64,000 nt of DNA. Origin: Bacillus sp. FJAT-18017 (lineage in GTDB: Bacteria; Bacillota; Bacilli; Bacillales; Cytobacillaceae). The notes under the pieces were generated by a model, which was not told where the DNA came from, did no database searches, and saw only the letters and a list, made by a program, of their open reading frames with translations. Numbering within the stretch: position 1 is the stretch's first letter; each line of letters opens with the position of its first letter. The stretch is taken from contig NZ_CP012602.1 of the NCBI RefSeq assembly GCF_001278805.1, forward strand, positions 3,879,501 through 3,943,500, written 5' to 3'. Both the position numbers and the translations under genes were made by a program. Positions 1-64,000 of the stretch are shown here, in pieces.

Positions 1-1281
1 AAGACACTTCCGCTTCTCTCCATCGTGTCCGTAGAATTCCATCTTCTCTATGATAAATTCAACCCGCTCATTCACTTTGAGGCGCTTGGTCACTTCGGCA
101 ATGTCATCAATCGAAACATCGCTCAAATCAATTCCCTCAATATCGGTAATGCCAAAGTAGTGGAACGGAATAACCAGCTCATCATCAAGCGCCTCGTGCA
201 GCCGTACCTCAAGCGCAACATTATTATCAAAAAGGTCAAACACATTGTACCCGTCGCTCCGTTCTGGGGTAGCGGTCATCCCAAGAGTGAACTTCGGAGT
301 AAAATAGTTCAAAACATCTCGATAGGTTGGACTGGTTGCATGGTGAGCTTCATCGATGATAAGGTAATCAAACTCACCCTGTTCAAACTCTTGATAAGTC
401 TTTGACAGAGTTTGAATTGTCGCAAAAACAAAATCCGCATTCTTTTCTTTGTGATTGCCAGTCAATAAACCAAAGGTAAGGTTTTCATTCGGAAGCAGCT
501 TTTCAAACGTCTCCTTCGCTTTTCTGAGAATCTCTTCCCTATGTACAACAAATAGCAGCCTCTTCGGCCGGAAGCTTTTTACATCAAACGCAGACATATA
601 GGTTTTCCCTGTCCCGGTTGCGGCAATCACAAGCGCCTTCTTTTCACCAAAGCCCCGGAGTCGGGCAAGATTATCAATCGCACGCCGCTGCATCCGGTTC
701 GGAGTAATGTATTCCGGCTTTTCAAAAATCAAGTACTGCTTGGATTGGGCTCCCTTAAGAGTCTTCAGAAATTCCTCGTATTCCGCAATCAGCTTTTCGT
801 CTGCAACCTGGGATCTTTCCCATAGAGCATCATATTCCTTCAAGACTTCTTTTATAAATGAAGCATCGCTCTTTGAAATAACCTCCACGTTCCATTCAAC
901 ATTACTTTTCAACGCGCTCTGGGTAATATTGGATGAACCGATGATGACTTTATATGAATCTTCATATTCAAAAATATAAGCCTTCGTATGGAATCCAATC
1001 TCCTTATCCGTCACAAACACTTTTAAATCAACATTGCTAAACTCTCTAATTTTCTCCAATGCTTTCGCATCTGTAAAATTAAGATACGTAGAAGTAATAA
1101 TCTTCCCGGTAACACCTTTTTTCTCTGCCTCACGCAGCGGATCAAGCAACAGCTGAAGTCCGCTGAAGTTAATAAAGGCAACACTAAAATAAAATCTCCT
1201 GCACTCATTCATTGAATCTACCAATTCCTGAAGCAAATTCCCTTTATCTGAATTAACGATCAACCGCTTTTCAACCTGCAT
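1..1281 (-). CDS. PLD-nuclease / DEAD-DEAH helicase fusion (C-terminus beyond window)
   Basis: Superfamily 2 helicase fused behind a phospholipase D-like nuclease domain; 427 residues are visible and the frame is still open at base 1. The N-terminal part carries one HKD-type motif near residue 96 (HTKAYIFEYE, then GSSN), as in PLD-like nucleases of helicase fusions. The helicase core follows with Walker A AATGTGKT near residue 220 and DEAH (IIDEAHH) near residue 310, then the TATPERSDG segment. The ATG at 1281 is preceded by an AGGGGT-like ribosome binding site. Proteins of this layout usually continue with a helicase C domain and often a DUF3427-like tail, which cannot be seen here. The likely role is DNA remodelling or cleavage; a defence role is possible but unproven. 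Confidence 0.85.
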   Translation of the reverse strand, partial: MQVEKRLIVNSDKGNLLQELVDSMNECRRFYFSVAFINFSGLQLLLDPLREAEKKGVTGKIITSTYLNFTDAKALEKIREFSNVDLKVFVTDKEIGFHTKAYIFEYEDSYKVIIGSSNITQSALKSNVEWNVEVISKSDASFIKEVLKEYDALWERSQVADEKLIAEYEEFLKTLKGAQSKQYLIFEKPEYITPNRMQRRAIDNLARLRGFGEKKALVIAATGTGKTYMSAFDVKSFRPKRLLFVVHREEILRKAKETFEKLLPNENLTFGLLTGNHKEKNADFVFATIQTLSKTYQEFEQGEFDYLIIDEAHHATSPTYRDVLNYFTPKFTLGMTATPERSDGYNVFDLFDNNVALEVRLHEALDDELVIPFHYFGITDIEGIDLSDVSIDDIAEVTKRLKVNERVEFIIEKMEFYGHDGEKRKCL

Positions 1282-1396
1282 GATTCTACCCCTGTCGAAA
1301 TTTCATTGTTGCTAAAATTTTACTATACTATTAAAGAAGAAGGAAGATCTTAGCTCCTTTGCTAGTAAAAGCTAGAATGAAAATAAGGAGGGACAT

Positions 1397-2119
1397 ATGA
1401 ATAGAAAGTTTGCTATTTCGGATATTCACGGCCAGTTTGAACCGCTGAAAGCCTTGTTGGCCGAGGCAAAATTCAATCCAGAACAGGATACGCTTGTTGT
1501 TGTCGGTGATATGATCGACCGGGGTCCGCAATCAGCCGAAGTCGTCCGGTTTTTAAAGGGGATGCAGGACCAGCATCCGGAAAACATTTTTGTTACACTC
1601 GGAAATCATGAAATTATGATGCGGCGCTATGCCTTTGAGGGGAATAGCCATATGTGGCTGTATCATGGGGGAACTGAAGTAATTAAAGAGTTTAATACAG
1701 AGTTTGTAACAGTAACTGAACGGAACGAGCACTTTGTCTGGCTTGCCAACCTTCCCCTCTATGTTATGGATGAAGAACATTTCTTTACCCATGCTGGGAT
1801 TGATCCATTCGAACCACTCGCAAACCAAAAAGAAGATGTAACCTTCATGCAACTAAGGCAGTTGTACCTTCAGCCAGCAAACGCCATGACAAAACGGATT
1901 GGCAACAGAAAAATTGTCCATGGCCACACGCCGTATCCCTTTGTGTATCAAACAGAAAGATTTGTATCATGCGATACGGGAGCAAGCATCTTTAAAGAAG
2001 GAAAACTTTCCCTAGCCGACTTGACGAACAATGTTTATTTCTCCTGTGAAACAGAAACGCTTCACATCACGAAACAGGGCATCCGGTTGATTACAGAATT
2101 AGAAAGACTAAAAGGGTAA
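1397..2119 (+). CDS. Metallophosphoesterase, PrpE/ApaH-like protein phosphatase
   Basis: Calcineurin-like phosphoesterase of 240 residues. The metal-binding blocks are all present: SDIHGQ near residue 8, GDMIDRGPQ near residue 38, GNHE near residue 70 and a later HGHTPYP. This arrangement is typical of the PrpA/PrpE/ApaH group, which acts on phosphoserine/phosphothreonine or dinucleoside polyphosphates; the substrate cannot be chosen from sequence. It has no signal peptide and should be cytoplasmic. An AAGGAGGG ribosome binding site lies just before the ATG. It is transcribed away from the PLD-helicase gene, with about 115 bp between the two starts. Confidence 0.9.
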   Translation: MNRKFAISDIHGQFEPLKALLAEAKFNPEQDTLVVVGDMIDRGPQSAEVVRFLKGMQDQHPENIFVTLGNHEIMMRRYAFEGNSHMWLYHGGTEVIKEFNTEFVTVTERNEHFVWLANLPLYVMDEEHFFTHAGIDPFEPLANQKEDVTFMQLRQLYLQPANAMTKRIGNRKIVHGHTPYPFVYQTERFVSCDTGASIFKEGKLSLADLTNNVYFSCETETLHITKQGIRLITELERLKG

Positions 2120-2122
2120 AGA

Positions 2123-2178
2123 AAGCCTGGCATAACCCGAAAATTTTCTGTTCTACAAACGCGGGTCGTGACAGGCTT
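2123..2178. terminator. Possible shared hairpin between convergent genes
   Basis: AAGCCTG and CAGGCTT pair around an inner ACCCG/CGGGT pair between the convergent phosphatase and the small gene that follows. The loop is long and the T tracts are weak, so this is only a candidate. Confidence 0.35.
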
Positions 2179-2404
2179 AAACAAATTCGATTTTGAACTG
2201 GAAGTCTTTCGTATAATCCAATGCTTCCTGAATAATTTTTTGTTTCATAGCACTGTCAATTACCTCTTTCTCATGCGGAGGTTCCCAATTTTTCATCGTG
2301 TCGGTATAAGCAGCAAAACCATTCACTAGCAGTTCTCCCTGCACTTTTACCACTTTATTGTCCACCTCTATCAATATATAAGAAGATGTACCTGTTATTT
2401 TCAC
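2177..2404 (-). CDS. Small conserved protein, Imm74-like
   Basis: 75 residues starting at GTG, with a GAGGAAA ribosome binding site just upstream. The pattern MKITGTSSYILIEVDNK, then a 'V.GEL..NGF.AY' segment, resembles short proteins annotated as Imm74 family immunity proteins; that resemblance is from memory and not verified. No toxin gene is visible beside it, so an immunity role is uncertain. Small soluble beta-rich protein is the safe description. Confidence 0.55.
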   Translation of the reverse strand: MKITGTSSYILIEVDNKVVKVQGELLVNGFAAYTDTMKNWEPPHEKEVIDSAMKQKIIQEALDYTKDFQFKIEFV

Positions 2405-2659
2405 TTGGTTTCCTCATCTCTCACCTCTGTAGTTGCTCGTGACTTTTGTGCTTGCATCCATCGCCCAAATTTTCACTTGCCTTTTCTAATACATTAGACC
2501 AAATAGTTTTAGCATTTAACATATTTCTTTAACCTCTCTCTTCCATAAATAGAATATTATAAATCTTATAATCTTTATAGGGTAACAAATCCCTCCATTC
2601 CTTTTAGAATAACATGGTAAAATTAACCTATAAAACTATAATGGCAAGGAGGAATAACA

Positions 2660-2929
2660 ATGTTAAGAAGTACCCCTTATTGCAATTTAATTGCCCAAGG
2701 TAGATCACAAGAGGGAAATGACATTGCTGCTGTAGAACGGATTTTCATTAAAGGAATGAAACGGGATGAAATAAGATTTGCTTGGTACAAGCAAGTAAAC
2801 GGTTCAGAAAGATTTCAACCCAGGCCTCTAGATTTAACGGAGGAAGAACTTCTAAAGGTTCTTGAGGATGGAGTAGCAAACGGAGTATTTTCAACTAGTT
2901 TTAGAGAAAATCTAAAGAAGATTCTATAA
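2660..2929 (+). CDS. Hypothetical protein, 89 residues
   Basis: Not recognised. An AAGGAGG ribosome binding site lies upstream and a TATAAT-like hexamer just before that. The protein is soluble and mixed in charge, with a central EIRFAWYKQ segment and a RPLDLTEEELLKVLE helix near the C-terminus. It is followed after about 20 bp by another unknown gene on the same strand, so the two are probably co-transcribed. No transmembrane segment or signal peptide is seen. Confidence 0.7.
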   Translation: MLRSTPYCNLIAQGRSQEGNDIAAVERIFIKGMKRDEIRFAWYKQVNGSERFQPRPLDLTEEELLKVLEDGVANGVFSTSFRENLKKIL

Positions 2930-2948
2930 CCATATGGAGGTACTGCGA

Positions 2949-3431
2949 ATGCCGATTCAATTGAGTAAAATGCAAAATCCTGACACTGCAATTCTGACTG
3001 TCGACGAGTTAAATGAGGCTATTTTTAAGCACCTTGGCACAAGAAACTTTATAATCAATAAAGGGCGTACAAGCTCAGATCCAGATATACGAGCTGTAAA
3101 ATTTGATGTTGAATTGATTATTGAATCAAGAGGAAACCAAGCATCAAAAAACAAAGGGAATGACATTGTTTTTGATTCCTCTCAGTTAGACATTCATTTG
3201 TCCGAACATGTTATTCAGATGATGAAATTTCAACAGTCCGTTTCATCTGCTAATCAACTAGTATTTATTATGGTGATGCCTGATATTGTAAGGTTAAGAG
3301 AAAGAGTGAAAAAGATAGACAAAGGTCTAGATACACTTAATATTGTTAGAGTTTGGGTAGATAACTTGGAAAATATAAGATGTGAAGGAAATATTGAAGC
3401 TAAATTAATAGTAGAAGAACTTTTCAAATAA
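2949..3431 (+). CDS. Hypothetical protein, 160 residues
   Basis: Not recognised. The frame opens earlier, at an ATG at 2934, but that ATG is part of the GGAGG ribosome binding site (2936-2940); the ATG at 2949 has ideal spacing and is chosen. The protein has no signal peptide or membrane span. It contains a predicted mixed alpha/beta core (FIINKGRTSSDPDIRAVKFDVELIIESRG in two parts) and a hydrophobic strand LVFIMVMPDI near residue 107. Second gene of a two-gene unit with the 89-residue protein. Confidence 0.7.
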   Translation: MPIQLSKMQNPDTAILTVDELNEAIFKHLGTRNFIINKGRTSSDPDIRAVKFDVELIIESRGNQASKNKGNDIVFDSSQLDIHLSEHVIQMMKFQQSVSSANQLVFIMVMPDIVRLRERVKKIDKGLDTLNIVRVWVDNLENIRCEGNIEAKLIVEELFK

Positions 3432-3564
3432 GTGAAGAAATCCAAAAAAGGCGTCTTTTTTTGATGCATAATATTTATGAGCCATTTGAAAAAAAATTAA
3501 ACAGCTATGTCACTGTTCTCAGTTACGGCCTCTCCCCTAGGACAAGCATCGATATGAAATCAAA

Positions 3565-3596
3565 GGAGACGGTTTCTCGGATTGAGAAATCGTCCC
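3565..3596 (-). terminator. Probable terminator after the GDSL hydrolase
   Basis: Inverted repeat GGAGACGGTTTCTC / GAGAAATCGTCCC with a short loop, 15 bp beyond the GDSL stop. On the minus strand the hairpin is followed by TTTGATTT. The stem needs G-T pairs. Confidence 0.55.
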
Positions 3597-3610
3597 TTTA
3601 TTCATATCTA

Positions 3611-4357
3611 TTAATTTCTATTTTTCAGGTAAGTCTTCCAAAACTCCTTGGCGATTGCTTCATACCCCTGAGAACTTAAGTGAATATCAGCAGGGTTAGG
3701 AACGTATTCTTTTTCGTATTTTTTAATCACTTGGTCTACTGGTACAAACACATCCCCATTAGCCAATGCTATAGTTTCAATCATCTGGTTAAAACTCGTA
3801 AGCAAAGGTAATAGCGAAGCTTGCTGCTCCTGCGGCAGATGTGGGAAGGGATTATAGTAGCCCATTACGTAGACCTTCGAATCACGTTTAATACTATCAA
3901 CCGTACTGAGAATTCCATACAAGTTTTCGCCAATCTTTTTTATAGCACCATGGGCAAGTAAAGGGTTCTGTTGTATTTTCGATAAATCAGCGAGCAGGTC
4001 ATTAGCCCCAATATCAATTGTTACCAATTCTGCATCCTGGATAGCTGCTCGTAACGAATTAAACTTTGGATTGGCTGGGTTGGTCAGTTCATTTAATATA
4101 TTTGTAGTCTTGTATCCCGAAACACCAAAATTGTCCAACTCTACATTATATTGAGACTGAGTAAACCTGTCGGCCAGGAAGTCTGCATATCCATCTTTAA
4201 GTTCCTTGTAAGGTGTTTGACCAGCCGCAAGTGAATCTCCCAACGCAACATAATCAAAGTCCTGTTTAACAACATTCTTCGCGGAAGTAACAAAAGGCAG
4301 TGACAAAACCAGGGAGCTAATTAATAAAGTACTAGAAAGTAATCTTTTAATCTTCAT
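3611..4357 (-). CDS. Secreted GDSL/SGNH-family lipase-esterase
   Basis: 248-residue SGNH hydrolase. An N-terminal signal peptide (MKIKRLLSSTLLISSLVLSL..) ends near SAK. The SGNH blocks are readable: GDSLAAG near residue 40 (catalytic Ser), the Gly of FGVSGYKT (block II), GAND near residue 117 (block III) and DIHLSSQGY near residue 231 (catalytic Asp/His). Such enzymes cleave ester bonds in lipids or acetylated polysaccharides outside the cell. AGGAGGGG precedes the ATG. Monocistronic, with a candidate terminator downstream. Confidence 0.9.
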   Translation of the reverse strand: MKIKRLLSSTLLISSLVLSLPFVTSAKNVVKQDFDYVALGDSLAAGQTPYKELKDGYADFLADRFTQSQYNVELDNFGVSGYKTTNILNELTNPANPKFNSLRAAIQDAELVTIDIGANDLLADLSKIQQNPLLAHGAIKKIGENLYGILSTVDSIKRDSKVYVMGYYNPFPHLPQEQQASLLPLLTSFNQMIETIALANGDVFVPVDQVIKKYEKEYVPNPADIHLSSQGYEAIAKEFWKTYLKNRN

Positions 4358-4440
4358 TTAACCCCTCCTTTTCATACCATTATATTCTCTATTGAGAACT
4401 TTCTCCACCTATAGAACGAAAACCATACAAAGAAAAGTGA

Positions 4441-4482
4441 AAACGCACAAAAGATAAGATTAGCAGCCTTTGTGCGTTTTTC
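4441..4482. terminator. Bidirectional terminator
   Basis: AAACGCACAAA pairs with TTTGTGCGTTT; T-rich sequence follows on the plus strand and TTTTCACTTTTC on the minus strand. It lies just downstream (minus strand) of the rbsB-like relic and is probably that lost gene's old terminator. Confidence 0.6.
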
Positions 4483-4507
4483 TTTTTACACGGTAGTCTT
4501 GGTTTTA

Positions 4508-4674
4508 TCTAATAAATAAGTTTCCCAATCAACACTGGCAGTTGTAAAACGGTGGCCCGGTGGCTTCCATTTTCCCTGCTTTAATTGGATAAAGCGCATC
4601 ATGATTGCCGTCAAATCCATTTACGATAATATCTCAATGGCTCCAAGTGCTATCTCATCATTATGTGCAAACCA
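4508..4674 (-). pseudogene. Relic of an RbsB-like sugar-binding protein gene
   Basis: Read on the minus strand in three frames, this stretch matches consecutive parts of the intact RbsB encoded at 6038-6955. FAHNDEIALGAIE matches FAHNDEMALGAIE. DIIVNGFDGNHDAL then IKAGKMEAT match the following residues. QLPVLIGKL matches QQPELIGKL. Frameshifts, a small deletion and stop codons separate the pieces, and nothing of the N-terminal two thirds remains. It is a decayed paralogue or duplicated end of the ribose operon, followed by its own hairpin terminator. The similarity is direct evidence; the duplication history is inference. Confidence 0.85.
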
Positions 4675-4705
4675 CTTAGCTCCCAAAACAATTTCCCTCA
4701 AACTC

Positions 4706-4736
4706 TTTCGAGAAAATCGGGAAGTGACAGGCACCA
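4706..4736. repeat. Dispersed GTGACAGGCACC repeat, copy A
   Basis: Reads TTTCGAGAAAATCGGGA followed by AGTGACAGGCACCA. Related copies lie at 16244, 58542 and 59047. It sits between the rbsB relic and the TauE/SafE gene. Confidence 0.7.
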
Positions 4737-4789
4737 CTATACTTCTCCCATAACTTTTGATAGGTTAGTAATATCAAGGGGGAAACAAA

Positions 4790-5584
4790 ATGTCTCTTAC
4801 AACAGGATTGCTATTGCTAGCAGTTGGTATGCTGGCAGGCGGATACGGCACGATAGTTGGCGCCGGGGGCGGTTTCATCTTCGTTCCGGCACTGTTACTG
4901 ATTTTCGACATGGATCCTGCCCTTGCAGCAGGGTCAGGGATTGTTATTGTCTTAATCAATTCGTTATCGGGTGTAATAGGCTACGCAAAACAAAATAGGA
5001 TCGATTATCGAACAGGAATCATTTTGAGCGCGGGAGCATTCCCTGGTTCCTTACTGGGAGTATGGCTGCTTCAAATCTATTCATCAAACTATTTTTATAT
5101 CGTGTTTGCTACCCTTCTCATCGCGCTTGGCATTTTTTTATTTGCTAAAAACTCGCCTTTTGCTAGTTTTAAAAAGAAGAAGATGCCAATTATTGAGGAA
5201 GAGCGAAATCTCGTTGCCAAGAAACAGGACCTCCCTATCAAATGGCTTGTGCCAATTGGTTTTTTCATGGGTGTGCTGTCTAGTTATCTTGGCATCGGAG
5301 GCGGCTGGCTGCTTGTTCCGATCCTAATTTATATTTTTAAAATACCTGCACATTATGCAACGGCGACCTCTCTTTTTTCACTAACACTTTATTCTACGGT
5401 AGGCGTCGTCTCGCAAATTTTCTATAGCAGCATTGATTGGCAAATTGTTTTTTGGGGCGGTGCAGGAGTAATTATCGGGTCACAAATCGGAGTATCCCTT
5501 TCGCAGAAAATTCCTGGGAAGGTCATCCTTCAATTGCTGTCCGTTCTTCTAGTCGGAATTGGGTTTCGAATGTTTTTTTACTAG
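4790..5584 (+). CDS. Sulfite exporter TauE/SafE family (TSUP) membrane protein
   Basis: 264-residue integral membrane protein with about eight hydrophobic spans and the family's internal duplication. The first repeat contains GTIVGAGGGFIFVPALL near residue 20 and the second YLGIGGGWLLVPILIY near residue 167, which are the signature glycine-rich helices of TSUP transporters. Members move sulfite, sulfoacetate or other small organosulfur anions; the substrate here is not determined. CAAGGGGG upstream is the ribosome binding site. Single gene with a strong terminator downstream. Confidence 0.9.
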   Translation: MSLTTGLLLLAVGMLAGGYGTIVGAGGGFIFVPALLLIFDMDPALAAGSGIVIVLINSLSGVIGYAKQNRIDYRTGIILSAGAFPGSLLGVWLLQIYSSNYFYIVFATLLIALGIFLFAKNSPFASFKKKKMPIIEEERNLVAKKQDLPIKWLVPIGFFMGVLSSYLGIGGGWLLVPILIYIFKIPAHYATATSLFSLTLYSTVGVVSQIFYSSIDWQIVFWGGAGVIIGSQIGVSLSQKIPGKVILQLLSVLLVGIGFRMFFY

Positions 5585-5625
5585 GAATCTAGTGCCAAAA
5601 CCGGCACACTTAAAACAATAGACGA

Positions 5626-5652
5626 AAACGGGAGCGCTACTCCCGTTTTTCT
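5626..5652 (+). terminator. Intrinsic terminator after the TSUP gene
   Basis: AAACGGGAG / CTCCCGTTT stem with a 5-nt loop, then TTTCTTT. Confidence 0.85.
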
Positions 5653-5742
5653 TTATACCCGCCAGAATCTGACGGTTATTTTCCAGTTTTATCCACCAAG
5701 TAGCCCGTGTTAAAGGGCAGTGCAGCTTCCTCAATTTCAATT

Positions 5743-5858
5743 TGTCCTGTATCTTTAAAAATCTGTCCTGAATCCATCGAAATCTGTCCTGAAAAGCTTA
5801 AAATGTGTCCTGTATCTTTTGGGAAATGTCCTATAAACTTGGGAAATTGTCCTGAACC
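5743..5858. repeat. 21-bp periodic array 1, core TGTCCTG
   Basis: Six copies of TGTCCTG (one TGTCCTA) begin at 5743, 5764, 5785, 5806, 5827 and 5848, an exact 21-bp spacing. About 14 variable A/T-rich bases fill each unit. A frame stays open across it only because 21 is a multiple of three; there is no ribosome binding site and it is not called as a gene. Confidence 0.9.
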
Positions 5859-5905
5859 ACCCCAAACACGTTCGAAAAGACGTCACCCTACCAACTCTAC
5901 AAAAA

Positions 5906-5947
5906 GGGACGGCCCTCCATTTCCATTAAAAAGTGGAGTACCGTCCC
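5906..5947 (-). terminator. Terminator of the rbs operon
   Basis: GGGACGG..CTCCA pairs with TGGAG..CCGTCCC; on the minus strand it is followed by TTTTTGT. It lies about 90 bp beyond the rbsB stop. Confidence 0.8.
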
Positions 5948-6037
5948 TATTTACACATTCATTCCATTGACAAAATCGAACTTCCCGGTTACCTTGGCAA
6001 GTCCATTCAGCAAAGGTGAACCGTTGCCATTTTCCCT

Positions 6038-6955
6038 CTATTCTTTCACTACTAGCTTCAACGGTGCCGGAATGTTTTCTTCAATTTTCTTACCCTGAAT
6101 TACATCAATTCCGGCTTCAACAGCAAGTTTTCCGATCAGCTCTGGCTGCTGGGCAACGGTGGCTTCCATATTCCCCGCTTTAATCGCATTAAGCGCATCA
6201 TCATTTCCGTCAAAACCAATGACCATGATGTCTTTCCCTGAGCTGCTTATTGCTTCAATAGCCCCAAGAGCCATCTCATCGTTATGCGCGAAGACCGCTT
6301 GGATGTCAGGGTTTGCCTGAAGCAGGTTTTCCATTACAGTTAACCCCTTGGTACGGTCGAAATCAGCTGATTGTTTTGCGACAATATCTAACTTCTCATC
6401 GGCAATATTATGGAACCCTTTCCCTCTTTCACGGGTTGCGGAGGCACCTGGTACACCTTCAAGCTCTGCTACCTTAGCATTTTCTCCGAGTTTCTCGACA
6501 ATATATTCGGCTGCCATTTCGCCGCCTTTAATGTTATCGGATGCAACCAGCGTTTCAACCTTTCCTTTTTCAGCGGAACGGTCCAGAGTAACAACAGGGA
6601 TTCCAATTGTATTCGCTGATTCGACAGCTGTTGAAATGGCTGCGGAATCTGTTGGGTTGATGAGAAGAAGATCGACACCCTGCTGAATTAGGTCTTCAAC
6701 ATCGTTAATTTGTTTTGCTGAGTCATTTTGGGCATCGACAATCTTTACTTCCACGCCAAGTGCCTTTGCCTCTTTTTCAACACCATTTTTCAAGGAAACA
6801 AAGAACGGGTTATTTAAGGTGGAAACAGAAAGTCCAATCTTCAAATCCTTTATATCATCCTTTTTTGCAGGCTTAGCCCATTCAGGCGGCTGCATCGAAC
6901 ATGCTCCTAAAAGCAAAACTGACATTGATATGATAAGTAAGGCCAATTTTTTCAT
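6038..6955 (-). CDS. rbsB: Ribose ABC transporter substrate-binding lipoprotein
   Basis: 305-residue periplasmic-binding-protein homologue anchored as a lipoprotein: MKKLALLIISMSVLLLGAC has the lipobox LLGAC with the modified Cys near residue 19. The mature part shows the type I sugar-binding fold: GLSVSTLNNPFF near residue 42, DAQND, TLDRS and FDGNDDALNAI. It captures ribose (or a related pentose) outside the cell and delivers it to RbsC/RbsA. Last gene of the rbsRKDACB operon, with a terminator downstream. A decayed fragment of a close paralogue lies at 4508-4674. Confidence 0.95.
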   Translation of the reverse strand: MKKLALLIISMSVLLLGACSMQPPEWAKPAKKDDIKDLKIGLSVSTLNNPFFVSLKNGVEKEAKALGVEVKIVDAQNDSAKQINDVEDLIQQGVDLLLINPTDSAAISTAVESANTIGIPVVTLDRSAEKGKVETLVASDNIKGGEMAAEYIVEKLGENAKVAELEGVPGASATRERGKGFHNIADEKLDIVAKQSADFDRTKGLTVMENLLQANPDIQAVFAHNDEMALGAIEAISSSGKDIMVIGFDGNDDALNAIKAGNMEATVAQQPELIGKLAVEAGIDVIQGKKIEENIPAPLKLVVKE

Positions 6956-6975
6956 AAAAATTCCGCTCCTTATGC

Positions 6976-7941
6976 TTATTTCTTCCGGTCAAGTAACACA
7001 GCAATGGCAATAACAATCCCTTTTACGACCATTTGGTAGAATGACGAAACTCCGAGAAGGTTCAAGCCATTATTCAAAATACCGATGATTAAGGCACCAA
7101 TCAGTGTTCCAACAATCCGTCCCTTCCCGCCGGATAGGCTTGTCCCGCCTAATACGACCGCGGCAATGGCATCTAGTTCGTAGGAAGTACCTGCTGTTGG
7201 CTGGGCAGAATTCAATCGGGATGTCAAGATCGCACCTGCCAGGGCAGCCATTAAACCAGACAGAGCGTAAATTATTACCTTCACATTTGGAACCTTAATC
7301 CCGGAAATGAGCGCCGCTTTTTCATTCCCGCCAATAGCATAGGTTTTCCTACCAAATGGCGTTTTGTGAAGAAGGATATATAACAGTACAAACGTAACAA
7401 TCATCGTAATCGCAGGGACAGGAATTCCAAGGAAATAGCCTCTGCCAAATAGTTGAAACAACATATTATCTCCGAGTCCGGTAATTGGATTCCCGTCTGT
7501 ATAAACAAGTGTCAATCCTCTGAAGATCGTCATTGTTGCCAGAGTGGCAATGAACGGAGCCATTTTGCCTTTTGTAATCAGCAGGCCATTCACAGTCCCC
7601 ATGACAGCGCCAAGAATACAGCCGATCACGATTGCGAAAATAGGGTCGATTCCAGAAACGATCATCCCAGCCGTTAACGCACTTGATAATGCCAGAATCG
7701 CACCGACAGATAAATCAATTCCCCCTGTTAATATAACAAACGTCATTCCAAACGCAATCAGGGCATTAATAGCCACCTGGCGCAGCAAGTTTAATATATT
7801 CAAAGGTTCTAGAAAACTAGGGTTGAGTACAGAAACGATTGCAATCAGAATGATAAGTCCTAGCAGCGGCCCAAGTTTTTGGGTTACCGTATTAACATAG
7901 TTCCCTTTTGCGTTTTTTACTGGTAAATTGGTTGCGTTCAT
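6976..7941 (-). CDS. rbsC: Ribose ABC transporter permease
   Basis: 321-residue polytopic membrane protein of the branched-chain/ribose permease family with about eight to ten hydrophobic spans. The conserved stretch VVLGGTSLSGGKGRIVGT near residue 265 is the loop that contacts the ATPase. It forms the pentose channel with RbsA and RbsB. It starts one base after the rbsA stop and is followed by rbsB after 20 bp, so translation is tightly linked. Confidence 0.95.
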   Translation of the reverse strand: MNATNLPVKNAKGNYVNTVTQKLGPLLGLIILIAIVSVLNPSFLEPLNILNLLRQVAINALIAFGMTFVILTGGIDLSVGAILALSSALTAGMIVSGIDPIFAIVIGCILGAVMGTVNGLLITKGKMAPFIATLATMTIFRGLTLVYTDGNPITGLGDNMLFQLFGRGYFLGIPVPAITMIVTFVLLYILLHKTPFGRKTYAIGGNEKAALISGIKVPNVKVIIYALSGLMAALAGAILTSRLNSAQPTAGTSYELDAIAAVVLGGTSLSGGKGRIVGTLIGALIIGILNNGLNLLGVSSFYQMVVKGIVIAIAVLLDRKK

Positions 7942-7942
7942 C

Positions 7943-9433
7943 TCACTGACCTCCTGTTGCCAATGTCATAATAGTTTCCTGAGTAGCTTGGTCACGTGTC
8001 AATTCTCCACTAATTTTTCCTTCATGAACGACAAGGATCCGGTCGCTCATTCCCAGCACTTCAGGCAGTTCCGAGGAAACCATAATGATTGCCACGCCCC
8101 GGTCTGTCAATTCATTCATCAGCTGATAAATTTCCCGTTTAGCACCGACGTCCACGCCTCTTGTCGGTTCATCGAGGATCAGCGCTTTCGGGCCAATTCC
8201 AATCCATTTGGCAATAACGACTTTTTGCTGATTGCCCCCCGACAGATTCCCAACAGCAATTTCCCGGGATTCTGTTTTAACGGTCAGGCGTTTAATTAGC
8301 AGATCCACAAAGTCATTTTCGCTTTTTTCGTTGATGATGCCTTTAGGAGCAAAGCTGAATAAGGAAGGCAGCACTATATTGTCCTTAATTGAAAAATCGA
8401 GAATTAAGCCTTCGTCTTTCCGGTCCTCTGTAATAAAACCTATCCCGGCTGTTACAGCCTGATCAGCAGACTTAATGACTGATTTCTTCCCGTTCAGCCA
8501 AACCTCCCCGCTGTCAAACGAATCAAGCCCAAAGATGGCGCGCATGATTTCTGTTCTGCCTGCACCCATCAGCCCGGAGACGCCAACAATTTCTCCCGAC
8601 CGAACTGAGAAGCTAACATCTTCAAAGACACCGCGTTTCGTTAATCCTTTCACTTCCAGGACAACTTCACCTGGATTGGAAGAACGCTTCGGGAATCGGT
8701 CCGTCAATTCTCGGCCGACCATTTTCCTTACGACTTCATCAAAGTTTGTCTCGGAAACTGCCTTTGTATCGACTGTCTTTCCATCCCGCATGACGGTCAT
8801 CCGGTCACAGATGGCAAAAATCTCTTCCATTCTGTGAGAAATATACACAATCGAAACCCCATCCTTTTTAAGGGAAGAGATAATGTCGAATAGTTTACTG
8901 ATTTCCCTTTCCGTTAAAGCAGCAGTCGGCTCGTCCATTATGATGACCTTGGCATCCGTCATCAGTGCCTTGGCGATCTCAATCATTTGCTGCTCCCCAA
9001 CAGAGCAAAGGCCTGCTTCTTTTTCCAAAGGAATCGTGACGTTCAACCGGTCAAACTGCTTCCTTGCAAGGGTTTTCATTTCTTTTGTATTTAGAAGACC
9101 AAGCGAGGTCTTCAATTCTTTTCCGATAAACAAATTCTCGAGCACCGTCATATCAGGCCAAATATTCAGTTCCTGATGGATAAATGTAATTCCGTTTTGC
9201 TCAGCTTCTTTCGGGTTTTTAAAATAGGTTTCTTTTCCATCAATGAGAATCGTACCTGTATCACGTGCATGAAGCCCTGTCAGGACGTTCATCATCGTCG
9301 ATTTCCCGGCGCCGTTTTCACCCATCAAAGCGTGAACTTCTCCATCGAGCAGTTCAAAATTCACACCCGTCAAGACTTGATTTGCCCCAAACGCTTTATG
9401 AATGTTCTGCATAGTAACTTGCATGTTTTTCAC
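7943..9433 (-). CDS. rbsA: Ribose ABC transporter ATPase, two-domain
   Basis: 496-residue sugar-type ABC ATPase with two fused nucleotide-binding domains. The first has Walker A GENGAGKST near residue 38, signature SVGEQQMIEIAKAL and Walker B VIIMDEPTAAL. The second has the degenerate P-loop GLMGAGRTE near residue 288, signature LSGGNQQKVVIAKW and LILDEPTRGVDVG. Length and domain order match RbsA/MglA. It powers ribose import with RbsC and RbsB. Directly follows rbsD. Confidence 0.95.
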   Translation of the reverse strand: MKNMQVTMQNIHKAFGANQVLTGVNFELLDGEVHALMGENGAGKSTMMNVLTGLHARDTGTILIDGKETYFKNPKEAEQNGITFIHQELNIWPDMTVLENLFIGKELKTSLGLLNTKEMKTLARKQFDRLNVTIPLEKEAGLCSVGEQQMIEIAKALMTDAKVIIMDEPTAALTEREISKLFDIISSLKKDGVSIVYISHRMEEIFAICDRMTVMRDGKTVDTKAVSETNFDEVVRKMVGRELTDRFPKRSSNPGEVVLEVKGLTKRGVFEDVSFSVRSGEIVGVSGLMGAGRTEIMRAIFGLDSFDSGEVWLNGKKSVIKSADQAVTAGIGFITEDRKDEGLILDFSIKDNIVLPSLFSFAPKGIINEKSENDFVDLLIKRLTVKTESREIAVGNLSGGNQQKVVIAKWIGIGPKALILDEPTRGVDVGAKREIYQLMNELTDRGVAIIMVSSELPEVLGMSDRILVVHEGKISGELTRDQATQETIMTLATGGQ

Positions 9434-9441
9434 CCCTTTTT

Positions 9442-9837
9442 TTAAAAAAACACACCTGATTGTAAAATACAGTTTGCATATGGAGTTATTTCGCCTGTGC
9501 GAATGACCGCCTTGGCATTTTTCGTTAACTGTTTAAAATCCTCATGTGTAACCCGTTCCACATCAATGTCAGCAAACTTTCCGGTAAGATAATCATTTAC
9601 TTGAGGATTGTTCACTTCAATTTCAGAAGCGATTACACATTTTTCAATGACCATATCATCCGCGACAGCTTCGACCACTTCCTGAAAAGAAGGCTTTCCC
9701 GGAATTACGGCTAAGTCAATCTTAGTAACCCCCTCCGGAATCGGCAATCCAGCATCGGCAATCACAATAAAATCAGTATGGCCAAGGTCAGTTAGCACTT
9801 TGGCAATATGACTGTTCAATATACCATGGCGTTTCAT
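9442..9837 (-). CDS. rbsD: D-ribose pyranase
   Basis: 131 residues, the usual size. Begins [22 protein letters not shown] with the conserved HGILN/H.D catalytic segment and ends with the [15 protein letters not shown] tail characteristic of RbsD/FucU. It interconverts the pyranose form of imported ribose to the furanose form used by the kinase. Starts 2 bp after the rbsK stop in the rbsRKDACB operon. Confidence 0.95.
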
Positions 9838-9839
9838 GT

Positions 9840-10718
9840 CTATAACCTCTCCTCTACTTCTTTTCGGGTTGGCATGCCACCCTGCGCACCAAACTTTGTA
9901 ACTGAAAGTGAAGCAGCCCGGTTTGCAAATCTCAGGCTTTCCTCAAAGCTTTTCCCTTCAGCAAGAGCAACCGCGAATGCCGCATTGAATGTATCCCCCG
10001 CACCTGTCGTATCAACCGCTTCAACTTTATACGAAGGAACAACGATCTCCTTCTCTCCATCATGGAAACGGACGCCGTTTTTGCCTTCAGTGATAAATAC
10101 TTTGTTTGGGTATGCCAATAAAGCCTCGTGCAAATCCTTTCCATCGAACAGGATTGATGCCTCCAATTCATTCGGTGTAATGAATGCAGCCCTTTCGATA
10201 ACATCCTTGCTGATTTGCCTAGCTGGTGCAGGATTCAAAAGAAGTGGAACATCAAATTCTTGGCACTTTTCACTAACATACTCAACAGTTTCTTCAGGGA
10301 TTTCCTGCTGGATAAGGACAATATCCGAATCACGAATAACATCGAGCGCCTTCTCTACAAATCCAGGAGTTACATAATCATTCGCACCCTTTACAACAAT
10401 GATGCTATTGTCGCCCTCGGCAAGAGTAATATGAGCTGTGCCGCTCTCAACACCTGTAACCGGTTCCACAAAAGTCGTAATAACATGATTCTTTTTAAAA
10501 TTATCGAGGATTTCTTTTCCGAATGTGTCGTCTCCAACACAACCGACCATATAAACCTCAGCGTCTAACCGGGCTGCTGCAACTGCCTGATTTGCTCCTT
10601 TGCCACCCGGTACAGTTTTGAAGGATTCACCCAAAATGGTTTCACCTTTGTCCGGCCTTTTCGAAGCGGTTACTACCAAGTCCATCGAAGAACTTCCTAT
10701 CACTGTTATTTTAGCCAT
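9840..10718 (-). CDS. rbsK: Ribokinase
   Basis: 292-residue PfkB-family kinase that phosphorylates ribose to ribose-5-phosphate. The two PfkB signatures are clear: [14 protein letters not shown] near residue 42 and [17 protein letters not shown] near residue 242, with catalytic Asp in GAGD. The frame opens further upstream, but the ATG at 10718 is preceded by GGTGGAGG and starts the family-typical [13 protein letters not shown], so it is chosen. That start overlaps the last codons of rbsR (ATGGCTAA), indicating translational coupling. Confidence 0.95.
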
Positions 10719-11709
10719 AGTCCTCCACCTTTCTTGTCGTCTGCCTTTCAACAAATGTAACTGGCAATTGAATATTTTTTTCTTTCACAATTCCTTCTTC
10801 AAGAAGTTGAATCAACAGTTTTGCCGCCTCTCTTCCCATATCATAGGCAGGCTGCCTAATCGTCGATAAGGGTGGGAATAGCAAACTGCTGAGAGGTATA
10901 TCATCATACCCGATAATTTGCAGATCACCCGGAATCGAAATGCCCCTTCGTAATGCCTCATGCAGAATAGCCGCGGCACCGAGGTCATTTCCGGCGATCA
11001 CTCCATCTGTTTCAGGAAATTTATGAAATAATTCCTTAGCTGTCTTTTCGGCATCGGCAAAAGTAAAAGAACCAGTACTCATCACATTAAAATCGACATT
11101 GGAATCGGCAAGTTCGTCCAAAGCTCCTTTGAATCGATCCTGTGCGGTCCTCATTTCAACCGGTCCCCTAAGCAGCGTAATCCGCTTGCTTCCCCTTTTA
11201 ATAATTTCTCTCGCTGCCATCTTACCGCCAGTTATCCCATCTGCATAAACCGAAGGATACATGGTGCTTGTCCGGTCGAGAAAAACCACTGGGATGGATA
11301 AATTTTCGTAGGAATCTGTTTCGTTCCGGTTCGTTGCCGAAATGATACCGATTACATTATTTTGTTTAAATGTCTGGATGTAATCACTTTCTTTAGCTGG
11401 CTGTTCATCCGCATTTCCAATAATCAGCCGGAAATCACGCTCCTGCATTTCATCCTCAACACCACGGGCGAGTTCAGGAAAAAATGGGTTCCTTATATCT
11501 GGAAGCAGCAAACCAATCAGCCTTGATTTCTTTTTATATAATGATCTAGCAACTTCATTTGGTTTATAATTCAATTCCTCAATAGCATTGTTTACTAGTT
11601 TCCTAGTATCCTCATGCACATAGCCTTTATCATTCAAAGCTCTGGAAACGGTCGCGACCGATACTCCAGCTCTTTTGGCAACATCCCGGATGGTAACCAA
11701 TTCTTTCAC
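10711..11709 (-). CDS. rbsR: LacI-family ribose operon repressor
   Basis: 332-residue LacI/GalR regulator. An N-terminal helix-turn-helix (TIRDVAKRAGVSVATVSRALN) is followed by the hinge and a periplasmic-binding-like sugar domain closely related in fold to RbsB. First gene of the operon, so it controls its own expression together with transport and kinase genes. A palindrome suited to LacI proteins lies 8-23 bp upstream of the start, downstream of the promoter. Confidence 0.93.
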   Translation of the reverse strand: MKELVTIRDVAKRAGVSVATVSRALNDKGYVHEDTRKLVNNAIEELNYKPNEVARSLYKKKSRLIGLLLPDIRNPFFPELARGVEDEMQERDFRLIIGNADEQPAKESDYIQTFKQNNVIGIISATNRNETDSYENLSIPVVFLDRTSTMYPSVYADGITGGKMAAREIIKRGSKRITLLRGPVEMRTAQDRFKGALDELADSNVDFNVMSTGSFTFADAEKTAKELFHKFPETDGVIAGNDLGAAAILHEALRRGISIPGDLQIIGYDDIPLSSLLFPPLSTIRQPAYDMGREAAKLLIQLLEEGIVKEKNIQLPVTFVERQTTRKVEDYG

Positions 11710-11716
11710 CTCTAAT

Positions 11717-11765
11717 GTGTAACCGTTTACACACTGAGAATATCATAGATTATATATTTGTGCAA
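11717..11765 (-). promoter_or_regulatory. rbs promoter with LacI/CcpA-type operator
   Basis: On the minus strand a -35 TTGCAC (11760-11765) and -10 TATTCT (11737-11742) are 17 bp apart. The palindrome GTGTAAACGGTTACAC (11717-11732) covers the transcription start region. It fits both an RbsR operator and a CcpA cre site (TGWAANCGNTNWCA), so either or both proteins may bind. Confidence 0.85.
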
Positions 11766-11773
11766 ACAGAAAA

Positions 11774-11920
11774 CCCTCGCCGGGCTGGCAAAAGGAGTGC
11801 CAATATCAGGGATTTAGGGGACATACTGCTAGATTCAGTTAAAACTACTAAACCTGGAATTGAGACATAGAGCCATTTATGAATAGTGTCCAATGCTGAA
11901 AAAATTCAATGAAGCGAGGG
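11774..11920. other. Inverted-repeat-bounded unknown segment
   Basis: CCCTCGC at 11774 and GCGAGGG at 11914 bound about 147 bp with no gene. It could be a relic of a small mobile element, but the repeats are short and no target duplication was found. Nothing recognisable from here to the array at 12007. Confidence 0.3.
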
Positions 11921-12006
11921 CTCTCAAGTATTGGTGAGTGCTTTATCACCCATTGATCAATCAGCGGGTATGAAGAACCCACACCGATTGAATTTTCACT
12001 TTATCG

Positions 12007-12095
12007 CCCTGAATGAACTTTTTTATCCCTGAATAAAAATTTTATAACCCTCAATAACAATTTTATAACCCTGAACAAATAATATATCGCCCCTA
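12007..12095. repeat. 21-bp periodic array 2, core CCCTGAATAA
   Basis: CCCTGAA-like cores start at 12007, 12027, 12048, 12069 and 12090/12091, i.e. spacings of 20, 21, 21 and 21-22 bp, with A/T-rich filler such as AATTTTATAA. Confidence 0.8.
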
Positions 12096-12177
12096 TTCAC
12101 AATTCAGACACAACCGCCCACCCGTTAACACTACCAAGAGAACGAAAACTTATTACTCCACTTGCTCAAAATATAAA

Positions 12178-12206
12178 AAGAGCTTGCCCGATAAGAGCAA
12201 ACTCTT
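12178..12206 (-). terminator. Terminator after the 5'-nucleotidase
   Basis: On the minus strand AAGAGTTTGC, a 9-nt loop, GCAAGCTCTT, then TTTATATTTT. Confidence 0.8.
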
Positions 12207-12221
12207 CTTGGAAACTATCTT

Positions 12222-13850
12222 TTAATGCACCGCTGATATATTAATAATCCGTCCTTCTGCTTCGTAAGCGATTGGAGATGTGAAGCTCTTTACAAAATCA
12301 ACGGTTGCTTGAAGGTCTTCCGGTCCCTGAACAGGATTTTCGCCGTACTCACGGATTTTATACTTGTCGGAGTAATGGTCATACATATAATTGTTGACTG
12401 TCAGTGTATACGTTGCATTCTGATCAATAGGAGTTCCATCAGCCAGGGTTATTTCAGTCACATTGCTGGTTGCGCTGTCCCATTTATAGCGGAAGCCACC
12501 TATGGAGGCATCTGGGCCGTAAGATGAAATTTGTGCATTCACAATTTCATCCATTTCCGATCCCAGCACTTCAACTGTGACCAATGTGTTGCCAAATGGC
12601 TGGATATTATATAATTCCTCCCATGTGATTTCGCCCGCATTAAGATTGGCACGGATTCCTCCGCCATTCATCATCGCAAAGTCACTTTCCATTGCCGCAT
12701 TCATTCCGTCCGCAATTAGATTTCCAAGAGCATTGTCACCGAAATGATTTTTTGTTATATATCCGCCTTGTAAAAAGACACTTGCCTGTCCGATGACTTC
12801 ATTCAATTTAGGCGCGATAGCAGATGAGTATTTTTCCAAAATCGCAGAAACCTCAGGGTCAGGAGTGACTCCCTGTTGGATGACATCAACAATTTCCGCT
12901 TCTTTTTTAACAATATCCCCTGTCACTCGATCAATTTCAAGATCGATATCAGCAAAGGCCTTTCCATATTCTCCAGCTTGGACAATCAGCTTATTATCCA
13001 CTACCGCATCTACTTTTTGATGGTTGTGCGCGGCAACAATGACATCAACCTTATCACTGATATCAGTGGCCATTTGTGCAATTTCTCCAGTTGCAGATTC
13101 ACCGGCCTGACTTCCAGGAACGTGGGCAAGGACGACAATTGCTTCAGCGCCGCGCTTGGTCAGTTCTGGAACATACTTGTTGATCGCTTCCGCTTCATCC
13201 GTAAATTCAATAGTTGTGATTCCTTTTGCGACTACATTGTTTGGTGTTTCTGTTGTTGCAACACCAATAAAGCCAATTTTTTGTCCTTTTACATTCTTTA
13301 TGTAATATGGAGGCAGTATCAGTTCTCCACTGTCCTTATATACTACATTGGCCGCGACCATTGGAAAATTGGTGCCGTCATAGTTAGGTGTTCCATCAGG
13401 ATGGTCTCCACCGTAAGTTAAACGAAGAAGTTCATCAACACCTTCGTCAAATTCGTGGTTTCCGACAGTTCCTACATCAAATCCAATCGATTCCATGATT
13501 TCAACTGTTGGCTCATCTTGAAACAGGGCTGATACGGGCGGGCTTCCTCCCACCATGTCCCCTGAATGGACGATTAATGTGTTTTCATTGGTTTGTTCGC
13601 GATCACGAAGATATGTAGCAAGGTAAGCAGCGTTTCCATATGTATTTGGGTCATCATTGAGCTGTTCGCTTACATTGATTTTGCCGTGAAGATCGTTTAC
13701 GCTCAGTATTTGCACCTTCACATTTTCTTTCTTCGCAAGACCTGGTGGAACTTTATGTTCTTTAGCTGAAACTGTACTTCCAATCATTCCAGTCATTAAT
13801 AGACTAATAGACATGGAAGCCGCTACTAATTTGTTACTGAAAAAAGCCAT
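12222..13850 (-). CDS. Secreted bifunctional metallophosphatase / 5'-nucleotidase
   Basis: 542 residues, UshA/YfkN type, hydrolysing nucleotides or 2',3'-cyclic nucleotides outside the cell for phosphate and nucleosides. A signal peptide (to about residue 29, SAK) precedes the calcineurin-like domain with NDLHGKI near residue 52, GDMVGGSP, GNHEFDEG near residue 130 and HNHQK. The C-terminal 5'-nucleotidase domain contains MNGGGIRANLNAGE near residue 398 and FGNTLV. No LPXTG or S-layer anchor follows, so it is released or loosely held. A second, more divergent homologue is at 43026-44813. Confidence 0.93.
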   Translation of the reverse strand: MAFFSNKLVAASMSISLLMTGMIGSTVSAKEHKVPPGLAKKENVKVQILSVNDLHGKINVSEQLNDDPNTYGNAAYLATYLRDREQTNENTLIVHSGDMVGGSPPVSALFQDEPTVEIMESIGFDVGTVGNHEFDEGVDELLRLTYGGDHPDGTPNYDGTNFPMVAANVVYKDSGELILPPYYIKNVKGQKIGFIGVATTETPNNVVAKGITTIEFTDEAEAINKYVPELTKRGAEAIVVLAHVPGSQAGESATGEIAQMATDISDKVDVIVAAHNHQKVDAVVDNKLIVQAGEYGKAFADIDLEIDRVTGDIVKKEAEIVDVIQQGVTPDPEVSAILEKYSSAIAPKLNEVIGQASVFLQGGYITKNHFGDNALGNLIADGMNAAMESDFAMMNGGGIRANLNAGEITWEELYNIQPFGNTLVTVEVLGSEMDEIVNAQISSYGPDASIGGFRYKWDSATSNVTEITLADGTPIDQNATYTLTVNNYMYDHYSDKYKIREYGENPVQGPEDLQATVDFVKSFTSPIAYEAEGRIINISAVH

Positions 13851-14181
13851 GAATTTTCCCCCTTTAATAATCGATTATAAGGAGATTATAAGGAGGATTT
13901 GTTAAGTGTATGCCAGGAGTATTTTAAGGTTTTGTAAAGCGGGTTGTTATAGTGGGAAAATGATTAATTCGGCTTATTCATAAGCTAATAGACTCTAGTT
14001 CTTTTAGGCTAAAATAATTCAAGCTGCTTCCATTCGTTCTTTTCCTCCAAGGCAAAGGTGATCGACTTTCCGCATATTTAGGGGAGACCCTGTTTTGGAT
14101 AAAACATAAATGGACGATCCCCTTTTCCAATTGGCAAAGTAGAGCCGACACTCTTTGAATTAACAGGAACAAAAATAAAAA
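13851..14181. other. Intergenic region, no gene seen
   Basis: About 330 bp upstream of the 5'-nucleotidase. A near-direct repeat ATTATAAGGAG occurs twice just before its start and one copy serves as ribosome binding site. No small gene with a convincing start was found. Confidence 0.5.
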
Positions 14182-14218
14182 GGATGGCCCTCGTTCATTT
14201 AGCGAACGAGGGCCGTCC
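14182..14218 (-). terminator. Terminator of ggt
   Basis: 15-bp stem GGATGGCCCTCGTTC / GAACGAGGGCCGTCC with a 7-nt loop. On the minus strand T-rich sequence follows (CCTTTTTATTTTTG). Confidence 0.9.
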
Positions 14219-14233
14219 CTCTTTGCGTAAAAC

Positions 14234-16003
14234 TTACTTCCTCTTCCCCTTTAAATCGATCCCAATTGCGGCGCCATTTCGACTGGAGTCTGCAACTCCT
14301 TTGAAGGTTCCTTTTTCATGGTCAATGAGAATGCTCTGGACATTACCAATTGTAGTTGGAGCAGGTCCAAATTTATGCCCCATTCCATTCAGCCTCGCAA
14401 TGATATCTTGGCCAATTCCCTCTTCGTAACGGTACGAATTTAGGTTGTTTGTGTAAATTCGTGGCTGCTCTACAGCCGCTTTGAGCTCCATGTCATATTC
14501 GATCGCATGGATAATTGTCTGGAGGACAGAAGTGATAATTGTCGGACCACCCGGTGAACCAACAGTCAATACCGGCTTACCATCCTCATACACAATTGTC
14601 GGCGTCATACTGCTCAATGGCCGTTTGTTCGGCTGGACTTCGTTCGCACCGCCAGGAACGGCATCAAAATCGGTTAATTCATTGTTCAGCATAACTCCGT
14701 AGCCCGGAACCATGATGCCTGTCCCGAAAAGCTGCTCGATTGTCGTTGTATACGAAACGACATTCCCCCACCTGTCCGCTACCGTAAAGTGGGTAGTCTC
14801 TCCATATTTATGGTCATTCGGCTGGCTTGTTGCCTTATAATTTGCAGAGCCATTTTCATATTTCCAAGGATCGCCTGCTGTTACGTTCTTGTTCACACTG
14901 TTCAGGCTGATAAGTGCTTGGCGTTCCTTAATATAATCTGGATGCAGCAATCCGTTAACAGGAACTTTAACAAATTCAGGATCGCCGGCAAATGCAGCAC
15001 GGTCCGCATAGGCGAGATGCATCGTTTCCGCAAGCAAATGATACTTCTCTACAGAATTTACATCGTATTGGGACAAATCAAACCCATCAAGAATCTTTAG
15101 CATTTGTAGAAGAAATACCCCGCCTGAACTTGGAGGCGGCATGCTGGCAATCTGGTATCCCTGGTAGTCTCCCCAAATCGGCTCGTCGATTGTCACATCA
15201 TACTTCTGCAAGTCACTGACTTCCATAGAACCACCGAAATCCTGGACAACATCCGCAATAGCCTCGGCTACTTCCCCTTTATAAAACGCATCTGTCCCTT
15301 TTGAGCGGATTAGCTTAAAGGTTTTAGCCAGATCTTCCTGTACGAGGATATCGCCTTCCTGAAGTGGTTTACCGTTCGGAAGGAAAACATCTTTAGCGGC
15401 CGTACGCGAGAGCATTGCCTGATTGTCGGCAATCGCATCGGCAAGGACAGAGTCAATTGGGAAACCTTTGTGAGCGAGCTTAACGGCAGGTCCGATCAAT
15501 TCCTGCATATTTCTCGTTCCCCACATCTCAAGAGCCGTTTCAAGCCCCTTTAATGTTCCCGGAACTCCAACAGCTTTCCCGCCAGTTGAACGGGTAGCAA
15601 AAGGAATTGGTTTGCCATTTTCATCGAGGAACATATCAGGTGTCGCGCCAGCTGGGGCACGTTCACGGCTGTTCACAATTGTTGTTTCCTTGGTTTTGCC
15701 GTCATACACCATCATAAAACCGCCGCCGCCAATCCCTGACATCATCGGTTCAACAACATTAAGAGCAAACTGGATTGCTACAGCAGCATCAATCGCATTG
15801 CCCCCTTTTTTGAGCACCTCTGCTCCAATTTCAGAGGCAAGCGGATGGGCCGTTGCCACCATTCCGTCCTTGCCAACGTCAACTTGACTGTAACCGTCAT
15901 AACTGAACTTTGGCTTTTTAGCCTGCCCGTTGAGCGGTAGTGTCCCAACCAGTAATAGAATAGATAGTAATGCAAACAAACCGACTCTCCAAACTTTCTT
16001 CAT
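14234..16003 (-). CDS. ggt: Gamma-glutamyltransferase precursor
   Basis: 589-residue Ntn-hydrolase. A signal peptide (MKKVWRVGLFALLSILLLVG..) exports it. It is made as one chain and self-cleaved before the catalytic Thr of the TTHFTVAD motif near residue 408. The large-subunit region has NSRERAPAGAT, and the small subunit has the LNNELTDFD and RPLSSMTPTIV and GSPGGPTI motifs. It splits glutathione and gamma-glutamyl peptides or poly-gamma-glutamate outside the cell. Length is normal. Monocistronic. Confidence 0.95.
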   Translation of the reverse strand: MKKVWRVGLFALLSILLLVGTLPLNGQAKKPKFSYDGYSQVDVGKDGMVATAHPLASEIGAEVLKKGGNAIDAAVAIQFALNVVEPMMSGIGGGGFMMVYDGKTKETTIVNSRERAPAGATPDMFLDENGKPIPFATRSTGGKAVGVPGTLKGLETALEMWGTRNMQELIGPAVKLAHKGFPIDSVLADAIADNQAMLSRTAAKDVFLPNGKPLQEGDILVQEDLAKTFKLIRSKGTDAFYKGEVAEAIADVVQDFGGSMEVSDLQKYDVTIDEPIWGDYQGYQIASMPPPSSGGVFLLQMLKILDGFDLSQYDVNSVEKYHLLAETMHLAYADRAAFAGDPEFVKVPVNGLLHPDYIKERQALISLNSVNKNVTAGDPWKYENGSANYKATSQPNDHKYGETTHFTVADRWGNVVSYTTTIEQLFGTGIMVPGYGVMLNNELTDFDAVPGGANEVQPNKRPLSSMTPTIVYEDGKPVLTVGSPGGPTIITSVLQTIIHAIEYDMELKAAVEQPRIYTNNLNSYRYEEGIGQDIIARLNGMGHKFGPAPTTIGNVQSILIDHEKGTFKGVADSSRNGAAIGIDLKGKRK

Positions 16004-16535
16004 ACAAATCCCTCCTCTTCATTCATTCACTTATATGGTAAGGAAAAGAATAGAAGGTTAGCAAATATTTGACTGAATATTATAAATTTTGAATATATAG
16101 TCCTAGCTGTTTTTGAAAAATAGGGTAAAAAGACACGATTTACCTTGCCATATAGCTGTCGTTTAGAGAAGGTAACACCCTCCTTTTGACATAAAATAAT
16201 CCCTAATATTCTTGTAATTTTGCCCGTTATGCAATTAGATAACATTCGACAAAATCCTGTTAGTGACAGGCACCTAGAAACCGTTTTCTTTGAACTATTT
16301 TTTTAGTAGAGTTACACTAATCTCGAATACATAATATTTTAGAATATCATTTGCATTTGCAATGGTTGATACATATACATAGTTTGCAACTATCAAAATC
16401 CAATGTGATGTCCTTCTTTTACTAACGAAGCGGGTTTGTGGAACTAGCAATAGATATACTACACAATCTTCCTGTTACAAATTAGCTCTTAAGTTAATAT
16501 GGAGCGTTTGAATATAATTAAAAGGAGAGGTAAAC
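16004..16535. other. Intergenic region with dispersed repeat
   Basis: About 530 bp between divergent ggt and the dehydrogenase. Apart from the repeat at 16244-16275 nothing coding or structured was recognised; the sequence is A/T-rich. Confidence 0.5.
16244..16275. repeat. Dispersed GTGACAGGCACC repeat, copy B
   Basis: ATTCGACAAAATCCTGT followed by TAGTGACAGGCACCT. Same orientation and layout as the copy at 4706. Confidence 0.7.
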
Positions 16536-17294
16536 ATGGCGAAATTAGATAACAAAGTTGCGTTTATTACAGGTGCAGGATCTGGAATGGGTAAAGCTCA
16601 AGCTAGCCTTTTTGCAAAAGAAGGGGCAAAAGTTATAGCCGCTGATATCAATCTTGATGGAGTAAAAAAAGTTGTAGATCAAATTAAAGCTGAAGGCGGA
16701 AATGCACTGGCAGTAGAAATAGATGTGTCAAATAAAGCCAGTGTAGAAACTGCCGTAAACAAAGGATTAGACCAGTTTGGAAGAATTGATATTTTAAGTA
16801 ATACAGCTGGGATTCTTGATGGATACGCTCCTACCCTGGAAACCTCAGAAGAACTTTGGGACAGAACTATTAACATCAATCTGAAAGGTGTTTACTACGT
16901 TACGAATGCTGTTCTTCCCCAAATGATTGAAAACGGTCAAGGTGTCGTTATTAATATTGCTTCCATTGCTGCATTTGTAGCTGGAGGCGGTGGTGCAGCA
17001 TATACAGCATCTAAACATGCTATTGCCGGGTATACTAAACAGCTGTCATTTGATTACGGTCAAAAAGGAATTAGAGCAAATGCTATTGCCCCTGGAGCAG
17101 TTGAAACAGGTATGACAAAACAAATTTTTGAAGAAGGTTCAGCTGCCGTAATGGAAGCAGTAAATTCAGTTCCTGCAGGCAGATATGGCCAAGCAGCGGA
17201 AATTGCTAATGTTGCATTATTCTTGGCAAGCGAAGATGCTTCCTTTATGCACGGGGCAATTGTACCAGTTGATGGTGGTTGGATAGTAAAATAA
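16536..17294 (+). CDS. Short-chain dehydrogenase/reductase, FabG-like
   Basis: 252-residue classical SDR. It has the NAD(P)-binding TGAGSGMGKA near residue 13, ADI after strand 2, the catalytic Ser (INIASI near residue 141) and YTASKHA (Tyr/Lys near 154-158), then PGAVETGM and the C-terminal VPVDGGWIVK. The Asp after strand 2 suggests NAD preference. The usual NNAG stabilising motif is changed to SNTAG. The substrate is unknown; a 3-oxoacyl or alcohol substrate is plausible. GGAGAGG precedes the ATG. Stands alone, with a terminator after it. Confidence 0.9.
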   Translation: MAKLDNKVAFITGAGSGMGKAQASLFAKEGAKVIAADINLDGVKKVVDQIKAEGGNALAVEIDVSNKASVETAVNKGLDQFGRIDILSNTAGILDGYAPTLETSEELWDRTININLKGVYYVTNAVLPQMIENGQGVVINIASIAAFVAGGGGAAYTASKHAIAGYTKQLSFDYGQKGIRANAIAPGAVETGMTKQIFEEGSAAVMEAVNSVPAGRYGQAAEIANVALFLASEDASFMHGAIVPVDGGWIVK

Positions 17295-17327
17295 ACATAT
17301 AATAGTTTAACAGAGCGAATATAAAAG

Positions 17328-17371
17328 AAACGCACAAATGTTACTACTTCAACATTTGTGCGTTTTTTCTT
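17328..17371 (+). terminator. Terminator after the SDR gene
   Basis: 15-bp stem AAACGCACAAATGTT / AACATTTGTGCGTTT then TTTCTTTT. It resembles the hairpin at 4441. Confidence 0.9.
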
Positions 17372-17506
17372 TTGGGTATTACCTACAAAAACCAAACCGT
17401 ATACTTTTCATTATTTCGAAATTCCATAAGACGGATACTTTCTTACAAACACTTGCAGGCCTTCAGTTGTTAGAAACCCGGCAGCATGCTTAGAGGTAGT
17501 GCCGCC

Positions 17507-17668
17507 TTATAACCCACCGCAGTTTGGAGGATTATCTTTATCTCCCTCGGCGAAATCATTGCCTTTTGCAACTGATTCAAGTCCATAATCTATATTATTT
17601 ATCTCGTGTACAGATTCATTTTGAATGTTGGTTTGGGTATTCTGATGCTTCTCTTTGTTGTCTTTCAT
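17507..17668 (-). CDS. Small hydrophilic protein, 53 residues
   Basis: Short gene supported by a strong TGGAGGGA ribosome binding site 6 nt before an ATG at 17668. The product is very polar and Asn/Asp/Glu-rich (MKDNKEKHQNTQTNIQNESV...) and ends DNPPNCGGL with a single Cys. It has no membrane segment. Not recognised; such short Asn-rich proteins are often sporulation-associated in bacilli, which is a guess here. It lies 76 bp downstream of the stop of the winged-helix gene on the same strand. Confidence 0.65.
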   Translation of the reverse strand: MKDNKEKHQNTQTNIQNESVHEINNIDYGLESVAKGNDFAEGDKDNPPNCGGL

Positions 17669-17743
17669 TGCTTTCCCTCCAGAGTTTTTTATAGCTTTCT
17701 CCTGGAGGAAGAATCTAATTCATATTGCTATCACTTATGCGGC

Positions 17744-18481
17744 CTAGTTCATTCGCCACTCCAACCGTTCTTTCTCTTCTATCTGTTTCTCAAATGTCTC
17801 ATCCCAGCGCCCGAGCCAAGTATTCCAGACACGTGCATAATAGATATCCTGTTCTTTGTTGTACAATTGAAATTCCAGGCACGGGTTGTGTTCGACTTTC
17901 TGTTGCTCAAAGCCATTCACATCGGACACCACTGTATGAAAGCCGTCTTCGCCCACTCGGTTTTCTCTTTCAGCGAGAAATTGCAAAATCAGCTCTAAAC
18001 TAGCCACACTCTGATTATCTGCATACCGATAAAGCGGCAGTTCTTCGCCGGTCTCTGGCAAAGGCTCGTCCATTTCCGGCCAAATCTCATCGTGGAGCGG
18101 GCTGTACGAAACCACAGTCGACTCTTCTTCCAATTCCTCTTCCATGACTCCGGTCTTTAGCTGCCCGTGTCCTTTCGATGTCAGCGTGTAGCTTCCTTTT
18201 TCAATTCTAATCAAGCCCATCCGCTGCATTTTCCTCAACAAATCCTCTATGAAAAGCTCCTCTACCAGCAGCAACTCGGATAAGTTGGCTGCGCGCCGGA
18301 TTTGCGTTTGCTCGAATGTAAGCAGCATCATTTTCATGAGAATGTCCATTTGCGACCGCTTCACCCGACTGAACAAAACTGTATACGTAGCCACAGGCAT
18401 CTGCCACACCAGCGATTTCCTGATTTGAACAGCCGGATTTTTTAGTAATTCCGCACGTAATTTCTTCTTTATTTTATCCAC
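17744..18481 (-). CDS. Winged-helix-like partner protein of the SF1 helicase
   Basis: 245 residues, not assigned to a named family. The first 110 residues look like tandem helix-turn-helix/winged-helix segments (LMKMMLLTFEQTQIRRAANLS.., then EDLLRKMQRMGLIRIEKGSYTLTSKGHGQL, which reads as recognition helix plus wing). A very acidic linker follows, then a C-terminal domain with FQLYNKEQDIYYARVWNTWLGRWDE. Its start overlaps the helicase stop by 8 bp, so the two are translated together. It probably serves as a DNA- or partner-binding subunit for the helicase; this is inference from the overlap. Confidence 0.75.
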   Translation of the reverse strand: MDKIKKKLRAELLKNPAVQIRKSLVWQMPVATYTVLFSRVKRSQMDILMKMMLLTFEQTQIRRAANLSELLLVEELFIEDLLRKMQRMGLIRIEKGSYTLTSKGHGQLKTGVMEEELEEESTVVSYSPLHDEIWPEMDEPLPETGEELPLYRYADNQSVASLELILQFLAERENRVGEDGFHTVVSDVNGFEQQKVEHNPCLEFQLYNKEQDIYYARVWNTWLGRWDETFEKQIEEKERLEWRMN

Positions 18482-21400
18482 GCAGACTCACCTCTTCCAT
18501 AACCCGCAGTCCATCATGTTTTTTAACAGAGTCCAATACATGGGTATACATTTGTCTTGTACCGCTATGTTTTGCTCGTTCAGTAAACATCTTTGTACTG
18601 CCGATCATCACAAGCAGCTCCCTTGCTCTCGACAACGCGACATTCAGCCGGCGGTAATCCTTTGCAAAGCCGATATCATCATGCTTATTATCGTGATTGC
18701 GCACCATGCTTAGCAGAATCACATCCATCTCCATGCCCTGGAATCTATCGACTGTCCCGGTTCGGATTGTTAAGTGCGGCAAGTGCAGCTCCTGTTGAAG
18801 CAGGCGATCGATCCGTTTCACTTGTTCTCCGTAAAAACTGATGACGCCAATGCTCTTTTTCTCATCGGCTCCCATTCGTCCAGCCATTTTCGCCCCTGCT
18901 GCTGCATCATTTAATTCCTTCAGCAACTCGCCAATCCTCTTCAATTCAGCCGGGTTATACAAGCTTTTCCCGCCTTTCATTCTTTCTTCAAAAAATGCGG
19001 GCTCGTTCGGCATATCCAGCCAGAGGAGATGATTGTTCCGCTGAATGAGCGGGGATTCTAGCTTGTGGTCCCGATCTTGATCTGAATCGGTTAAGCCGCA
19101 TTGCAGCTTTTCGTTTTCATCCATATAAAATGGCGTTATTGTTTCCATGATGTTTTGATGCATCCGATATTGAATCGCGAGCATCGTTTTATTGCCTTTC
19201 GGCAGGTTTTTAAACAAGCGTTCAAACAGCGACTCATGCAACAGCTTCTTAAGCTCAGCTTTCCCTTCAAAGTCATCACTTTCTTCCGCCATTGCCTGCA
19301 AGGTTTCCTCAAGGGTATCGTCTCCCAATAAAGGCGGCAGCTGATGGTGGTCACCAACCAGAATGATCTTTTTCCCCTTTAGCATTGGCAAGAGCAGCTC
19401 CGGCGGGGTTGCCTTGGATACTTCATCAATGATGACAACGTCAAAGACTGGGTAGCTTTCGATGAAATCCTTGCGGGCGGATGCCACACAGGTTGTCCCG
19501 ATGACATTGGCATGCTTTACATAAAGCTTACGGATTTCATTCAGGTCATGGTCATTTGCTTCTTCAAGCAAGGACTTCCACTTACCTTGGACTGATTGGA
19601 ACAGCGGCAGCTTCTGCTTTTCCTGCTTCAACGACTCTCTTGAAAAAGAAATACTGGCAAGCTGCTTTAATACTTCTTCATGCTCCCGTTCCGGGTCAGA
19701 AGCCAGGATTTCACTCAATGGCGTCAGTTCAGCTTCCTTTTCTTTGAGGATACTGGAGAGTTTTTCAAGGCGGGCAACGATTTCAGTAAGTTTCTGCTCG
19801 GCTTCATGCAGCTGAACAGTTTCTTGTTCCTGTTTCCGGCGATTGGTCTCGACCCGATGCTTTGTTTGGCTATACTGCTCTTTCTTGCCTTGCAGTTCCA
19901 GCAACTGCGATTCATTTAAATGAAGCAATTCTTTCGCATTTGGAATGAATTGTGAGAACCCAACCATTTCCTTTTGCTTGCTTTGTAAAAAAGAAAGTTT
20001 GGCGTCCTGTTCATCCAGCTGTCTCTGATATCTTTGATGTATCTGCTTATATTCATCCTGAACTGGCTTAAGCTGAATGATCAATTCCTGCTTCAACTGC
20101 AGAATTGCTTCCTGTGCCATTCTTTTATCCGCATCATTTAGTATTAACTTATGCGCTTTTAGCCAGATATACTGCCTCCTGCCATATAGCCCTTCGAGAA
20201 ATGCTGCAATTCGATCGATGGTTGATTTTCCTTTTAATTCGCTTCTTAACTTATCTAAAAACTGGTCAATTTCAAGTGACGTGGTCGATATCGGAGGCGT
20301 GTTTTTCGATTGTCCCGGCTGGTTCCCCAATAACTGTTCAAGGTATGTGATCGCAGCGGTCAGTTTATCGTTATAGCCCTGCAGCTTATCGAGCTGGCTT
20401 TTACGTTCACGAAGAGAATCGAGCTTTGCAATCGATGACATCACTTGCAAAGTCCTCGTGAAATTTTGTTCGAGCATAATCCATTTTAGAGAGTCAAATT
20501 TCTTAGCAGCGGTTATTCTTTCCGCCAGGGTATCCTTCTGTTCCCTTGCCTCTTCCCATTTCACGCATTCAGCAGAACTTTCTTCTATCGCTTGTTTCAC
20601 AGCATTTATCTCATCTTCAAGCTCTTGAAGCACTACACTGTTTTTTAGCCGTACAATTTCTTGTTCAATTGTTTCCAACTCATTTTGAATCGCATCAATG
20701 TCAGGCTCTTCTTCAAGAAATTTCTCGTCTTTTTCAATCAAGTCCTTCAATACACGAAGTGACTGTTCAATTTTCACCAAAAGCCCCTGAACTTTTTGCT
20801 TTTCCTGTTCAGCTTCCTGTATGTCTTTTTTATACTGAGCGATAATGGATTGAATTTCGTCAACCTTCTGCTGGGCATTCTTTTTCGCTTCAAGCTCGGA
20901 CTCTACTCGTACAAGCTCTTGCTGAAGCCGTTCTTGTTCCTGTTCATTGGCCGCCCATTCCGCTTCAATTTCCGTTTCACGCTGTTTCCGGTTTTCGTAT
21001 TGACTGGAAACTTCCCGATACGTATGGTCCTTCCAATACTTCCCGACATTTTCCTCAATGAACTTTTTGCCTTCTTCTTCAATGCTTTCCGTGCGGCCGA
21101 CGCGGAGGATTCGGATATCCTTATGGGCAAGCAGCCGGCCCAACGCATTGTCGACCGCCAAATTCGACTGTGATGCTACAAGTGTGCGCAGTCCCGCTTT
21201 CGCATTTTGCAGGCAGATTTCTGAAATAACGGTCGTCTTCCCCGTTCCCGGCGGCCCCTGAATAACGTACAAGTCTTCAGCAGACATTGCCCCTGTGACA
21301 GCTGCCTGCTGGAACTCGTTCAGCCGATTGTGAAACTGCAGCGCAGCCCGCTTTTTCACCTCTTTGACCGGCGGTTTATTTTCAAATAAAAGACGTTCCA

Positions 21401-22244
21401 GCTCGGGGTTCGCAGCCAGGCCGTTTTCCAATTGCTTAAACCCCTGGCGCAGTCTTTTCACCTGGCTTAACGTGGCGAAATTGCTGAAAGTTACTTCCCT
21501 CGGATGCTGATCAAGCCGCTGGCTGCGTGCCTGTTCTTCCATATATCCGGGCAGTTCCACTTCAACTGTAGAGGCCGAGCGATTCGCTTTCAGGACTTTG
21601 CCGATATCCTTGTCAATTCCCTTTACTCTGACGCTCATATCCTTGAGTGACTTCCACTCCTTCTCACTCATCTGGCAGCCGGTTATTTTTACCCGGCTAA
21701 AATCATCATTGAAAATCAGCGAGGAATAGCGGGATGTAATATCAGGAATATCCGCAGACTGCTCTTGAATTTTCAAATAGCCTTCCCAGCTGGAAATCCG
21801 CTTCTTCACGTACATGGAACTTTCCTGGGCAACCGGCATCGTGTGAATCAGTTTCAGTAACTCAATCGGTACCGGCGCTCCGCTCTGAACATTGGAGTCG
21901 AACTCTAGACTTGCCGAAATCCGCCAATTGGAACTTAACGGAATATGCACTGGCCTTGTCGTTACATTCGTTACAACAAATCGGTCCGGTTTCACCAAAC
22001 AATGCAGGACTATTACAAACTTGCTGTACTTGTCCGCAAGCCTATCGTTTCTTTCGGGATCAAAAAATAAGGCAGCCGAAACAAGTCCATCTGCCGATTG
22101 GGGATATTTTTCTATATAAATATGAAAAGATTTTTCCAATAAAAAAAACGATCGCTCATCCAACTCAAGCTCTCGCATTTTATCCTTAGCCTTTTTGGTC
22201 AAAGAAATCGGACATCGATATGTAGTTTTTTGTGTCATGATCAT
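18474..22244 (-). CDS. Large SF1 (Upf1/DNA2-like) helicase with coiled-coil insert
   Basis: 1256-residue superfamily 1 helicase. Motif Q/I region FNRLNEFQQAAVTGA-type sequence is followed by Walker A GPPGTGKT near residue 330. Motif II is VIIDEVSKATPPELL near residue 940, motif III VGDHHQLPP, motif IV AIQYRMH, and motifs V/VI TVDRFQGMEMDVILLSMVR and LNVALSRARELLVMIGS near residue 1200. Between Walker A and motif II lie more than 500 residues rich in Glu/Gln/Lys heptads, an SMC-like coiled coil. The N-terminal 300 residues are unknown. No nuclease motif was recognised. Co-transcribed with the winged-helix protein; possibly DNA repair, RNA processing or defence. Confidence 0.85.
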   Translation of the reverse strand: MIMTQKTTYRCPISLTKKAKDKMRELELDERSFFLLEKSFHIYIEKYPQSADGLVSAALFFDPERNDRLADKYSKFVIVLHCLVKPDRFVVTNVTTRPVHIPLSSNWRISASLEFDSNVQSGAPVPIELLKLIHTMPVAQESSMYVKKRISSWEGYLKIQEQSADIPDITSRYSSLIFNDDFSRVKITGCQMSEKEWKSLKDMSVRVKGIDKDIGKVLKANRSASTVEVELPGYMEEQARSQRLDQHPREVTFSNFATLSQVKRLRQGFKQLENGLAANPELERLLFENKPPVKEVKKRAALQFHNRLNEFQQAAVTGAMSAEDLYVIQGPPGTGKTTVISEICLQNAKAGLRTLVASQSNLAVDNALGRLLAHKDIRILRVGRTESIEEEGKKFIEENVGKYWKDHTYREVSSQYENRKQRETEIEAEWAANEQEQERLQQELVRVESELEAKKNAQQKVDEIQSIIAQYKKDIQEAEQEKQKVQGLLVKIEQSLRVLKDLIEKDEKFLEEEPDIDAIQNELETIEQEIVRLKNSVVLQELEDEINAVKQAIEESSAECVKWEEAREQKDTLAERITAAKKFDSLKWIMLEQNFTRTLQVMSSIAKLDSLRERKSQLDKLQGYNDKLTAAITYLEQLLGNQPGQSKNTPPISTTSLEIDQFLDKLRSELKGKSTIDRIAAFLEGLYGRRQYIWLKAHKLILNDADKRMAQEAILQLKQELIIQLKPVQDEYKQIHQRYQRQLDEQDAKLSFLQSKQKEMVGFSQFIPNAKELLHLNESQLLELQGKKEQYSQTKHRVETNRRKQEQETVQLHEAEQKLTEIVARLEKLSSILKEKEAELTPLSEILASDPEREHEEVLKQLASISFSRESLKQEKQKLPLFQSVQGKWKSLLEEANDHDLNEIRKLYVKHANVIGTTCVASARKDFIESYPVFDVVIIDEVSKATPPELLLPMLKGKKIILVGDHHQLPPLLGDDTLEETLQAMAEESDDFEGKAELKKLLHESLFERLFKNLPKGNKTMLAIQYRMHQNIMETITPFYMDENEKLQCGLTDSDQDRDHKLESPLIQRNNHLLWLDMPNEPAFFEERMKGGKSLYNPAELKRIGELLKELNDAAAGAKMAGRMGADEKKSIGVISFYGEQVKRIDRLLQQELHLPHLTIRTGTVDRFQGMEMDVILLSMVRNHDNKHDDIGFAKDYRRLNVALSRARELLVMIGSTKMFTERAKHSGTRQMYTHVLDSVKKHDGLRVMEEVSLRG

Positions 22245-22653
22245 ATGTGTCCACCCGCTTTACTAACAACCAAAAGGTTCTTTTATAAAAAATTGCAACT
22301 TAGCAATTATAGCACATTCCGACGGCCTTGGTTAAACTGCCTGGCAGTTTTCAAACTATGAGCTGACACTGCTCATAATAATTGCTAACGGGGCAGGTTG
22401 TTTAAGGAAAGGCATAATAGGAAAAATAAATGTATATAGGAGTTGAACCTTTATAGCCGAAATTCCTTATTTTGGATTTAACTTTGCTTTTACATTGGTT
22501 GATTTCAGAAACTGCTCCAAAGGCAGAGCATCCGTATTAATAGAAGGCCTCTTTTCTGCCCTTGTATTAGTTTCTGGATTCAAATGCTAATAAACGCGTT
22601 AGAGCTTTAAACTATGTTAGACTAAATGTTCAAAAAAAGAAAAGAGGTAAACA
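22245..22653. other. Intergenic region with two adjacent hairpins
   Basis: Upstream of the helicase gene. AAACTGCCTGGCAGTTT (22334-22350) and ATGAGCTGACACTGCTCAT (22358-22376) are two neighbouring perfect or near-perfect hairpins without clear T tracts. Otherwise no gene. Confidence 0.5.
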
Positions 22654-22851
22654 ATGTTTAAAAAAATCATGAAGCAAATAAAGCAGCTTACACAAGGCAG
22701 CAGCGAACGAAGACATGGCCATTATCGAAGAGGCAGCAGCAGTGGACGAGGGTTTTATCCTCGAGGAAGCAGCAGCAGCAACAGACGATATAAACGTTCC
22801 CCAATGGGTGGAAGCAGTTACTACAAACGGAAGGGTCGAAGCAGCAGTTAA
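22654..22851 (+). CDS. Small Arg/Ser/Gly-rich basic protein
   Basis: 65 residues with an AGAGGT ribosome binding site. After an amphipathic start (MFKKIMKQIKQLTQG) the rest is low-complexity: RRGSSSGRGFYPRGSSSSN, RRYKRS, GGSSYYKRKGRSSS. It is highly positive and has many Ser and Tyr residues. It resembles RNA- or DNA-binding RG/RS tails but no family was recognised. The gene converges on a Ser/Thr kinase gene with only 15 bp between stops, and the Ser-rich tail would be a natural substrate; that link is inference. Confidence 0.65.
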   Translation: MFKKIMKQIKQLTQGSSERRHGHYRRGSSSGRGFYPRGSSSSNRRYKRSPMGGSSYYKRKGRSSS

Positions 22852-22866
22852 GCTTCCTTCCTTCAA

Positions 22867-23637
22867 TTAAGTAACTTTTTGCTTCGCTTTAAGTGCTGCA
22901 TGAAGATCAGTTGAAATTTCACTACTATTTAAGTAAGGTTCGTTAATTTGCAGTAGTCTTTTTAGCAAATAAACAGTTTCCTTTTCTAAAGTAAGCTCTT
23001 CTGTCCAAGGGAGAGCTTTTTTGTTTTTAGAAGAGTACGTCGTATAAAGCAAATATAAAAGGATTTCTCCTAAATCATAATAGTCCTGCTGTTTCAGCTC
23101 CAGGATATTTTTTTGATTGTTAGCTGAAGGATGGAATGGGCCAACAGCATCATACTTTGCCAAACCAAAATCGATCAAAAAAAGCTCTGTGTTTTTAATT
23201 AAGACATTTGGAATACGTAAATCCTGGTGGTAAATGTCCTTTTTGTGCAGATAATCTACTAATTCAAGTAATTGAATAAGAACCTGTAACGACTCTTCCT
23301 CATTAAAGGTTTTTTTCTTATAAAAAATTTGTTCTTCCAGATTATCGCCTTTAATGAAGCTCATGACATAAAATATGTGATCATTATTTGTAAAGGCTTC
23401 AAATAGCCTTGGTATATTTTTGTGGTTAACCATACGCAAAACAGAGATTTCATTTTCAAACATTGCTACCTCTTTTTTATTGCGGCGCTTACTTGGACGA
23501 AGCTGTTTGACGACTCTAGTCTCGTTTGTTTTTAACTCTTTGCACAGGTAAACAAGCCCATAACTTCCAGCCCCGATAACGTTCACTATTTCATAACGCT
23601 CGTTTAAAACTGTTCCTTTATTAATAGGCTTGTCCAC
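22867..23637 (-). CDS. Small Ser/Thr protein kinase (Hanks type), YbdM-like
   Basis: 256-residue kinase domain with no transmembrane or PASTA part, so cytosolic. Glycine loop GAGSYGLVY near residue 21, ATP-binding Lys in RVVKQL, Glu of helix C in FENEISVL, catalytic loop YHQDLRIPNV near residue 138 (HxD with Arg in place of the usual Lys at DLR, and Asn present), and DFG near residue 154. All core catalytic residues other than the loop Lys are in place, so activity is plausible. Size fits the short YbdM/PrkD group of bacilli. A gene for an Arg/Ser-rich protein faces it. Confidence 0.88.
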   Translation of the reverse strand: MDKPINKGTVLNERYEIVNVIGAGSYGLVYLCKELKTNETRVVKQLRPSKRRNKKEVAMFENEISVLRMVNHKNIPRLFEAFTNNDHIFYVMSFIKGDNLEEQIFYKKKTFNEEESLQVLIQLLELVDYLHKKDIYHQDLRIPNVLIKNTELFLIDFGLAKYDAVGPFHPSANNQKNILELKQQDYYDLGEILLYLLYTTYSSKNKKALPWTEELTLEKETVYLLKRLLQINEPYLNSSEISTDLHAALKAKQKVT

Positions 23638-23858
23638 GAAAAATTGATAAGCTTTCCTGATCGAACGAAAAATTGAAACTTTCCTCTCCTCCTTTCAATA
23701 TATTGGTTGAAATTATCCAATAATAAAGAGGTTATTTTGACTGTTTTTAAGAAGCACTCAAACTTTCGGTTTTTTTATAACAAGATATCATAAGAAGGGT
23801 TTTCAAGGGTAGTCATGAAGTACCTTGACTGCAGAGGTGCTTAGAAGCACAAAAAAAA

Positions 23859-23879
23859 AACCTGGCTTTACACCAAGTT
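23859..23879 (-). terminator. Terminator overlapping the stop of the small membrane protein
   Basis: Minus-strand AACTTGG / CCAGGTT followed by ten T. The 5' arm includes the last codons of the gene. Confidence 0.8.
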
Positions 23880-24113
23880 AGCGTTGCTTTTATGTCTATT
23901 TTTAAGAATTCGTTCTGTAATAAATCCGATGATAACACCAATTATGATAGGCAAAAATGAACCTCCTGCTTCAAAAGCAAACCCTTCGGATGAATTCTCT
24001 TGATAAAAATCCCAACTCAAAAGTGAAATTTCAAATACATTTCCTATTGCATATAAAACCACCATGGATAGTAAGGCCGCTAACAAAGGAATCCAAATTA
24101 ATTTCTTTTTCAC
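23868..24113 (-). CDS. Small two-span membrane protein
   Basis: 81 residues from the GTG at 24113, which sits 8 nt after GGTGG; a longer frame opens at 24125 but that GTG is inside the ribosome binding site. Two hydrophobic helices (LIWIPLLAALLSMVVLYAIG and FLPIIIGVIIGFITERI) flank an acidic, Ser/Glu-rich loop, and the tail is basic. Not recognised; no enzymatic motif. A hairpin with ten T overlaps the stop codon. Confidence 0.7.
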   Translation of the reverse strand: MKKKLIWIPLLAALLSMVVLYAIGNVFEISLLSWDFYQENSSEGFAFEAGGSFLPIIIGVIIGFITERILKNRHKSNANLV

Positions 24114-24273
24114 GGATAACACCACCTTTCATTTATTTTAACATGAAACTCCATAATTTCCAATCTATCCCTTTTTATAGAATCAAGGTTTGCGATAACA
24201 CAGCTTTTCTTAAGAAACTCAATTTATGGCGGCCTTCCTGCTTTTTTTGCAAGGGAGACCCATCTCCCCTGGC

Positions 24274-25563
24274 TTATCGGACTTCATCAATCGATTTTGC
24301 TACTGTGTGGGGGATTGGCTTCCATTCAACATCCTTAAACAGGGCAACAATCGAAATAGGTATGTAGGTGAACATAAAAATTGGAAATGTGATGAGATAG
24401 GCGATTTTTTTCCAGCCTGGTGAGTGGATTTTCTTCCATTCTGTTATCGTTGTGATCAAGCCCGTAACAAAAAGGATTCCATATGACCAGCCAAGCGATT
24501 GTAAAAATTGCTGTGTCATAGTATCAATGTCGATACTCTCAATAAATCCAAATAAGACTGCCAAATAACTCAATCCATTTATTAAAATACTGAAACCTGT
24601 TACGACGACGATCAGCATAATGGTCATGGCCATATCGTAATAGGAGAGTTTGTTTCTTTTTTCCAGAAAAAACTTACTTATCAATTTCCCGCCATATTTA
24701 GCAAATACCTGATAAAATCCCTTTGCCCACCGCATGCGCTGATGCCAGGATTGTTCAAACGTTATTGGCTGCTCGTCAAAGAAAATCGCATCCCTGCAAT
24801 AACCGATTTTCTCCCCTTTGAGAATTTGAGCTACTGAAAACTCAATGTCTTCTGTAAGAAGATGATATGTCCATCCACCATTCTCCTTCATCAACCCTGC
24901 ATCTACAAGAAAGCCTGTGCCGGAAACAGCACAGCTTGAGTTGAGCGCCATCCGTGGCAGGTTTAGATATTCTGCTTCATGCAGGAACCAAAGCGCATAC
25001 CCAGCAGAAATCCAATTCTGGCCAAAGTTCTTTGAATTTCGATAACTCGTGACGATTCGATATCCCTGATTGAACGTTTTGTTCATTTCGGCAATATAAT
25101 TTTCACTCAGGAGATTATCGGCATCGAAGACAAGGTAGGCATCGTATTCATTGGCAGAGTACTCCCGTTCAATGACTTTTATCATAAAATCAAGTGCATA
25201 CCCCTTCCCAATCTGAATCTTATTAAATCGCTCCCTTACAACCGCTCCTGCTTGCCTTGCCAATTGTGCTGTCTTGTCACTGCAGTTATCTGCCACTACG
25301 AATATATCAATCAATTCTTTAGGATACTTCTGTTTTTTTATACTATTAATCAGCTGTCCAATAACAACCTCTTCATTCCGGGCTGCAATGATGACTGCAT
25401 ATTTGTGGAGATGCACATCCTCCACAAGCGGCTTGTAAGTTTTCTTGGCCTTAAAGGCAACCAGCATGTAAACCAAATGGTATGAATACAACAAAGCAAA
25501 CAGAACGAAAAAGCTCAAATTGAAATAATGAATAAAGTCAATAATAGACAAATCCAAATCCAT
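24274..25563 (-). CDS. Family 2 membrane glycosyltransferase, BcsA/HasA-like
   Basis: 429-residue processive-type GT2. One N-terminal helix, a cytosolic GT-A domain and three or four C-terminal helices. The D,D,D,QxxRW set is readable: ADNCSDKT near residue 91, FDADN near residue 149, LTEDIEFS near residue 239 and QRMRWAKGF near residue 276. This set is shared by synthases of cellulose, hyaluronan, poly-GlcNAc and related polymers; which polymer is unknown. There is no PilZ domain on this protein. GGAGGT precedes the ATG. The 200 bp upstream may hold a structured leader. Confidence 0.9.
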   Translation of the reverse strand: MDLDLSIIDFIHYFNLSFFVLFALLYSYHLVYMLVAFKAKKTYKPLVEDVHLHKYAVIIAARNEEVVIGQLINSIKKQKYPKELIDIFVVADNCSDKTAQLARQAGAVVRERFNKIQIGKGYALDFMIKVIEREYSANEYDAYLVFDADNLLSENYIAEMNKTFNQGYRIVTSYRNSKNFGQNWISAGYALWFLHEAEYLNLPRMALNSSCAVSGTGFLVDAGLMKENGGWTYHLLTEDIEFSVAQILKGEKIGYCRDAIFFDEQPITFEQSWHQRMRWAKGFYQVFAKYGGKLISKFFLEKRNKLSYYDMAMTIMLIVVVTGFSILINGLSYLAVLFGFIESIDIDTMTQQFLQSLGWSYGILFVTGLITTITEWKKIHSPGWKKIAYLITFPIFMFTYIPISIVALFKDVEWKPIPHTVAKSIDEVR

Positions 25564-25750
25564 ACCTCCACGACGATACCTTAATTTTTTGTTACTCCTG
25601 TTTAGCCACTAGTTACTACATGAGCCAGGGATCTTTGTAGACCATCCAAGCGGCCATTCAGACCCATTCTTAAAAAGCATATAACACATATACAAAGGTC
25701 CCATTAATATCCCGTAAACAAAGCGTAAATTTTTTAAAAATTTTGTTATT

Positions 25751-25814
25751 AAAAAAAAGCCTCCAATATCCGCAGATATGGTTACATCCTTGCCCCGGGC
25801 TTTCCTCGTGCAAG
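25751..25814 (-). promoter_or_regulatory. Possible structured leader with terminator upstream of the GT2 gene
   Basis: On the minus strand a hairpin CTTGC...GCAAG (25789-25814) with a GC-rich interior is followed by CCATATCTGCGGATATTGG (25763-25781), then AGGC and eight T. This looks like an attenuator about 190 bp upstream of the glycosyltransferase start. It did not match any riboswitch consensus I could recall. Confidence 0.4.
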
Positions 25815-26016
25815 CTAAGCTTTTTACAAAAATAAACATGTTTAGACATTATGTTTTTAAGGAATAGTAAGTGTTGATGTATTAGTGACCCTCTGTCCAA
25901 GGGTTGAGCCTTGTTTTTTTGCAATTTTACTAGATTACTTGTTACAATGTTACTTTTCCTCGTTACGCGATGAAGAAGTATTCATACATAGTTATTTTTA
26001 ATAAGGAGCGATGAAG

Positions 26017-26754
26017 ATGGAAGTTAATAACGCGAGGGCGTTAAGTTTAGATGGTGTCAACACATGGTCATTGAATGCAAATACCATTAAAGTTATCGCT
26101 ATCATCGCAATGATAGTGGACCATACTGCTATATGGCTGGTTCCTGAGGGCACTGCATTGGACCAGATCGTCCATGCTTTTGGGCGAATCGCCGCCCCAA
26201 TAATGTGTTACTTGATCGCCGAAGGTTATTTTCATACGTCGAATATCAACAAATATATAAAGCGGCTTTTTATTTTTGCAGTCATTTCGCACTTTCCTTT
26301 TGTGATGTATCTGGACCTGGAATGGTGGCAAGCAACTAGCGTCATCTGGTCATTGCTGATGGGTCTGGTCGCATTGAAAGTCAGCCAACAAACAGAACTT
26401 CACCTAATAGTGAAAGTTTTACTTATTGGTTTATGCTGTCTTCTCGCCTGGACTGCTGACTGGAATTACATAGCCGTGTTATGGGTACTTTTCTTTGGCC
26501 TATTTAGAGGACAATTCAATAAACAGATGTTGAGTTTCGCCATAATAGGAACTATTTTTTATATCATTCCTGGGATCATTTCAGAGGGTACGGATACTAT
26601 TTTCCGTTTAGGCATCTTTTTACTCATACCTATTATGGCTCTATATAATGGCCAGAGAGGCAAAAAATCCAATCTGATTAAATGGGGTTTTTATGTTTTC
26701 TATCCGGGTCACCTGATAATTTTATATTTATTAAGACACGTCATTTTTGGCTAG
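26017..26754 (+). CDS. TraX family membrane protein
   Basis: About 245 residues and eight hydrophobic spans. The N-terminal LNANTIKVIAIIAMIVDHTA and the FGRIAAPIMCYLIAEGY stretch are characteristic of the TraX family. F-plasmid TraX acetylates pilin, and chromosomal homologues in Firmicutes are probably membrane acyltransferases; the substrate here is unknown. AAGGAG gives good spacing to the ATG at 26017 and poor spacing to an in-frame ATG at 26011. The VanX-like lipoprotein gene follows 24 bp later, so a shared role in the cell envelope is plausible. Confidence 0.85.
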   Translation: MEVNNARALSLDGVNTWSLNANTIKVIAIIAMIVDHTAIWLVPEGTALDQIVHAFGRIAAPIMCYLIAEGYFHTSNINKYIKRLFIFAVISHFPFVMYLDLEWWQATSVIWSLLMGLVALKVSQQTELHLIVKVLLIGLCCLLAWTADWNYIAVLWVLFFGLFRGQFNKQMLSFAIIGTIFYIIPGIISEGTDTIFRLGIFLLIPIMALYNGQRGKKSNLIKWGFYVFYPGHLIILYLLRHVIFG

Positions 26755-26777
26755 TCTGACTATCGAGGAGAAGATTC

Positions 26778-27959
26778 ATGTTTAGAGGCAATAAATATAA
26801 ATGGAAGATAATCATGGCTATTGTGATGGTCATGGCCGTTATACTAGCGGCTTGTGTAAATAAGCCTAACGACGAAGACTCCGGCAGCAATCAGCCATCT
26901 TCCACTGAGATTGAAAAGGAAAAGAAGGAAAATCCCACACCAGATGGTACGAAAGTAGATAAACCAAGAGAAAGTAAAGTGTATGAAGGGGAATTAGAAT
27001 TACCTGTGAACGGGGCGACAGGTTACGCTTCGGTGAAGTTAAATCTGAAGGCTTCTGCCAATCCAAATTCTAAAACCCTCGAAACAATCAATGCTGGTTC
27101 AGGTTTTGAAATTCTTCGGGAAGAAGGAGATTGGTGGTTTATTAAAAAAGATGGTTCATCTGGCTGGCTGCCACATCAATATTGCTTTATCAACCTTCCT
27201 GATGTAATTCCGTCGGTTGTTTATGACAACACCAATACATATGCATCAAAGTTTGCTTCATCTGGCAAGGCAATTCCTGAAATTTCAAACCGGGCATTGT
27301 ATCCGTCAAAGTCTTTTAACGAACGGCTCGGGAAAGAAGAGTATATCATCCCTGTTCTTTATTCGATGTCCAAAAAAATTCATCTCGCCCAGCAGCTTGC
27401 CCTTTCCAAAGGTGACTCTCTAAAAATATACGAAGGATTCCGACCTTACTCCGTGCAAATTGCGGTAGTACAAGGTTTATCGAAATTAGCAAGCAAGGAT
27501 CAGGAGGTAATGAGGGGAATTAACACTCCTCCATGGGGAATCGCCTGGTTTATCACAAACGGGGTGTCTAATCATCAGAAGGGGTATGCGATTGATGTCA
27601 GTTTAGTCAAAATAAACTCCAAGAAAGATATATCAATTGGCGGTTATAAAGCGACCGCAATTACGGATTACACTGAATACACTATGCCGACCCCGATTCA
27701 TGAATTGAGCGGAGCATCAGCTATATTTACTGCTCCAGTTACATCAATATCTCCAACAGCCTGGAAGAATGCAACGTATTCAGATTCAATGAATGAGCCT
27801 GCAATGAAATTACAAACATACTGTACAACTGCTGGACTTACTCCTTTGGCTTCGGAATGGTGGCATTTCAATGATTTGGAAGCCATGAACGAAACCGCCA
27901 ATAACAAAGGCAGCGGACAATTTGTACTAACAGAAGTTTATAGTTCCGTTCCAAATTAA
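26778..27959 (+). CDS. Lipoprotein with SH3b and VanX-type D-Ala-D-Ala dipeptidase domains
   Basis: 393 residues. A membrane-anchor region ends in the lipobox-like ILAAC near residue 26, then a charged linker. A bacterial SH3 domain (about residues 80-135: ASVKLNLKASANPNSKTLETI.., then GDWWFIKKDGSSGWL) is followed by an M15-type zinc peptidase. Its motifs are EGFRPYSVQ near residue 218, the zinc-binding SNHQKGYAIDVS near residue 263 (His and Asp) and EWWHF near residue 359 (catalytic Glu and third His). It probably trims peptidoglycan peptides outside the membrane. A strong terminator follows. Confidence 0.88.
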   Translation: MFRGNKYKWKIIMAIVMVMAVILAACVNKPNDEDSGSNQPSSTEIEKEKKENPTPDGTKVDKPRESKVYEGELELPVNGATGYASVKLNLKASANPNSKTLETINAGSGFEILREEGDWWFIKKDGSSGWLPHQYCFINLPDVIPSVVYDNTNTYASKFASSGKAIPEISNRALYPSKSFNERLGKEEYIIPVLYSMSKKIHLAQQLALSKGDSLKIYEGFRPYSVQIAVVQGLSKLASKDQEVMRGINTPPWGIAWFITNGVSNHQKGYAIDVSLVKINSKKDISIGGYKATAITDYTEYTMPTPIHELSGASAIFTAPVTSISPTAWKNATYSDSMNEPAMKLQTYCTTAGLTPLASEWWHFNDLEAMNETANNKGSGQFVLTEVYSSVPN

Positions 27960-27966
27960 TACAACC

Positions 27967-27999
27967 ATAAAACCCTTCGCTTTTTGCGAAGGGTTTTAT
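27967..27999 (+). terminator. Terminator after the VanX-like gene
   Basis: 14-bp stem ATAAAACCCTTCGC / GCGAAGGGTTTTAT with a TTTTT loop. Confidence 0.85.
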
Positions 28000-28123
28000 A
28001 GTGTTTAAAAGATCGAATTAATTATCTAAATTAACCTAAAGTTCTTCTGTGTTTCACGCAATTCTATGAAGGCTCCTCTCTTTAGCAACTCAGTTGTTTA
28101 ACTTATATAGATAGATGGAAAAA

Positions 28124-28299
28124 TTCCGTCTAATGAGTAAATACCATCAAAAATAGTTTTAATAGACGGAGATTTTCCCCCTATTAACTTAAAACCTAAG
28201 AAAATAGGTGCTTTTGCTTTTGATAAGCGGAAACTCTCCCTTTATTTATCCCGAAATGAACTTCATTCTGAAAATAACAGGAAACCTCCGCTTATTTTT
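28124..28299. repeat. Two long-loop inverted repeats
   Basis: TCCGTCTA (28126) pairs with TAGACGGA (28163), and TAAGCGGA (28224) with TCCGCTTA (28287). The repeats are about 30 and 55 bases apart and both are followed by T/C-rich filler. No gene lies in 27960-28534. Confidence 0.55.
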
Positions 28300-28354
28300 G
28301 CTGGCTACCTTATGAAGAGCGGGGACCCCGGGCCTAGTCCGGGATTTCGTTCAA

Positions 28355-28392
28355 AACAAAAAAACAGTCCATTTCAGATGTAAATTGGACTG
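28355..28392 (-). terminator. Terminator of the GNAT-VOC operon
   Basis: ACAGTCCATTT / AAATTGGACTGT stem, with TTTTTTTGTTTTG on the minus strand. Confidence 0.8.
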
Positions 28393-28534
28393 TCAATTCG
28401 TATGTTAATTTAGTATGTGCATTTGAAAACCGAACCAGTTTCTATCTAAAAAGCATATTCCAATCAGCATCGTCCAGCCTTTTGAAAATGAAGTACTTCC
28501 TTCATTTGCCCTACTGTAGTTGGACCCTTACCCG

Positions 28535-29449
28535 CTACCCCCTGAATGCTTTCTGTAATGCCAAAAGATCAAATTTCTTCATAGCCATAAATGCTTCGGT
28601 TACGCGCGCACGCTGCTCTGGTGTGCCCTTGCTCATCATCTGGTCCATCTCGGCAGGCACAATCTGCCAGGATATTCCATGCTTATCTTTCAGCCAGCCG
28701 CATTGCTCAGCTTCAGGAACTGCAGAAAGCCTTTCCCAATAATAATCAATCTCTGCTTGTGTGTCGCAATACACCATAAATGAGATTGCTTCGTTAAAAT
28801 TGAACTTGTGGTCGTGTGCGCTATCCATCGCGGTAAACCACTGACTTTCAAGCATGAAATCAGAGAACATGACGGTTCCTTCTTTGTCAGGTTCCATGCC
28901 TTTAGGATAGCGGGCGATTAGTCCCTGCTTTGCGTTCTTAAATACTGATAAATAAAAATTAATAGCCTCTTCCGCATTACCGCAGTTATCACCGACAAAC
29001 AAAAGTGACGGCAATATTGCAGGCCGTTCTTCACCTTCTGGATTGGTAAGGATTAACTGCCATGACAAACCAAACCTGTCCTGTATCCAGCCATACTTTT
29101 CACTAAACGGATACTTATCAAGCGGCATTAACACTGTGCCACCTTCGGACAAATTGTTCCAAACCTCACTTATTTTTTCGCTCGCATCTTTTTCTCGGGA
29201 TGGGTCAAAATTAACCATGAAAGACAACGATGGATTGATTTTAAAATAAGGCCCTGCGCTGATTGCCATGAACTTCTGCCCCCACAGCTCGAAGGAAACT
29301 ATATCGGAGTCGCCTGATGGCGTGCCGTGGATGGTTGTTACATTCGTAACTTTTGAGTCAGGGAATACGGATGTGTAAAACTCTGCTGCTTCTTTTGCTT
29401 CCTTGTCATACCATAAATGCGGAACTATTTTTGGATTTGTTTTTGACAT
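28535..29449 (-). CDS. Tandem VOC-domain protein (PhnB-like)
   Basis: 304 residues formed by two PhnB/3-demethylubiquinone methyltransferase-like VOC domains. Both halves carry the same pattern: [23 protein letters not shown].. at the start and [22 protein letters not shown] near residue 149, each later followed by [14 protein letters not shown] or [14 protein letters not shown]. The family lacks a common known reaction; many are called uncharacterised glyoxalase-like proteins. TAGGAGGAAG precedes the ATG. It begins 12 bp after the end of the damaged GNAT gene on the same strand. Confidence 0.88.
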
Positions 29450-29461
29450 AGTTACTTCCTC

Positions 29462-30066
29462 CTACCTTTTTATATACTTCAAAGACAAAAAATTATTGAT
29501 TCCAATTTTCTTGGCTATCTTCTCCGGGATAGGTTTTCTTTTGTATTCTACAAAACCCAGTTTCTTATACAATCGCATTGCCGGTGTATTCGTATCTGCA
29601 ACTTCTTCAATGATGTAATCATTGTACGGTGTATTTTCAAGGATATATTGGATGATTTGAGATGCTACACCCTGTCCACTGAATTTCGGGCTGTTCCAAC
29701 AAATTCAACTGATCCTGTATTTGGAGGGAAGTTCTCATAAGGAGCTTCAAATTCCTTTTTTAAAAATATTCCTGCCATGCTTCCCTTGAAGAAACCTAAG
29801 TGCTTTCTCAACTCTTTTTTATTTAATCTTACCGATCTATTTTTTCCATCTGTACATGCCGTAACTCCAGCAACTTCGCCATTTGCTAAAGCTACATAAA
29901 ATTGTTCTAAAATAAACATATGAGCAAAAGCCTTTGCAATAACGTTTTTATCTTTTGAAAAAAAGATAAGCCATTGTGTAAAGCCTTCTGCAAAAATTTC
30001 TGCCATCATTTTTCTTACATCTAAATCTATTTTATCAGCTTTGACTATTGTAAACTTATAATTCAC
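29462..30066 (-). pseudogene. GNAT acetyltransferase interrupted by one frameshift
   Basis: The first 133 codons (30066 to 29665) encode the N-terminal part of a GNAT protein and end early after GTARNSVDRV. In the next frame the reading continues as FSGQGVASQIIQYILENT, then ADTNTPAMRLYKKLGF, and stops at 29462. Restoring one base in the run CGAAATTC (29681-29690) yields the acetyl-CoA loop (GTARKFSGQGVAS) and a normal GNAT of about 200 residues. Either a real recent mutation or a base-calling error in a short homopolymer. An operon mate of the VOC protein. Confidence 0.85.
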
Positions 30067-30149
30067 AGTTGTAACCTCCTATAAGTCGGACAACATTGTA
30101 AGGGTTTCTTTCTTGGACTAATCTGCCACGTATTAGTACTGGATATAGA

Positions 30150-30710
30150 TTATTGCTTAATATATCCTTTTTGAGACTGTTTGTTTTTTATGCGATGCTG
30201 GAACGACAGAGTCGCAATAAATACAGTTACTCCCCACAAGAACAATCCTCCGTACGTTACCACATACACCCAAATGGCTAACCCTTCGGTGTATCCTTTT
30301 GGAAGCACTCCTAAAAATTGAAGAGCTGTCAAGAAGCTAACTAGAACTGTCAGCACCCCAACTGACCATCCTGGTATGATTAATAACCATTTTGGTAGTT
30401 TCTCCCCCCAGGAAGTCACGAGAGCTAAAGCAAATAAAGATGCCAGTATCGCCAAGATAGCTGTGAAGTCTATTCCGACGCTATATAACGTATATAAAAA
30501 AGCAGATCCTTCCTTTAATGTATCACCAGACCCTGCTACATTTTTTACAGCTTGTTGTGTTGTAAGTCCTACCGTTAATCCCCATGCCCAAAGCGATTTT
30601 AAAATTGCATACGGCAACAGTATAAGAGCTGCAACATACCCCCATCCTTTAGTCATATAAGTTTTATAAGCTTTCTCTGACCTCATACGTTTCTCATATT
30701 GTAACCTCAA
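30150..30710 (-). CDS. Hypothetical membrane protein, four to five spans
   Basis: 186 residues. Hydrophobic helices near 25-45, 80-100, 110-132 and 145-168, with a basic cytosolic tail (FQHRIKNKQSQKGYIKQ). Starts at TTG with GGGAGA upstream; an internal ATG eight codons later is the alternative. The segment LPKWLLIIPGWSVGVLTVLVS is typical of small DUF-type four-helix proteins of bacilli, but I cannot name the family. Stands alone between two damaged genes. Confidence 0.65.
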   Translation of the reverse strand: MRLQYEKRMRSEKAYKTYMTKGWGYVAALILLPYAILKSLWAWGLTVGLTTQQAVKNVAGSGDTLKEGSAFLYTLYSVGIDFTAILAILASLFALALVTSWGEKLPKWLLIIPGWSVGVLTVLVSFLTALQFLGVLPKGYTEGLAIWVYVVTYGGLFLWGVTVFIATLSFQHRIKNKQSQKGYIKQ

Positions 30711-30773
30711 ATGACATTCTCCCTTCTCATAAGAAATGAAGCCTATTATAAAACCCCAATTTCTTGGTCTAAC

Positions 30774-31015
30774 TTAGTTTTCATGGACTTGAAACCCTTT
30801 TCCTTTACCTTCAACAACATCCAAGTCCCTTACAAAGATAACTGGAACATTGGATTTACTTGCTTTTTCAAGCATAAATTAATATTCTTTATAAGTTTCT
30901 CTTTTCTAAAAACAGCAATTTTCTCTTGATTCCCATCAATTAACTCTTGTTGAGCATCAATGATTAACAAAGTTTGATTCGAATGATTTTCCTCTTTCAA
31001 ATGGGGGAAGCGCAA
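30774..31015 (-). pseudogene. Truncated, frameshifted isochorismatase-family hydrolase
   Basis: The minus strand begins TLLIIDAQQELIDGNQEKI, the N-terminal strand and catalytic Asp of isochorismatase-like cysteine hydrolases, then KLIKNINLCLKK. The frame stops, but a shifted frame continues NVPVIFVRDLDVVEGKGKGF and ends at 30774. The rest of the domain, including the catalytic Cys, is absent. So there is one frameshift and a missing C-terminal half. It lies directly downstream of the alpha/beta hydrolase gene. Confidence 0.8.
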
Positions 31016-31018
31016 TAT

Positions 31019-32050
31019 TTAAATAGACGTATTCCCCTTAGTTTTCATTATGCCAATGCTTTTTTTGTTAATCATACTATCTACCTCCTCTATGAATTCA
31101 TTAACTTCTTTACTCATTTCTTTATAACGAGTCCAATGAAGATAATGATGCCCCTGTAATGTAACTATTTTACTAGCAGGGTAATTAGTTAACTGCGTTT
31201 CATAAAATGTCACATTGTTTTTACCATCCTCTGTTACCTTATCTTCTTTCGTAGTGAAGAATAAAACAGGCATATTAGCAGGGAAATTCATATCAACGGT
31301 TTTCCCTATATTCCTTTTTATTTCGTTCGCTTCATCAACCACATTTTTGTTGTTGCCTTTCCAAGCAGAGATTGCTTTTGTCATCTTTAGATTTTCTTCT
31401 GTATAAGTTCCTCCTTCAGCTATTGGAAGGAAATTGTCTGGAGACAAAGACAATGCTAATCGTGCAATTCCAGTTGGTCCCACATAGCTGAAATAAGCAG
31501 GCATTGCAGGAGCCGTTTCCCCAAAGTATGCCAACGCCTTTGGTAATGTAGGATCTATTCCTATAACGCCCTTAACTTCATCTGGATACGTATTGGCATA
31601 ATACATACTATAGATTCCAGAAATTGAATGTGGCATCAATATGTATGGACCTTGTATGTTTAATTTTTCGAGAGCAGTTCTAATTTCCTCTACAATATTT
31701 TCCACTGTACGTTCCCTGCTGGTTATATCACTCCAACCATATCCAAACGGCTCTACCACTACTACCTTATTATTCTTTGTCAATTCATTTATCAAAGGGT
31801 CAAAATCCAGTGAAGGTGCTGCAGTTCCAAGACCACCTAATAATAGGATGGTATTATCCCCATTCCCCTTTGTATAAACGTGCATATTGTTACCCTCTAC
31901 TTCAACCAATTGACCTATAGCAGGATACTTATTTTTTTCATATGCAGTCATACTATTACTGAAAATAACCCAAATACCAACAGCTGCTGCTATAGCCAAT
32001 AAACTATTTCTTACAAAAATCCAAAATCTTAGTTTCTTTTTCGTTTTCAT
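31019..32050 (-). CDS. Membrane-anchored alpha/beta hydrolase
   Basis: 343 residues. An N-terminal transmembrane helix (FVRNSLLAIAAAVGIWVIF) leads to an alpha/beta-hydrolase fold with LLLGGLGTAAP (oxyanion strand) near residue 70. The nucleophile Ser lies in PHSISGIY near residue 142 (G-x-S-x-G altered to H-S-I-S-G), and the likely catalytic His in LQGHHYLHW near residue 304. The Ser elbow lacks the first Gly but is otherwise usual for proline-iminopeptidase-like members. Substrate unknown. An AGGAAG ribosome binding site is present. Confidence 0.85.
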   Translation of the reverse strand: MKTKKKLRFWIFVRNSLLAIAAAVGIWVIFSNSMTAYEKNKYPAIGQLVEVEGNNMHVYTKGNGDNTILLLGGLGTAAPSLDFDPLINELTKNNKVVVVEPFGYGWSDITSRERTVENIVEEIRTALEKLNIQGPYILMPHSISGIYSMYYANTYPDEVKGVIGIDPTLPKALAYFGETAPAMPAYFSYVGPTGIARLALSLSPDNFLPIAEGGTYTEENLKMTKAISAWKGNNKNVVDEANEIKRNIGKTVDMNFPANMPVLFFTTKEDKVTEDGKNNVTFYETQLTNYPASKIVTLQGHHYLHWTRYKEMSKEVNEFIEEVDSMINKKSIGIMKTKGNTSI

Positions 32051-32540
32051 GATTTTTCACTACTTCCTATGTTAGCCTTATTTATTCTAATCTTAACGTG
32101 CTAACAATTTCATTGTAATGAACCAAAGACATATTTTAAGCTCGGTCTTGAGGCTTATTAAACTAATGTACAATAAAGAATTGAACGAAAAAAGGTGGTT
32201 AATCCTTGTGGACAACTCACCCGTTTCCTTCACCATCTGCTAAGCAGCCCTATTCAACTCTATCATTTGCCCACTGAATTCAGCTATTTACTCTTTATCT
32301 TACTTCGTTACTGTTATGTCCCCATTTATGGTTATTAACTTTATCAAGAAATTTACTGGGAATTTTTCTATTTTCAACTACACTTCCTCTAGCCAACTAT
32401 GAATCGAATACCTGGCGATTCACCACAAAGAATAAAAAATGACCTAAAGGACAAGCAATTCTTTTGCCTGTACATCAATTCCCTTCTCCCGCAGCTTGAC
32501 ACGCCTACACACATTGATACATAATTAATAAAACCCTTAA
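32051..32540. other. Intergenic region, no gene seen
   Basis: About 490 A/T-rich bases between the divergent hydrolase and the ArsR gene. Short frames exist on both strands but none has a start, ribosome binding site and composition that support it. Confidence 0.45.
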
Positions 32541-32556
32541 TTAAGGAGATGCTTAA

Positions 32557-32895
32557 TTGATTAAAAAGGACACACTTAGCCTCATATTTACTGCACTCGC
32601 CGATCCGACGCGCCGAAAAATTTTGACCAGATTGGCTCAGAGTGAGGCGACAGTTAAAGAGGTCTCCGAGCCCTTCGAGATAAGCGCACCCGCGATATCC
32701 CAGCACATCAAAGTACTTGAGCGAGCAGGGTTGGTCGAACGCACATCGAAAGGACAGTGGCGGACCCTGACGATACGTACCGAGCCTCTAAATGAGGCAT
32801 CTGCCTGGGTAGAGAAGCACCGGAGCGAGTGGAACCAGCGCTTCGACACACTGGAAGAGCACCTCAATACCATGACCAAAAAGGAGGAACAATGA
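32557..32895 (+). CDS. ArsR-family transcriptional regulator
   Basis: 112 residues, starting at TTG after AAGGAG. Winged helix of the ArsR type: ALADPTRRKILTRLAQSEATV, then the recognition helix EISAPAISQHIKVLERAGLVERT and wing GQWRTLTIR. No Cys-based metal site is visible, so it is not a classical arsenic/zinc sensor. The stop codon overlaps the start of the AHSA1-domain gene (ATGA), as in many ArsR-SRPBCC pairs. GC content is far above that of the neighbours. Confidence 0.9.
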   Translation: MIKKDTLSLIFTALADPTRRKILTRLAQSEATVKEVSEPFEISAPAISQHIKVLERAGLVERTSKGQWRTLTIRTEPLNEASAWVEKHRSEWNQRFDTLEEHLNTMTKKEEQ

Positions 32896-33338
32896 ACATG
32901 ACTACATCGGCACCGGAGTTTACTATCACCCGAATTTTAAATGCCCGCCGCGAGCTTGTGTGGCGAGCCTGGACCGAGGAGAAGCAACTTGCCGCCTGGT
33001 TACCTTCAACACCCCTAGAGTCCATCACCTTCGACGTCCGCAAAGGTGGAAACTACCGCTACACAATGGTCAACACCGAGACCGGTGAAGAGTTTCCCAC
33101 CGGAGGTACGTTTCTCGAGGTCGTTCCTTTCGAACGGCTTGTCTTCACCTGGGGTTACCCCGATGCTCCCATTGAGAACTCCCCAGTCGTGACCCTAAGC
33201 CTCACTGAACTTGGCGACCACACCGAGATGATCTTCCACCTGCGCGGGTTCGCCGGTCATCCTGGCGATCAATATGTGTATGACGGCTGGTCCGATGCGT
33301 TTGACGATTTAACAAAGAACCTGCATGACCATAAGTAG
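32892..33338 (+). CDS. SRPBCC / AHSA1-domain protein
   Basis: 148 residues from the ATG at 32892, which overlaps the ArsR stop and follows AAGGAGG. Typical AHSA1/START-like pattern: FTITRILNARRELVWRAWTEEKQL, later GGTFLEVVPFERLVFTW and GWSDAFDDLTKNL. Such proteins form a hydrophobic pocket for a small ligand, and the paired ArsR protein probably responds to the same compound. About 57% G+C with C/G-rich third codon positions, unlike adjoining genes. A shared terminator follows. Confidence 0.9.
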   Translation: MNMTTSAPEFTITRILNARRELVWRAWTEEKQLAAWLPSTPLESITFDVRKGGNYRYTMVNTETGEEFPTGGTFLEVVPFERLVFTWGYPDAPIENSPVVTLSLTELGDHTEMIFHLRGFAGHPGDQYVYDGWSDAFDDLTKNLHDHK

Positions 33339-33375
33339 TAAATGTTGTTTTATTCATTCAAAATTATTTAAATTA

Positions 33376-33410
33376 AAAAGACTGTCAACATCCGCTGTTG
33401 ACAGTCTTTT
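33376..33410. terminator. Bidirectional terminator between AHSA1 and sirC
   Basis: AAAAGACTGTCAACA / TGTTGACAGTCTTTT, 15-bp perfect stem with T/A tracts on both sides. Confidence 0.9.
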
Positions 33411-33421
33411 ACTACCAGCAA

Positions 33422-34048
33422 TTAGCTTTCTGCTTCTTTGTTAAGTAATTCAGCCATTTCCAGCCTGCGTTCTTTGTCCAACAAATATTCTTCTTCAGCT
33501 ATGATCTTTAACAATTGCTGTTTGCGTTCAGAATCTATTACTTTTGCAAGAATTTTGGTCCTGGATTCATCAAGGAATTCAAGATAGTCGACGTATCTCT
33601 CATCATACTTTTTCTCCAGCTCTCCGCGAACTTTTTTCGCAAGAGTCGGGCTTGCCCCGGAAGTGGACACAGCCAGGTTCAGCTTTCCCCTTCTGACTAC
33701 GGAAGGTACGTGAAAATCTGAGGCAGCCGGATTATCTGCAATCGTGACAAGCTGATTGGGACCGGCAGCTTCTTTCACTTTAAGGTTTGTTTCCCTGTCA
33801 TTGGTAGCAGCGATGACTAATAATGCATCGTCCAAATCATTAGAGGAAAAAGGCTTTTTTCTCCACTGAATTTTTCCATTCTCAAACATTGTCCCCAGTT
33901 CGGGAATTAGTTCCGGACTGATTACCGTTACATTGGCACCTGCCTCGACAAGGCCAGCTGTCTTTCGTGCTGCCACCTTGCCACCGCCAATAACAACTGC
34001 AGGGCGGCCTTTTATTTCAAGAAAAATTGGATATAGCAAACAGGTCAC
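33422..34048 (-). CDS. sirC: Precorrin-2 dehydrogenase (siroheme synthesis)
   Basis: 208 residues, matching the N-terminal half of CysG and B. subtilis YlnF. Rossmann motif VVIGGGKVAARK near residue 19, conserved Asn/Asp AATNDRETN near residue 83 and the SGASPTLAKKVRGELE segment near residue 128. It oxidises precorrin-2 to sirohydrochlorin with NAD. Its start overlaps the sirB stop by 4 bp. Last gene of the nirB-nirD-cobA/hemD-sirB-sirC cluster, which makes the siroheme used by NirB. Confidence 0.92.
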   Translation of the reverse strand: MTCLLYPIFLEIKGRPAVVIGGGKVAARKTAGLVEAGANVTVISPELIPELGTMFENGKIQWRKKPFSSNDLDDALLVIAATNDRETNLKVKEAAGPNQLVTIADNPAASDFHVPSVVRRGKLNLAVSTSGASPTLAKKVRGELEKKYDERYVDYLEFLDESRTKILAKVIDSERKQQLLKIIAEEEYLLDKERRLEMAELLNKEAES

Positions 34049-34797
34049 CCCTTAATTTGCTGGCTCTTTTTTGCTTCGTCAATCCGTTCATTTAGTACGA
34101 GCATAAGCCGATCATCAAATCCCGTCGGCTCACAAAAGACTACCTCACTGCCTGGGTATAAAGACGCAACTAACGAAGCTCTTTCTTCTATTTTATCAGT
34201 AAATCTTCCTGTAAAAAGTAGAAAAGGAACAAGATATATTTTAGTACGGCTTTCTTTTAGTATATCCTGCATTTTAACGTTAAAATATGGCTCTGACACA
34301 ATAAAGCCTGTATCTACTGTTGACGCAATCTTGCTGCCAAGCTGTTCGGCGATGCGGTCAAATTCCGCAGCTGCTTCCTTGTCCCGGCTTCCATGCCCAA
34401 TCAGCAGGACAGTCTCCTCCTCCCTACTGTTCTTGAATCCTTTTTCTTCGAGCCTATCGAGCAGGATTCCAGTGATTTTTTCATGGGCACCGACAGGCTT
34501 TCCGTATTTTATCTTTATATGAGGATAGGTTTTTTTCACTTCAGAAAGTTCGGCAGGTATATCTTCATTGGCATGTATTCCTGGTAAAAGAAGAACCGGG
34601 ACGACAGTCAAACTGTTAGCTCCTTGATGAATGCAGTTCTCTGCCGCTTCAATAATGGACGGGCTGGCATTTTCGAGAAAGCCGTATTCTTTTATCGGTT
34701 CATCGGCCAGTTTCATTGCTTCCTTGATAAACGAAGCAAACCTTTTATTTCCCTGTTGAGTACGGCTGCCGTGGCCGATATAAAGAATCGCTTCCAT
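34045..34797 (-). CDS. sirB: Sirohydrochlorin ferrochelatase
   Basis: 250-residue CbiX/SirB-type chelatase with two homologous halves. Each begins with the same active-site block: LYIGHGSRTQQGN near residue 5 and LLIGHGSRDKEAA near residue 126. It inserts iron into sirohydrochlorin to make siroheme. The ATG at 34797 is chosen because GGGAGG lies just upstream and the protein then starts MEAILYIGHGSR; a longer frame to 34833 has no ribosome binding site. Confidence 0.92.
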   Translation of the reverse strand: MEAILYIGHGSRTQQGNKRFASFIKEAMKLADEPIKEYGFLENASPSIIEAAENCIHQGANSLTVVPVLLLPGIHANEDIPAELSEVKKTYPHIKIKYGKPVGAHEKITGILLDRLEEKGFKNSREEETVLLIGHGSRDKEAAAEFDRIAEQLGSKIASTVDTGFIVSEPYFNVKMQDILKESRTKIYLVPFLLFTGRFTDKIEERASLVASLYPGSEVVFCEPTGFDDRLMLVLNERIDEAKKSQQIKG

Positions 34798-34863
34798 ATA
34801 GGGTCCTCCCTTCAATAAAACAGTAGTAAGCACATCGATTGTGCTTCCCGAAGCATCGGGATT

Positions 34864-36321
34864 CTATATCCCTTTCACGCTATTCCGAAGGCTTTCCACT
34901 AAAGCAGATTTCGTCGGTTCGGCTGGGACCACATTTGGTTTTCGTCCATATTCCTTTAATGCACCTGCTGTTTTTTCACCAAAGGCGACAATTTCGGAGC
35001 TATCTAATAAGTCCGCTGAAATTAGGCCACTCTCGATTCCGTGTTCCATTACAACCGCTACTGAAGCTGCAGAAGGAAAGATGACTGTATTAACCTCTGC
35101 TTCGTCTATCATTCTCGTAAAGATTTGCATATGGTTCCAATCTATTTCCTTTTTGCTTGTGATGAACTGATCGCCATTTAGATATTGATGGCCCTTTATC
35201 GAGCTGTCCCCCACAACCAGGAGACGGCCGGATGTACTCATCTTGGACTCAAGTTCGGCGATAAATCCTCGTTTATTCAGTGCGGCTAATGACTTCATTG
35301 AACACCCGAACAGTTCTGCTTTTAACCGCCGAATATCAATCTTTTCTTTTATTAAAATCTCGAAAAACTCACTAACGCTTTCCGGGGAAGCAAACAAAAT
35401 CCGCTCATAGTCGGAAATAGAACCCAGAATTTCTTTGTCCAGCTCAATCCGGCTTCGCTTCCACTTCGGAAATTCGATCACATCGGCACCGTTGGAAGTG
35501 AGTTCTTTTGCCACTGCACTTTCCTCTGTCCCAGTCCGCGCCAATAGTACTTGCCTGCCGAATAAAGGTTTCTTCTCAAACCAGCTCAGTTTTTTCCTAA
35601 GAGAAACAATCTCTCCAACCAAAGTGATTGCCGGGTTGGAAAATTGCTCAGCACTCGCCTTTTCGGCAATATCGGCCAACGTTCCCTCTAACGTCTTCTG
35701 GCGCCCGAACGTTCCCCATTGAATCAGGATGACCGGGGTTGCCGCTGATTTCCCGTGCTTTACGAGATTTTCACATATGAATGGAAGATTGGAGATTCCC
35801 ATATAAAAGGCGATTGTATCAATACCAGAGGCGAGACTCTTCCAGTCAAGGTCTGGATGGCCGTCCTTCGATTTGTCATGCGCCGTCACGACTGCAAAAG
35901 ACTCCCCGAATTCCCGGTGGGTGACAGGTATGCCTGCATAAACCGGTGCAGCAATACCGGATGAGATGCCAGGTACGATGTCATAGGAAATGCCATGCTC
36001 AACCAGGGCCTCTGCTTCCTCGCCAACCCTGCCGAACACACCAGGATCACCGCCCTTAAGGCGGATAACCGTTTTGCCTTCAAGTGCTTTTTCCACAAGC
36101 AGGCTGTTGATCATTTCCTGTCGGAGCACATGGCGATCGGGCAATTTGCCGCAATAAATGAGCTCACAGTCTGCCGGAGCGAACACGAGCAGCTTCGGAT
36201 TTGCCAGCCTATCATAAAGGATAACCTCTGCTCCTTTAATTGCTTCAAGTCCCTTGACTGTAATTAGCCCCGTGTCGCCAGGTCCTGCTCCTACCAAAAA
36301 CACTTTTCCTTTCTTCATCAT
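34864..36321 (-). CDS. cobA: Uroporphyrinogen-III C-methyltransferase fused to uroporphyrinogen-III synthase
   Basis: 485 residues. Residues 1-250 form the SAM-dependent methyltransferase: VGAGPGDTGLITVKG near residue 10, RLKGGDPGVFGRVGEE near residue 87, PGISSGIAAPVYAGIPVTHR near residue 119. Residues 260-485 form a HemD-like domain (LLARTGTEESAVAKELTSNGADV, then IVFASPESV-like ILFASPESVSEFF and IVAFGEKTAGALKEYG). The fusion makes and methylates uroporphyrinogen III to precorrin-2, feeding sirC and sirB. Between nirD and sirB on the same strand. Confidence 0.92.
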   Translation of the reverse strand: MMKKGKVFLVGAGPGDTGLITVKGLEAIKGAEVILYDRLANPKLLVFAPADCELIYCGKLPDRHVLRQEMINSLLVEKALEGKTVIRLKGGDPGVFGRVGEEAEALVEHGISYDIVPGISSGIAAPVYAGIPVTHREFGESFAVVTAHDKSKDGHPDLDWKSLASGIDTIAFYMGISNLPFICENLVKHGKSAATPVILIQWGTFGRQKTLEGTLADIAEKASAEQFSNPAITLVGEIVSLRKKLSWFEKKPLFGRQVLLARTGTEESAVAKELTSNGADVIEFPKWKRSRIELDKEILGSISDYERILFASPESVSEFFEILIKEKIDIRRLKAELFGCSMKSLAALNKRGFIAELESKMSTSGRLLVVGDSSIKGHQYLNGDQFITSKKEIDWNHMQIFTRMIDEAEVNTVIFPSAASVAVVMEHGIESGLISADLLDSSEIVAFGEKTAGALKEYGRKPNVVPAEPTKSALVESLRNSVKGI

Positions 36322-36354
36322 ACCGTCATCCCTCCGGGTGCTGAAAAATACACC

Positions 36355-36663
36355 TTATAGATCTATAAATATCTGTTCTCCATCTCTTACAATCGTAAAC
36401 GTTTTTACCTGGCCCACGTCAGGTGCCTGAACTTTACCGTCGACAAGCGAGATTTTCCAGTCGTATACCGGGCAAAAAACAAACTCACCGCTAACCAGGC
36501 CATCCGCGAGAGTGCCGCCTTTTGGGTGCGGGCTGCTGTTCTCAACTGCCCTGACTTCTCCGTTTGATAACCGGAATAACACGATTTCTTCTCCGTCTAT
36601 TTTGAATACCTGTCCAATCCGTTCAGGCAGGCTTGTATAATCTGCAACTTTAACCTTTGCCAT
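36355..36663 (-). CDS. nirD: Nitrite reductase small subunit
   Basis: 102 residues from the ATG at 36663, preceded by AAAGGAG; a longer frame has no ribosome binding site. Rieske-like fold with the segments SSPHPKGGTLADGLVSGEFV (in two parts) and FCPVYDWKISL. Two of the four usual Rieske ligands are missing: the first Cys is Ser (SPH) and the second His is Tyr (CPVY), so a 2Fe-2S cluster is unlikely. Loss of ligands is known in some NirD proteins. It assembles with NirB. 67 bp after the nirB stop. Confidence 0.9.
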   Translation of the reverse strand: MAKVKVADYTSLPERIGQVFKIDGEEIVLFRLSNGEVRAVENSSPHPKGGTLADGLVSGEFVFCPVYDWKISLVDGKVQAPDVGQVKTFTIVRDGEQIFIDL

Positions 36664-36729
36664 GTTTGCATCTCCTTTCATGAATACCGGCCGCAGGATC
36701 ATCGTATTCCCGCGGCCTTGCTCTATTGT

Positions 36730-39162
36730 TTACACCTCTACTGGAACAGATCGCTTCTGATAGTATTTTTCCTGAATTTCGTTTGAGTCGATTGCTTCCT
36801 GCCAAGGTTCATTGTAGCGTTCAAGCGTTTTGTCGAGACGTTCGTTAAGGGCTTTTCTAGTCGCTTCATCTGCTAGTACTTTCTTAACATGATCCAGTCC
36901 GACGCGCTCCACCCACTTCGAGGTCCGTTCAAGGTAAACCGCTGTTTCACGGTAGTACTGCATAAATGCGCCAATCAATTCGATTACTTCTTCTTTTGTT
37001 TTTACGGTATCAAGTAAGTCGCCCGCGCGCAGGTCTGTACCGCCATTGCCGCCAACATAAATTTCCCAGCCGCCATCAATGCCGACAATTCCGAAGTCCT
37101 TAATCCCAGCTTCAGCACAGTTTCGTGGACAAGCAGATACACCCATTTTCGTTTTATGAGGAGTATCGAGTCTCTCAAACTTCTTCTCAAGCTCGATGCC
37201 GAGTCCCATTGAATCCTGTGTTCCGTAGCGGCAGAATTTTGCGCCAACGCATGTCTTGACGGTACGAAGCGTTTTACCGTATGCATAACCCGAAGGCATT
37301 CCGAGTTCTTCCCATACAGCTGGCAAATCTTCTTTATTTAATCCGAACAAGCCAATCCGCTGTCCGCCAGTCAGCTTCACGAGCGGAACATCGTACTTCT
37401 CCGCCACTTCAGCAATCTTCTTCAAATCTTGTGCGGTCGTTACGCCGCCATACATCCTTGGAACAACGGAGTACGTGCCGTCTTTCTGGATATTCGCGTG
37501 CATTTTTTCGTTCACAAGGCGGGAATCGCGGTCATCTTTGTACTGCTCCTGATTAATCATTCCAAGATAATAGTTCAGGGCCGGACGGCATTTTGAGCAG
37601 CCTTCTTCATTTTCCCAACCGAGGACATTCATAACTTCCCTGACACTTGTCAAACCTTTCTCCCTGATTTCAGCGACAACTTCATCGCGGCTTAATGTGG
37701 TGCAAGCGCACATACCGGATTTTTTCGCTGTTTTGTCATACTGGTCACCAAGTGTATAGGCAAGAATTTCAGAAATAAGTCCTTTGCATCGTCCACAGGA
37801 ACGCCCGGCATTGGTGCAGCCGCCAACTTCGTCCACAGTCGTCAGGCTATTTTCCTTGATGGCGCCAACGATTGTTCCTTTTGTTACACCGTTACAGCCG
37901 CAGACAAGTTCATCGTCAGTCATTGCCGCAACATCACTTCCTGCTCCAGTACCGCCACCGCAGCAGCCTGATTCAAGGATATTTACACTCGTCATGCCGC
38001 TGACATCTTCTTTTTTCAGCATCATTCGGAACAGTCTTGAGCTGTCCTTTGTATCACCATAAAGTACAATCCCGGCAACACGGTTGTCGCGGATGACAAT
38101 TTTCTTGTAGACGCCGTCAAATTCATTGTGGACTTTGATTGCTTTTAGTCCCGGTCCCTCCTCAATCTCTCCTGCCGAAAATAGGTCAACACCTGAAACT
38201 TTCAAACCTGTTCCGACAACAGATCCTTCATATGGCTTCGTGTCTGAACGACAAATATCAGCAGCGAGAACTTTCGCCTGTTCGTAAAGCGGTGCCACTA
38301 GTCCGTACACAATCTCGCGGTGCTCGGCACACTCGCCGACGGCACGGATGGATGGAATACTTGTATGCATGAAATCATCGACAACAATCCCGCGGTTCAC
38401 GTAAATTCCTGCGTCTTTTGCCAGCTGTACATTCGGCTTGATGCCAACAGCCATAACGACAAGATCAGCATCTATCTCGGAGCCATCCTTAAACCGAAGA
38501 CCTGTAACGCGCTCATCACCAAGAATCTCGGAGGTCGCTTTTTCCATCAGGAAGTTCATGCCTTGTGCTTCAAGCTCTGCCCTTAACATGTCAGATGCCG
38601 CAGGATCAAGCTGTCTCTCCATTAGGTACGGCATGAGGTGAATCACATCGACCTCCATCCCTAGGTTCAAAAGTCCCCTTGCCGCTTCAAGTCCAAGGAG
38701 CCCACCGCCAATGACAGCAGCTTTACGGTATGTTCCCGCTGCTTTAATCATGGTTTCGGTATCCTGGATATCACGGAACCCGGTTACACCTTGCTTGTCA
38801 GCCCCCGGAATTGGCAGGATAAACGAACTGGAGCCGGTCGCGATGATAAGCTCGTCATATTCAACTGTACGCCCCTTCTCGGATACAACAGTTTTATTCT
38901 CTGGATTAATTTTAACAATCGCTTCGCCTGTAAAAAGTTCGATGTTGTTTTGTTTATACCAGTCCCGGCTGTTCATAATGATATCGTCAACAGTCGTATC
39001 ACCCTGAAGCACAGTCGACAGCTGGATACGGTTATAGTTAGGGTGTGGCTCATTGCCAAATATAGTGATGTCAAATTGTCCGGAGTTCAGTTTAAGAATC
39101 TCTTCAATTGTCCTGACACCGGCCATTCCATTTCCAATCATGACTAATTTTTTCTTGTCCAT
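36730..39162 (-). CDS. nirB: Assimilatory-type nitrite reductase [NAD(P)H], large subunit
   Basis: 810 residues reducing nitrite to ammonium. An N-terminal FAD domain (IGNGMAGVRT near residue 8, then AVIGGGLLGLEAARGL near residue 150) feeds a BFD-like 2Fe-2S domain (CGCNGVTKG near residue 426, CGRCKG near residue 460). The C-terminal sulfite/nitrite reductase region has the siroheme/4Fe-4S ligands CVGAKFC near residue 637 and CPRNC near residue 678. GGAGGT precedes the ATG. Paired, partly degenerate Fnr/Rex-like sites lie upstream. A decayed copy of its 5' end lies at 39355-39612. Confidence 0.95.
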   Translation of the reverse strand: MDKKKLVMIGNGMAGVRTIEEILKLNSGQFDITIFGNEPHPNYNRIQLSTVLQGDTTVDDIIMNSRDWYKQNNIELFTGEAIVKINPENKTVVSEKGRTVEYDELIIATGSSSFILPIPGADKQGVTGFRDIQDTETMIKAAGTYRKAAVIGGGLLGLEAARGLLNLGMEVDVIHLMPYLMERQLDPAASDMLRAELEAQGMNFLMEKATSEILGDERVTGLRFKDGSEIDADLVVMAVGIKPNVQLAKDAGIYVNRGIVVDDFMHTSIPSIRAVGECAEHREIVYGLVAPLYEQAKVLAADICRSDTKPYEGSVVGTGLKVSGVDLFSAGEIEEGPGLKAIKVHNEFDGVYKKIVIRDNRVAGIVLYGDTKDSSRLFRMMLKKEDVSGMTSVNILESGCCGGGTGAGSDVAAMTDDELVCGCNGVTKGTIVGAIKENSLTTVDEVGGCTNAGRSCGRCKGLISEILAYTLGDQYDKTAKKSGMCACTTLSRDEVVAEIREKGLTSVREVMNVLGWENEEGCSKCRPALNYYLGMINQEQYKDDRDSRLVNEKMHANIQKDGTYSVVPRMYGGVTTAQDLKKIAEVAEKYDVPLVKLTGGQRIGLFGLNKEDLPAVWEELGMPSGYAYGKTLRTVKTCVGAKFCRYGTQDSMGLGIELEKKFERLDTPHKTKMGVSACPRNCAEAGIKDFGIVGIDGGWEIYVGGNGGTDLRAGDLLDTVKTKEEVIELIGAFMQYYRETAVYLERTSKWVERVGLDHVKKVLADEATRKALNERLDKTLERYNEPWQEAIDSNEIQEKYYQKRSVPVEV

Positions 39163-39262
39163 GTTTAGGGACCTCCTATTCTTGCAAAGCGAGTTTTTCT
39201 CACAGTTGAGTTTTCATTGTTTTCTCTATGGTTATATTGTAAATGCATATTTTCATAAAATT

Positions 39263-39309
39263 TTGAGGCCTATTTTACAAATCTATGAATTTCGTAACCT
39301 ATTTCACAG
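39263..39309. promoter_or_regulatory. Degenerate Fnr/Rex-like site pair upstream of nirB
   Basis: TTGAGGCCTATTTTACAA (39263-39280) and TCGTAACCTATTTCACAG (39292-39309) keep the CTATTT(T/C)ACA right half and start exactly 29 bp apart, as do the better sites in the duplicated region at 39695. Confidence 0.5.
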
Positions 39310-39354
39310 ATATGTCAAAAGTTAATGACCCTCCCACACTTCAACAAAAAGTGT

Positions 39355-39612
39355 GATGTTGTTTTGTTTATGCCATTCCGAGTTGCAGAACAGTCGATCT
39401 GGATGCCGGTTATAAGGTAGCACTGTTTTCGTTTCTATGGGCACTTATTGAAAATCTATGGGCACATTTCCCACTTCTATGGGCACTATTCGCAGTTCTA
39501 TGGGCACTTTGTACATTCCTAAGGACACATATTGAAAATCCATGAGTAACTGACACCGGCCCTTCCACTTCCGAGCATGACTATTTTTTATTCATGTTTA
39601 GGGACCTCCTAT
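39355..39612 (-). pseudogene. Relic of a second nirB 5' end, split by a 21-bp array
   Basis: The minus strand from 39612 repeats the nirB ribosome binding site (GAATAGGAGGTCCCTAAAC then ATG) and its first codons with one frameshift: MNKK, then VMLGSGRAGV, matching MDKKKLVMIGNGMAGV. After the array at 39435-39545 the homology resumes: NSEWHKQNNITLF matches NSRDWYKQNNIELF (about residue 70 of NirB), with YNR-like sequence just before. The upstream region to about 39745 also matches the nirB promoter. So promoter and about 75 codons were duplicated, then decayed. Confidence 0.88.
39435..39545. repeat. 21-bp periodic array 3, core CTATGGGCAC
   Basis: Cores begin at 39435, 39456, 39477, 39498, 39519 and 39540, exactly 21 bp apart. 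The first four are CTATGGGCAC; the fifth is CTAAGGACAC and the last CCATGAG. Filler of 11 bases varies, though units 1 and 5 share ATTGAAAAT. It lies inside the nirB relic. Confidence 0.93.
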
Positions 39613-39694
39613 TCCTGGATACCAGGTTTTTAAAGCCGCTAAGTTTAAATTGTTTTCCTTATGTTTATATTGTAATTTCATGTTAACAATAAGT

Positions 39695-39741
39695 TTGTGA
39701 CTTATTTCACAAATCAATAAAGTTTGTTAAACTTTTCACAA
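39695..39741. promoter_or_regulatory. Paired Fnr/Rex-type operators
   Basis: TTGTGACTTATTTCACAA (39695-39712) is a perfect TTGTGA-N6-TCACAA palindrome; TTGTTAAACTTTTCACAA (39724-39741) is one base off. They start 29 bp apart. Fnr (TGTGA-N6-TCACA) and Rex (TTGTGAA-N4-TTCACAA) both fit this pattern. They are upstream of the nirB relic and about 110 bp upstream of the histidine kinase. Confidence 0.7.
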
Positions 39742-39851
39742 AAAAGGTTTAGTTTTAATCTAAATCTCAACTAAAAAGTCTAATCGACAAACAGTTACTT
39801 GTTTCTGTAATATAGAGAAAGCAGTATACCTTTGTTAAGGAGTGAAAGGCC

Positions 39852-41324
39852 ATGTCCGAATGTAATCCGCTCTTCGGCAAACATTTAGATACTAATGAAT
39901 ACGATCCCGATAAATTATTAGATTTATTTCTTAATAGTACAGTTGACGGTGTTGCCATAGTGGACATGGAAGGCCGCTTCTTGCGAGTAAATCCTATGTA
40001 TTCATCAATCTTTGGGTACAGTCAGGATGAATTATTGGGGCGTAAATATGAGGACTTCAGTAATTTGGGAACGGTTAGAGACTTTGTTGAACAGGTTAAA
40101 GCCGGGGATACCTTCTCAAACTTGAACCTCCAATATTATCATAAAGACGGAAAAGTCCTTGATATAGCAGTCTCTTATTCTCCCTTTCGAAACACTGCGG
40201 GAGAGATCATTGCAATGATTGGTATTTTCCGGGATATAACGGAGCAAAAGAATTTGGAAAGGGAATTGAAGAAGAGCCAGGAGCTTTACAAGATTATTAC
40301 AGAAAATACGACTGATTTAATTCATATTGTTTCCAATACAAAAGACAAGACGATCATTTACGCGTCACCCTCTCTTGAGAAGGTATTTGGGCTGCCTCCT
40401 TCAACTATCATTGGAAGAAGCCTATCAGAATTTATCTCTGAAGAACAATCAGAAATGTTAATAAGGAAAATAAATCAGTGGAAAATTACTGGAGAGCCCA
40501 TCCTTTTTGTTAGGGAAATTATATCGCCTGAAGGTGAACAACTTTACTTTGAATATAATATCTCACCTATTACTAATGAGTGGGGTGAGATTGTTTCGTA
40601 CGTGTCCGTTGCACGTAATATTACGGAACGTATTAAAAATGAATCTGCCATCCGCAATCTGGACCGGCTGTCGATCATTGGCCAACTGGCAGCGGGAGTA
40701 GCCCATGAAATCAGGAATCCACTTACCTCGCTGAAAGGTTTTTCAAAACTGCTGTCCAACAACACAGACATCGAGAAACAGCGTCAATATCTCGACATCA
40801 TCCGAGGCGAACTTGACCGGATTGATATGATTGTCAATGAATTCATGTCACTGGCTAAACCGCAGGCTGTGCAATACGTTAAGGCAGGAATCACATCAAT
40901 AATACAAAGTACGATAAATATTCTGCAGCCGCAGGCTGTTCTTCACAATGTCGAGATTAAAACAAAATTTCCTTCCAGGGATATTGAACTTCTTTGCAGC
41001 CCGAACCAGCTTAAGCAGGTTTTTGTTAATTTCCTAAAAAATGCAATAGAGGCAATACCCGACGGAGGCAATGTTTATATAGAGGTAGAGCATCTAAAAC
41101 CCTCGTTGGTCCAAATCACATTCACTGATGAAGGGATAGGGATTGCTCCTGAGATTGTTGGCTATCTTGGTACACCATTTTACACAACAAAAGATAAAGG
41201 AATTGGGCTCGGTCTGACAGTAAGCAATAAAATTATCCAGGAACACAATGGAAAAATGAGTATTGAAAGCCAGGCTGGCATCGGGACAACCATTAGTATA
41301 GAACTGGAATGTCTGGCAACATAA
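39852..41324 (+). CDS. PAS-domain sensor histidine kinase, KinA/KinE-like
   Basis: 490 residues without membrane spans, so a cytosolic sensor. Two PAS domains (about 25-140, with GVAIVDMEGRFLRVNPMYSSIFGYSQDELLG in parts, and 145-265) precede a HisKA domain with phospho-acceptor His in HEIRNPLTSLKGF near residue 284. The HATPase_c domain has NFLKNAIEAIP (N box), TDEGIGIAPE (G1) and KGIGLGLTVSN (G2). The layout matches the sporulation phosphorelay kinases of bacilli that feed Spo0F. No response regulator is adjacent. GGAGTG precedes the ATG. Confidence 0.9.
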   Translation: MSECNPLFGKHLDTNEYDPDKLLDLFLNSTVDGVAIVDMEGRFLRVNPMYSSIFGYSQDELLGRKYEDFSNLGTVRDFVEQVKAGDTFSNLNLQYYHKDGKVLDIAVSYSPFRNTAGEIIAMIGIFRDITEQKNLERELKKSQELYKIITENTTDLIHIVSNTKDKTIIYASPSLEKVFGLPPSTIIGRSLSEFISEEQSEMLIRKINQWKITGEPILFVREIISPEGEQLYFEYNISPITNEWGEIVSYVSVARNITERIKNESAIRNLDRLSIIGQLAAGVAHEIRNPLTSLKGFSKLLSNNTDIEKQRQYLDIIRGELDRIDMIVNEFMSLAKPQAVQYVKAGITSIIQSTINILQPQAVLHNVEIKTKFPSRDIELLCSPNQLKQVFVNFLKNAIEAIPDGGNVYIEVEHLKPSLVQITFTDEGIGIAPEIVGYLGTPFYTTKDKGIGLGLTVSNKIIQEHNGKMSIESQAGIGTTISIELECLAT

Positions 41325-41326
41325 AT

Positions 41327-41352
41327 TTGGCGCATGGAAAACCATGCGCCAA
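41327..41352 (+). terminator. Terminator after the histidine kinase
   Basis: TTGGCGCATGG / CCATGCGCCAA with an AAAA loop, then TTAATTTT. Just beyond it, TTTTAGAAATCAGTTTTAA-type sequence is repeated twice with a 19-bp step (about 41357-41394). Nothing else was recognised before 41615. Confidence 0.85.
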
Positions 41353-41614
41353 TTAATTTTAGAAATCAGTTTTAATTTTAGAAATCAGTTAATGAGGCAG
41401 TCTTTATTCAACAATCCTCAGCTATTGAAATAAGAAAAGCATATTACCGGCAGCCCAATGACATTTAAATTGACAGCTTGACACTACACTGTAATGGTCA
41501 AAACTTATTGTCCATTATATATGTCGTTTATTAATAAAGGCCCGAATGCGGACCACTTCAGAAAAATAATCCCCTCTTTTTGGGGGACTAAGGACACATA
41601 AACTGGAACATAAA

Positions 41615-41644
41615 AAGAGCCTGCCGATATTGCAGCAGACTCTT
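41615..41644 (-). terminator. Terminator of nagA
   Basis: Minus-strand AAGAGTCTGC / GCAGGCTCTT, then TTTTATG. Confidence 0.8.
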
Positions 41645-41649
41645 GATTA

Positions 41650-42849
41650 TTAGTCAGCTTGACTGGGTTTTCCCCTTCGAAAAGCTTCTTTTCCTCTGCA
41701 GAAAGTTAATTGTACTTCCAGATTTTCGTCTACGATAACAAAATCTGCGTCCTTTCCGGGGGCAATGCTCCCTTTCCGGTGGAAAATATTTAACTGCCTG
41801 GCTGGATTTTCACTGGCCATTTTTACAGCTTCCTGAAGAGAAACACCAGAGAATTCAATTACATTCTTAAGGGAATGATTCATTTTCAAGATGCTCCCTG
41901 CGAGTGTACCGTTTGACAACAGAGCTTTCCCATCCTCAACGAAGACTTCCTGGCCGCCAAGATCGTATTGCCCGTCCTTCAAACATTTTGCCCGCATCGC
42001 GTCCGTTATCAAGATCGTACCGTCTACGCCTTTAGTCCTAATGGCAAGCTTTACCGACTCAGGTGCTGAGTGGACACCATCCACAATCATTTCCATCTTT
42101 AATTGTTCAAGCAAAAGTGCCGCCCCGACAACGCCTGGTTCCCGATGATGCAAACCTCTCATCCCGTTATAAAGATGGGTAACATGTCTAGCCCCCGCCT
42201 CAACAGCTTCCATGCATTTACTGTAGGTCGCATCCGAGTGTCCTATGGAAGCGACGACCCCTTGATCAGCAAGATGCCGGATTAACTCAAGTCCCCCTTT
42301 TTGTTCCGGGGCCAAGGTAACCAGCTTTATGGAATGTCCGGAACTTTTCTGCCATTCCTCGAACAAGTCAATAGTAGGCTCAACTATGTATTTTTCTGGC
42401 TGAGCACCCTTTCTTACTGGATTGATAAAGGGTCCCTCCAGATGGATTCCTAAAATCTCTGCTTTGCCAGGTGTATTGTACGTTTCCATATAGGCAGCAG
42501 CATTCTGGAGTGCCTGACGTATTTCCCCTTTTTCTTGAGTAATAGTTGTTGCCAGGAAGCTGGTCGTACCTTCGGCAGGAAGAATACCCGCAATGGTTTC
42601 CAACGCCTGGAGTGTTCCGTCCATCGTGTCGGCCCCACCAGCGCCATGGATGTGGAGATCAATAAATCCGGGAAGCACGGCGTATCCGCTTTTAAGTTCA
42701 ATGACACTTGTATCCGGATCAACTTGAGGCAAATCATCTGCATTTCCAACGGACGCAATAAGTCCGTCTTGAATCATAATATAGCCATCCGGGATGATTG
42801 TATCCTCAACCACTACTTTCCCATGAAGCAGCAGGACTTTATCACTCAT
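41650..42849 (-). CDS. nagA: N-acetylglucosamine/N-acetylgalactosamine-6-phosphate deacetylase
   Basis: 399-residue amidohydrolase. Metal-binding and catalytic segments: FIDLHIHGAGG near residue 62, HLEGPFINP near residue 141, GHSDATYSKC near residue 210, HLYNGMRGLHHREPG near residue 230 and the catalytic Asp in LITDAMRAKC near residue 288. It removes acetate from GlcNAc-6-P or GalNAc-6-P. NagA and AgaA cannot be told apart from sequence alone; position at the end of a GalNAc-type cluster favours AgaA activity. AAGGGGAAG precedes the ATG. A separate transcription unit is possible, since about 175 bp separate it from the 5'-nucleotidase. Confidence 0.9.
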   Translation of the reverse strand: MSDKVLLLHGKVVVEDTIIPDGYIMIQDGLIASVGNADDLPQVDPDTSVIELKSGYAVLPGFIDLHIHGAGGADTMDGTLQALETIAGILPAEGTTSFLATTITQEKGEIRQALQNAAAYMETYNTPGKAEILGIHLEGPFINPVRKGAQPEKYIVEPTIDLFEEWQKSSGHSIKLVTLAPEQKGGLELIRHLADQGVVASIGHSDATYSKCMEAVEAGARHVTHLYNGMRGLHHREPGVVGAALLLEQLKMEMIVDGVHSAPESVKLAIRTKGVDGTILITDAMRAKCLKDGQYDLGGQEVFVEDGKALLSNGTLAGSILKMNHSLKNVIEFSGVSLQEAVKMASENPARQLNIFHRKGSIAPGKDADFVIVDENLEVQLTFCRGKEAFRRGKPSQAD

Positions 42850-42959
42850 CTGTAACTTCCCCTTCCTTCGTGAATTCTTTTAGAACTTGAATGGTATGTA
42901 TGGAATACGACTTGGACAAGGCAACTGTATTACCGCATTTTTTAACTAAATCATAGCAT

Positions 42960-42996
42960 AAAGACGCTGGAAGAAATACATGGCTCCAGCGTCTTT
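42960..42996 (-). terminator. Terminator after the second 5'-nucleotidase
   Basis: AAAGACGCTGG / CCAGCGTCTTT with a 15-nt loop; TTTATGC follows on the minus strand. Confidence 0.75.
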
Positions 42997-43025
42997 AGTA
43001 TTTCGGTACTTTTAGAACATTTTAA

Positions 43026-44813
43026 TCAGTTGCCAATCGAAGTTACCCTGTTCACCAGGGTAGAAGGGTCAATTTCCTTTTGGCTCTTTAGATAAGACAG
43101 GAATGCCCAATGATCGACTTCTGTTCTGACCGGGTTGGCATATCCTTTAAATGTTGGGTATCCGTCATTGCCCCGTATTAAGTAAGCAAGAGCGGCAACG
43201 CGGTAAGATTTATCAGGATCCAGCACTTTGCCATTAATGATGACATTTTCCGGTTCGACCCGCTGGCCTACCGGTTTTGAAGCATCAAACGTGTATCGGA
43301 CATTATGGGATACTGCAAGCGGTGAAAATTTGACCGTCCCATTCGCCTGTGTAACCCACTGTTCTTCAAGGATCTGGTCAATCTGGCGTCCAGTCAGCGT
43401 TACGACGACAACAGGATTAGCATATCCATGTGCATTCCATTGTTCACTGAATAGTACTTTTCCATCACTGTCGGCTTCATTGCTGCCTTTTTTGAACAAT
43501 AGGTCCCCTCTGTTCGGGCTACTGGCAGTCAATGCGAATTCAGCCGGCTGGGCCGCCTTCCTTCCTGCGGCATAATGAGCATCAGCCGCCAGATTCGCCA
43601 AAGTGCTTTCACCATTCGCATTGCGGGCGCGAGTAATATCCCCGGTTATGTTGACCACATGCTCTGCTGCCCTTTCCTTTCCACGCTCTACCCAATAGGA
43701 TACCATCCGTTCGATTTCCGCATCAGGTTCAATATCTCTTGTAACAGGATGGTTGGTTGAAGTTGTTTTTTCCCTGACAGCTTCCTTTGTTTCTGGATCG
43801 ATATAAAGATTAAATTCGCTTATTAACCTGCCATGATTACTTCCTTCAATCACAGGACGCGGGTTGCCATCAGGATCGTCTATGAAGCAATTGAATGCCG
43901 CATGCCAATGGCCGGTAAAAATTGCATCGATCTCAGATGAAGCGGCTTTCGCAAAATCGATGACAGGCCCCCTAGGATTCAAACATGTGTTGTAATTTCC
44001 TGCACCGTCCTGGGTGCCGCCTTCATGGACAACCGCAACTATCGTTTCAACACCCTTCTCTTTGAGTTCGGCTGTATACTTTTCTGCTGCTTCAACAAGA
44101 GGATCAGCTATCAATGCTCCTTCCTGGTATGAGGTTGTACCAAGAATTGTTTCCACGGTAGTTAGTCCGATAAAGCCGACCGGGAGATTTCCGCCTTTTC
44201 CGTCAGGAATATATTTGATTGTATATGGCTTCATGATTAGCTGGCCCGATTTGGCGTCACGGATGTTCGCACTAAGATGCTCGAAAGCTGCCCCAGCGAA
44301 TTGATTGCCATCGGAGTCCTCGAAACAGCTGTCGATGCCGCGCTTGCCGAAGCATTTGCCTCTTGAAATATACTTGGTAAGGTAATCGGCTGTTTCATCC
44401 AATTCATGATTTCCGGCAGATGTCATTTCAATTCCAAGCTTATTCAGCAATTCTATCGTAGGTTCATCCCTGAAGGCCGCCACTTCAAACGGCCATCCGC
44501 TGAAATTGTCCCCTACAGAGAGCCGGATGGAATTGCTGTGCCCTTTTTCAAGTTCGTTTAAATGGGCTGCCATATAGGCAGCTCCGCCTACTGTCAATCG
44601 CCCATCAGGTGAAGGTATCGTTCCGTTACTAGTATCATTCAGTGCCTGTATGTACCCATGGAAGTCGGTAATTCCCAGCAACTGAAGATTCACAAGACCG
44701 TCTGGATTTTCTCCTTCAGCTTTGGCAGAAGGCCCCTGCAGCGGCACAAAAATGGAAATAAGCAAAATGGCTGTCAGGCATACGTATTTAACTCTTGATA
44801 AAGTAGTCTTCAA
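43026..44813 (-). CDS. Secreted metallophosphatase / 5'-nucleotidase, divergent
   Basis: 595 residues from a TTG at 44813, 7 nt after AAGGAGG; this start gives the signal peptide (MKTTLSRVKYVCLTAILLIS..). An upstream extension would overlap the neighbouring gene. Calcineurin-like motifs: ITDFHGY near residue 47, GDNFSG, GNHELDE near residue 133 and GHWHAAF. The C-terminal nucleotidase domain is altered: SSPNRGDLLF stands where the family usually has NGGGIR-type sequence, so substrate preference may differ. It has a Cys-containing insertion (GKCFGKRGIDSCFED). It lies within the GalNAc cluster but its role there is unclear. Confidence 0.88.
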   Translation of the reverse strand: MKTTLSRVKYVCLTAILLISIFVPLQGPSAKAEGENPDGLVNLQLLGITDFHGYIQALNDTSNGTIPSPDGRLTVGGAAYMAAHLNELEKGHSNSIRLSVGDNFSGWPFEVAAFRDEPTIELLNKLGIEMTSAGNHELDETADYLTKYISRGKCFGKRGIDSCFEDSDGNQFAGAAFEHLSANIRDAKSGQLIMKPYTIKYIPDGKGGNLPVGFIGLTTVETILGTTSYQEGALIADPLVEAAEKYTAELKEKGVETIVAVVHEGGTQDGAGNYNTCLNPRGPVIDFAKAASSEIDAIFTGHWHAAFNCFIDDPDGNPRPVIEGSNHGRLISEFNLYIDPETKEAVREKTTSTNHPVTRDIEPDAEIERMVSYWVERGKERAAEHVVNITGDITRARNANGESTLANLAADAHYAAGRKAAQPAEFALTASSPNRGDLLFKKGSNEADSDGKVLFSEQWNAHGYANPVVVVTLTGRQIDQILEEQWVTQANGTVKFSPLAVSHNVRYTFDASKPVGQRVEPENVIINGKVLDPDKSYRVAALAYLIRGNDGYPTFKGYANPVRTEVDHWAFLSYLKSQKEIDPSTLVNRVTSIGN

Positions 44814-44874
44814 ACATACTCCTCCTTGGAATTGAAAGTTTGCTCTCATCCTTTTCCTTTGTCCAATGCCATCC

Positions 44875-46008
44875 CTACAGTACAATGTTTTCAAAACGTT
44901 TATTTTCCGCAGATTCCTTAGCTTTTAGACACATCAGGGCGCTAAGGATCCCTGACTCAAGTGGCGCAATCGACTCAGCACGGTCTTCCATCATTTGAAT
45001 ATAATTTCGGGCAAGCCTGGCATCACCTCCAAAATGAGCTGTATTTCCTGTATCAATCTCGTGGGTTTCAATCCTGTTCGTATGATGCATAAATACCTTA
45101 ATAACGTTTGTATAAAAATCGAATTCGATTGTCCCCCTGTACCCAATCAATCTGGCACCACGGGCTTTCGCACCTTTTCGCGCATAAAAATTTTGTGAAT
45201 ATACAGCATGCATCCCTGTTTCATATTGAATCAAAGCACTTGCTGAATCATGGTTGCCAGTGTCAGTGGCAAAACAGCAATATTCACCGTGAACTTCCTC
45301 ATTATTCAGTCTTTTCAAAACCGAACTTTCCTCACAAACGAGCTGTTCCTCACAATTGATGCACATCAGCCCGGCTTGTTTATCCCCTTTAAAAACCTGC
45401 TTGGATTCCATTGCTGAAATAGTAACCGGCATCGAGCCAGCCAAAAAATTAAGGTAATCAAAATCATGGGTAGCTTTTTGTAGGAAAAGCCCGCCAGTTT
45501 CCGCTTCATCCCTGTACCAGTTCTGATAATAGACCCCGCCATAGGGCACATTATTTATCGCCTGGATATGTTCGACCGTTCCAATTTGGCTTGAGTCAAT
45601 GATTGCCTTCACCTGCTGAACAATATCCGTGAACCTTAACGGAAACGAGACGATAACGGGCGAAGCAGAATTATTGTAGCCTTCTTTTAACCGCAACAAG
45701 TCTTCCATATTCATCGCCACCGGCTTTTCAAGAAAGAGTGGTATGCCCGTCGGGAACACTTTTAATGCCATCTCGGTGTGAAGCGAACACCTCGTTCCAA
45801 TAACAATTCCATCCAGATGTTCCTTATCAAGCATCTCATCTGCAGTTTTATAGAAATTAACCTGGCTGCCATTCTCGTCCAGCTGTTTCTTGATTGTTTC
45901 TTGATTGGGATCCGCAATTGCCTTGATTTGGCAGGATGGTTCGGCTTTTATTAGTTCTCTGACAACATGGCTGGCACGCAGCCCGTAGCCGATTATTCCG
46001 AGTTTCAT
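44875..46008 (-). CDS. Gfo/Idh/MocA family protein
   Basis: 377 residues from the ATG at 46008 with AGGAGG upstream. N-terminal Rossmann domain (GIIGYGLRASHVV near residue 4) and the EKPVAMN motif near residue 97 that supplies the catalytic Lys of Gfo/Idh/MocA enzymes. An insertion with clustered Cys (CINCEEQLVCEESS.., then GEYCCF) may bind a metal. Members oxidise or isomerise sugars, and the GH109 branch cleaves alpha-GalNAc by an NAD-dependent route. Given its neighbours, either a sugar dehydrogenase or a glycosidase acting on GalNAc derivatives is possible. Confidence 0.82.
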   Translation of the reverse strand: MKLGIIGYGLRASHVVRELIKAEPSCQIKAIADPNQETIKKQLDENGSQVNFYKTADEMLDKEHLDGIVIGTRCSLHTEMALKVFPTGIPLFLEKPVAMNMEDLLRLKEGYNNSASPVIVSFPLRFTDIVQQVKAIIDSSQIGTVEHIQAINNVPYGGVYYQNWYRDEAETGGLFLQKATHDFDYLNFLAGSMPVTISAMESKQVFKGDKQAGLMCINCEEQLVCEESSVLKRLNNEEVHGEYCCFATDTGNHDSASALIQYETGMHAVYSQNFYARKGAKARGARLIGYRGTIEFDFYTNVIKVFMHHTNRIETHEIDTGNTAHFGGDARLARNYIQMMEDRAESIAPLESGILSALMCLKAKESAENKRFENIVL

Positions 46009-46041
46009 ATAATCCTCCTGTAAAAAAGCCAAATTCTAAAG

Positions 46042-46938
46042 CTATGGCTGAAGATTTTCCTCCAGGCTCCGCAATACTGTGCAGGCGGCGCCAAAAAGGC
46101 CAGATTTGTTTTTTAAGAGGCTTGGTTCCAGCCTTTCGTGCCAATCGTGGTGAAGAGAATGATGGCAAAGTGAAATATAATGCTTTTTTACTAATTCGTA
46201 AAAATTGGGCTGGTTGTTTATGACACCGCCGCCCAAAACAAACCTTGCCGGATCAAGGAGGGCAGAAACATGAAAAATCGCATTGGCAATCTCAGATGCT
46301 TTTTTATCAAAATAAGCATGTAAACAGCTGTCACCTTGGTTCCATTGGTCAAAAGCATCTTGTAAAGATTTACAGCCATATTCTTTTGCAGTTTCTCTCT
46401 CCATGGCCGATCCTGAAGCCGAAGTTTCAAGGGTTCCCCCATTAACCGGGAAAAAGCCTATTTCCCCTGCCATCCCGCATCCCTTGAGAGGTTTTCCGTC
46501 CAACAGTATGGAAGCACCTATGCCAGTGCTGACTGTAACATATACAAACAGCCCTGTATTGAAGTTCCGAATTTCAGCTTCACCAACAGCTGCCGCCCTA
46601 ACGTCATGTTCAAAACCGACCACAGCAGTGGGAAATTCATTTTTCAACAAATCACCTAAATAAAAATTACGCCAAGGTAAATTGTTCGAGTAAATGGCAA
46701 TCCCCTCTGTCATATCAACCTGTCCCGGGATAGCAACGCCCAGGTTGTTTACCTGATTTTTCATAAGCCCCGATTTGTTTAAAACTTGATATATGGCTGC
46801 GAGCAAAGAGGAGTACATTGTCTCTTCCGTGGCACAGTTGCTCTTTTCCACATGCTCGGCAACCCACATCCTGTTTTCATTCAGTATTCCAGTGGCAATT
46901 TTCGTTCCGCCAATATCAACCGACAATGTATAACCCAC
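46042..46938 (-). CDS. ROK-family sugar kinase
   Basis: 298 residues from a GTG at 46938 after GGAGGGG; it then begins VGYTLSVDIGGTKIATGI with the ROK ATP-binding signature. VGFEHDVRAAAVGEA near residue 105 and VYVTVSTGIGASILLDG near residue 125 are family motifs. The usual ROK zinc site (CGxxGCxE) is missing: here the region reads NGGTLETSASGSAME, with a Ser-rich substitution. Some sugar kinases lack that zinc site. It probably phosphorylates GalNAc (AgaK-like role) or GlcNAc; this follows from context. Confidence 0.82.
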   Translation of the reverse strand: MGYTLSVDIGGTKIATGILNENRMWVAEHVEKSNCATEETMYSSLLAAIYQVLNKSGLMKNQVNNLGVAIPGQVDMTEGIAIYSNNLPWRNFYLGDLLKNEFPTAVVGFEHDVRAAAVGEAEIRNFNTGLFVYVTVSTGIGASILLDGKPLKGCGMAGEIGFFPVNGGTLETSASGSAMERETAKEYGCKSLQDAFDQWNQGDSCLHAYFDKKASEIANAIFHVSALLDPARFVLGGGVINNQPNFYELVKKHYISLCHHSLHHDWHERLEPSLLKNKSGLFGAACTVLRSLEENLQP

Positions 46939-46957
46939 CTGATCCCCTCCACTTTGT

Positions 46958-47986
46958 TTACAGCTGGATTTGTACAACCTGGGTAAGATTTCTCGGCTTG
47001 TCAGGATCCAATCCAAGGGCGAGAGCTTTGTAGTAGGCAAGGAGCTGGAGTTGCGGCATGAAGGCTGCTGCCAAGTCATCCGATGGTTCCAATGAAGGAA
47101 TTGGGATGTTGATATCTCCTGTCAGGCCGCATCCTTCTTTGCTAAAAACTACAACTGTCCCTCCCTTTCCTTGGATATCAGCAATAAGGCTCTCATCATA
47201 TTCCAAGGTAGAATCGGAACTCAGGAGGACAGCTACAGTCACGTTGTCAACAATGGATATCGGCCCATGACGAAACTCAAGGTTCGAATAGCTTTCGCAT
47301 TCTATTTGGGTCATTTCCTTAAGCTTCAAGGTTGCTTCCTTTGCCAGACCGTTAAACACACCAGCCCCGAGGAATATGAACCTTTTAAACTTATCATTTT
47401 CAGCAAGGGGACGCAGTTGGTCCTTATCAGCAAGCACACTGCCAGCCAATGCAGGCACGCTCTCCAGTACGGACATCTTTGCCTTGCTACCGGAAACCAA
47501 AGCGGCATATAGTTGCAAAGAATAAAGCATATTAGAGAATGATTGCGTCATAACAACACTTTTTTCATTAATAAAGTCCAGTTCAATCGCTGCTTCTGTA
47601 AAAGCGGTTATCTCGCTCCCTTTATTGCACGTTACGGCCAAGGTTTTTATGTTCTCGCTTCCATTTACATGCTTGAGAGCTTTGACAACCTCGGATGTGG
47701 TACCTGAGCGGGAAATCGCGACCAGCCTGTAGAAAGAGTCCTTAGAAAATACTGTATCAGGATCCATAAATATTTCTGAAGCCGGAACTGCCACAGCTGT
47801 TTTTCCTGTGACTTTTTGAAAGTATTTTGCAGCCGAATGAGCAAGGTAAAATGAAGTGCCACACCCGGTAAAAACGTGGATCTCGTTATACTTCATCACT
47901 GGCAGGGCAAATTTCTCCATTAACTCATAAGTTTTTTGTAAAGCTTCGCCCTGGCTAGTAATTTCTTTCCATGTATAATTACTCAT
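46958..47986 (-). CDS. SIS-domain sugar-phosphate deaminase/isomerase, AgaS-like
   Basis: 342 residues, two SIS domains. FTGCGTSFYLAHSAAKYF near residue 38, AISRSGTTSEVVKAL near residue 91 and the second-domain FLGAGVFNGLAKEATLKLKEM and LEFRHGPIS motifs mirror the isomerase part of GlmS. There is no glutaminase domain, as in AgaS, which converts galactosamine-6-phosphate to tagatose-6-phosphate and ammonia. Its start overlaps the PfkB stop by 4 bp, which supports work on the same pathway. Function is by family and context. Confidence 0.85.
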   Translation of the reverse strand: MSNYTWKEITSQGEALQKTYELMEKFALPVMKYNEIHVFTGCGTSFYLAHSAAKYFQKVTGKTAVAVPASEIFMDPDTVFSKDSFYRLVAISRSGTTSEVVKALKHVNGSENIKTLAVTCNKGSEITAFTEAAIELDFINEKSVVMTQSFSNMLYSLQLYAALVSGSKAKMSVLESVPALAGSVLADKDQLRPLAENDKFKRFIFLGAGVFNGLAKEATLKLKEMTQIECESYSNLEFRHGPISIVDNVTVAVLLSSDSTLEYDESLIADIQGKGGTVVVFSKEGCGLTGDINIPIPSLEPSDDLAAAFMPQLQLLAYYKALALGLDPDKPRNLTQVVQIQL

Positions 47987-48927
47987 GACCTCACCTCTGC
48001 TAATTTTTGTGTTTCTACACTTGCTGCGAAAACCATGTAATCGTCCAGATCAATACGTCCAGCCCTTTGCTGCAGTGCATTGGCCATTCCCGCTGCCATT
48101 CCACTCCTAAGGCATTGCTCCGTATTGCCATTCCGGGCCAGATTATAACCAATCCCTGCAAAAGTGGCATCGCCGCTGCCCACAGTGTTCAATGGGATTA
48201 TCGGAGGAACCTTCGCCCGGAAAACACCCTCACCGGAAACCCCAATTGCTCCTTCCTTTCCCAAAGAAACAAAAACATGGTTTATCCCGCTTTTGTATAA
48301 CTTTACAGCCTCATGGATGATTTCATCTTCATCTTTAAGCGCCTTTCCACAAAACTCATTCAACTCCGCAATATTGGGTTTAATGAAATCAGGGTTGCTC
48401 TTCAGGCCTTCTTTGAATGCCAAACCGCTCGTATCAAGGCCAACTGTTTTTCCTTGAGCTTTAATGACCTCTACCAAATCCCGATATGAACTATGCTCCA
48501 ATCCTGCAGGCAGGCTTCCGGATATAAGAACCATTTCACACTCTGAAACAAGCGTTTTAAAGCCAGAGAGGAAATTAGCCCACTCTTCCCTGCTTACTTC
48601 AATCCCCTGTTCCAAAATCTCTGTTTCCCGATTTGATTCCTCATCAATGATATTCAGGCAGGTGCGTGTTTCTCCATCAATCTCAAACCACCTCTGGCCA
48701 ATATTGAATTCACCAAGAAGCCTCTGCAGTTCCTGGCCTGTATCGCCACCTACAAATCCGGTGACATTCACCTCTTCGCCAAGGGACGAAAGGACTTTTG
48801 CCACATTTACACCCTTACCTCCGGGCTCGGCTGCCTGCTTCAATACCCTGTTCGTACGGCCCAGACTAAATCCGGGGATCCAGTAAGTTTTATCGATAGC
48901 GGCATTAAGTGTTACAGTTAGGATCAT
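47983..48927 (-). CDS. PfkB-family tagatose-6-phosphate/1-phosphofructokinase-type kinase
   Basis: 314 residues, LacC/FruK group. Starts MILTVTLNAAIDKTYWIPGF as in that group; GGKGVNVAKVLSSLG near residue 37 and NTVGSGDATFAGIGYNLA near residue 252 are the PfkB signatures with catalytic Asp in GSGD. It phosphorylates a ketohexose phosphate at C1 or C6 to give the bisphosphate that the adjacent aldolase splits. Overlaps both neighbours by 4 bp. In this setting tagatose-6-phosphate is the most likely substrate. Confidence 0.87.
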   Translation of the reverse strand: MILTVTLNAAIDKTYWIPGFSLGRTNRVLKQAAEPGGKGVNVAKVLSSLGEEVNVTGFVGGDTGQELQRLLGEFNIGQRWFEIDGETRTCLNIIDEESNRETEILEQGIEVSREEWANFLSGFKTLVSECEMVLISGSLPAGLEHSSYRDLVEVIKAQGKTVGLDTSGLAFKEGLKSNPDFIKPNIAELNEFCGKALKDEDEIIHEAVKLYKSGINHVFVSLGKEGAIGVSGEGVFRAKVPPIIPLNTVGSGDATFAGIGYNLARNGNTEQCLRSGMAAGMANALQQRAGRIDLDDYMVFAASVETQKLAEVRS

Positions 48928-49787
48928 TTTACGGCAACCCTTGATGATGAGCCTAGCAATTCAATCTTCTTCTCGACAATGTCGGCTACAGCCTCCATTG
49001 CAGGAACGAAATACTTGCGAGGGTCACTTTCGTTCGGATGTATGTCAAGGAATCCTTTTAACGCAGTGGCAAAAGCCACCTTCAATTCCGTGGAAAAATT
49101 GACTTTCGCAACACCATAAGACAATGCTTTAATAACATCCTGGTCTGGAACGCCAGAAGCACCATGCATGACAATTGGCAAGGAGACGAGCTTTTTGATT
49201 TCCCCAAGCAAGCCAAAGTTCAATTCGGGGTCTTTCTTATATAGCCCATGCGCTGTACCGAAAGCTGGGGCGAAAAAGTCAATTCCGGTCTGTTCCGCAA
49301 AGATCTTTGCTGACTGTGGATCCGTCATCATTGCATTTGCCTCATCTACATCGAGGTCATCCTCAACCCCGCCAATTGTACCAAGCTCCGCTTCCACCGG
49401 GACTCCCATTGGAAGGGCCGCATTGACAACACTTCTTACGAGTTTGATATTTTCTTCGAATGCAAGATGGGAGCCATCAATCATAATGGACGTATATCCT
49501 GCCCGGAGGCACTTCATTGCTGTTTCGAAAGAATCGCCATGATCAAGATGAAGCGCGACCGGAATAGCCACTTTTTCAGCAGTTGCTTTAACCATGCTAA
49601 CGGTTCTTTCTAAGCCAAGATAGTTGATTGTGCCCGGTGTGGTTTGAATAATGATCGGCGCGCCCAACCGGTTTGCCCTGTCACAGACAGCTTTTAAGAT
49701 TTCAAGGTTGTGTGCCGCAAAAGCCCCAACCGCATAATTGTTCTGATAAGCGTCGTAAATAATTTCCCTGCTTGATACTAAAGCCAT
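48924..49787 (-). CDS. Class II ketose-bisphosphate aldolase, GatY/AgaY-like
   Basis: 287-residue zinc aldolase. HLDHGDSFETAMKCLRAGYTSIMIDGS (two parts, from residue 80) gives the catalytic Asp and first His; FGTAHGLYK near residue 180 and IVMHGASGVPDQD near residue 208 give the other zinc ligands. NFSTELKVA near residue 231 is the phosphate-binding loop. Size and motifs fit tagatose-1,6-bisphosphate aldolases (GatY/KbaY/AgaY) or fructose-bisphosphate aldolases. First gene of a four-to-six-gene unit; a shared 14-bp operator lies 33-46 bp upstream. Confidence 0.9.
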   Translation of the reverse strand: MALVSSREIIYDAYQNNYAVGAFAAHNLEILKAVCDRANRLGAPIIIQTTPGTINYLGLERTVSMVKATAEKVAIPVALHLDHGDSFETAMKCLRAGYTSIMIDGSHLAFEENIKLVRSVVNAALPMGVPVEAELGTIGGVEDDLDVDEANAMMTDPQSAKIFAEQTGIDFFAPAFGTAHGLYKKDPELNFGLLGEIKKLVSLPIVMHGASGVPDQDVIKALSYGVAKVNFSTELKVAFATALKGFLDIHPNESDPRKYFVPAMEAVADIVEKKIELLGSSSRVAVK

Positions 49788-49819
49788 GTTTTTCCCCGCC
49801 TCTTTAAAAAGTGTTGTTG

Positions 49820-49833
49820 GGTTGATGGGTCAA
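49820..49833. promoter_or_regulatory. Operator copy 2 (GGTTGATGGGTCAA) before the aldolase
   Basis: The same 14 bases as at 55646. On the minus strand it reads TTGACCCATCAACC, containing the palindrome TTGA-N4-TCAA and a possible -35 TTGACC. Probably bound by the GntR regulator encoded next to it. Confidence 0.75.
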
Positions 49834-49851
49834 GTACAGTTGAAACAGAGC

Positions 49852-50583
49852 TTAAATCAGCTCTGTGTAAAACCTGCAGCGGTCTCCGCGGACAATTGAT
49901 TTACAATATTCCACCGGCTGACCTTTTTGATTGTATGCAATCCTTTCGAGCAATAATGCCGGATTGCCTTCTTTCACTCCTAGTTGAATCGCTTCATAAT
50001 CCAATATCAGTACAGGCTCGAACGTTTCTTTCGCCGACGTTACCTGGACGCCGAAATCTGCTGTCAGGACGTCGTATAAAGGAACGCTTCCTACCTTTTT
50101 TATTTTTGATAAGTCATCTACAATCGCCTTTGGAAGAAAAGAAGATTCAAGAATGATTGGTTCATCATTAGCACATCGAAGCCTTTTTAATAAAACAACA
50201 GGCTCGTCTTTATTAATTTTTAGTGCGTTGGCAATTTTCTGGCTTGCCTTACCCTCGCTTATTTCAAGGATAATATCCTTCGGTTTCAGGCCTTTCTCTT
50301 TCAATACCTGGCTAAAGCTGTAAAACCCTGACAAGGATTGTTCGATTTTCGGTTTATTCACAAAGGTCCCGGTCCCTTGTACACGATACAGCACGCCTTC
50401 TTTCACCAAATCGTCAATTGCCCTTATCACTGTATTGCGGCTGACATTATATTGGTCCACCAACTGATGCTCTGAAGGGATTTTATCCCCCGGTTTCCAG
50501 GTATGGTTCTCAATGTTTTCCAAAATAATTTCCTTTAACTGATGATAAAGCGGCACAAAGCTGCTTGAATCCAACATCTTCAT
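49852..50583 (-). CDS. GntR/HutC-family regulator with UTRA domain
   Basis: 243 residues from the ATG at 50583 (the ATG two codons later is an equally possible start). N-terminal winged helix FVPLYHQLKEIILENIENHTWKPGDKIPSEHQLVDQYNVSRNTVIRAIDDL (in parts), wing VQGTGTFV, then a UTRA ligand domain with LKRLRCANDEPIILESSFLP and a final VEYCKSIVRGDRCRFY. This is the NagR/AgaR/DasR type, whose ligands are amino-sugar phosphates. It sits in the middle of the cluster, next to one of two identical candidate operators. Confidence 0.92.
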   Translation of the reverse strand: MKMLDSSSFVPLYHQLKEIILENIENHTWKPGDKIPSEHQLVDQYNVSRNTVIRAIDDLVKEGVLYRVQGTGTFVNKPKIEQSLSGFYSFSQVLKEKGLKPKDIILEISEGKASQKIANALKINKDEPVVLLKRLRCANDEPIILESSFLPKAIVDDLSKIKKVGSVPLYDVLTADFGVQVTSAKETFEPVLILDYEAIQLGVKEGNPALLLERIAYNQKGQPVEYCKSIVRGDRCRFYTELI

Positions 50584-50636
50584 GTTCCTCTTCCTTTCCA
50601 AAGCCTAAAAAACTATCCATTAACTTTATAGTAATA

Positions 50637-52313
50637 CTATTGGCTCTCTGCCGCTATTTTATTGTTGAACATAACTCCAATTTTTCGGTTCAGTTCTTCC
50701 CTTTTGATCAGAATCCAGTCATTCTCCCTCGGAAATTCTGAAAAGGTTAATGGTTTTTCTAACCCTTCTTCAATAAATCGAATGACTTCTTCCCTGCCTA
50801 TTACCGATTCAAGCAGTTGAAGAGCACGCAAGTCCTGAAGTGCCTCATAAAACACTTCCATCCTGACCGATTCAATCGGACCAGTTTCTCCAGGATAGAC
50901 AAGAAAGGCATCCCCAGATGGAAAGCTATAACCTGCGTCTGTGTTCCTGAACGGATCAATTTTAGCTTTTGATAATTTTGTGAACCAGAAATTATAACCC
51001 CAGTGAAGAAAGCCGGCAATTCCGAACTTATAAAGCTGAAAACCGATGATTCTATTCCTTGATGAAGGGAAGTTAAAGAACCGGTTAGAAACATCCTTTG
51101 TTTGTAAGCAGCAATAATACGTCCACAAATTTGGCACTTCATTCATGATGAACGGGTCAATATGGTCATTCGAAGGAATCGGGTTTTTGACGAGACCTTT
51201 CTCATAAAATTGAAAATCAGAAAGTGCATCAATAACCGGATATTCGTTTACATACTGATTTATGAGCTGGCTTGCCTTTGAATAAGATTCCAGGTGCTCC
51301 AAACTCGGTTCATCTGACACATGGAAATAAACGCATTCTTCCAACCCGCGACTTTTGATATACTTATTCAATTCAGGGAAAAACTGCGCCAGGAAGGCTT
51401 TGTATTCATTCCCTGCAGCATCAGTTTCCCATCCGAAAATTCTTTTCTGTTCACCATTTTCAGTGGCAATAATTTTGGGTGCGCTTTTTGCTCCCCACTG
51501 GGTAAAAAAATGGGCAAATTCAAAGTACTTAATCCCTTTTCTTTTGCAAAGCTCAACCCAGCGATCGACTTTTTCAAAAGAAAAGGAATAGTTCTCCCCT
51601 TCCTTCCGTACATCCACAAGCTGCACAGTCGGACGTTCAGACCCCACTGCCGTATCAAGGGGCGGTGTGAATAAAGGGGTCAAAATCATGTTTATTCCGT
51701 GCCGTCCAGCAGTCTCTACGTAACTTTCGATTAATTCCCAATGTTCTTCACTGAACACATTGACATTGTACTGAAGCGCAAGGCAATCTGTGTGGAACCA
51801 TTCTGTATGAATCAGCTTCTGTTCAGGAAGCAGCTGAGGAAAAATCGTCAGCTTAAATTCCTCCGTCCCGAGCACCTCGCCTTCCTGATTTACGAATCGT
51901 ACCGTTATCGGGTGGAGGCCGGCAACTGATTTTCCTTCAAGATGAATAGTTATCCATATCGACCGCCATTGGTTTGGGAATGCTATTACCCCTTCTTCAG
52001 TTATCGGAAGAAGCGGGTCTGGGTAGAGTCCGGGTGTCGATCTGAGAATCCACTCATCCGGGTCTTCATAACAAGGAAGTTCCGACGGCACCAGGCCAAC
52101 TACCCTCGGTTCCAAGCTGTCTAGTAGTTGTGTTTCAATCTCAATACCAATATCCTTGATCATTTTTCCTTTCGCTCGGTATGCAACCTGAAAGGAAAAG
52201 GTTTCATTCGATAAGGCTGAACCCTTTTTATAAGGTGTTGCAGTGAGATCCTGATCAGGAAACACTTTAATTAAAGAATGTATGCACCTAGTTTCAATCA
52301 CCCATGAATCCAT
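50637..52313 (-). CDS. GH123-type (DUF4091) beta-N-acetylgalactosaminidase
   Basis: 558 residues with a beta-rich N-terminal domain (about 1-180) and a TIM-barrel-like catalytic domain. The pattern YFHVSDEPSLEHLESYSKA near residue 330 supplies the neighbouring Asp-Glu pair used by GH123 enzymes; WGYNFW near residue 450 and the ESVRMEVFYEALQDLRAL tail are also typical of DUF4091 proteins. There is no signal peptide or membrane anchor, so it should act inside the cell on an imported oligosaccharide. It lies between transporter genes and the regulator. Confidence 0.85.
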   Translation of the reverse strand: MDSWVIETRCIHSLIKVFPDQDLTATPYKKGSALSNETFSFQVAYRAKGKMIKDIGIEIETQLLDSLEPRVVGLVPSELPCYEDPDEWILRSTPGLYPDPLLPITEEGVIAFPNQWRSIWITIHLEGKSVAGLHPITVRFVNQEGEVLGTEEFKLTIFPQLLPEQKLIHTEWFHTDCLALQYNVNVFSEEHWELIESYVETAGRHGINMILTPLFTPPLDTAVGSERPTVQLVDVRKEGENYSFSFEKVDRWVELCKRKGIKYFEFAHFFTQWGAKSAPKIIATENGEQKRIFGWETDAAGNEYKAFLAQFFPELNKYIKSRGLEECVYFHVSDEPSLEHLESYSKASQLINQYVNEYPVIDALSDFQFYEKGLVKNPIPSNDHIDPFIMNEVPNLWTYYCCLQTKDVSNRFFNFPSSRNRIIGFQLYKFGIAGFLHWGYNFWFTKLSKAKIDPFRNTDAGYSFPSGDAFLVYPGETGPIESVRMEVFYEALQDLRALQLLESVIGREEVIRFIEEGLEKPLTFSEFPRENDWILIKREELNRKIGVMFNNKIAAESQ

Positions 52314-52359
52314 TCAGTCTCCTCCAACCGTAGAAAATACCTGTTGTTCGCTTCTGCAA

Positions 52360-53199
52360 TTAACCCTTTGATCCGGAGAAGGATAAACCTTCAATAAAGT
52401 GCTTCTGCAGAATGATAAATATGACGATGACAGGCAATAAGGCCAGAACAGCTCCAGCCATCAGGATTGGATAGTCAGTCGTATGCTGGCCCCTTAAAAA
52501 AGCCAACCCTGCTGACAATGGCATTTTCTCGAGCGAGTTATTTACTATCAGCGGCCACATTAACGATTTCCAACTAAATAAAATGGATGTAATGGAAAGT
52601 GCAATCAATCCTGGCTTTGCAAGCGGAAGCATAATTTTCCAGTATGTCTGAAAAGGATTACAGCCGTCAATTCTCGCCGCTTCTTCAAGTTCCTTTGGCA
52701 GACTCATAAAAAATTGCCTCATTAAAAATGTTCCAAATGCACTGAACACCCCTGGCACAATCAATACATGCAGGCTATCAAGCCAGCCCAGCTTTTCCAT
52801 CAGGAGGAACTGTGGGATTAGGAAGGCTTGGGATGGGATCATCAGGACTGATAAAAATAAGACAAATAACACATCCCTTCCCGGAAATTCAATCCGGGCA
52901 AAAGCATATCCCGCCATGGAACAAAAAATGAGCTGTCCAATCACAATACCCGCAGTCATCAAAAGAGTATTCACATAGAACTGGGTGAAAGGCAATGAAG
53001 AGAAAATGTCGCTATAATTGCTCCACTGCATTTCATTTGGAAAAATCACCGGGGGAACTCTTGTTGACTCTGACATCGTCTTGAAAGATGTGAGAACCAT
53101 CCAAATAAATGGTGCCATCATCACTAAAGCGCCAAATGACAGAAGAAGGTGGATTGATACTTTTTTCAATCTAGTGTAGGCCACGGTTTTAGCATTCAT
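52360..53199 (-). CDS. Sugar ABC transporter permease (MalG/UgpE type)
   Basis: 279 residues, six hydrophobic spans. The EAA loop reads ELEEAARIDGCNPFQTYWKIMLPLAKPGL near residue 190. The start at 53199 is set by GGGAGG 9 nt upstream; an earlier in-frame ATG lies beyond the ribosome binding site. Pairs with the MalF-type permease encoded 30 bp upstream. No ATPase is encoded in the cluster, so a shared MsmX/MsmK-type ATPase elsewhere is presumed, as in many Firmicutes. Confidence 0.92.
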   Translation of the reverse strand: MNAKTVAYTRLKKVSIHLLLSFGALVMMAPFIWMVLTSFKTMSESTRVPPVIFPNEMQWSNYSDIFSSLPFTQFYVNTLLMTAGIVIGQLIFCSMAGYAFARIEFPGRDVLFVLFLSVLMIPSQAFLIPQFLLMEKLGWLDSLHVLIVPGVFSAFGTFLMRQFFMSLPKELEEAARIDGCNPFQTYWKIMLPLAKPGLIALSITSILFSWKSLMWPLIVNNSLEKMPLSAGLAFLRGQHTTDYPILMAGAVLALLPVIVIFIILQKHFIEGLSFSGSKG

Positions 53200-53228
53200 C
53201 CAAATCATCCTCCCTTCCACATGTTTTC

Positions 53229-54179
53229 TTATTCATAATGGACCCACTTCTTCTGCAGTTTGACCTGGATCAGGGTTATGATAAAGATAATCAAGAAAAT
53301 GAAGCATGCAATAGCCGATGCGTATCCTTTGTTGTTCGCCTCGAATGCCTGTTCAAAGAACAAGACAACCAACGTCCGAGTCTGCCCTTGCACCGGGCTC
53401 GTCGGCTCGATCATCATGAAGACGAGGTCGAACACCTGCAGCGCGTCAATGAGTGATATGATAGCCACAAAAAATATCGTCGGCGTTAACAGCGGAAGTG
53501 TAATTTTAAAGAACTTCCGGAATACTCCCGCGCCATCAATAGAAGCTGCCTCATATAGAGTTTGCGGTATCCCCTGCAGTCCTGAAAGAAAAAAGATGGT
53601 GTAATACCCGACATGCATCCAGACACTTACGACAACAATTGAAAATAAAGCTGTATCCGGATTTGTAAGCCAGTTGGTGCCATCAATCGAGAACAAGCCA
53701 AGAATATAATTTATTAAGCCGTACTTGTCTGCATATAGCCATTTCCAAACCATTGCGATTGCAGCTGGTATTGTCACGACTGGCAAAAAATAAATCGTCC
53801 GGTAAAAGGAGAGTCCTTTAATTTTTTGATTAAGGAACACAGCAATAACGATGGCAATCGAAATACTGACTGGTACAGAAACGATTGTATAGGTAAAAGT
53901 GTTTTTTAACGTGTTTAGTAACTCAGCATCCTGAAGCATTCTCTCATAATTGGCCAATCCATCCCATTCGTAGTTCCCAAACGCTTGCCATTTTGTAAAA
54001 CTCAAATAAAACGTGTGGAAGCTAGGCCAAATGTAGAGCGCTAATAGGCCAATTAAGGTAGGGGCAATCATGAAATATCCCCATATCCAATCATTTCGCT
54101 TGAGTTTGCTCTTCTTTTGGACGAATGTATTGACCGGAAGGCTGGTTGAAGGTGCTTTCATTGGTCCATTAATGTTCAA
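53229..54179 (-). CDS. Sugar ABC transporter permease (MalF/UgpA type)
   Basis: 316 residues. The N-terminal cytosolic stretch and six spans are usual; the EAA loop LYEAASIDGAGVFRKFFKITLPLLTPT lies near residue 220. It forms the channel with the MalG-type partner. Encoded directly after the binding-protein gene, and about 80 bp separate them, with a possible weak internal processing site. Confidence 0.92.
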   Translation of the reverse strand: MNINGPMKAPSTSLPVNTFVQKKSKLKRNDWIWGYFMIAPTLIGLLALYIWPSFHTFYLSFTKWQAFGNYEWDGLANYERMLQDAELLNTLKNTFTYTIVSVPVSISIAIVIAVFLNQKIKGLSFYRTIYFLPVVTIPAAIAMVWKWLYADKYGLINYILGLFSIDGTNWLTNPDTALFSIVVVSVWMHVGYYTIFFLSGLQGIPQTLYEAASIDGAGVFRKFFKITLPLLTPTIFFVAIISLIDALQVFDLVFMMIEPTSPVQGQTRTLVVLFFEQAFEANNKGYASAIACFIFLIIFIITLIQVKLQKKWVHYE

Positions 54180-54256
54180 TCCCTACCACCTCAAAAGGAA
54201 ATCGGGTCCCCCTCAATAGAAAAGGAGGCCCGTTAATTTAATGAGAAAGCCGAGGC

Positions 54257-55528
54257 TTACTCTTCGGCCAATACCTCATTCATTTTTTTCGCAAAAGCCT
54301 TTGCTGCTGTGGCAACATCCTGTTCACCCGTCCATGCTTTAGAGAGATAATCTCCCTCTATGCCCTGCCATGCAGGGGTATTTTTGGAAGAAGGATAAGG
54401 AACCGCATATTCAAGGCTATCGATAAATACTTGCAGGTTCATTTCCGGGATGGATTTCACCCACGCTTCTTCTGTTCCTTCATAGGCTGGAGTAAAGGCT
54501 CCACTTTCAGAGAATAGTTGGTTGGCTTCCTCCGATCCAAGGTACTCAAGGAACTTCCACGCTTCTTCCTTATGCTTTGTATTTGCTGAGATAGCATGGG
54601 ACAAGCCGTGTACAATTGTTGCGCGCTGTTTTCCCTGTGGAAGTTCGGCAACATCAACGTTCCCTTTAAGCGTTTCGTTGGCCGCAAACGGACCAGCCAT
54701 CCAGGAACCATCCCAAAGCATCGCGACCTTCTCTGATTCAAACAGGGAACGCGGCTCATTGTCGGTCATGGTTTCTAAAGTCGGTGATACCTTATGAACA
54801 TGAATTAAATCTGTCCAGAATTTAAGCCCTTCAATCGTTCCGGCATCATCAAAATGGGACTTTTTCAAATCATCGGAAATGACTTTTCCGCCTGCCTGGT
54901 AAATTGTATTGTAGTAATTTGATTGGTTATTAAGCTTCGCCGCGATTCCATATACATCCTTATCTACGTTTGTCAGCTTCTTTGCAGCTTCAATCATGTC
55001 ATTCCAATCCCATGTATTATCGGGATATTTTACGCCCGCTTCATCAAATAGCTTTTTGTTATAAAAAAGTGCCGTAGTTGCAATATCCTTAGGAATTCCG
55101 TACTGTTTTCCATCATAGTTGTACAGTGTATTCATTGATTCAGGGAAATTATTGAGATCGACTTTACTATCTTTAATCAAATCATCAAGCGGCAAAAGGA
55201 TGCCATTTGAAGCGTATTTAACGAAGTTCGGGCCGTTCATCCAGAAAACATCCGGAAGGACACTTCCTGTCGCTGCCGTTTCAAGTTTTGTCCAATATTG
55301 GTCCCAAGGAGTCACCTGCATCTTCACTTTAACACCTGGATTCGCAGCCTCGAATTTTTCAATGACAGGTTCATAAGACTTGGCCTGAGCATCATCCCAT
55401 ACGCCGACGGTTATTTCGACCTTTCCATCCTTCCCCTTTTTCCCACTGGCTGTGTCCGAACCTGAAGATGAACATGCAGTCATGACTAATACAAAGAGCG
55501 CAACAAAAATAGCAAGTACTTTTCTCAT
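54257..55528 (-). CDS. Sugar ABC transporter substrate-binding lipoprotein
   Basis: 423 residues of the MalE/UgpB-like family 1 solute-binding group. Lipobox VMTACSSSG with Cys near residue 19. The mature part has KVEITVGVWDDAQAKSYEPVIEKFEAANPGVKVK (in parts) and many Trp/Tyr positions (WDQYWTKLE, VFWMNGP, AMLWDGSWMAGPF) usual for oligosaccharide binding. First gene of the cluster, directly under the operator/cre promoter. The ligand is probably a GalNAc-containing di- or oligosaccharide, by context. Confidence 0.92.
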   Translation of the reverse strand: MRKVLAIFVALFVLVMTACSSSGSDTASGKKGKDGKVEITVGVWDDAQAKSYEPVIEKFEAANPGVKVKMQVTPWDQYWTKLETAATGSVLPDVFWMNGPNFVKYASNGILLPLDDLIKDSKVDLNNFPESMNTLYNYDGKQYGIPKDIATTALFYNKKLFDEAGVKYPDNTWDWNDMIEAAKKLTNVDKDVYGIAAKLNNQSNYYNTIYQAGGKVISDDLKKSHFDDAGTIEGLKFWTDLIHVHKVSPTLETMTDNEPRSLFESEKVAMLWDGSWMAGPFAANETLKGNVDVAELPQGKQRATIVHGLSHAISANTKHKEEAWKFLEYLGSEEANQLFSESGAFTPAYEGTEEAWVKSIPEMNLQVFIDSLEYAVPYPSSKNTPAWQGIEGDYLSKAWTGEQDVATAAKAFAKKMNEVLAEE

Positions 55529-55610
55529 CCAAATCCCCCTATTTAGTAGATTGACAGAGTTCTAAACTAAAAGTATGTAACTTCTCTCCTGATTGGAAAG
55601 TTATTACATA

Positions 55611-55659
55611 GTTAAGCGCTTACAAATAGAATAATACCATTGACAGGTTGATGGGTCAA
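55611..55659 (-). promoter_or_regulatory. Promoter, GntR operator and cre-like site of the GalNAc cluster
   Basis: Minus strand: -35 TTGACC (55654-55659), 17 bp, -10 TATTAT (55631-55636). Operator GGTTGATGGGTCAA (plus strand 55646-55659) covers the -35. TGTAAGCGCTTAAC (55611-55624) matches 12 of 14 cre positions and lies at the start site. A second TTGACA-like half (55640-55645) is adjacent. It fits substrate induction plus glucose repression. Confidence 0.85.
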
Positions 55660-55764
55660 CTGAATTTTCTGAATTATATTAAGCTTTTTTTCAACATCGA
55701 CGAATTTGATGATACTACTCCTCCTATTTACTCCTGGTAATTGGCTGATAAATTACATAGTAAA

Positions 55765-55796
55765 AAGAGCCTGCCGGGAATACCCAGCAGGCTCTT
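55765..55796 (-). terminator. Terminator of the 3D-domain gene
   Basis: AAGAGCCTGC / GCAGGCTCTT, perfect 10-bp stem, TTTTACTATG on the minus strand. Nearly identical to the nagA terminator stem. Confidence 0.85.
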
Positions 55797-55801
55797 AATT
55801 A

Positions 55802-56392
55802 TTAATAATAAACTTTAATCTTTACTGTCTTCTTTCCCCACTGAAGAGCTTTTTTCTTGTCAGAGATGAAGACATCAATTTTGTTTCCTCGCATTGCAGA
55901 TCCTTTATCGCCCGCAATTGCCTCCCCGTATCCTGGTACATATACTTTTGAACCAAGTGGGATAATTTTAGGGTCAACCGAAATGACTTTCGCTTTCGGG
56001 TTCTTTTTCAGGTTAATGCCTGTGTAAGTAATGCCGCTGCAGCCTTTGCAGCTGGCTGTGTAAGCTGTTGCCTTAACGGTAATTTCTTTGAATCGCTTAT
56101 GTGACGATGCTGGTTTTGCAGCTGGTTTTTTCGCAGCCGGCTTTTTTACTGCTGGCTTTTTCGCTGCTGCTTTTGTGCCTGTTAGTTTTAATACCTGATT
56201 CGGGTGGATTATGTCTGATTTTAATTTGTTCCAAGATTTTAATTGATTGACAGTTACCTTTTTTTTCTTGGCGATGCCCCAAAGGCTGTCACCTTTTTGC
56301 ACCTTATATGTAGTTCCAGCGGCTAAAGAAGCATTCGAAAAACTGAAAAGTACTACAATGGCTGTAACAATACTAATTATCGTCTTTTTCAA
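55802..56392 (-). CDS. Secreted LysM and 3D-domain cell wall protein, YocH-like
   Basis: 196 residues. Signal peptide to about residue 24. One LysM domain follows (TYKVQKGDSLWGIAKKKKVTVNQLKSWNKL in parts), which binds peptidoglycan. After a Lys/Pro/Ala-rich linker (four KKPA-type repeats) comes a 3D domain with TAYTAS near residue 115, ISVDPKIIPLGSKVYVPGYG and GDKGSAMRGNKIDVF, where the three conserved Asp are visible. It probably trims peptidoglycan during growth. A WalR-type box is 50 bp upstream, as for yocH of B. subtilis. Confidence 0.92.
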   Translation of the reverse strand: MKKTIISIVTAIVVLFSFSNASLAAGTTYKVQKGDSLWGIAKKKKVTVNQLKSWNKLKSDIIHPNQVLKLTGTKAAAKKPAVKKPAAKKPAAKPASSHKRFKEITVKATAYTASCKGCSGITYTGINLKKNPKAKVISVDPKIIPLGSKVYVPGYGEAIAGDKGSAMRGNKIDVFISDKKKALQWGKKTVKIKVYY

Positions 56393-56442
56393 GTTCTAGT
56401 CCCCTTTTCCTACTTTTGCTAAAAACATCATAGCAACTCAAT

Positions 56443-56459
56443 GTAACAGCCAGATTACA
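56443..56459 (-). promoter_or_regulatory. WalR binding site
   Basis: Minus strand TGTAAT-CTGGC-TGTTAC satisfies the WalR consensus TGTWAH-N5-TGTWAH at every position and lies about 50 bp before the 3D-domain gene start. Confidence 0.8.
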
Positions 56460-56584
56460 AAAGGAAACTATTTCTATTACAAAAGAAAAGAGAAATATTT
56501 CAAGACTGTAATATTTTGATAGTGATAGACTATTAAAAATTCTTCTCTTATTGAAGGTCGGTTTTCTGGAAACAGTCTCTCCTC

Positions 56585-56775
56585 CGCTCTCGAGCCCCTC
56601 TATTAACGACTGTACACTCTATTTTTTTACATACAGGGTCGCCAATAACCTTTATTGACGACCGTGTGCTCAATTTTTTATCCGCAGGGTCGTCAACAAC
56701 CTGTATTGACGACCGCGTACTCCGTTTTTTATCTGCAGGGTCATCAAGAACTCTATTGAAGACTATGCACTCCAT
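56585..56775. repeat. 51-bp tandem repeats containing hairpins
   Basis: About 3.5 units of 51-52 bp start near 56587. Each holds an inverted pair of the form GGTCGTCAA ... TTGACGACC with a loop of about 8 bases, followed by an A/T spacer ending TTTTTTAT. On the minus strand a 75-codon frame (56548-56775) crosses it with an AAGGTGGG-like site 6 nt before an ATG, and its product is a 17-residue repeat (DDPADKKRSTRSSI). The frame may be a by-product of the 51-bp period; I do not call it a gene. Confidence 0.75.
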
Positions 56776-56961
56776 TTTTCACCCACCTTTACGAACAACA
56801 CCATTTTTCTTATAACGTTCTATTCTTTTTGGTTAAGCAGTAAGGCCGGGCCTTACATAGGAATTACGGCCTATTTTTTCATTTCAAAGACTTTGAATTG
56901 GAAAAATATTCATATAACAGGTATAAATGAAATGGTATTTACTATCGGGATGGTGATATTT

Positions 56962-58377
56962 ATGCAAAAGAAACTACTGGCAGGCTTCCTGTGTTTGATT
57001 TTTATCATGGCAGGCTGTTCGAATGCTGACAATGATAAAAAGAACACAGCACCTGCGGATGCCAAAGAAAAGAAAACGGAAGCAGCCGCCAATAAAGATA
57101 ATGAACCAGAACAAAATACAGAAACTGAAGAAGAGCTTTTGTGGCCGGAGGCATTTAAGCCGGAAACGGGAAAAAGTTTCACACTTCCTACTTCAATGAG
57201 TGAAGCAGAAAATCATCAGGAAGGCGTCTGGTGGACGAAATTGAAGAATGAGCAGTTAACTGCACAAGAAAAGGATGCTGTCGCAGAAAGACTGCGAGCG
57301 ATTGCGGCCTCTTCCTTAAGTAATGAAGAAAAAGGTAGCCAAATCAAGCAATTCTTGACTGAAACATATTTTCCCGACCTGCCCGGACTTTCGACTTTTG
57401 AACCAAGAGGGAAAATCAGCCTTGAGGAAGTCGAAGCAGAATCGAACATTAAGTTGAATGGCAGGGAAATGAAGGAACAGATCAATGTGGCAATCATCCT
57501 CGATGCATCGGGGTCGATGAAACAGGTGAATGGCGGCAAAACGCTAATGGAAATGGCCAAGGACTCGATCAGTGAATTCAGCTCCGGTCTCCCTGAAAAC
57601 GCAAATGTTTCATTGACCGTCTACGGACATAAGGGAACCGGCGCGGACAGCGATAAAACCCTTTCCTGCACAAGCATTGAGGAAATCTATCCCCTTTCCG
57701 CCTATAATGCGGAAACCTTCAACTCAGCATTGAATTCCGTTTCGCCAAGCGGCTGGACCTCAATGGCCAGATCGCTCAAGCTGACAGGCGAGAAACTTGG
57801 GAACAGCCCCGATGCAACAAATGTCATCTATCTAGTTTCTGACGGTAAAGAAACGTGTGACGGCAACCCGGCCGAAGAAGCGAAAACCCTGGCGAAATCG
57901 AATATAAACCCGATCATCAACGTGATTGGCTTATCCGTAAACGGCGAAGATGCCGCGCAGCTAAAGCAGATTGCCGATACTGCCGGTGGACGTTACATCG
58001 ATGCAAAAAACAAACAGGAGCTCGACAGGGAATTCCAACAATCAACCGATACACTCAGCCAATGGTCCGACTGGTATAGGCAAAATATCTCCAAAGCGAG
58101 CGACCAGTATGTAGAGGATACAAAAAGGCTGAGCAACCTCAACGATGAGACAATCAGAAATATTCAATTGTTCCATCGTACTAGCCTTACTGCATTGAGC
58201 AACCTCTTCCGCGAAGGCAACCTTGACTCTGATATTCAAAAGGATGTATATAACTCGCTACAAGATTTTTATAAGGCATTGCATGATGAAAAGGTTGAAA
58301 TTTACGAAATGAAGCGTAAGCAAATTATTGAGATATTAGATAAGACAAGAGAAGAAGTGATGGAAAAGAAAAAATAA
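56962..58377 (+). CDS. VWA-domain lipoprotein
   Basis: 471 residues from the ATG at 56962, which gives a proper lipoprotein signal (MQKKLLAGFLCLIFIMAGC); a longer frame begins at 56893 without a ribosome binding site. After an acidic linker, a von Willebrand A domain starts at AIILDASGSMKQ near residue 178 (MIDAS DxSxS). GWTSMARSL (MIDAS Thr/Ser) and LVSDGKETCDG near residue 294 complete the metal site. The C-terminal 110 residues are helical. Probably a surface adhesion or envelope-sensing protein like YwmC/YwmD of bacilli. A strong terminator follows. Confidence 0.88.
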   Translation: MQKKLLAGFLCLIFIMAGCSNADNDKKNTAPADAKEKKTEAAANKDNEPEQNTETEEELLWPEAFKPETGKSFTLPTSMSEAENHQEGVWWTKLKNEQLTAQEKDAVAERLRAIAASSLSNEEKGSQIKQFLTETYFPDLPGLSTFEPRGKISLEEVEAESNIKLNGREMKEQINVAIILDASGSMKQVNGGKTLMEMAKDSISEFSSGLPENANVSLTVYGHKGTGADSDKTLSCTSIEEIYPLSAYNAETFNSALNSVSPSGWTSMARSLKLTGEKLGNSPDATNVIYLVSDGKETCDGNPAEEAKTLAKSNINPIINVIGLSVNGEDAAQLKQIADTAGGRYIDAKNKQELDREFQQSTDTLSQWSDWYRQNISKASDQYVEDTKRLSNLNDETIRNIQLFHRTSLTALSNLFREGNLDSDIQKDVYNSLQDFYKALHDEKVEIYEMKRKQIIEILDKTREEVMEKKK

Positions 58378-58411
58378 GAGCCAGGGCCCTCGAGAGAGGG
58401 CACTGGCTCTT
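58376..58411 (+). terminator. Terminator after the VWA lipoprotein gene
   Basis: AAGAGCCAGGGCCCT / AGGGCACTGGCTCTT with a CGAGAG loop, then TCGTCT. The following 300 bases hold only repeat copy C and the hairpin at 58728. Confidence 0.8.
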
Positions 58412-58541
58412 CGTCTAAGAAATAAAAGTGCCAAACATATCAAATAGGGAGACAGCAGTTCGTATCGGCGGAGGTAATTAATCTAATAAACTTGGGTTTC
58501 CTGGGCTGCTCCCCTTTTTTTTCAAAATGTTCAATAAATTT

Positions 58542-58572
58542 ATTCGACAAAAAGCGAGGAGTGACAGGCACT
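58542..58572. repeat. Dispersed GTGACAGGCACC repeat, copy C
   Basis: ATTCGACAAAAAGCGAG followed by GAGTGACAGGCACT; matches copy D over its first 15 bases. Confidence 0.7.
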
Positions 58573-58727
58573 ATATTCAAAAACATAGAGTACTGCTTTG
58601 AACTACCCAACAGTTTAGTACCTGTCTTGTCTATTCCACTCCATTTAAGACAAAGCCGCTTTATTAAGCAAAGGTCTTTCTTCACATTTCGAATATTTCC
58701 ATCTATAATGGATATATAAATAAAGAG

Positions 58728-58748
58728 AGAAGTGCTGGTAACACTTCT
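58728..58748 (-). terminator. Terminator of the 51-residue gene
   Basis: AGAAGTG / CACTTCT, then CTCTTTATTTAT on the minus strand. Confidence 0.65.
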
Positions 58749-58780
58749 CCCTGCAGCCTCTACCGTCAGAGTGGTGGTTG

Positions 58781-58936
58781 TCAATAGGTTTTACGCTTTT
58801 GAGAACCACCCTTTTGCTTGTGACGGCGCGGGGTGGTTTTCTCGTTTTCAAGTACGTTCTTCCGAATGTAATATGCGGTTAGCTCCCGCACTATTCCCTT
58901 CAGAATCTCACGTATGAATTCAAGACATGTTTCCAT
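58781..58936 (-). CDS. Small basic protein, 51 residues
   Basis: ATG at 58936 follows GGGAGGTGATAACC, an excellent ribosome binding site that rejects the longer frame opening at 58978. The N-terminal half is a predicted amphipathic helix (METCLEFIREILKGIVREL) and the C-terminal half is strongly basic (TTPRRHKQKGGSQKRKTY). Such a design could bind a nucleic acid or a membrane surface. I recall similar short proteins in bacilli but cannot name a family. Flanked by two copies of the dispersed GTGACAGGCACC repeat. Confidence 0.7.
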   Translation of the reverse strand: METCLEFIREILKGIVRELTAYYIRKNVLENEKTTPRRHKQKGGSQKRKTY

Positions 58937-59046
58937 GGTTATCACCTCCCTTCCAAAACGGAAAGAAGAAAGAGACAACCAACCACCCTCACAATATTCA
59001 GCTGCAACTCTATGGTACCATATCCTCTCTCAAAAAAATAAATCAA

Positions 59047-59079
59047 CCTTCGACAAAAAGCGGGTGGTGCCTGGCACCA
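59047..59079. repeat. Dispersed repeat, copy D (palindromic variant)
   Basis: CTTCGACAAAAAGCGGGTG followed by GTGCCTGGCACCA, where GGTGCCTGGCACC is self-complementary, unlike the GTGACAGGCACC form in the other three copies. Confidence 0.7.
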
Positions 59080-59084
59080 AAAGA

Positions 59085-59118
59085 AAAACTGCCGCGGACC
59101 TGTTCCGCAGCAGCTTTT
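59085..59118 (-). terminator. Terminator after the 67-residue gene
   Basis: AAAAGCTGCTGCGGA pairs with TCCGCGGCAGTTTT on the minus strand, then TCTTTTGG. Confidence 0.85.
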
Positions 59119-59123
59119 CCAAT

Positions 59124-59327
59124 TTATTTATCCTTTAGCTCTTTAAGCTCGTTCATCAACTGGTCAGTACGCTTCGCATTTCCTTCCGCGAAGTTTTCAA
59201 GCCGATTCTTAAGCTCGGCATCATCATGGATATTGTCGGCTGTGATTAAATATGTCCGCATCAAGTCCTCTTCCACTTCAAGCGAATGTGACAGGACTTC
59301 CTCCAGCTTTTTCTTATCATCATTCAA
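59124..59327 (-). CDS. Small helical protein, 67 residues
   Basis: Starts at TTG, 8 nt after AAGGAGG. The product (MNDDKKKLEEVLSHSLEVEE...) is acidic and almost entirely helical with heptad spacing, and reads as a small two-helix bundle. No Cys and no membrane span. Not recognised. A solid terminator lies 6 bp beyond the stop, which supports a real gene. Confidence 0.7.
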   Translation of the reverse strand: MNDDKKKLEEVLSHSLEVEEDLMRTYLITADNIHDDAELKNRLENFAEGNAKRTDQLMNELKELKDK

Positions 59328-59445
59328 TCCTCCCGCCTCCTTTTACCAGTATCGTTCTCTTTCCCTATTCCCCTTATCCGTAAGGCAAAAACAGCGAAAG
59401 ACGCCCAGATGATGGACACCCCCTGCTATGCACTATAAAAAAAGA

Positions 59446-59463
59446 CCAGTGCAATTGCACTGG
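59446..59463 (-). terminator. Terminator of the GGDEF-EAL gene
   Basis: Perfect palindrome CCAGTGCAATTGCACTGG, then TCTTTTTTTATAG on the minus strand. Confidence 0.85.
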
Positions 59464-59469
59464 CTCACT

Positions 59470-62025
59470 TTAAACATGCTTAAAGAAAGTGTATGGATCC
59501 ACTGTAACAAAGCTGCCATCCGGTATAAGCGGATTTTTTCTTAGGTGAAATGCTAGCTCCTCAAATAGTGGAGCCAAAACTGACCGCTCTGTTTCGTCGA
59601 TCGAGAATTCAATCCCATATTGGTGTATGTTGGACTTCATTTCCCTCATCCATACAACAGATCCAACCATTTTAATTGTGCTGCCCAAAATCTCAGTTTC
59701 AAATTCCAAGATGATATCGCGGTGAACTGGCAATCTTATATTTGACAGGAATCGTAAACCGCCCAGTCCGATATTTTGGATCAACACTTTTGTCTTTCCA
59801 ATTTCCACGTTTCTGCCATGAATTCGTATTAAGGCCATCGATGCACTTAAAGGGAAATCAAGATTAACTCTAGGATACTTCCGTTTCTTCTCAATAGCAG
59901 GTTTTTCCTTATCGCTATAGTGAAGTTCTATCTTTCCCTTCTTTAATAGAGCGGCAAACTCATCCGCAGCGACAGGTTTGGAAAATAAATACCCCTGGAT
60001 CATATTACAGTTGTATTCCTTCAATATTTCCAGTTGTTCCACTGTTTCTACACCTTCAGCGACCACATCCATTTCGAGATGCTGCGCCAATTCGATGATT
60101 GTTTTTGTAAAAAAATTCGAGCTGTCTATGTCTGTTCGGCTTAAATCATTAATAAAGGAGCGATCAATCTTTAACGTATCAATTTTTCCTTTGAATTTTT
60201 TAAGGGAAGAAAGCGACGAATAACCTGTACCAAAGTCATCCATGAGAACTTTAATCCCCATCTTCCTTAATTCATCCAGCATTGAGAAAACCACTTTCTC
60301 ATTTTCCAGGAGAGAGGTTTCGACTATTTCAACTTGAAGATAGCGTGGATCAAGTTGGGTTTTTGCTAATGTTTCTTTAATATTTTCAAGTAGTTCCTTT
60401 TGCAAAAAGCGATGGGCCGAGAGATTGATTGATACTGGAACCGCTGGCAAACCAGCATCCTGCCATGTTTTATTTTGACTGCATGCCGTTTCTTTAACCC
60501 ACTTTCCTATTTCCAGAATAAGCCCGGTTTCTTCTGCGATTGGAATAAATTCACCAGGGTAGACGATTCCCCATTCTGGGTGATTCCAGCGAATAAGCGC
60601 TTCAGCCCCAATAATTTCATGAGTGGCCGCGGAAAGTTTCGGCTGATAATATAACTCCAACTGATTCAGTTCCAATGCTTTTCGAAGGTCGGATTCCAGC
60701 ATGAATAGTTTATAAGCTTCTGTATTCATGGCGGAGTTGAAGATTTGATAGGTATTCCTGCCTTTTTCTTTCGCTTTATATAGAGCAGAGTTGGCATGCT
60801 TCATGAGGGTTTCAGTATCCTCTCCATCTTGTGGGAAGGTGCTGATCCCAATACTTGCTGTAATGAAAAGTTCATATTGTTCAATATTGAAAGGCTGCTC
60901 CAAAGATTCTATCATTGTTTTTGCATATTCTATTACGCGATCGATATCGCCTGTATTTGGCAATAAAACTACAAACTCGTCTCCACCCATCCGGGCAAGG
61001 ACGCCATCATTCCCAATACACAGGCTTAATCTTTCGGCAACTTTTTTGAGTAATTCGTTTCCAATGGTATGACCCGGTGTATCGTTAACATACTTGAAAC
61101 GATCCAAATCCAGCACCATGACGGTCAATGGCTGCCGGGATGTTTGTCTGTTGATTAATTCTTGTTCCAATTTTTTATAAAATAACCTGATGTTCGGGAG
61201 ACCCGTCAAAAAATCATGATGAGCCAAGTGTTCATTCATTGCTGCTGCCTTTTTGCGTTCTGTAATATCTTGAAGTGAAGCTACTATAAATGGCTTCCCT
61301 TGAAGATAAATCTTTTTGGAATGGGACTCGATATCGAGGATCGCACCATCGTTCCTGATGATCCTGAAAGTATGAGTCCTGCCGCTTTCACCATTGATTA
61401 ACTCTTTACCGAGAGAGATTAAATCAGACAGATCGTCTGGATGAACATAATCATGAAAAATTACCTTGGTTCTTCCTTCTGCTATACCTAAAATTTCGTA
61501 AAATCTCTTATTACCATATGAGACATTTCCGTCTTCTGAAACAATATAAATTCCGGCAAGAGCTTCCTCTACAATACTGCTAAATTTCAATTCGGATTCA
61601 GCCAGCACCCGTGCGGATTCTTGAATATCGGTAATATCCTTTGCTATTCCAAAAATACCAACCACTTTTTCTTCTGATTTTACAGGGATGATAGTTAATA
61701 GAATCAAAACAGACTGCCCATTTTTATGTACTAACGTCGTGTATGCAGACTGTTTTTCTCCAGTTAGAGCCTTTTTAATAAGCTCTTTATAATGTGGTAT
61801 TTCATTTAATGAAACAAATTGCTTTAACGGCTTTAATACCATTTCCTTTTGAGTATATCCGAGCGTTTCAGAAAATAAGTCATTCATTTTCGCAATGACT
61901 CCAAGATTATCCAAAAAGAAGATCATATCAGGGTTCTCTTCAAATAATGATCGATAAAACCTATCGTCTGTTATAGTAGTTTTAGAGTGGACATTCGCAG
62001 AATTTTCCATTGAAGTATTTCCCAT
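59470..62025 (-). CDS. PAS-PAS-GGDEF-EAL-PilZ cyclic-di-GMP protein
   Basis: 851 residues, no membrane spans. Two PAS domains (about 20-140 and 145-265; the second has VSEDGNVSYGNKRFYEILG) lead into a GGDEF domain with intact RMGGDEF near residue 347. The RxxD inhibitory site is not seen upstream of it. EAL follows with GAEALIRWNHPEWG near residue 477, LQVEIVETSLLENE and MDDFGTGYSSLSSLKKFK, so phosphodiesterase residues look intact. A C-terminal PilZ-like domain starts near residue 715 (KKRKYPRVNLDFPLSASM). It can make and/or degrade c-di-GMP and probably bind it. Confidence 0.93.
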   Translation of the reverse strand: MGNTSMENSANVHSKTTITDDRFYRSLFEENPDMIFFLDNLGVIAKMNDLFSETLGYTQKEMVLKPLKQFVSLNEIPHYKELIKKALTGEKQSAYTTLVHKNGQSVLILLTIIPVKSEEKVVGIFGIAKDITDIQESARVLAESELKFSSIVEEALAGIYIVSEDGNVSYGNKRFYEILGIAEGRTKVIFHDYVHPDDLSDLISLGKELINGESGRTHTFRIIRNDGAILDIESHSKKIYLQGKPFIVASLQDITERKKAAAMNEHLAHHDFLTGLPNIRLFYKKLEQELINRQTSRQPLTVMVLDLDRFKYVNDTPGHTIGNELLKKVAERLSLCIGNDGVLARMGGDEFVVLLPNTGDIDRVIEYAKTMIESLEQPFNIEQYELFITASIGISTFPQDGEDTETLMKHANSALYKAKEKGRNTYQIFNSAMNTEAYKLFMLESDLRKALELNQLELYYQPKLSAATHEIIGAEALIRWNHPEWGIVYPGEFIPIAEETGLILEIGKWVKETACSQNKTWQDAGLPAVPVSINLSAHRFLQKELLENIKETLAKTQLDPRYLQVEIVETSLLENEKVVFSMLDELRKMGIKVLMDDFGTGYSSLSSLKKFKGKIDTLKIDRSFINDLSRTDIDSSNFFTKTIIELAQHLEMDVVAEGVETVEQLEILKEYNCNMIQGYLFSKPVAADEFAALLKKGKIELHYSDKEKPAIEKKRKYPRVNLDFPLSASMALIRIHGRNVEIGKTKVLIQNIGLGGLRFLSNIRLPVHRDIILEFETEILGSTIKMVGSVVWMREMKSNIHQYGIEFSIDETERSVLAPLFEELAFHLRKNPLIPDGSFVTVDPYTFFKHV

Positions 62026-62231
62026 GATCCTCCTCCTCGTATATCAATTTTCAATTGATTTTCAATAGTTTTTCTTTGAGGTGATTATACCACAATTTAC
62101 CTAAGGTGAAGGGGTTCTATCTACAATTCTCCAATTATACCAATACCATCTAGGGTGTGTTTTATGGTGTCCCGGAAATTAAGCAAAAGGCGCCCGGTTC
62201 ATGGACGCCTCTTGCATTGTACAATATAAAA

Positions 62232-62264
62232 AGACCAGTGCTATCTTTTCCCTAGCACAGGTCT
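62232..62264 (-). terminator. Terminator of the 215-residue membrane protein gene
   Basis: AGACCAGTGCTA / TAGCACAGGTCT, then TTTTTATATTG on the minus strand; it abuts the stop codon. Confidence 0.75.
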
Positions 62265-62911
62265 CATCCTTTATTTCCCCGAATTCCAGCAGGAATTGCA
62301 GAATCATCTATCTGTATTTTTGACTGTATTCCCTGGGCATTCAGCAGTTTGATAACCGTCTCGAGCTCCTTCTTCTCGGTAATCACCACATAATCTGCGG
62401 GGCTAAGCCCGCCATTAAAGTGGAAGCTGAGTTTAAATCCATTGTTAACACGGGAGTCGAGCCCATATAAAGCGTGCCAGCGGACAATCCTCTCAACAGA
62501 GTATTCCTTTATATCCGAAGAAGCGATAAATTTGCTGTCCAGAATGATTCCATTGGGCACAACGAAAAAATTACCAGGGTGCTTGATTGCGTTTAGAATC
62601 AAATAGAACAAATAGGCAGAACTGAAGAGATACGTAGACAACCAATCTGTATACATAACAATAACCAGTAAGGCTGCCAAAACAATGAGAGCCGCACTTG
62701 TTCCCCATTTAACGATTTGATAAGATTTTGTCCGTTTCGACAGCCTCGATGCAGTCTTCCATTCCCCAGCCATAAGGACACTTGAAAAATGCTCCTCTGT
62801 CACAGGGAACAACGCATTTCCAGACAGGTTAATTGCCTTCTTAAGATTTATAAAATCCCGTATCAGACAATAAATACCGATTATAAAAATTAAAGCAAAA
62901 AGTATAGACAT
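62264..62911 (-). CDS. Hypothetical membrane protein with C-terminal soluble domain
   Basis: 215 residues. One hydrophobic helix at the N-terminus and a pair near residues 70-110 (TSAALIVLAALLVIVMYTDWL, FSSAYLFYLILNAI). The C-terminal 100 residues form a soluble beta-rich domain (GIILDSKFIASSDIKEYSVERIVRWHALYG.., ADYVVITEKKELETVIKLL). The layout recalls DUF5673-like or PH-like membrane proteins, but I cannot assign a family. A weak AGGTG site precedes the ATG at 62911. Confidence 0.7.
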   Translation of the reverse strand: MSILFALIFIIGIYCLIRDFINLKKAINLSGNALFPVTEEHFSSVLMAGEWKTASRLSKRTKSYQIVKWGTSAALIVLAALLVIVMYTDWLSTYLFSSAYLFYLILNAIKHPGNFFVVPNGIILDSKFIASSDIKEYSVERIVRWHALYGLDSRVNNGFKLSFHFNGGLSPADYVVITEKKELETVIKLLNAQGIQSKIQIDDSAIPAGIRGNKG

Positions 62912-63120
62912 AAGACACCTCCATTTGTCATCTTAGAGCTCTTGAATTTCATCTTAACTGTACGGCTAAAAATTGCAGTAAATTACCTCTGATTCAATTA
63001 TACCATGGGTTAAGGATAATTTCTCCAGCTTCGGTATTAGTTAGAATATTGACCACTAGGCATTCACCCATCTCCTCTTTACAACATAAAATAGGTAAAA
63101 ACCTATAGGAGGGAATTTTC

Positions 63121-64000
63121 ATGGGGAATGGACAACAGCCTGAACCGCAAAGCCAAAATTCCAGATTGAAATGGCATTTTTTCGAGCTGATTGGAATCAT
63201 TTTAGTGGTAGCGTCATTATTGATTCTGTTATTTAAGCCTAATTCACTTTCAAGTCTTTTTGACACCATTATAAAAGAGGTAAAACCCATCGTTGTAGAT
63301 GTTTTCCTCACAAGTGAAATTGGCGTTGCAATTGTTATTAGTGTGATTGTTGGCCGGATTTTAGAACGGCTGGGATTCACGGATGGCTTAATCCGAATTT
63401 TTGTGCCAATCATGAAATGGTTTAGAATCAATCCATCTGTCATTATTCCAAGTGTGTACAACATCCTCGGTGATATCAACGCTGCCGGAAAAATTGCCGG
63501 TCCAATCCTCGTTAAAGCTGGTGCTACCAAGGCCGAGCAAAAGATTGCAGTTGCAACAATGATTCAATCGCCTCAGTCTTTTGCAACATTCGTTTTAGGG
63601 CTTATCGCTTTGTCTGCCTTCGGAATCAATGCTTTTCCACTAGTAATCATCTCAATTATTCTGCCAATAATTATTGTCCCACTCCTTTTATCGAAGACTA
63701 TTTACCGCGATACAAGAAAAGTTGAATTGACTGAGCTGCCACGGTTTACACCGCAAACCAAGTTTCTACAGACGATTTTCGGTTCGGCAAAAGAAGGTGT
63801 GGAGCTTCTATTTCTTATCATTATCCCAGCAGTTGCGGCTGTTTTCTTCTTAATTGGTGCACTAAAATTCCTCGGTGTTTGGAGTTTCATTGAGTCCAGT
63901 CTTTCTTCCATCTTAACTGTTATGAGCATTGAGCCTTCCACCGGAATTGTTTCTATACTAGCAGCACCTACCCTCGCTGTTGCTCAATTGGCTGAACTAA
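63121..64000 (+). CDS. Nucleoside-recognition (Gate) domain membrane protein, partial
   Basis: About 293 residues are visible and the frame remains open at the window end. AGGAGGGAA precedes the ATG. At least seven hydrophobic spans are present. The segment VYNILGDINAAGKIAGPILVKAGATKAEQKIAVATMIQSPQSF (in parts) is the Gate-domain signature shared with SpmA/SpmB, YjiH-like and nucleoside transporter gating regions. Likely a small-solute transporter or a gate protein of the membrane; the substrate is unknown. Confidence 0.8.
   Translation, partial: MGNGQQPEPQSQNSRLKWHFFELIGIILVVASLLILLFKPNSLSSLFDTIIKEVKPIVVDVFLTSEIGVAIVISVIVGRILERLGFTDGLIRIFVPIMKWFRINPSVIIPSVYNILGDINAAGKIAGPILVKAGATKAEQKIAVATMIQSPQSFATFVLGLIALSAFGINAFPLVIISIILPIIIVPLLLSKTIYRDTRKVELTELPRFTPQTKFLQTIFGSAKEGVELLFLIIIPAVAAVFFLIGALKFLGVWSFIESSLSSILTVMSIEPSTGIVSILAAPTLAVAQLAEL

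What the first reader, a model, noticed from the sequence alone, without database searches (positions are those of the whole stretch)
39435..39545. 21-bp periodic array inside a decayed nirB copy
Six units with core CTATGGGCAC repeat at an exact 21-bp step, while 11 bases of each unit vary. The array occupies the place of about 26 codons of the duplicated nirB 5' end, with nirB homology on both sides (VMLGSGRAGV side and NSEWHKQNNITLF side). So it arose, or was inserted, after the gene copy died. Conserved core plus variable filler at two helical turns resembles an ordered protein-binding array rather than slippage of one unit. Two other arrays in the window (5743 and 12007) have the same period but different cores, suggesting a class of elements.
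Basis: partly seen in the sequence, partly recalled or inferred. Interest (0 to 1): 0.82.

Follow-up and report, generated by a model that had tools for sequence, protein, structure and literature searches.

The report
Fixed-size non-coding repeats in Bacillus
A short run of 21-letter DNA repeats sits in the remains of a dead gene copy in a Bacillus relative; [quoted passage not shown]

Summary
The array is real: four exact CTATGGGCAC cores and two degenerate ones at a 21-bp step (39435-39545), inside a decayed copy of the nirB 5' end. It is not unique. The core forms arrays at 8 places in this genome and 5 in sister G007. Sampled intergenic DNA here shows an excess of 20-21-bp steps with many other cores, as do 4 of 14 sampled genomes of the family. 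This is the published "constant size, variable sequence" repeat class of Bacillus (20-21 and 52 nt; PMC8161180): a new member of a known kind, function open. Added here: in 9 arrays of this family the same unit columns stay conserved and the same ones vary; yet at two loci compared between sisters the core drifts as fast as filler and flank (14/120, 13/118, 45/504). One intergenic slot carries arrays of different cores, on opposite strands, in related species. Heptad coding is not supported; predicted bending does not single out this array. A protein binding every two turns is my likeliest cause of the fixed step, but no binder is shown and this copy looks close to neutral.

The parts
39435..39545 (+). 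21-bp array, T-rich strand on +: family consensus TTCTATGGGCACNTTNNNNNN; four exact cores, one with 2 and one with 4 mismatches
39346..39379 (-). left part of the decayed nirB copy (matches 38932-38965, 88% over 34 bp; weaker similarity by eye to about 39415)
   Evidence: shared with G007
39550..39721 (-). right part of the decayed nirB copy: start codon region and upstream DNA (matches 39113-39289, 76.8% over 177 columns)
39852..41324 (+). PAS sensor histidine kinase (490 aa) on the other side of the array; name from looking at the translation, no family search was run; used as anchor for the genus comparison
5739..5860 (-). second 21-bp array of the class, core TTCAGGACA (T-rich strand on -); a like core recurs at L161 and in G005 (L195)
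12000..12090 (-). third 21-bp array of the class, core TTCAGGGTTATAAAA (T-rich strand on -)

Best explanation
It is a non-coding minisatellite of the published 20-21-nt 'constant size, variable sequence' class of Bacillus. Shown: it is a dispersed family with one core at 8 places in the genome, unit number differs between sister species by whole units, other families with other cores share the same two-turn step, and it lies in a gene relic. Inferred: arrays start as a tandem duplication of about 21 bp and grow by whole units; the step is held at two helical turns because something reads the double helix from one side at every second turn, most likely a DNA-binding protein that tolerates many core words and sits on the conserved core, while the bases between cores drift. 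At the nirB relic the array now drifts at about the neutral rate, so this copy is probably a by-product and not a regulator of nirB or the kinase.
For: Class: 20-21 step excess and the text of PMC8161180. In the clusters of four or more copies outside the genus 24 of 24 spacings are 19-22 or 41-43 bp, so the step is two turns and not a codon multiple. Conserved columns cluster (Fisher over 22 tested of 26 arrays p=4.8e-5) and coincide across 9 arrays of this family (0 of 20,000 permutations). At the L063 locus the core CTCTTGATAA persists in three species (7, 4 and 6 hits) while the G005 fillers mostly differ. Unit numbers differ between sisters at shared loci. One array has cores 11 and 21 apart (L066), which keeps them on one face.
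Against: No binder is identified. Between G000 and G007 the core differs at 14 of 120 sites, filler at 13 of 118, flank at 45 of 504 at the two well-aligned loci: no sign of recent constraint on the core. In the clustering test only 4 of 22 arrays are singly below 0.05, and arrays of one family are not independent. The listed arrays show no promoter preference. Lag 18 also exceeds shuffles (4 against 0.2), and arrays of 52, 32 and 37 bp occur in the same genome; 37 is not a whole number of turns.
Confidence: 0.4

Rival explanations
1. A mutational product only: a copying or repair process (replication slippage or template switching) makes 20-21-bp tandem copies, and nothing selects them. The core is what the process needs for realignment, or what had not yet decayed.
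For: Core, filler and flank diverge equally between sisters at two loci. Adjacent copies at least 90% alike in the own genome's sampled intergenic DNA, for lengths from 16 up, are 20-21 (6 rows), 51-53 (19 rows), 32-33 and 64-65 (9 rows, one locus), 40-42 (2 rows, inside 20-21 arrays) and one of 19, so the size is fixed already at young age. By eye G006 has a fresh two-copy 21-bp duplication in the L035 slot (L211). Where G007 lacks the L161 and L034 arrays it has about 40 and 65 bp of other sequence.
Against: Conserved columns cluster and coincide across arrays, which plain duplication plus decay does not give; I know of no slippage process that fixes 20-21 and 52 bp.
Confidence: 0.35
2. The arrays are transcribed and act as small RNAs or RNA sponges, as proposed by Subirana and Messeguer.
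For: 52-nt repeats of B. coagulans are seen in RNA-seq (PMC8625621, passages).
Against: Here arrays lie on either strand relative to neighbours (11 A-rich sense, 6 T-rich sense among 17 tandem contexts). No Rfam family at 38000-41000. The L031 array and its G004 counterpart follow what looks like a terminator hairpin (by eye). Transcription in this strain was not testable.
Confidence: 0.08
3. Coding heptad repeats: 21 bp = 7 codons of a once expressed protein.
For: The step is a codon multiple and some frames through the array are open.
Against: No ORF of 60 aa or more covers the array; families with 20-bp steps and spacings of 19, 20 and 22 break any frame; the same core lies in 8 different places, each between other genes.
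Confidence: 0.02
4. Intrinsic DNA curvature: any unit repeated in phase with the helix bends, so size matters and sequence does not.
For: The step is two turns. Over 22 arrays predicted curvature is above that of dinucleotide shuffles (mean z 0.63, SE 0.21), and some arrays (G001 L132, L109, L138, C) are strongly curved.
Against: Against arrays with permuted unit columns, which keep the period, the mean z is 0.09 (SE 0.21), so the sequences themselves are not tuned for bending; the window array is straighter (3.3 deg per turn) than its permuted (6.7) or shuffled (4.9) versions (wedge values recalled from memory).
Confidence: 0.07

Closest known systems
20-21-nt non-coding tandem repeats of Bacillus (Subirana and Messeguer 2021, PMC8161180, which cites their J. 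Bacteriol. 2020 paper for the class)
   Same: Fixed 20-21 size, non-coding, several families per genome with different sequence, families limited to close species, short conserved word in all repeats, no known function
   Different: Nothing categorical. This array lies in a gene relic and is short. Slot re-use with different cores and a core-against-filler rate comparison are not described in parts 1-4 of 5 that I read
52-nt non-coding tandem repeats of Bacillus (same authors)
   Same: Same genomes, fixed size, variable sequence; a 51/52-bp array lies in this window at 56634-56779
   Different: Unit length about five turns, with inverted pieces inside the unit
STRR/LTRR repeats of cyanobacteria (recalled, not looked up)
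   Same: Dispersed short intergenic tandem arrays without known function
   Different: 7-bp and 37-bp units, other phylum
Iterons, ParR-type centromere arrays and operator arrays (recalled)
   Same: Direct repeats at whole helical turns with a conserved core
   Different: Those sit at single loci next to their binder's gene; here 20 arrays are listed in the sampled part of one genome, with many cores and no promoter preference
CRISPR arrays (features recalled)
   Same: Conserved part plus variable part at constant step
   Different: 10-15-bp repeat, fillers T-rich and alike within a locus, dispersed at many loci; cas genes were not searched

Membership tests
Bacillus 20-21-nt constant-size tandem repeats | repeat length 20-21 nt, at least four repeats, lengths regular | tested here: met
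   Steps of 21 bp, four exact cores plus two decayed; the authors' program SATFIND was not run
Bacillus 20-21-nt constant-size tandem repeats | not protein coding | tested here: met
   No ORF of 60 aa or more over 39435-39545; 20-bp families in the same genome
Bacillus 20-21-nt constant-size tandem repeats | several families of one size and different sequence in one genome | tested here: met
Bacillus 20-21-nt constant-size tandem repeats | family limited to one or very close species | tested here: met
   CTATGGGCAC pairs at 21 bp with up to 1 mismatch in 2 of 61 genomes, own and G007; exact scan of genome contigs gives 4 stretches, 2 of them Bacillus sp. EB01, 1 Paenibacillus and 1 Nesterenkonia, the last two with irregular spacing
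Bacillus 20-21-nt constant-size tandem repeats | short word conserved in all repeats | tested here: met
Operator or iteron array | a cognate protein binds the core | not testable with these tools
   no binding data
Operator or iteron array | placed in promoters or beside the binder's gene | tested here: not met
   29 hand-listed arrays: 7 convergent, 17 tandem, 5 divergent, so no promoter preference as a class; this array itself lies between divergent genes; relation to a binder's gene not tested
CRISPR array | repeats of about 24-37 bp with unrelated spacers | tested here: not met
   repeat 10-15 bp, 21-bp step, within-locus fillers related
CRISPR array | cas genes | not tested
   no search run
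Coding heptad repeat | open reading frame through the array with period in codons | tested here: not met
   one or more frames are open over the short array itself, but within no ORF of 60 aa

The most novel reading that the evidence does not exclude
What is inherited at these intergenic slots is the two-turn step and not the sequence: the genome has a dedicated process that writes or maintains arrays of 20-21 bp around whatever word is present, so that sister species carry arrays of different cores, even on opposite strands, in the same slot (L035 slot: G000/G007 against G005; L031 slot: G000 against G004).
Probability: 0.1. Interest if true: 0.75.

Novelty: new member of a known kind. Interest (0 to 1): 0.36.

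Why it matters
The class is common in some Bacillus relatives, scarce in others, and unexplained. The finding gives a testable contrast: conserved columns within arrays argue for a reader of the core, equal core and filler drift between sisters argues against it. Named orthologous slots with different cores make the question of selection for size against copying bias directly testable in soil bacteria.

Tried and rejected
Intrinsic curvature as the cause of the fixed step: arrays bend somewhat more than shuffles but not more than arrays with permuted columns, and the window array bends less. Heptad coding: not supported. Rfam RNA family: none at 38000-41000. Presence of the family on plasmids, phages or viral contigs: no match for the 191-bp L032 query in plasmids or phages and none for the exact two-core pattern in viral contigs. 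A guide-target reading (T-rich PAM-like bases before a conserved word) and a stop-codon reading of the cores were considered and dropped without a test: AT-rich words give both often by chance. Reach beyond the family: 20 stretches from 20 genomes of other families of the order (299 kb) gave no regular 20-22-bp array, but the sample is small.

Rows dropped and results against: the L036 locus was misaligned by repeat units and L037 could not be aligned; with all four loci the script gives core 39/209, filler 53/206 (p=0.098), flank 146/919. In one search, 4 of 26 arrays had too few equal-length units. In the looser scan (three or more copies) spacings other than 20-22 appear in all sets, near what shuffles give (family: 13 clusters, 2.6 per shuffle). 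In one search two of the seven lag-21 hits (L042, L073) are weak (0.64), and lag 18 had 4 hits against 0.2. One search leaves out three weak arrays printed (L155, L063:12276, L073). One of the 14 family genomes gave only 187 bases. One search counted masked letters as repeats; one search mended that. Intergenic DNA was defined by my own ORF rule (100 aa) and not by annotation. Against the report first drafted, the odds of the curvature rival were raised from 0.05 to 0.07 because of the shuffle comparison.

Full report
What is there. The window (G000:C1:3879501-3943500 of a 5.27-Mb one-contig genome) holds at 39435-39545 four exact copies of CTATGGGCAC and two decayed ones at a 21-bp step. The array lies between the start of nirB (36730-39162, minus strand) and a PAS histidine kinase (39852-41324, plus strand; names by look, no family search). 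It interrupts a decayed copy of the nirB 5' end: 39550-39721 matches 39113-39289 at 76.8% over 177 columns and 39346-39379 matches 38932-38965 at 88% over 34 bp.

It is a dispersed family. The two-core pattern with up to 3 mismatches has 41 matches at 8 places in the own genome, against 1 for the control pattern. Arrays have 5 to 7 units (one place holds two such arrays), with steps of 21 and a few of 19 or 20. Among 61 genomes (own plus 60 relatives) the own genome and sister G007 alone have it at up to one mismatch. Of the five G007 places, those at the nirB relic, L035 and L036 are orthologous by their flanks and L037 probably so; the fifth is L054. Unit number differs at nirB, L036 and, by alignment, L035. 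The relic with array is shared by G007; the roughly 800 bp upstream of the orthologous kinase in G005 show neither relic nor array.

It is one family of a larger class. In 721 kb of the own genome (143 kb intergenic by my ORF rule) a lag scan found 7 hits at lag 21 (two weak) and 6 at lag 20 (two of them in one array), against 0.0 and 0.2 in shuffles; lags 22 and 24-31 gave none, lag 23 one, lag 18 four (0.2 in shuffles). A core-based scan of 1.12 Mb (225 kb intergenic) found 15 clusters of four or more copies and none in one shuffle; 10 of the 15 have steps of 20-21 (one of these also 11 and 32), the other five 25/27, 32/33 or irregular. In stretches of 14 other genomes of the family (655 kb, one genome with 187 bases only) six clusters in 4 genomes gave 24 spacings, all 19-22 or 41-43. 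In 20 genomes of other families of the order (299 kb) no regular array of this step appeared. Cores differ widely, for example TTTATGAACAC, TTTATCAAGAG, TTCAGGACA, AATTCGGCGATTT, TTTATTATCC, TTTACCCGC and TCTATTTGCA.

Published class. Subirana and Messeguer described in 176 Bacillus genomes non-coding tandem repeats of constant size, either 20-21 or 52 nt, with variable sequence, several families per genome, and short characteristic words; they note that 20-21 is two helical turns and suggest a polymerising protein or small RNAs (PMC8161180, parts 1 to 4 of 5 read). Their 2019 survey was seen in part 1 of 5 (PMC6749651), the transcription paper in passages (PMC8625621); the 2020 J. Bacteriol. 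paper is not held and was not read. The array meets the features of this class that I tested. The genome also has the 52-nt class, including a 51/52-bp array at 56634-56779 in the window.

Is the core held? Within arrays, yes: conserved columns cluster (22 of 26 arrays tested, Fisher p=4.8e-5; singly below 0.05 in 4 of 22: the window array, L149, L132 and L063; arrays of one family are not independent). Across 9 arrays of this family (8 places, 41 units) the mean pairwise difference is 0.07 in columns 1-10 and 0.33 in the rest; columns 12-13 are near-invariant, 20-21 mostly T, and 11, 14 and 16-19 vary most; none of 20,000 permutations reached the observed concordance. At the L063 locus the core CTCTTGATAA persists in G000, G007 and G005 while the G005 fillers mostly differ. 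Between sisters, no: at the two loci that align well, core differs at 14 of 120 sites, filler at 13 of 118 and flank at 45 of 504. The sample is small, and two of four loci could not be used. I read this as a core that mattered for array making or upkeep, with this copy now near neutral.

Slots. Downstream of the gene next to L035, G000 and G007 carry this family, G005 carries a TTTATCAAGAC array on the other strand, G006 by eye a two-copy 21-bp duplication, and the scan found none in G001-G004. At the L031 locus G004 has a GGTTCATAC array with spacings 42 and 21, twice, each after what looks like the same terminator; G001 has another array (CCCGGAATT) there and G005 showed none, but the sequence beyond looks different in these two. 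At L034 and L161 G007 lacks the array and has other sequence in its place. These are few cases found by following a handful of loci, so re-use of slots is suggestive and not proven.

What it is not. Its bending is not special: arrays exceed shuffles a little (mean z 0.63) but not column-permuted arrays (0.09), and this array lies below both. It is not coding as far as ORFs tell, not an Rfam family, not seen on plasmids, phages or viral contigs by the searches done, and the class is not tied to promoters.

Verdict. New member of a known, unexplained kind.

Noticed in passing
window 56634-56779: 51/52-bp tandem array (2.9 copies) of the published 52-nt class, with inverted pieces inside the unit (GTCGTCAA...TTGACGAC by eye); the same sequence type is seen by eye at several sampled places of the genome (L045, L046, L065, L072, L076, L166).
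   Followed up: partly
L035 slot in G005 (L210) and G006 (L211): Same intergenic slot carries a different-core 21-bp array on the other strand in G005 and, by eye, a fresh two-copy 21-bp duplication in G006.
   Followed up: partly
L116:368-600, L065:11864-11950, L063:19736-19822: Arrays with alternating 25/27-bp spacing of ATTAATC words, which make a 52-bp unit with an inverted repeat.
   Followed up: no
L159:1-410: Long array of about 12 near-identical 32-bp units (three helical turns) outside the two published sizes; my sample begins inside it, so its extent is unknown.
   Followed up: no
L076:2020-2130 and L079:16926-17036: Two dispersed 37-bp arrays with related sequence; 37 bp is not a whole number of turns.
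   Followed up: no
window 41352-41390: Perfect 19-bp two-copy duplication about 30 bp after the kinase stop codon.
   Followed up: no
own genome, the 20 G000 arrays: By hand count, the A-rich strand of the arrays runs with replication in 15 of 20 cases, against it in 4, and one near the terminus is unclear (GC skew flips near 0.19 and 2.5 Mb); families are not independent.
   Followed up: no
L064:3919-4008 with L220 and L221: The 20-bp TTTATGAACAC array is flanked on both sides by conserved sequence shared by three loci in two species, so array and flanks may have spread together.
   Followed up: partly
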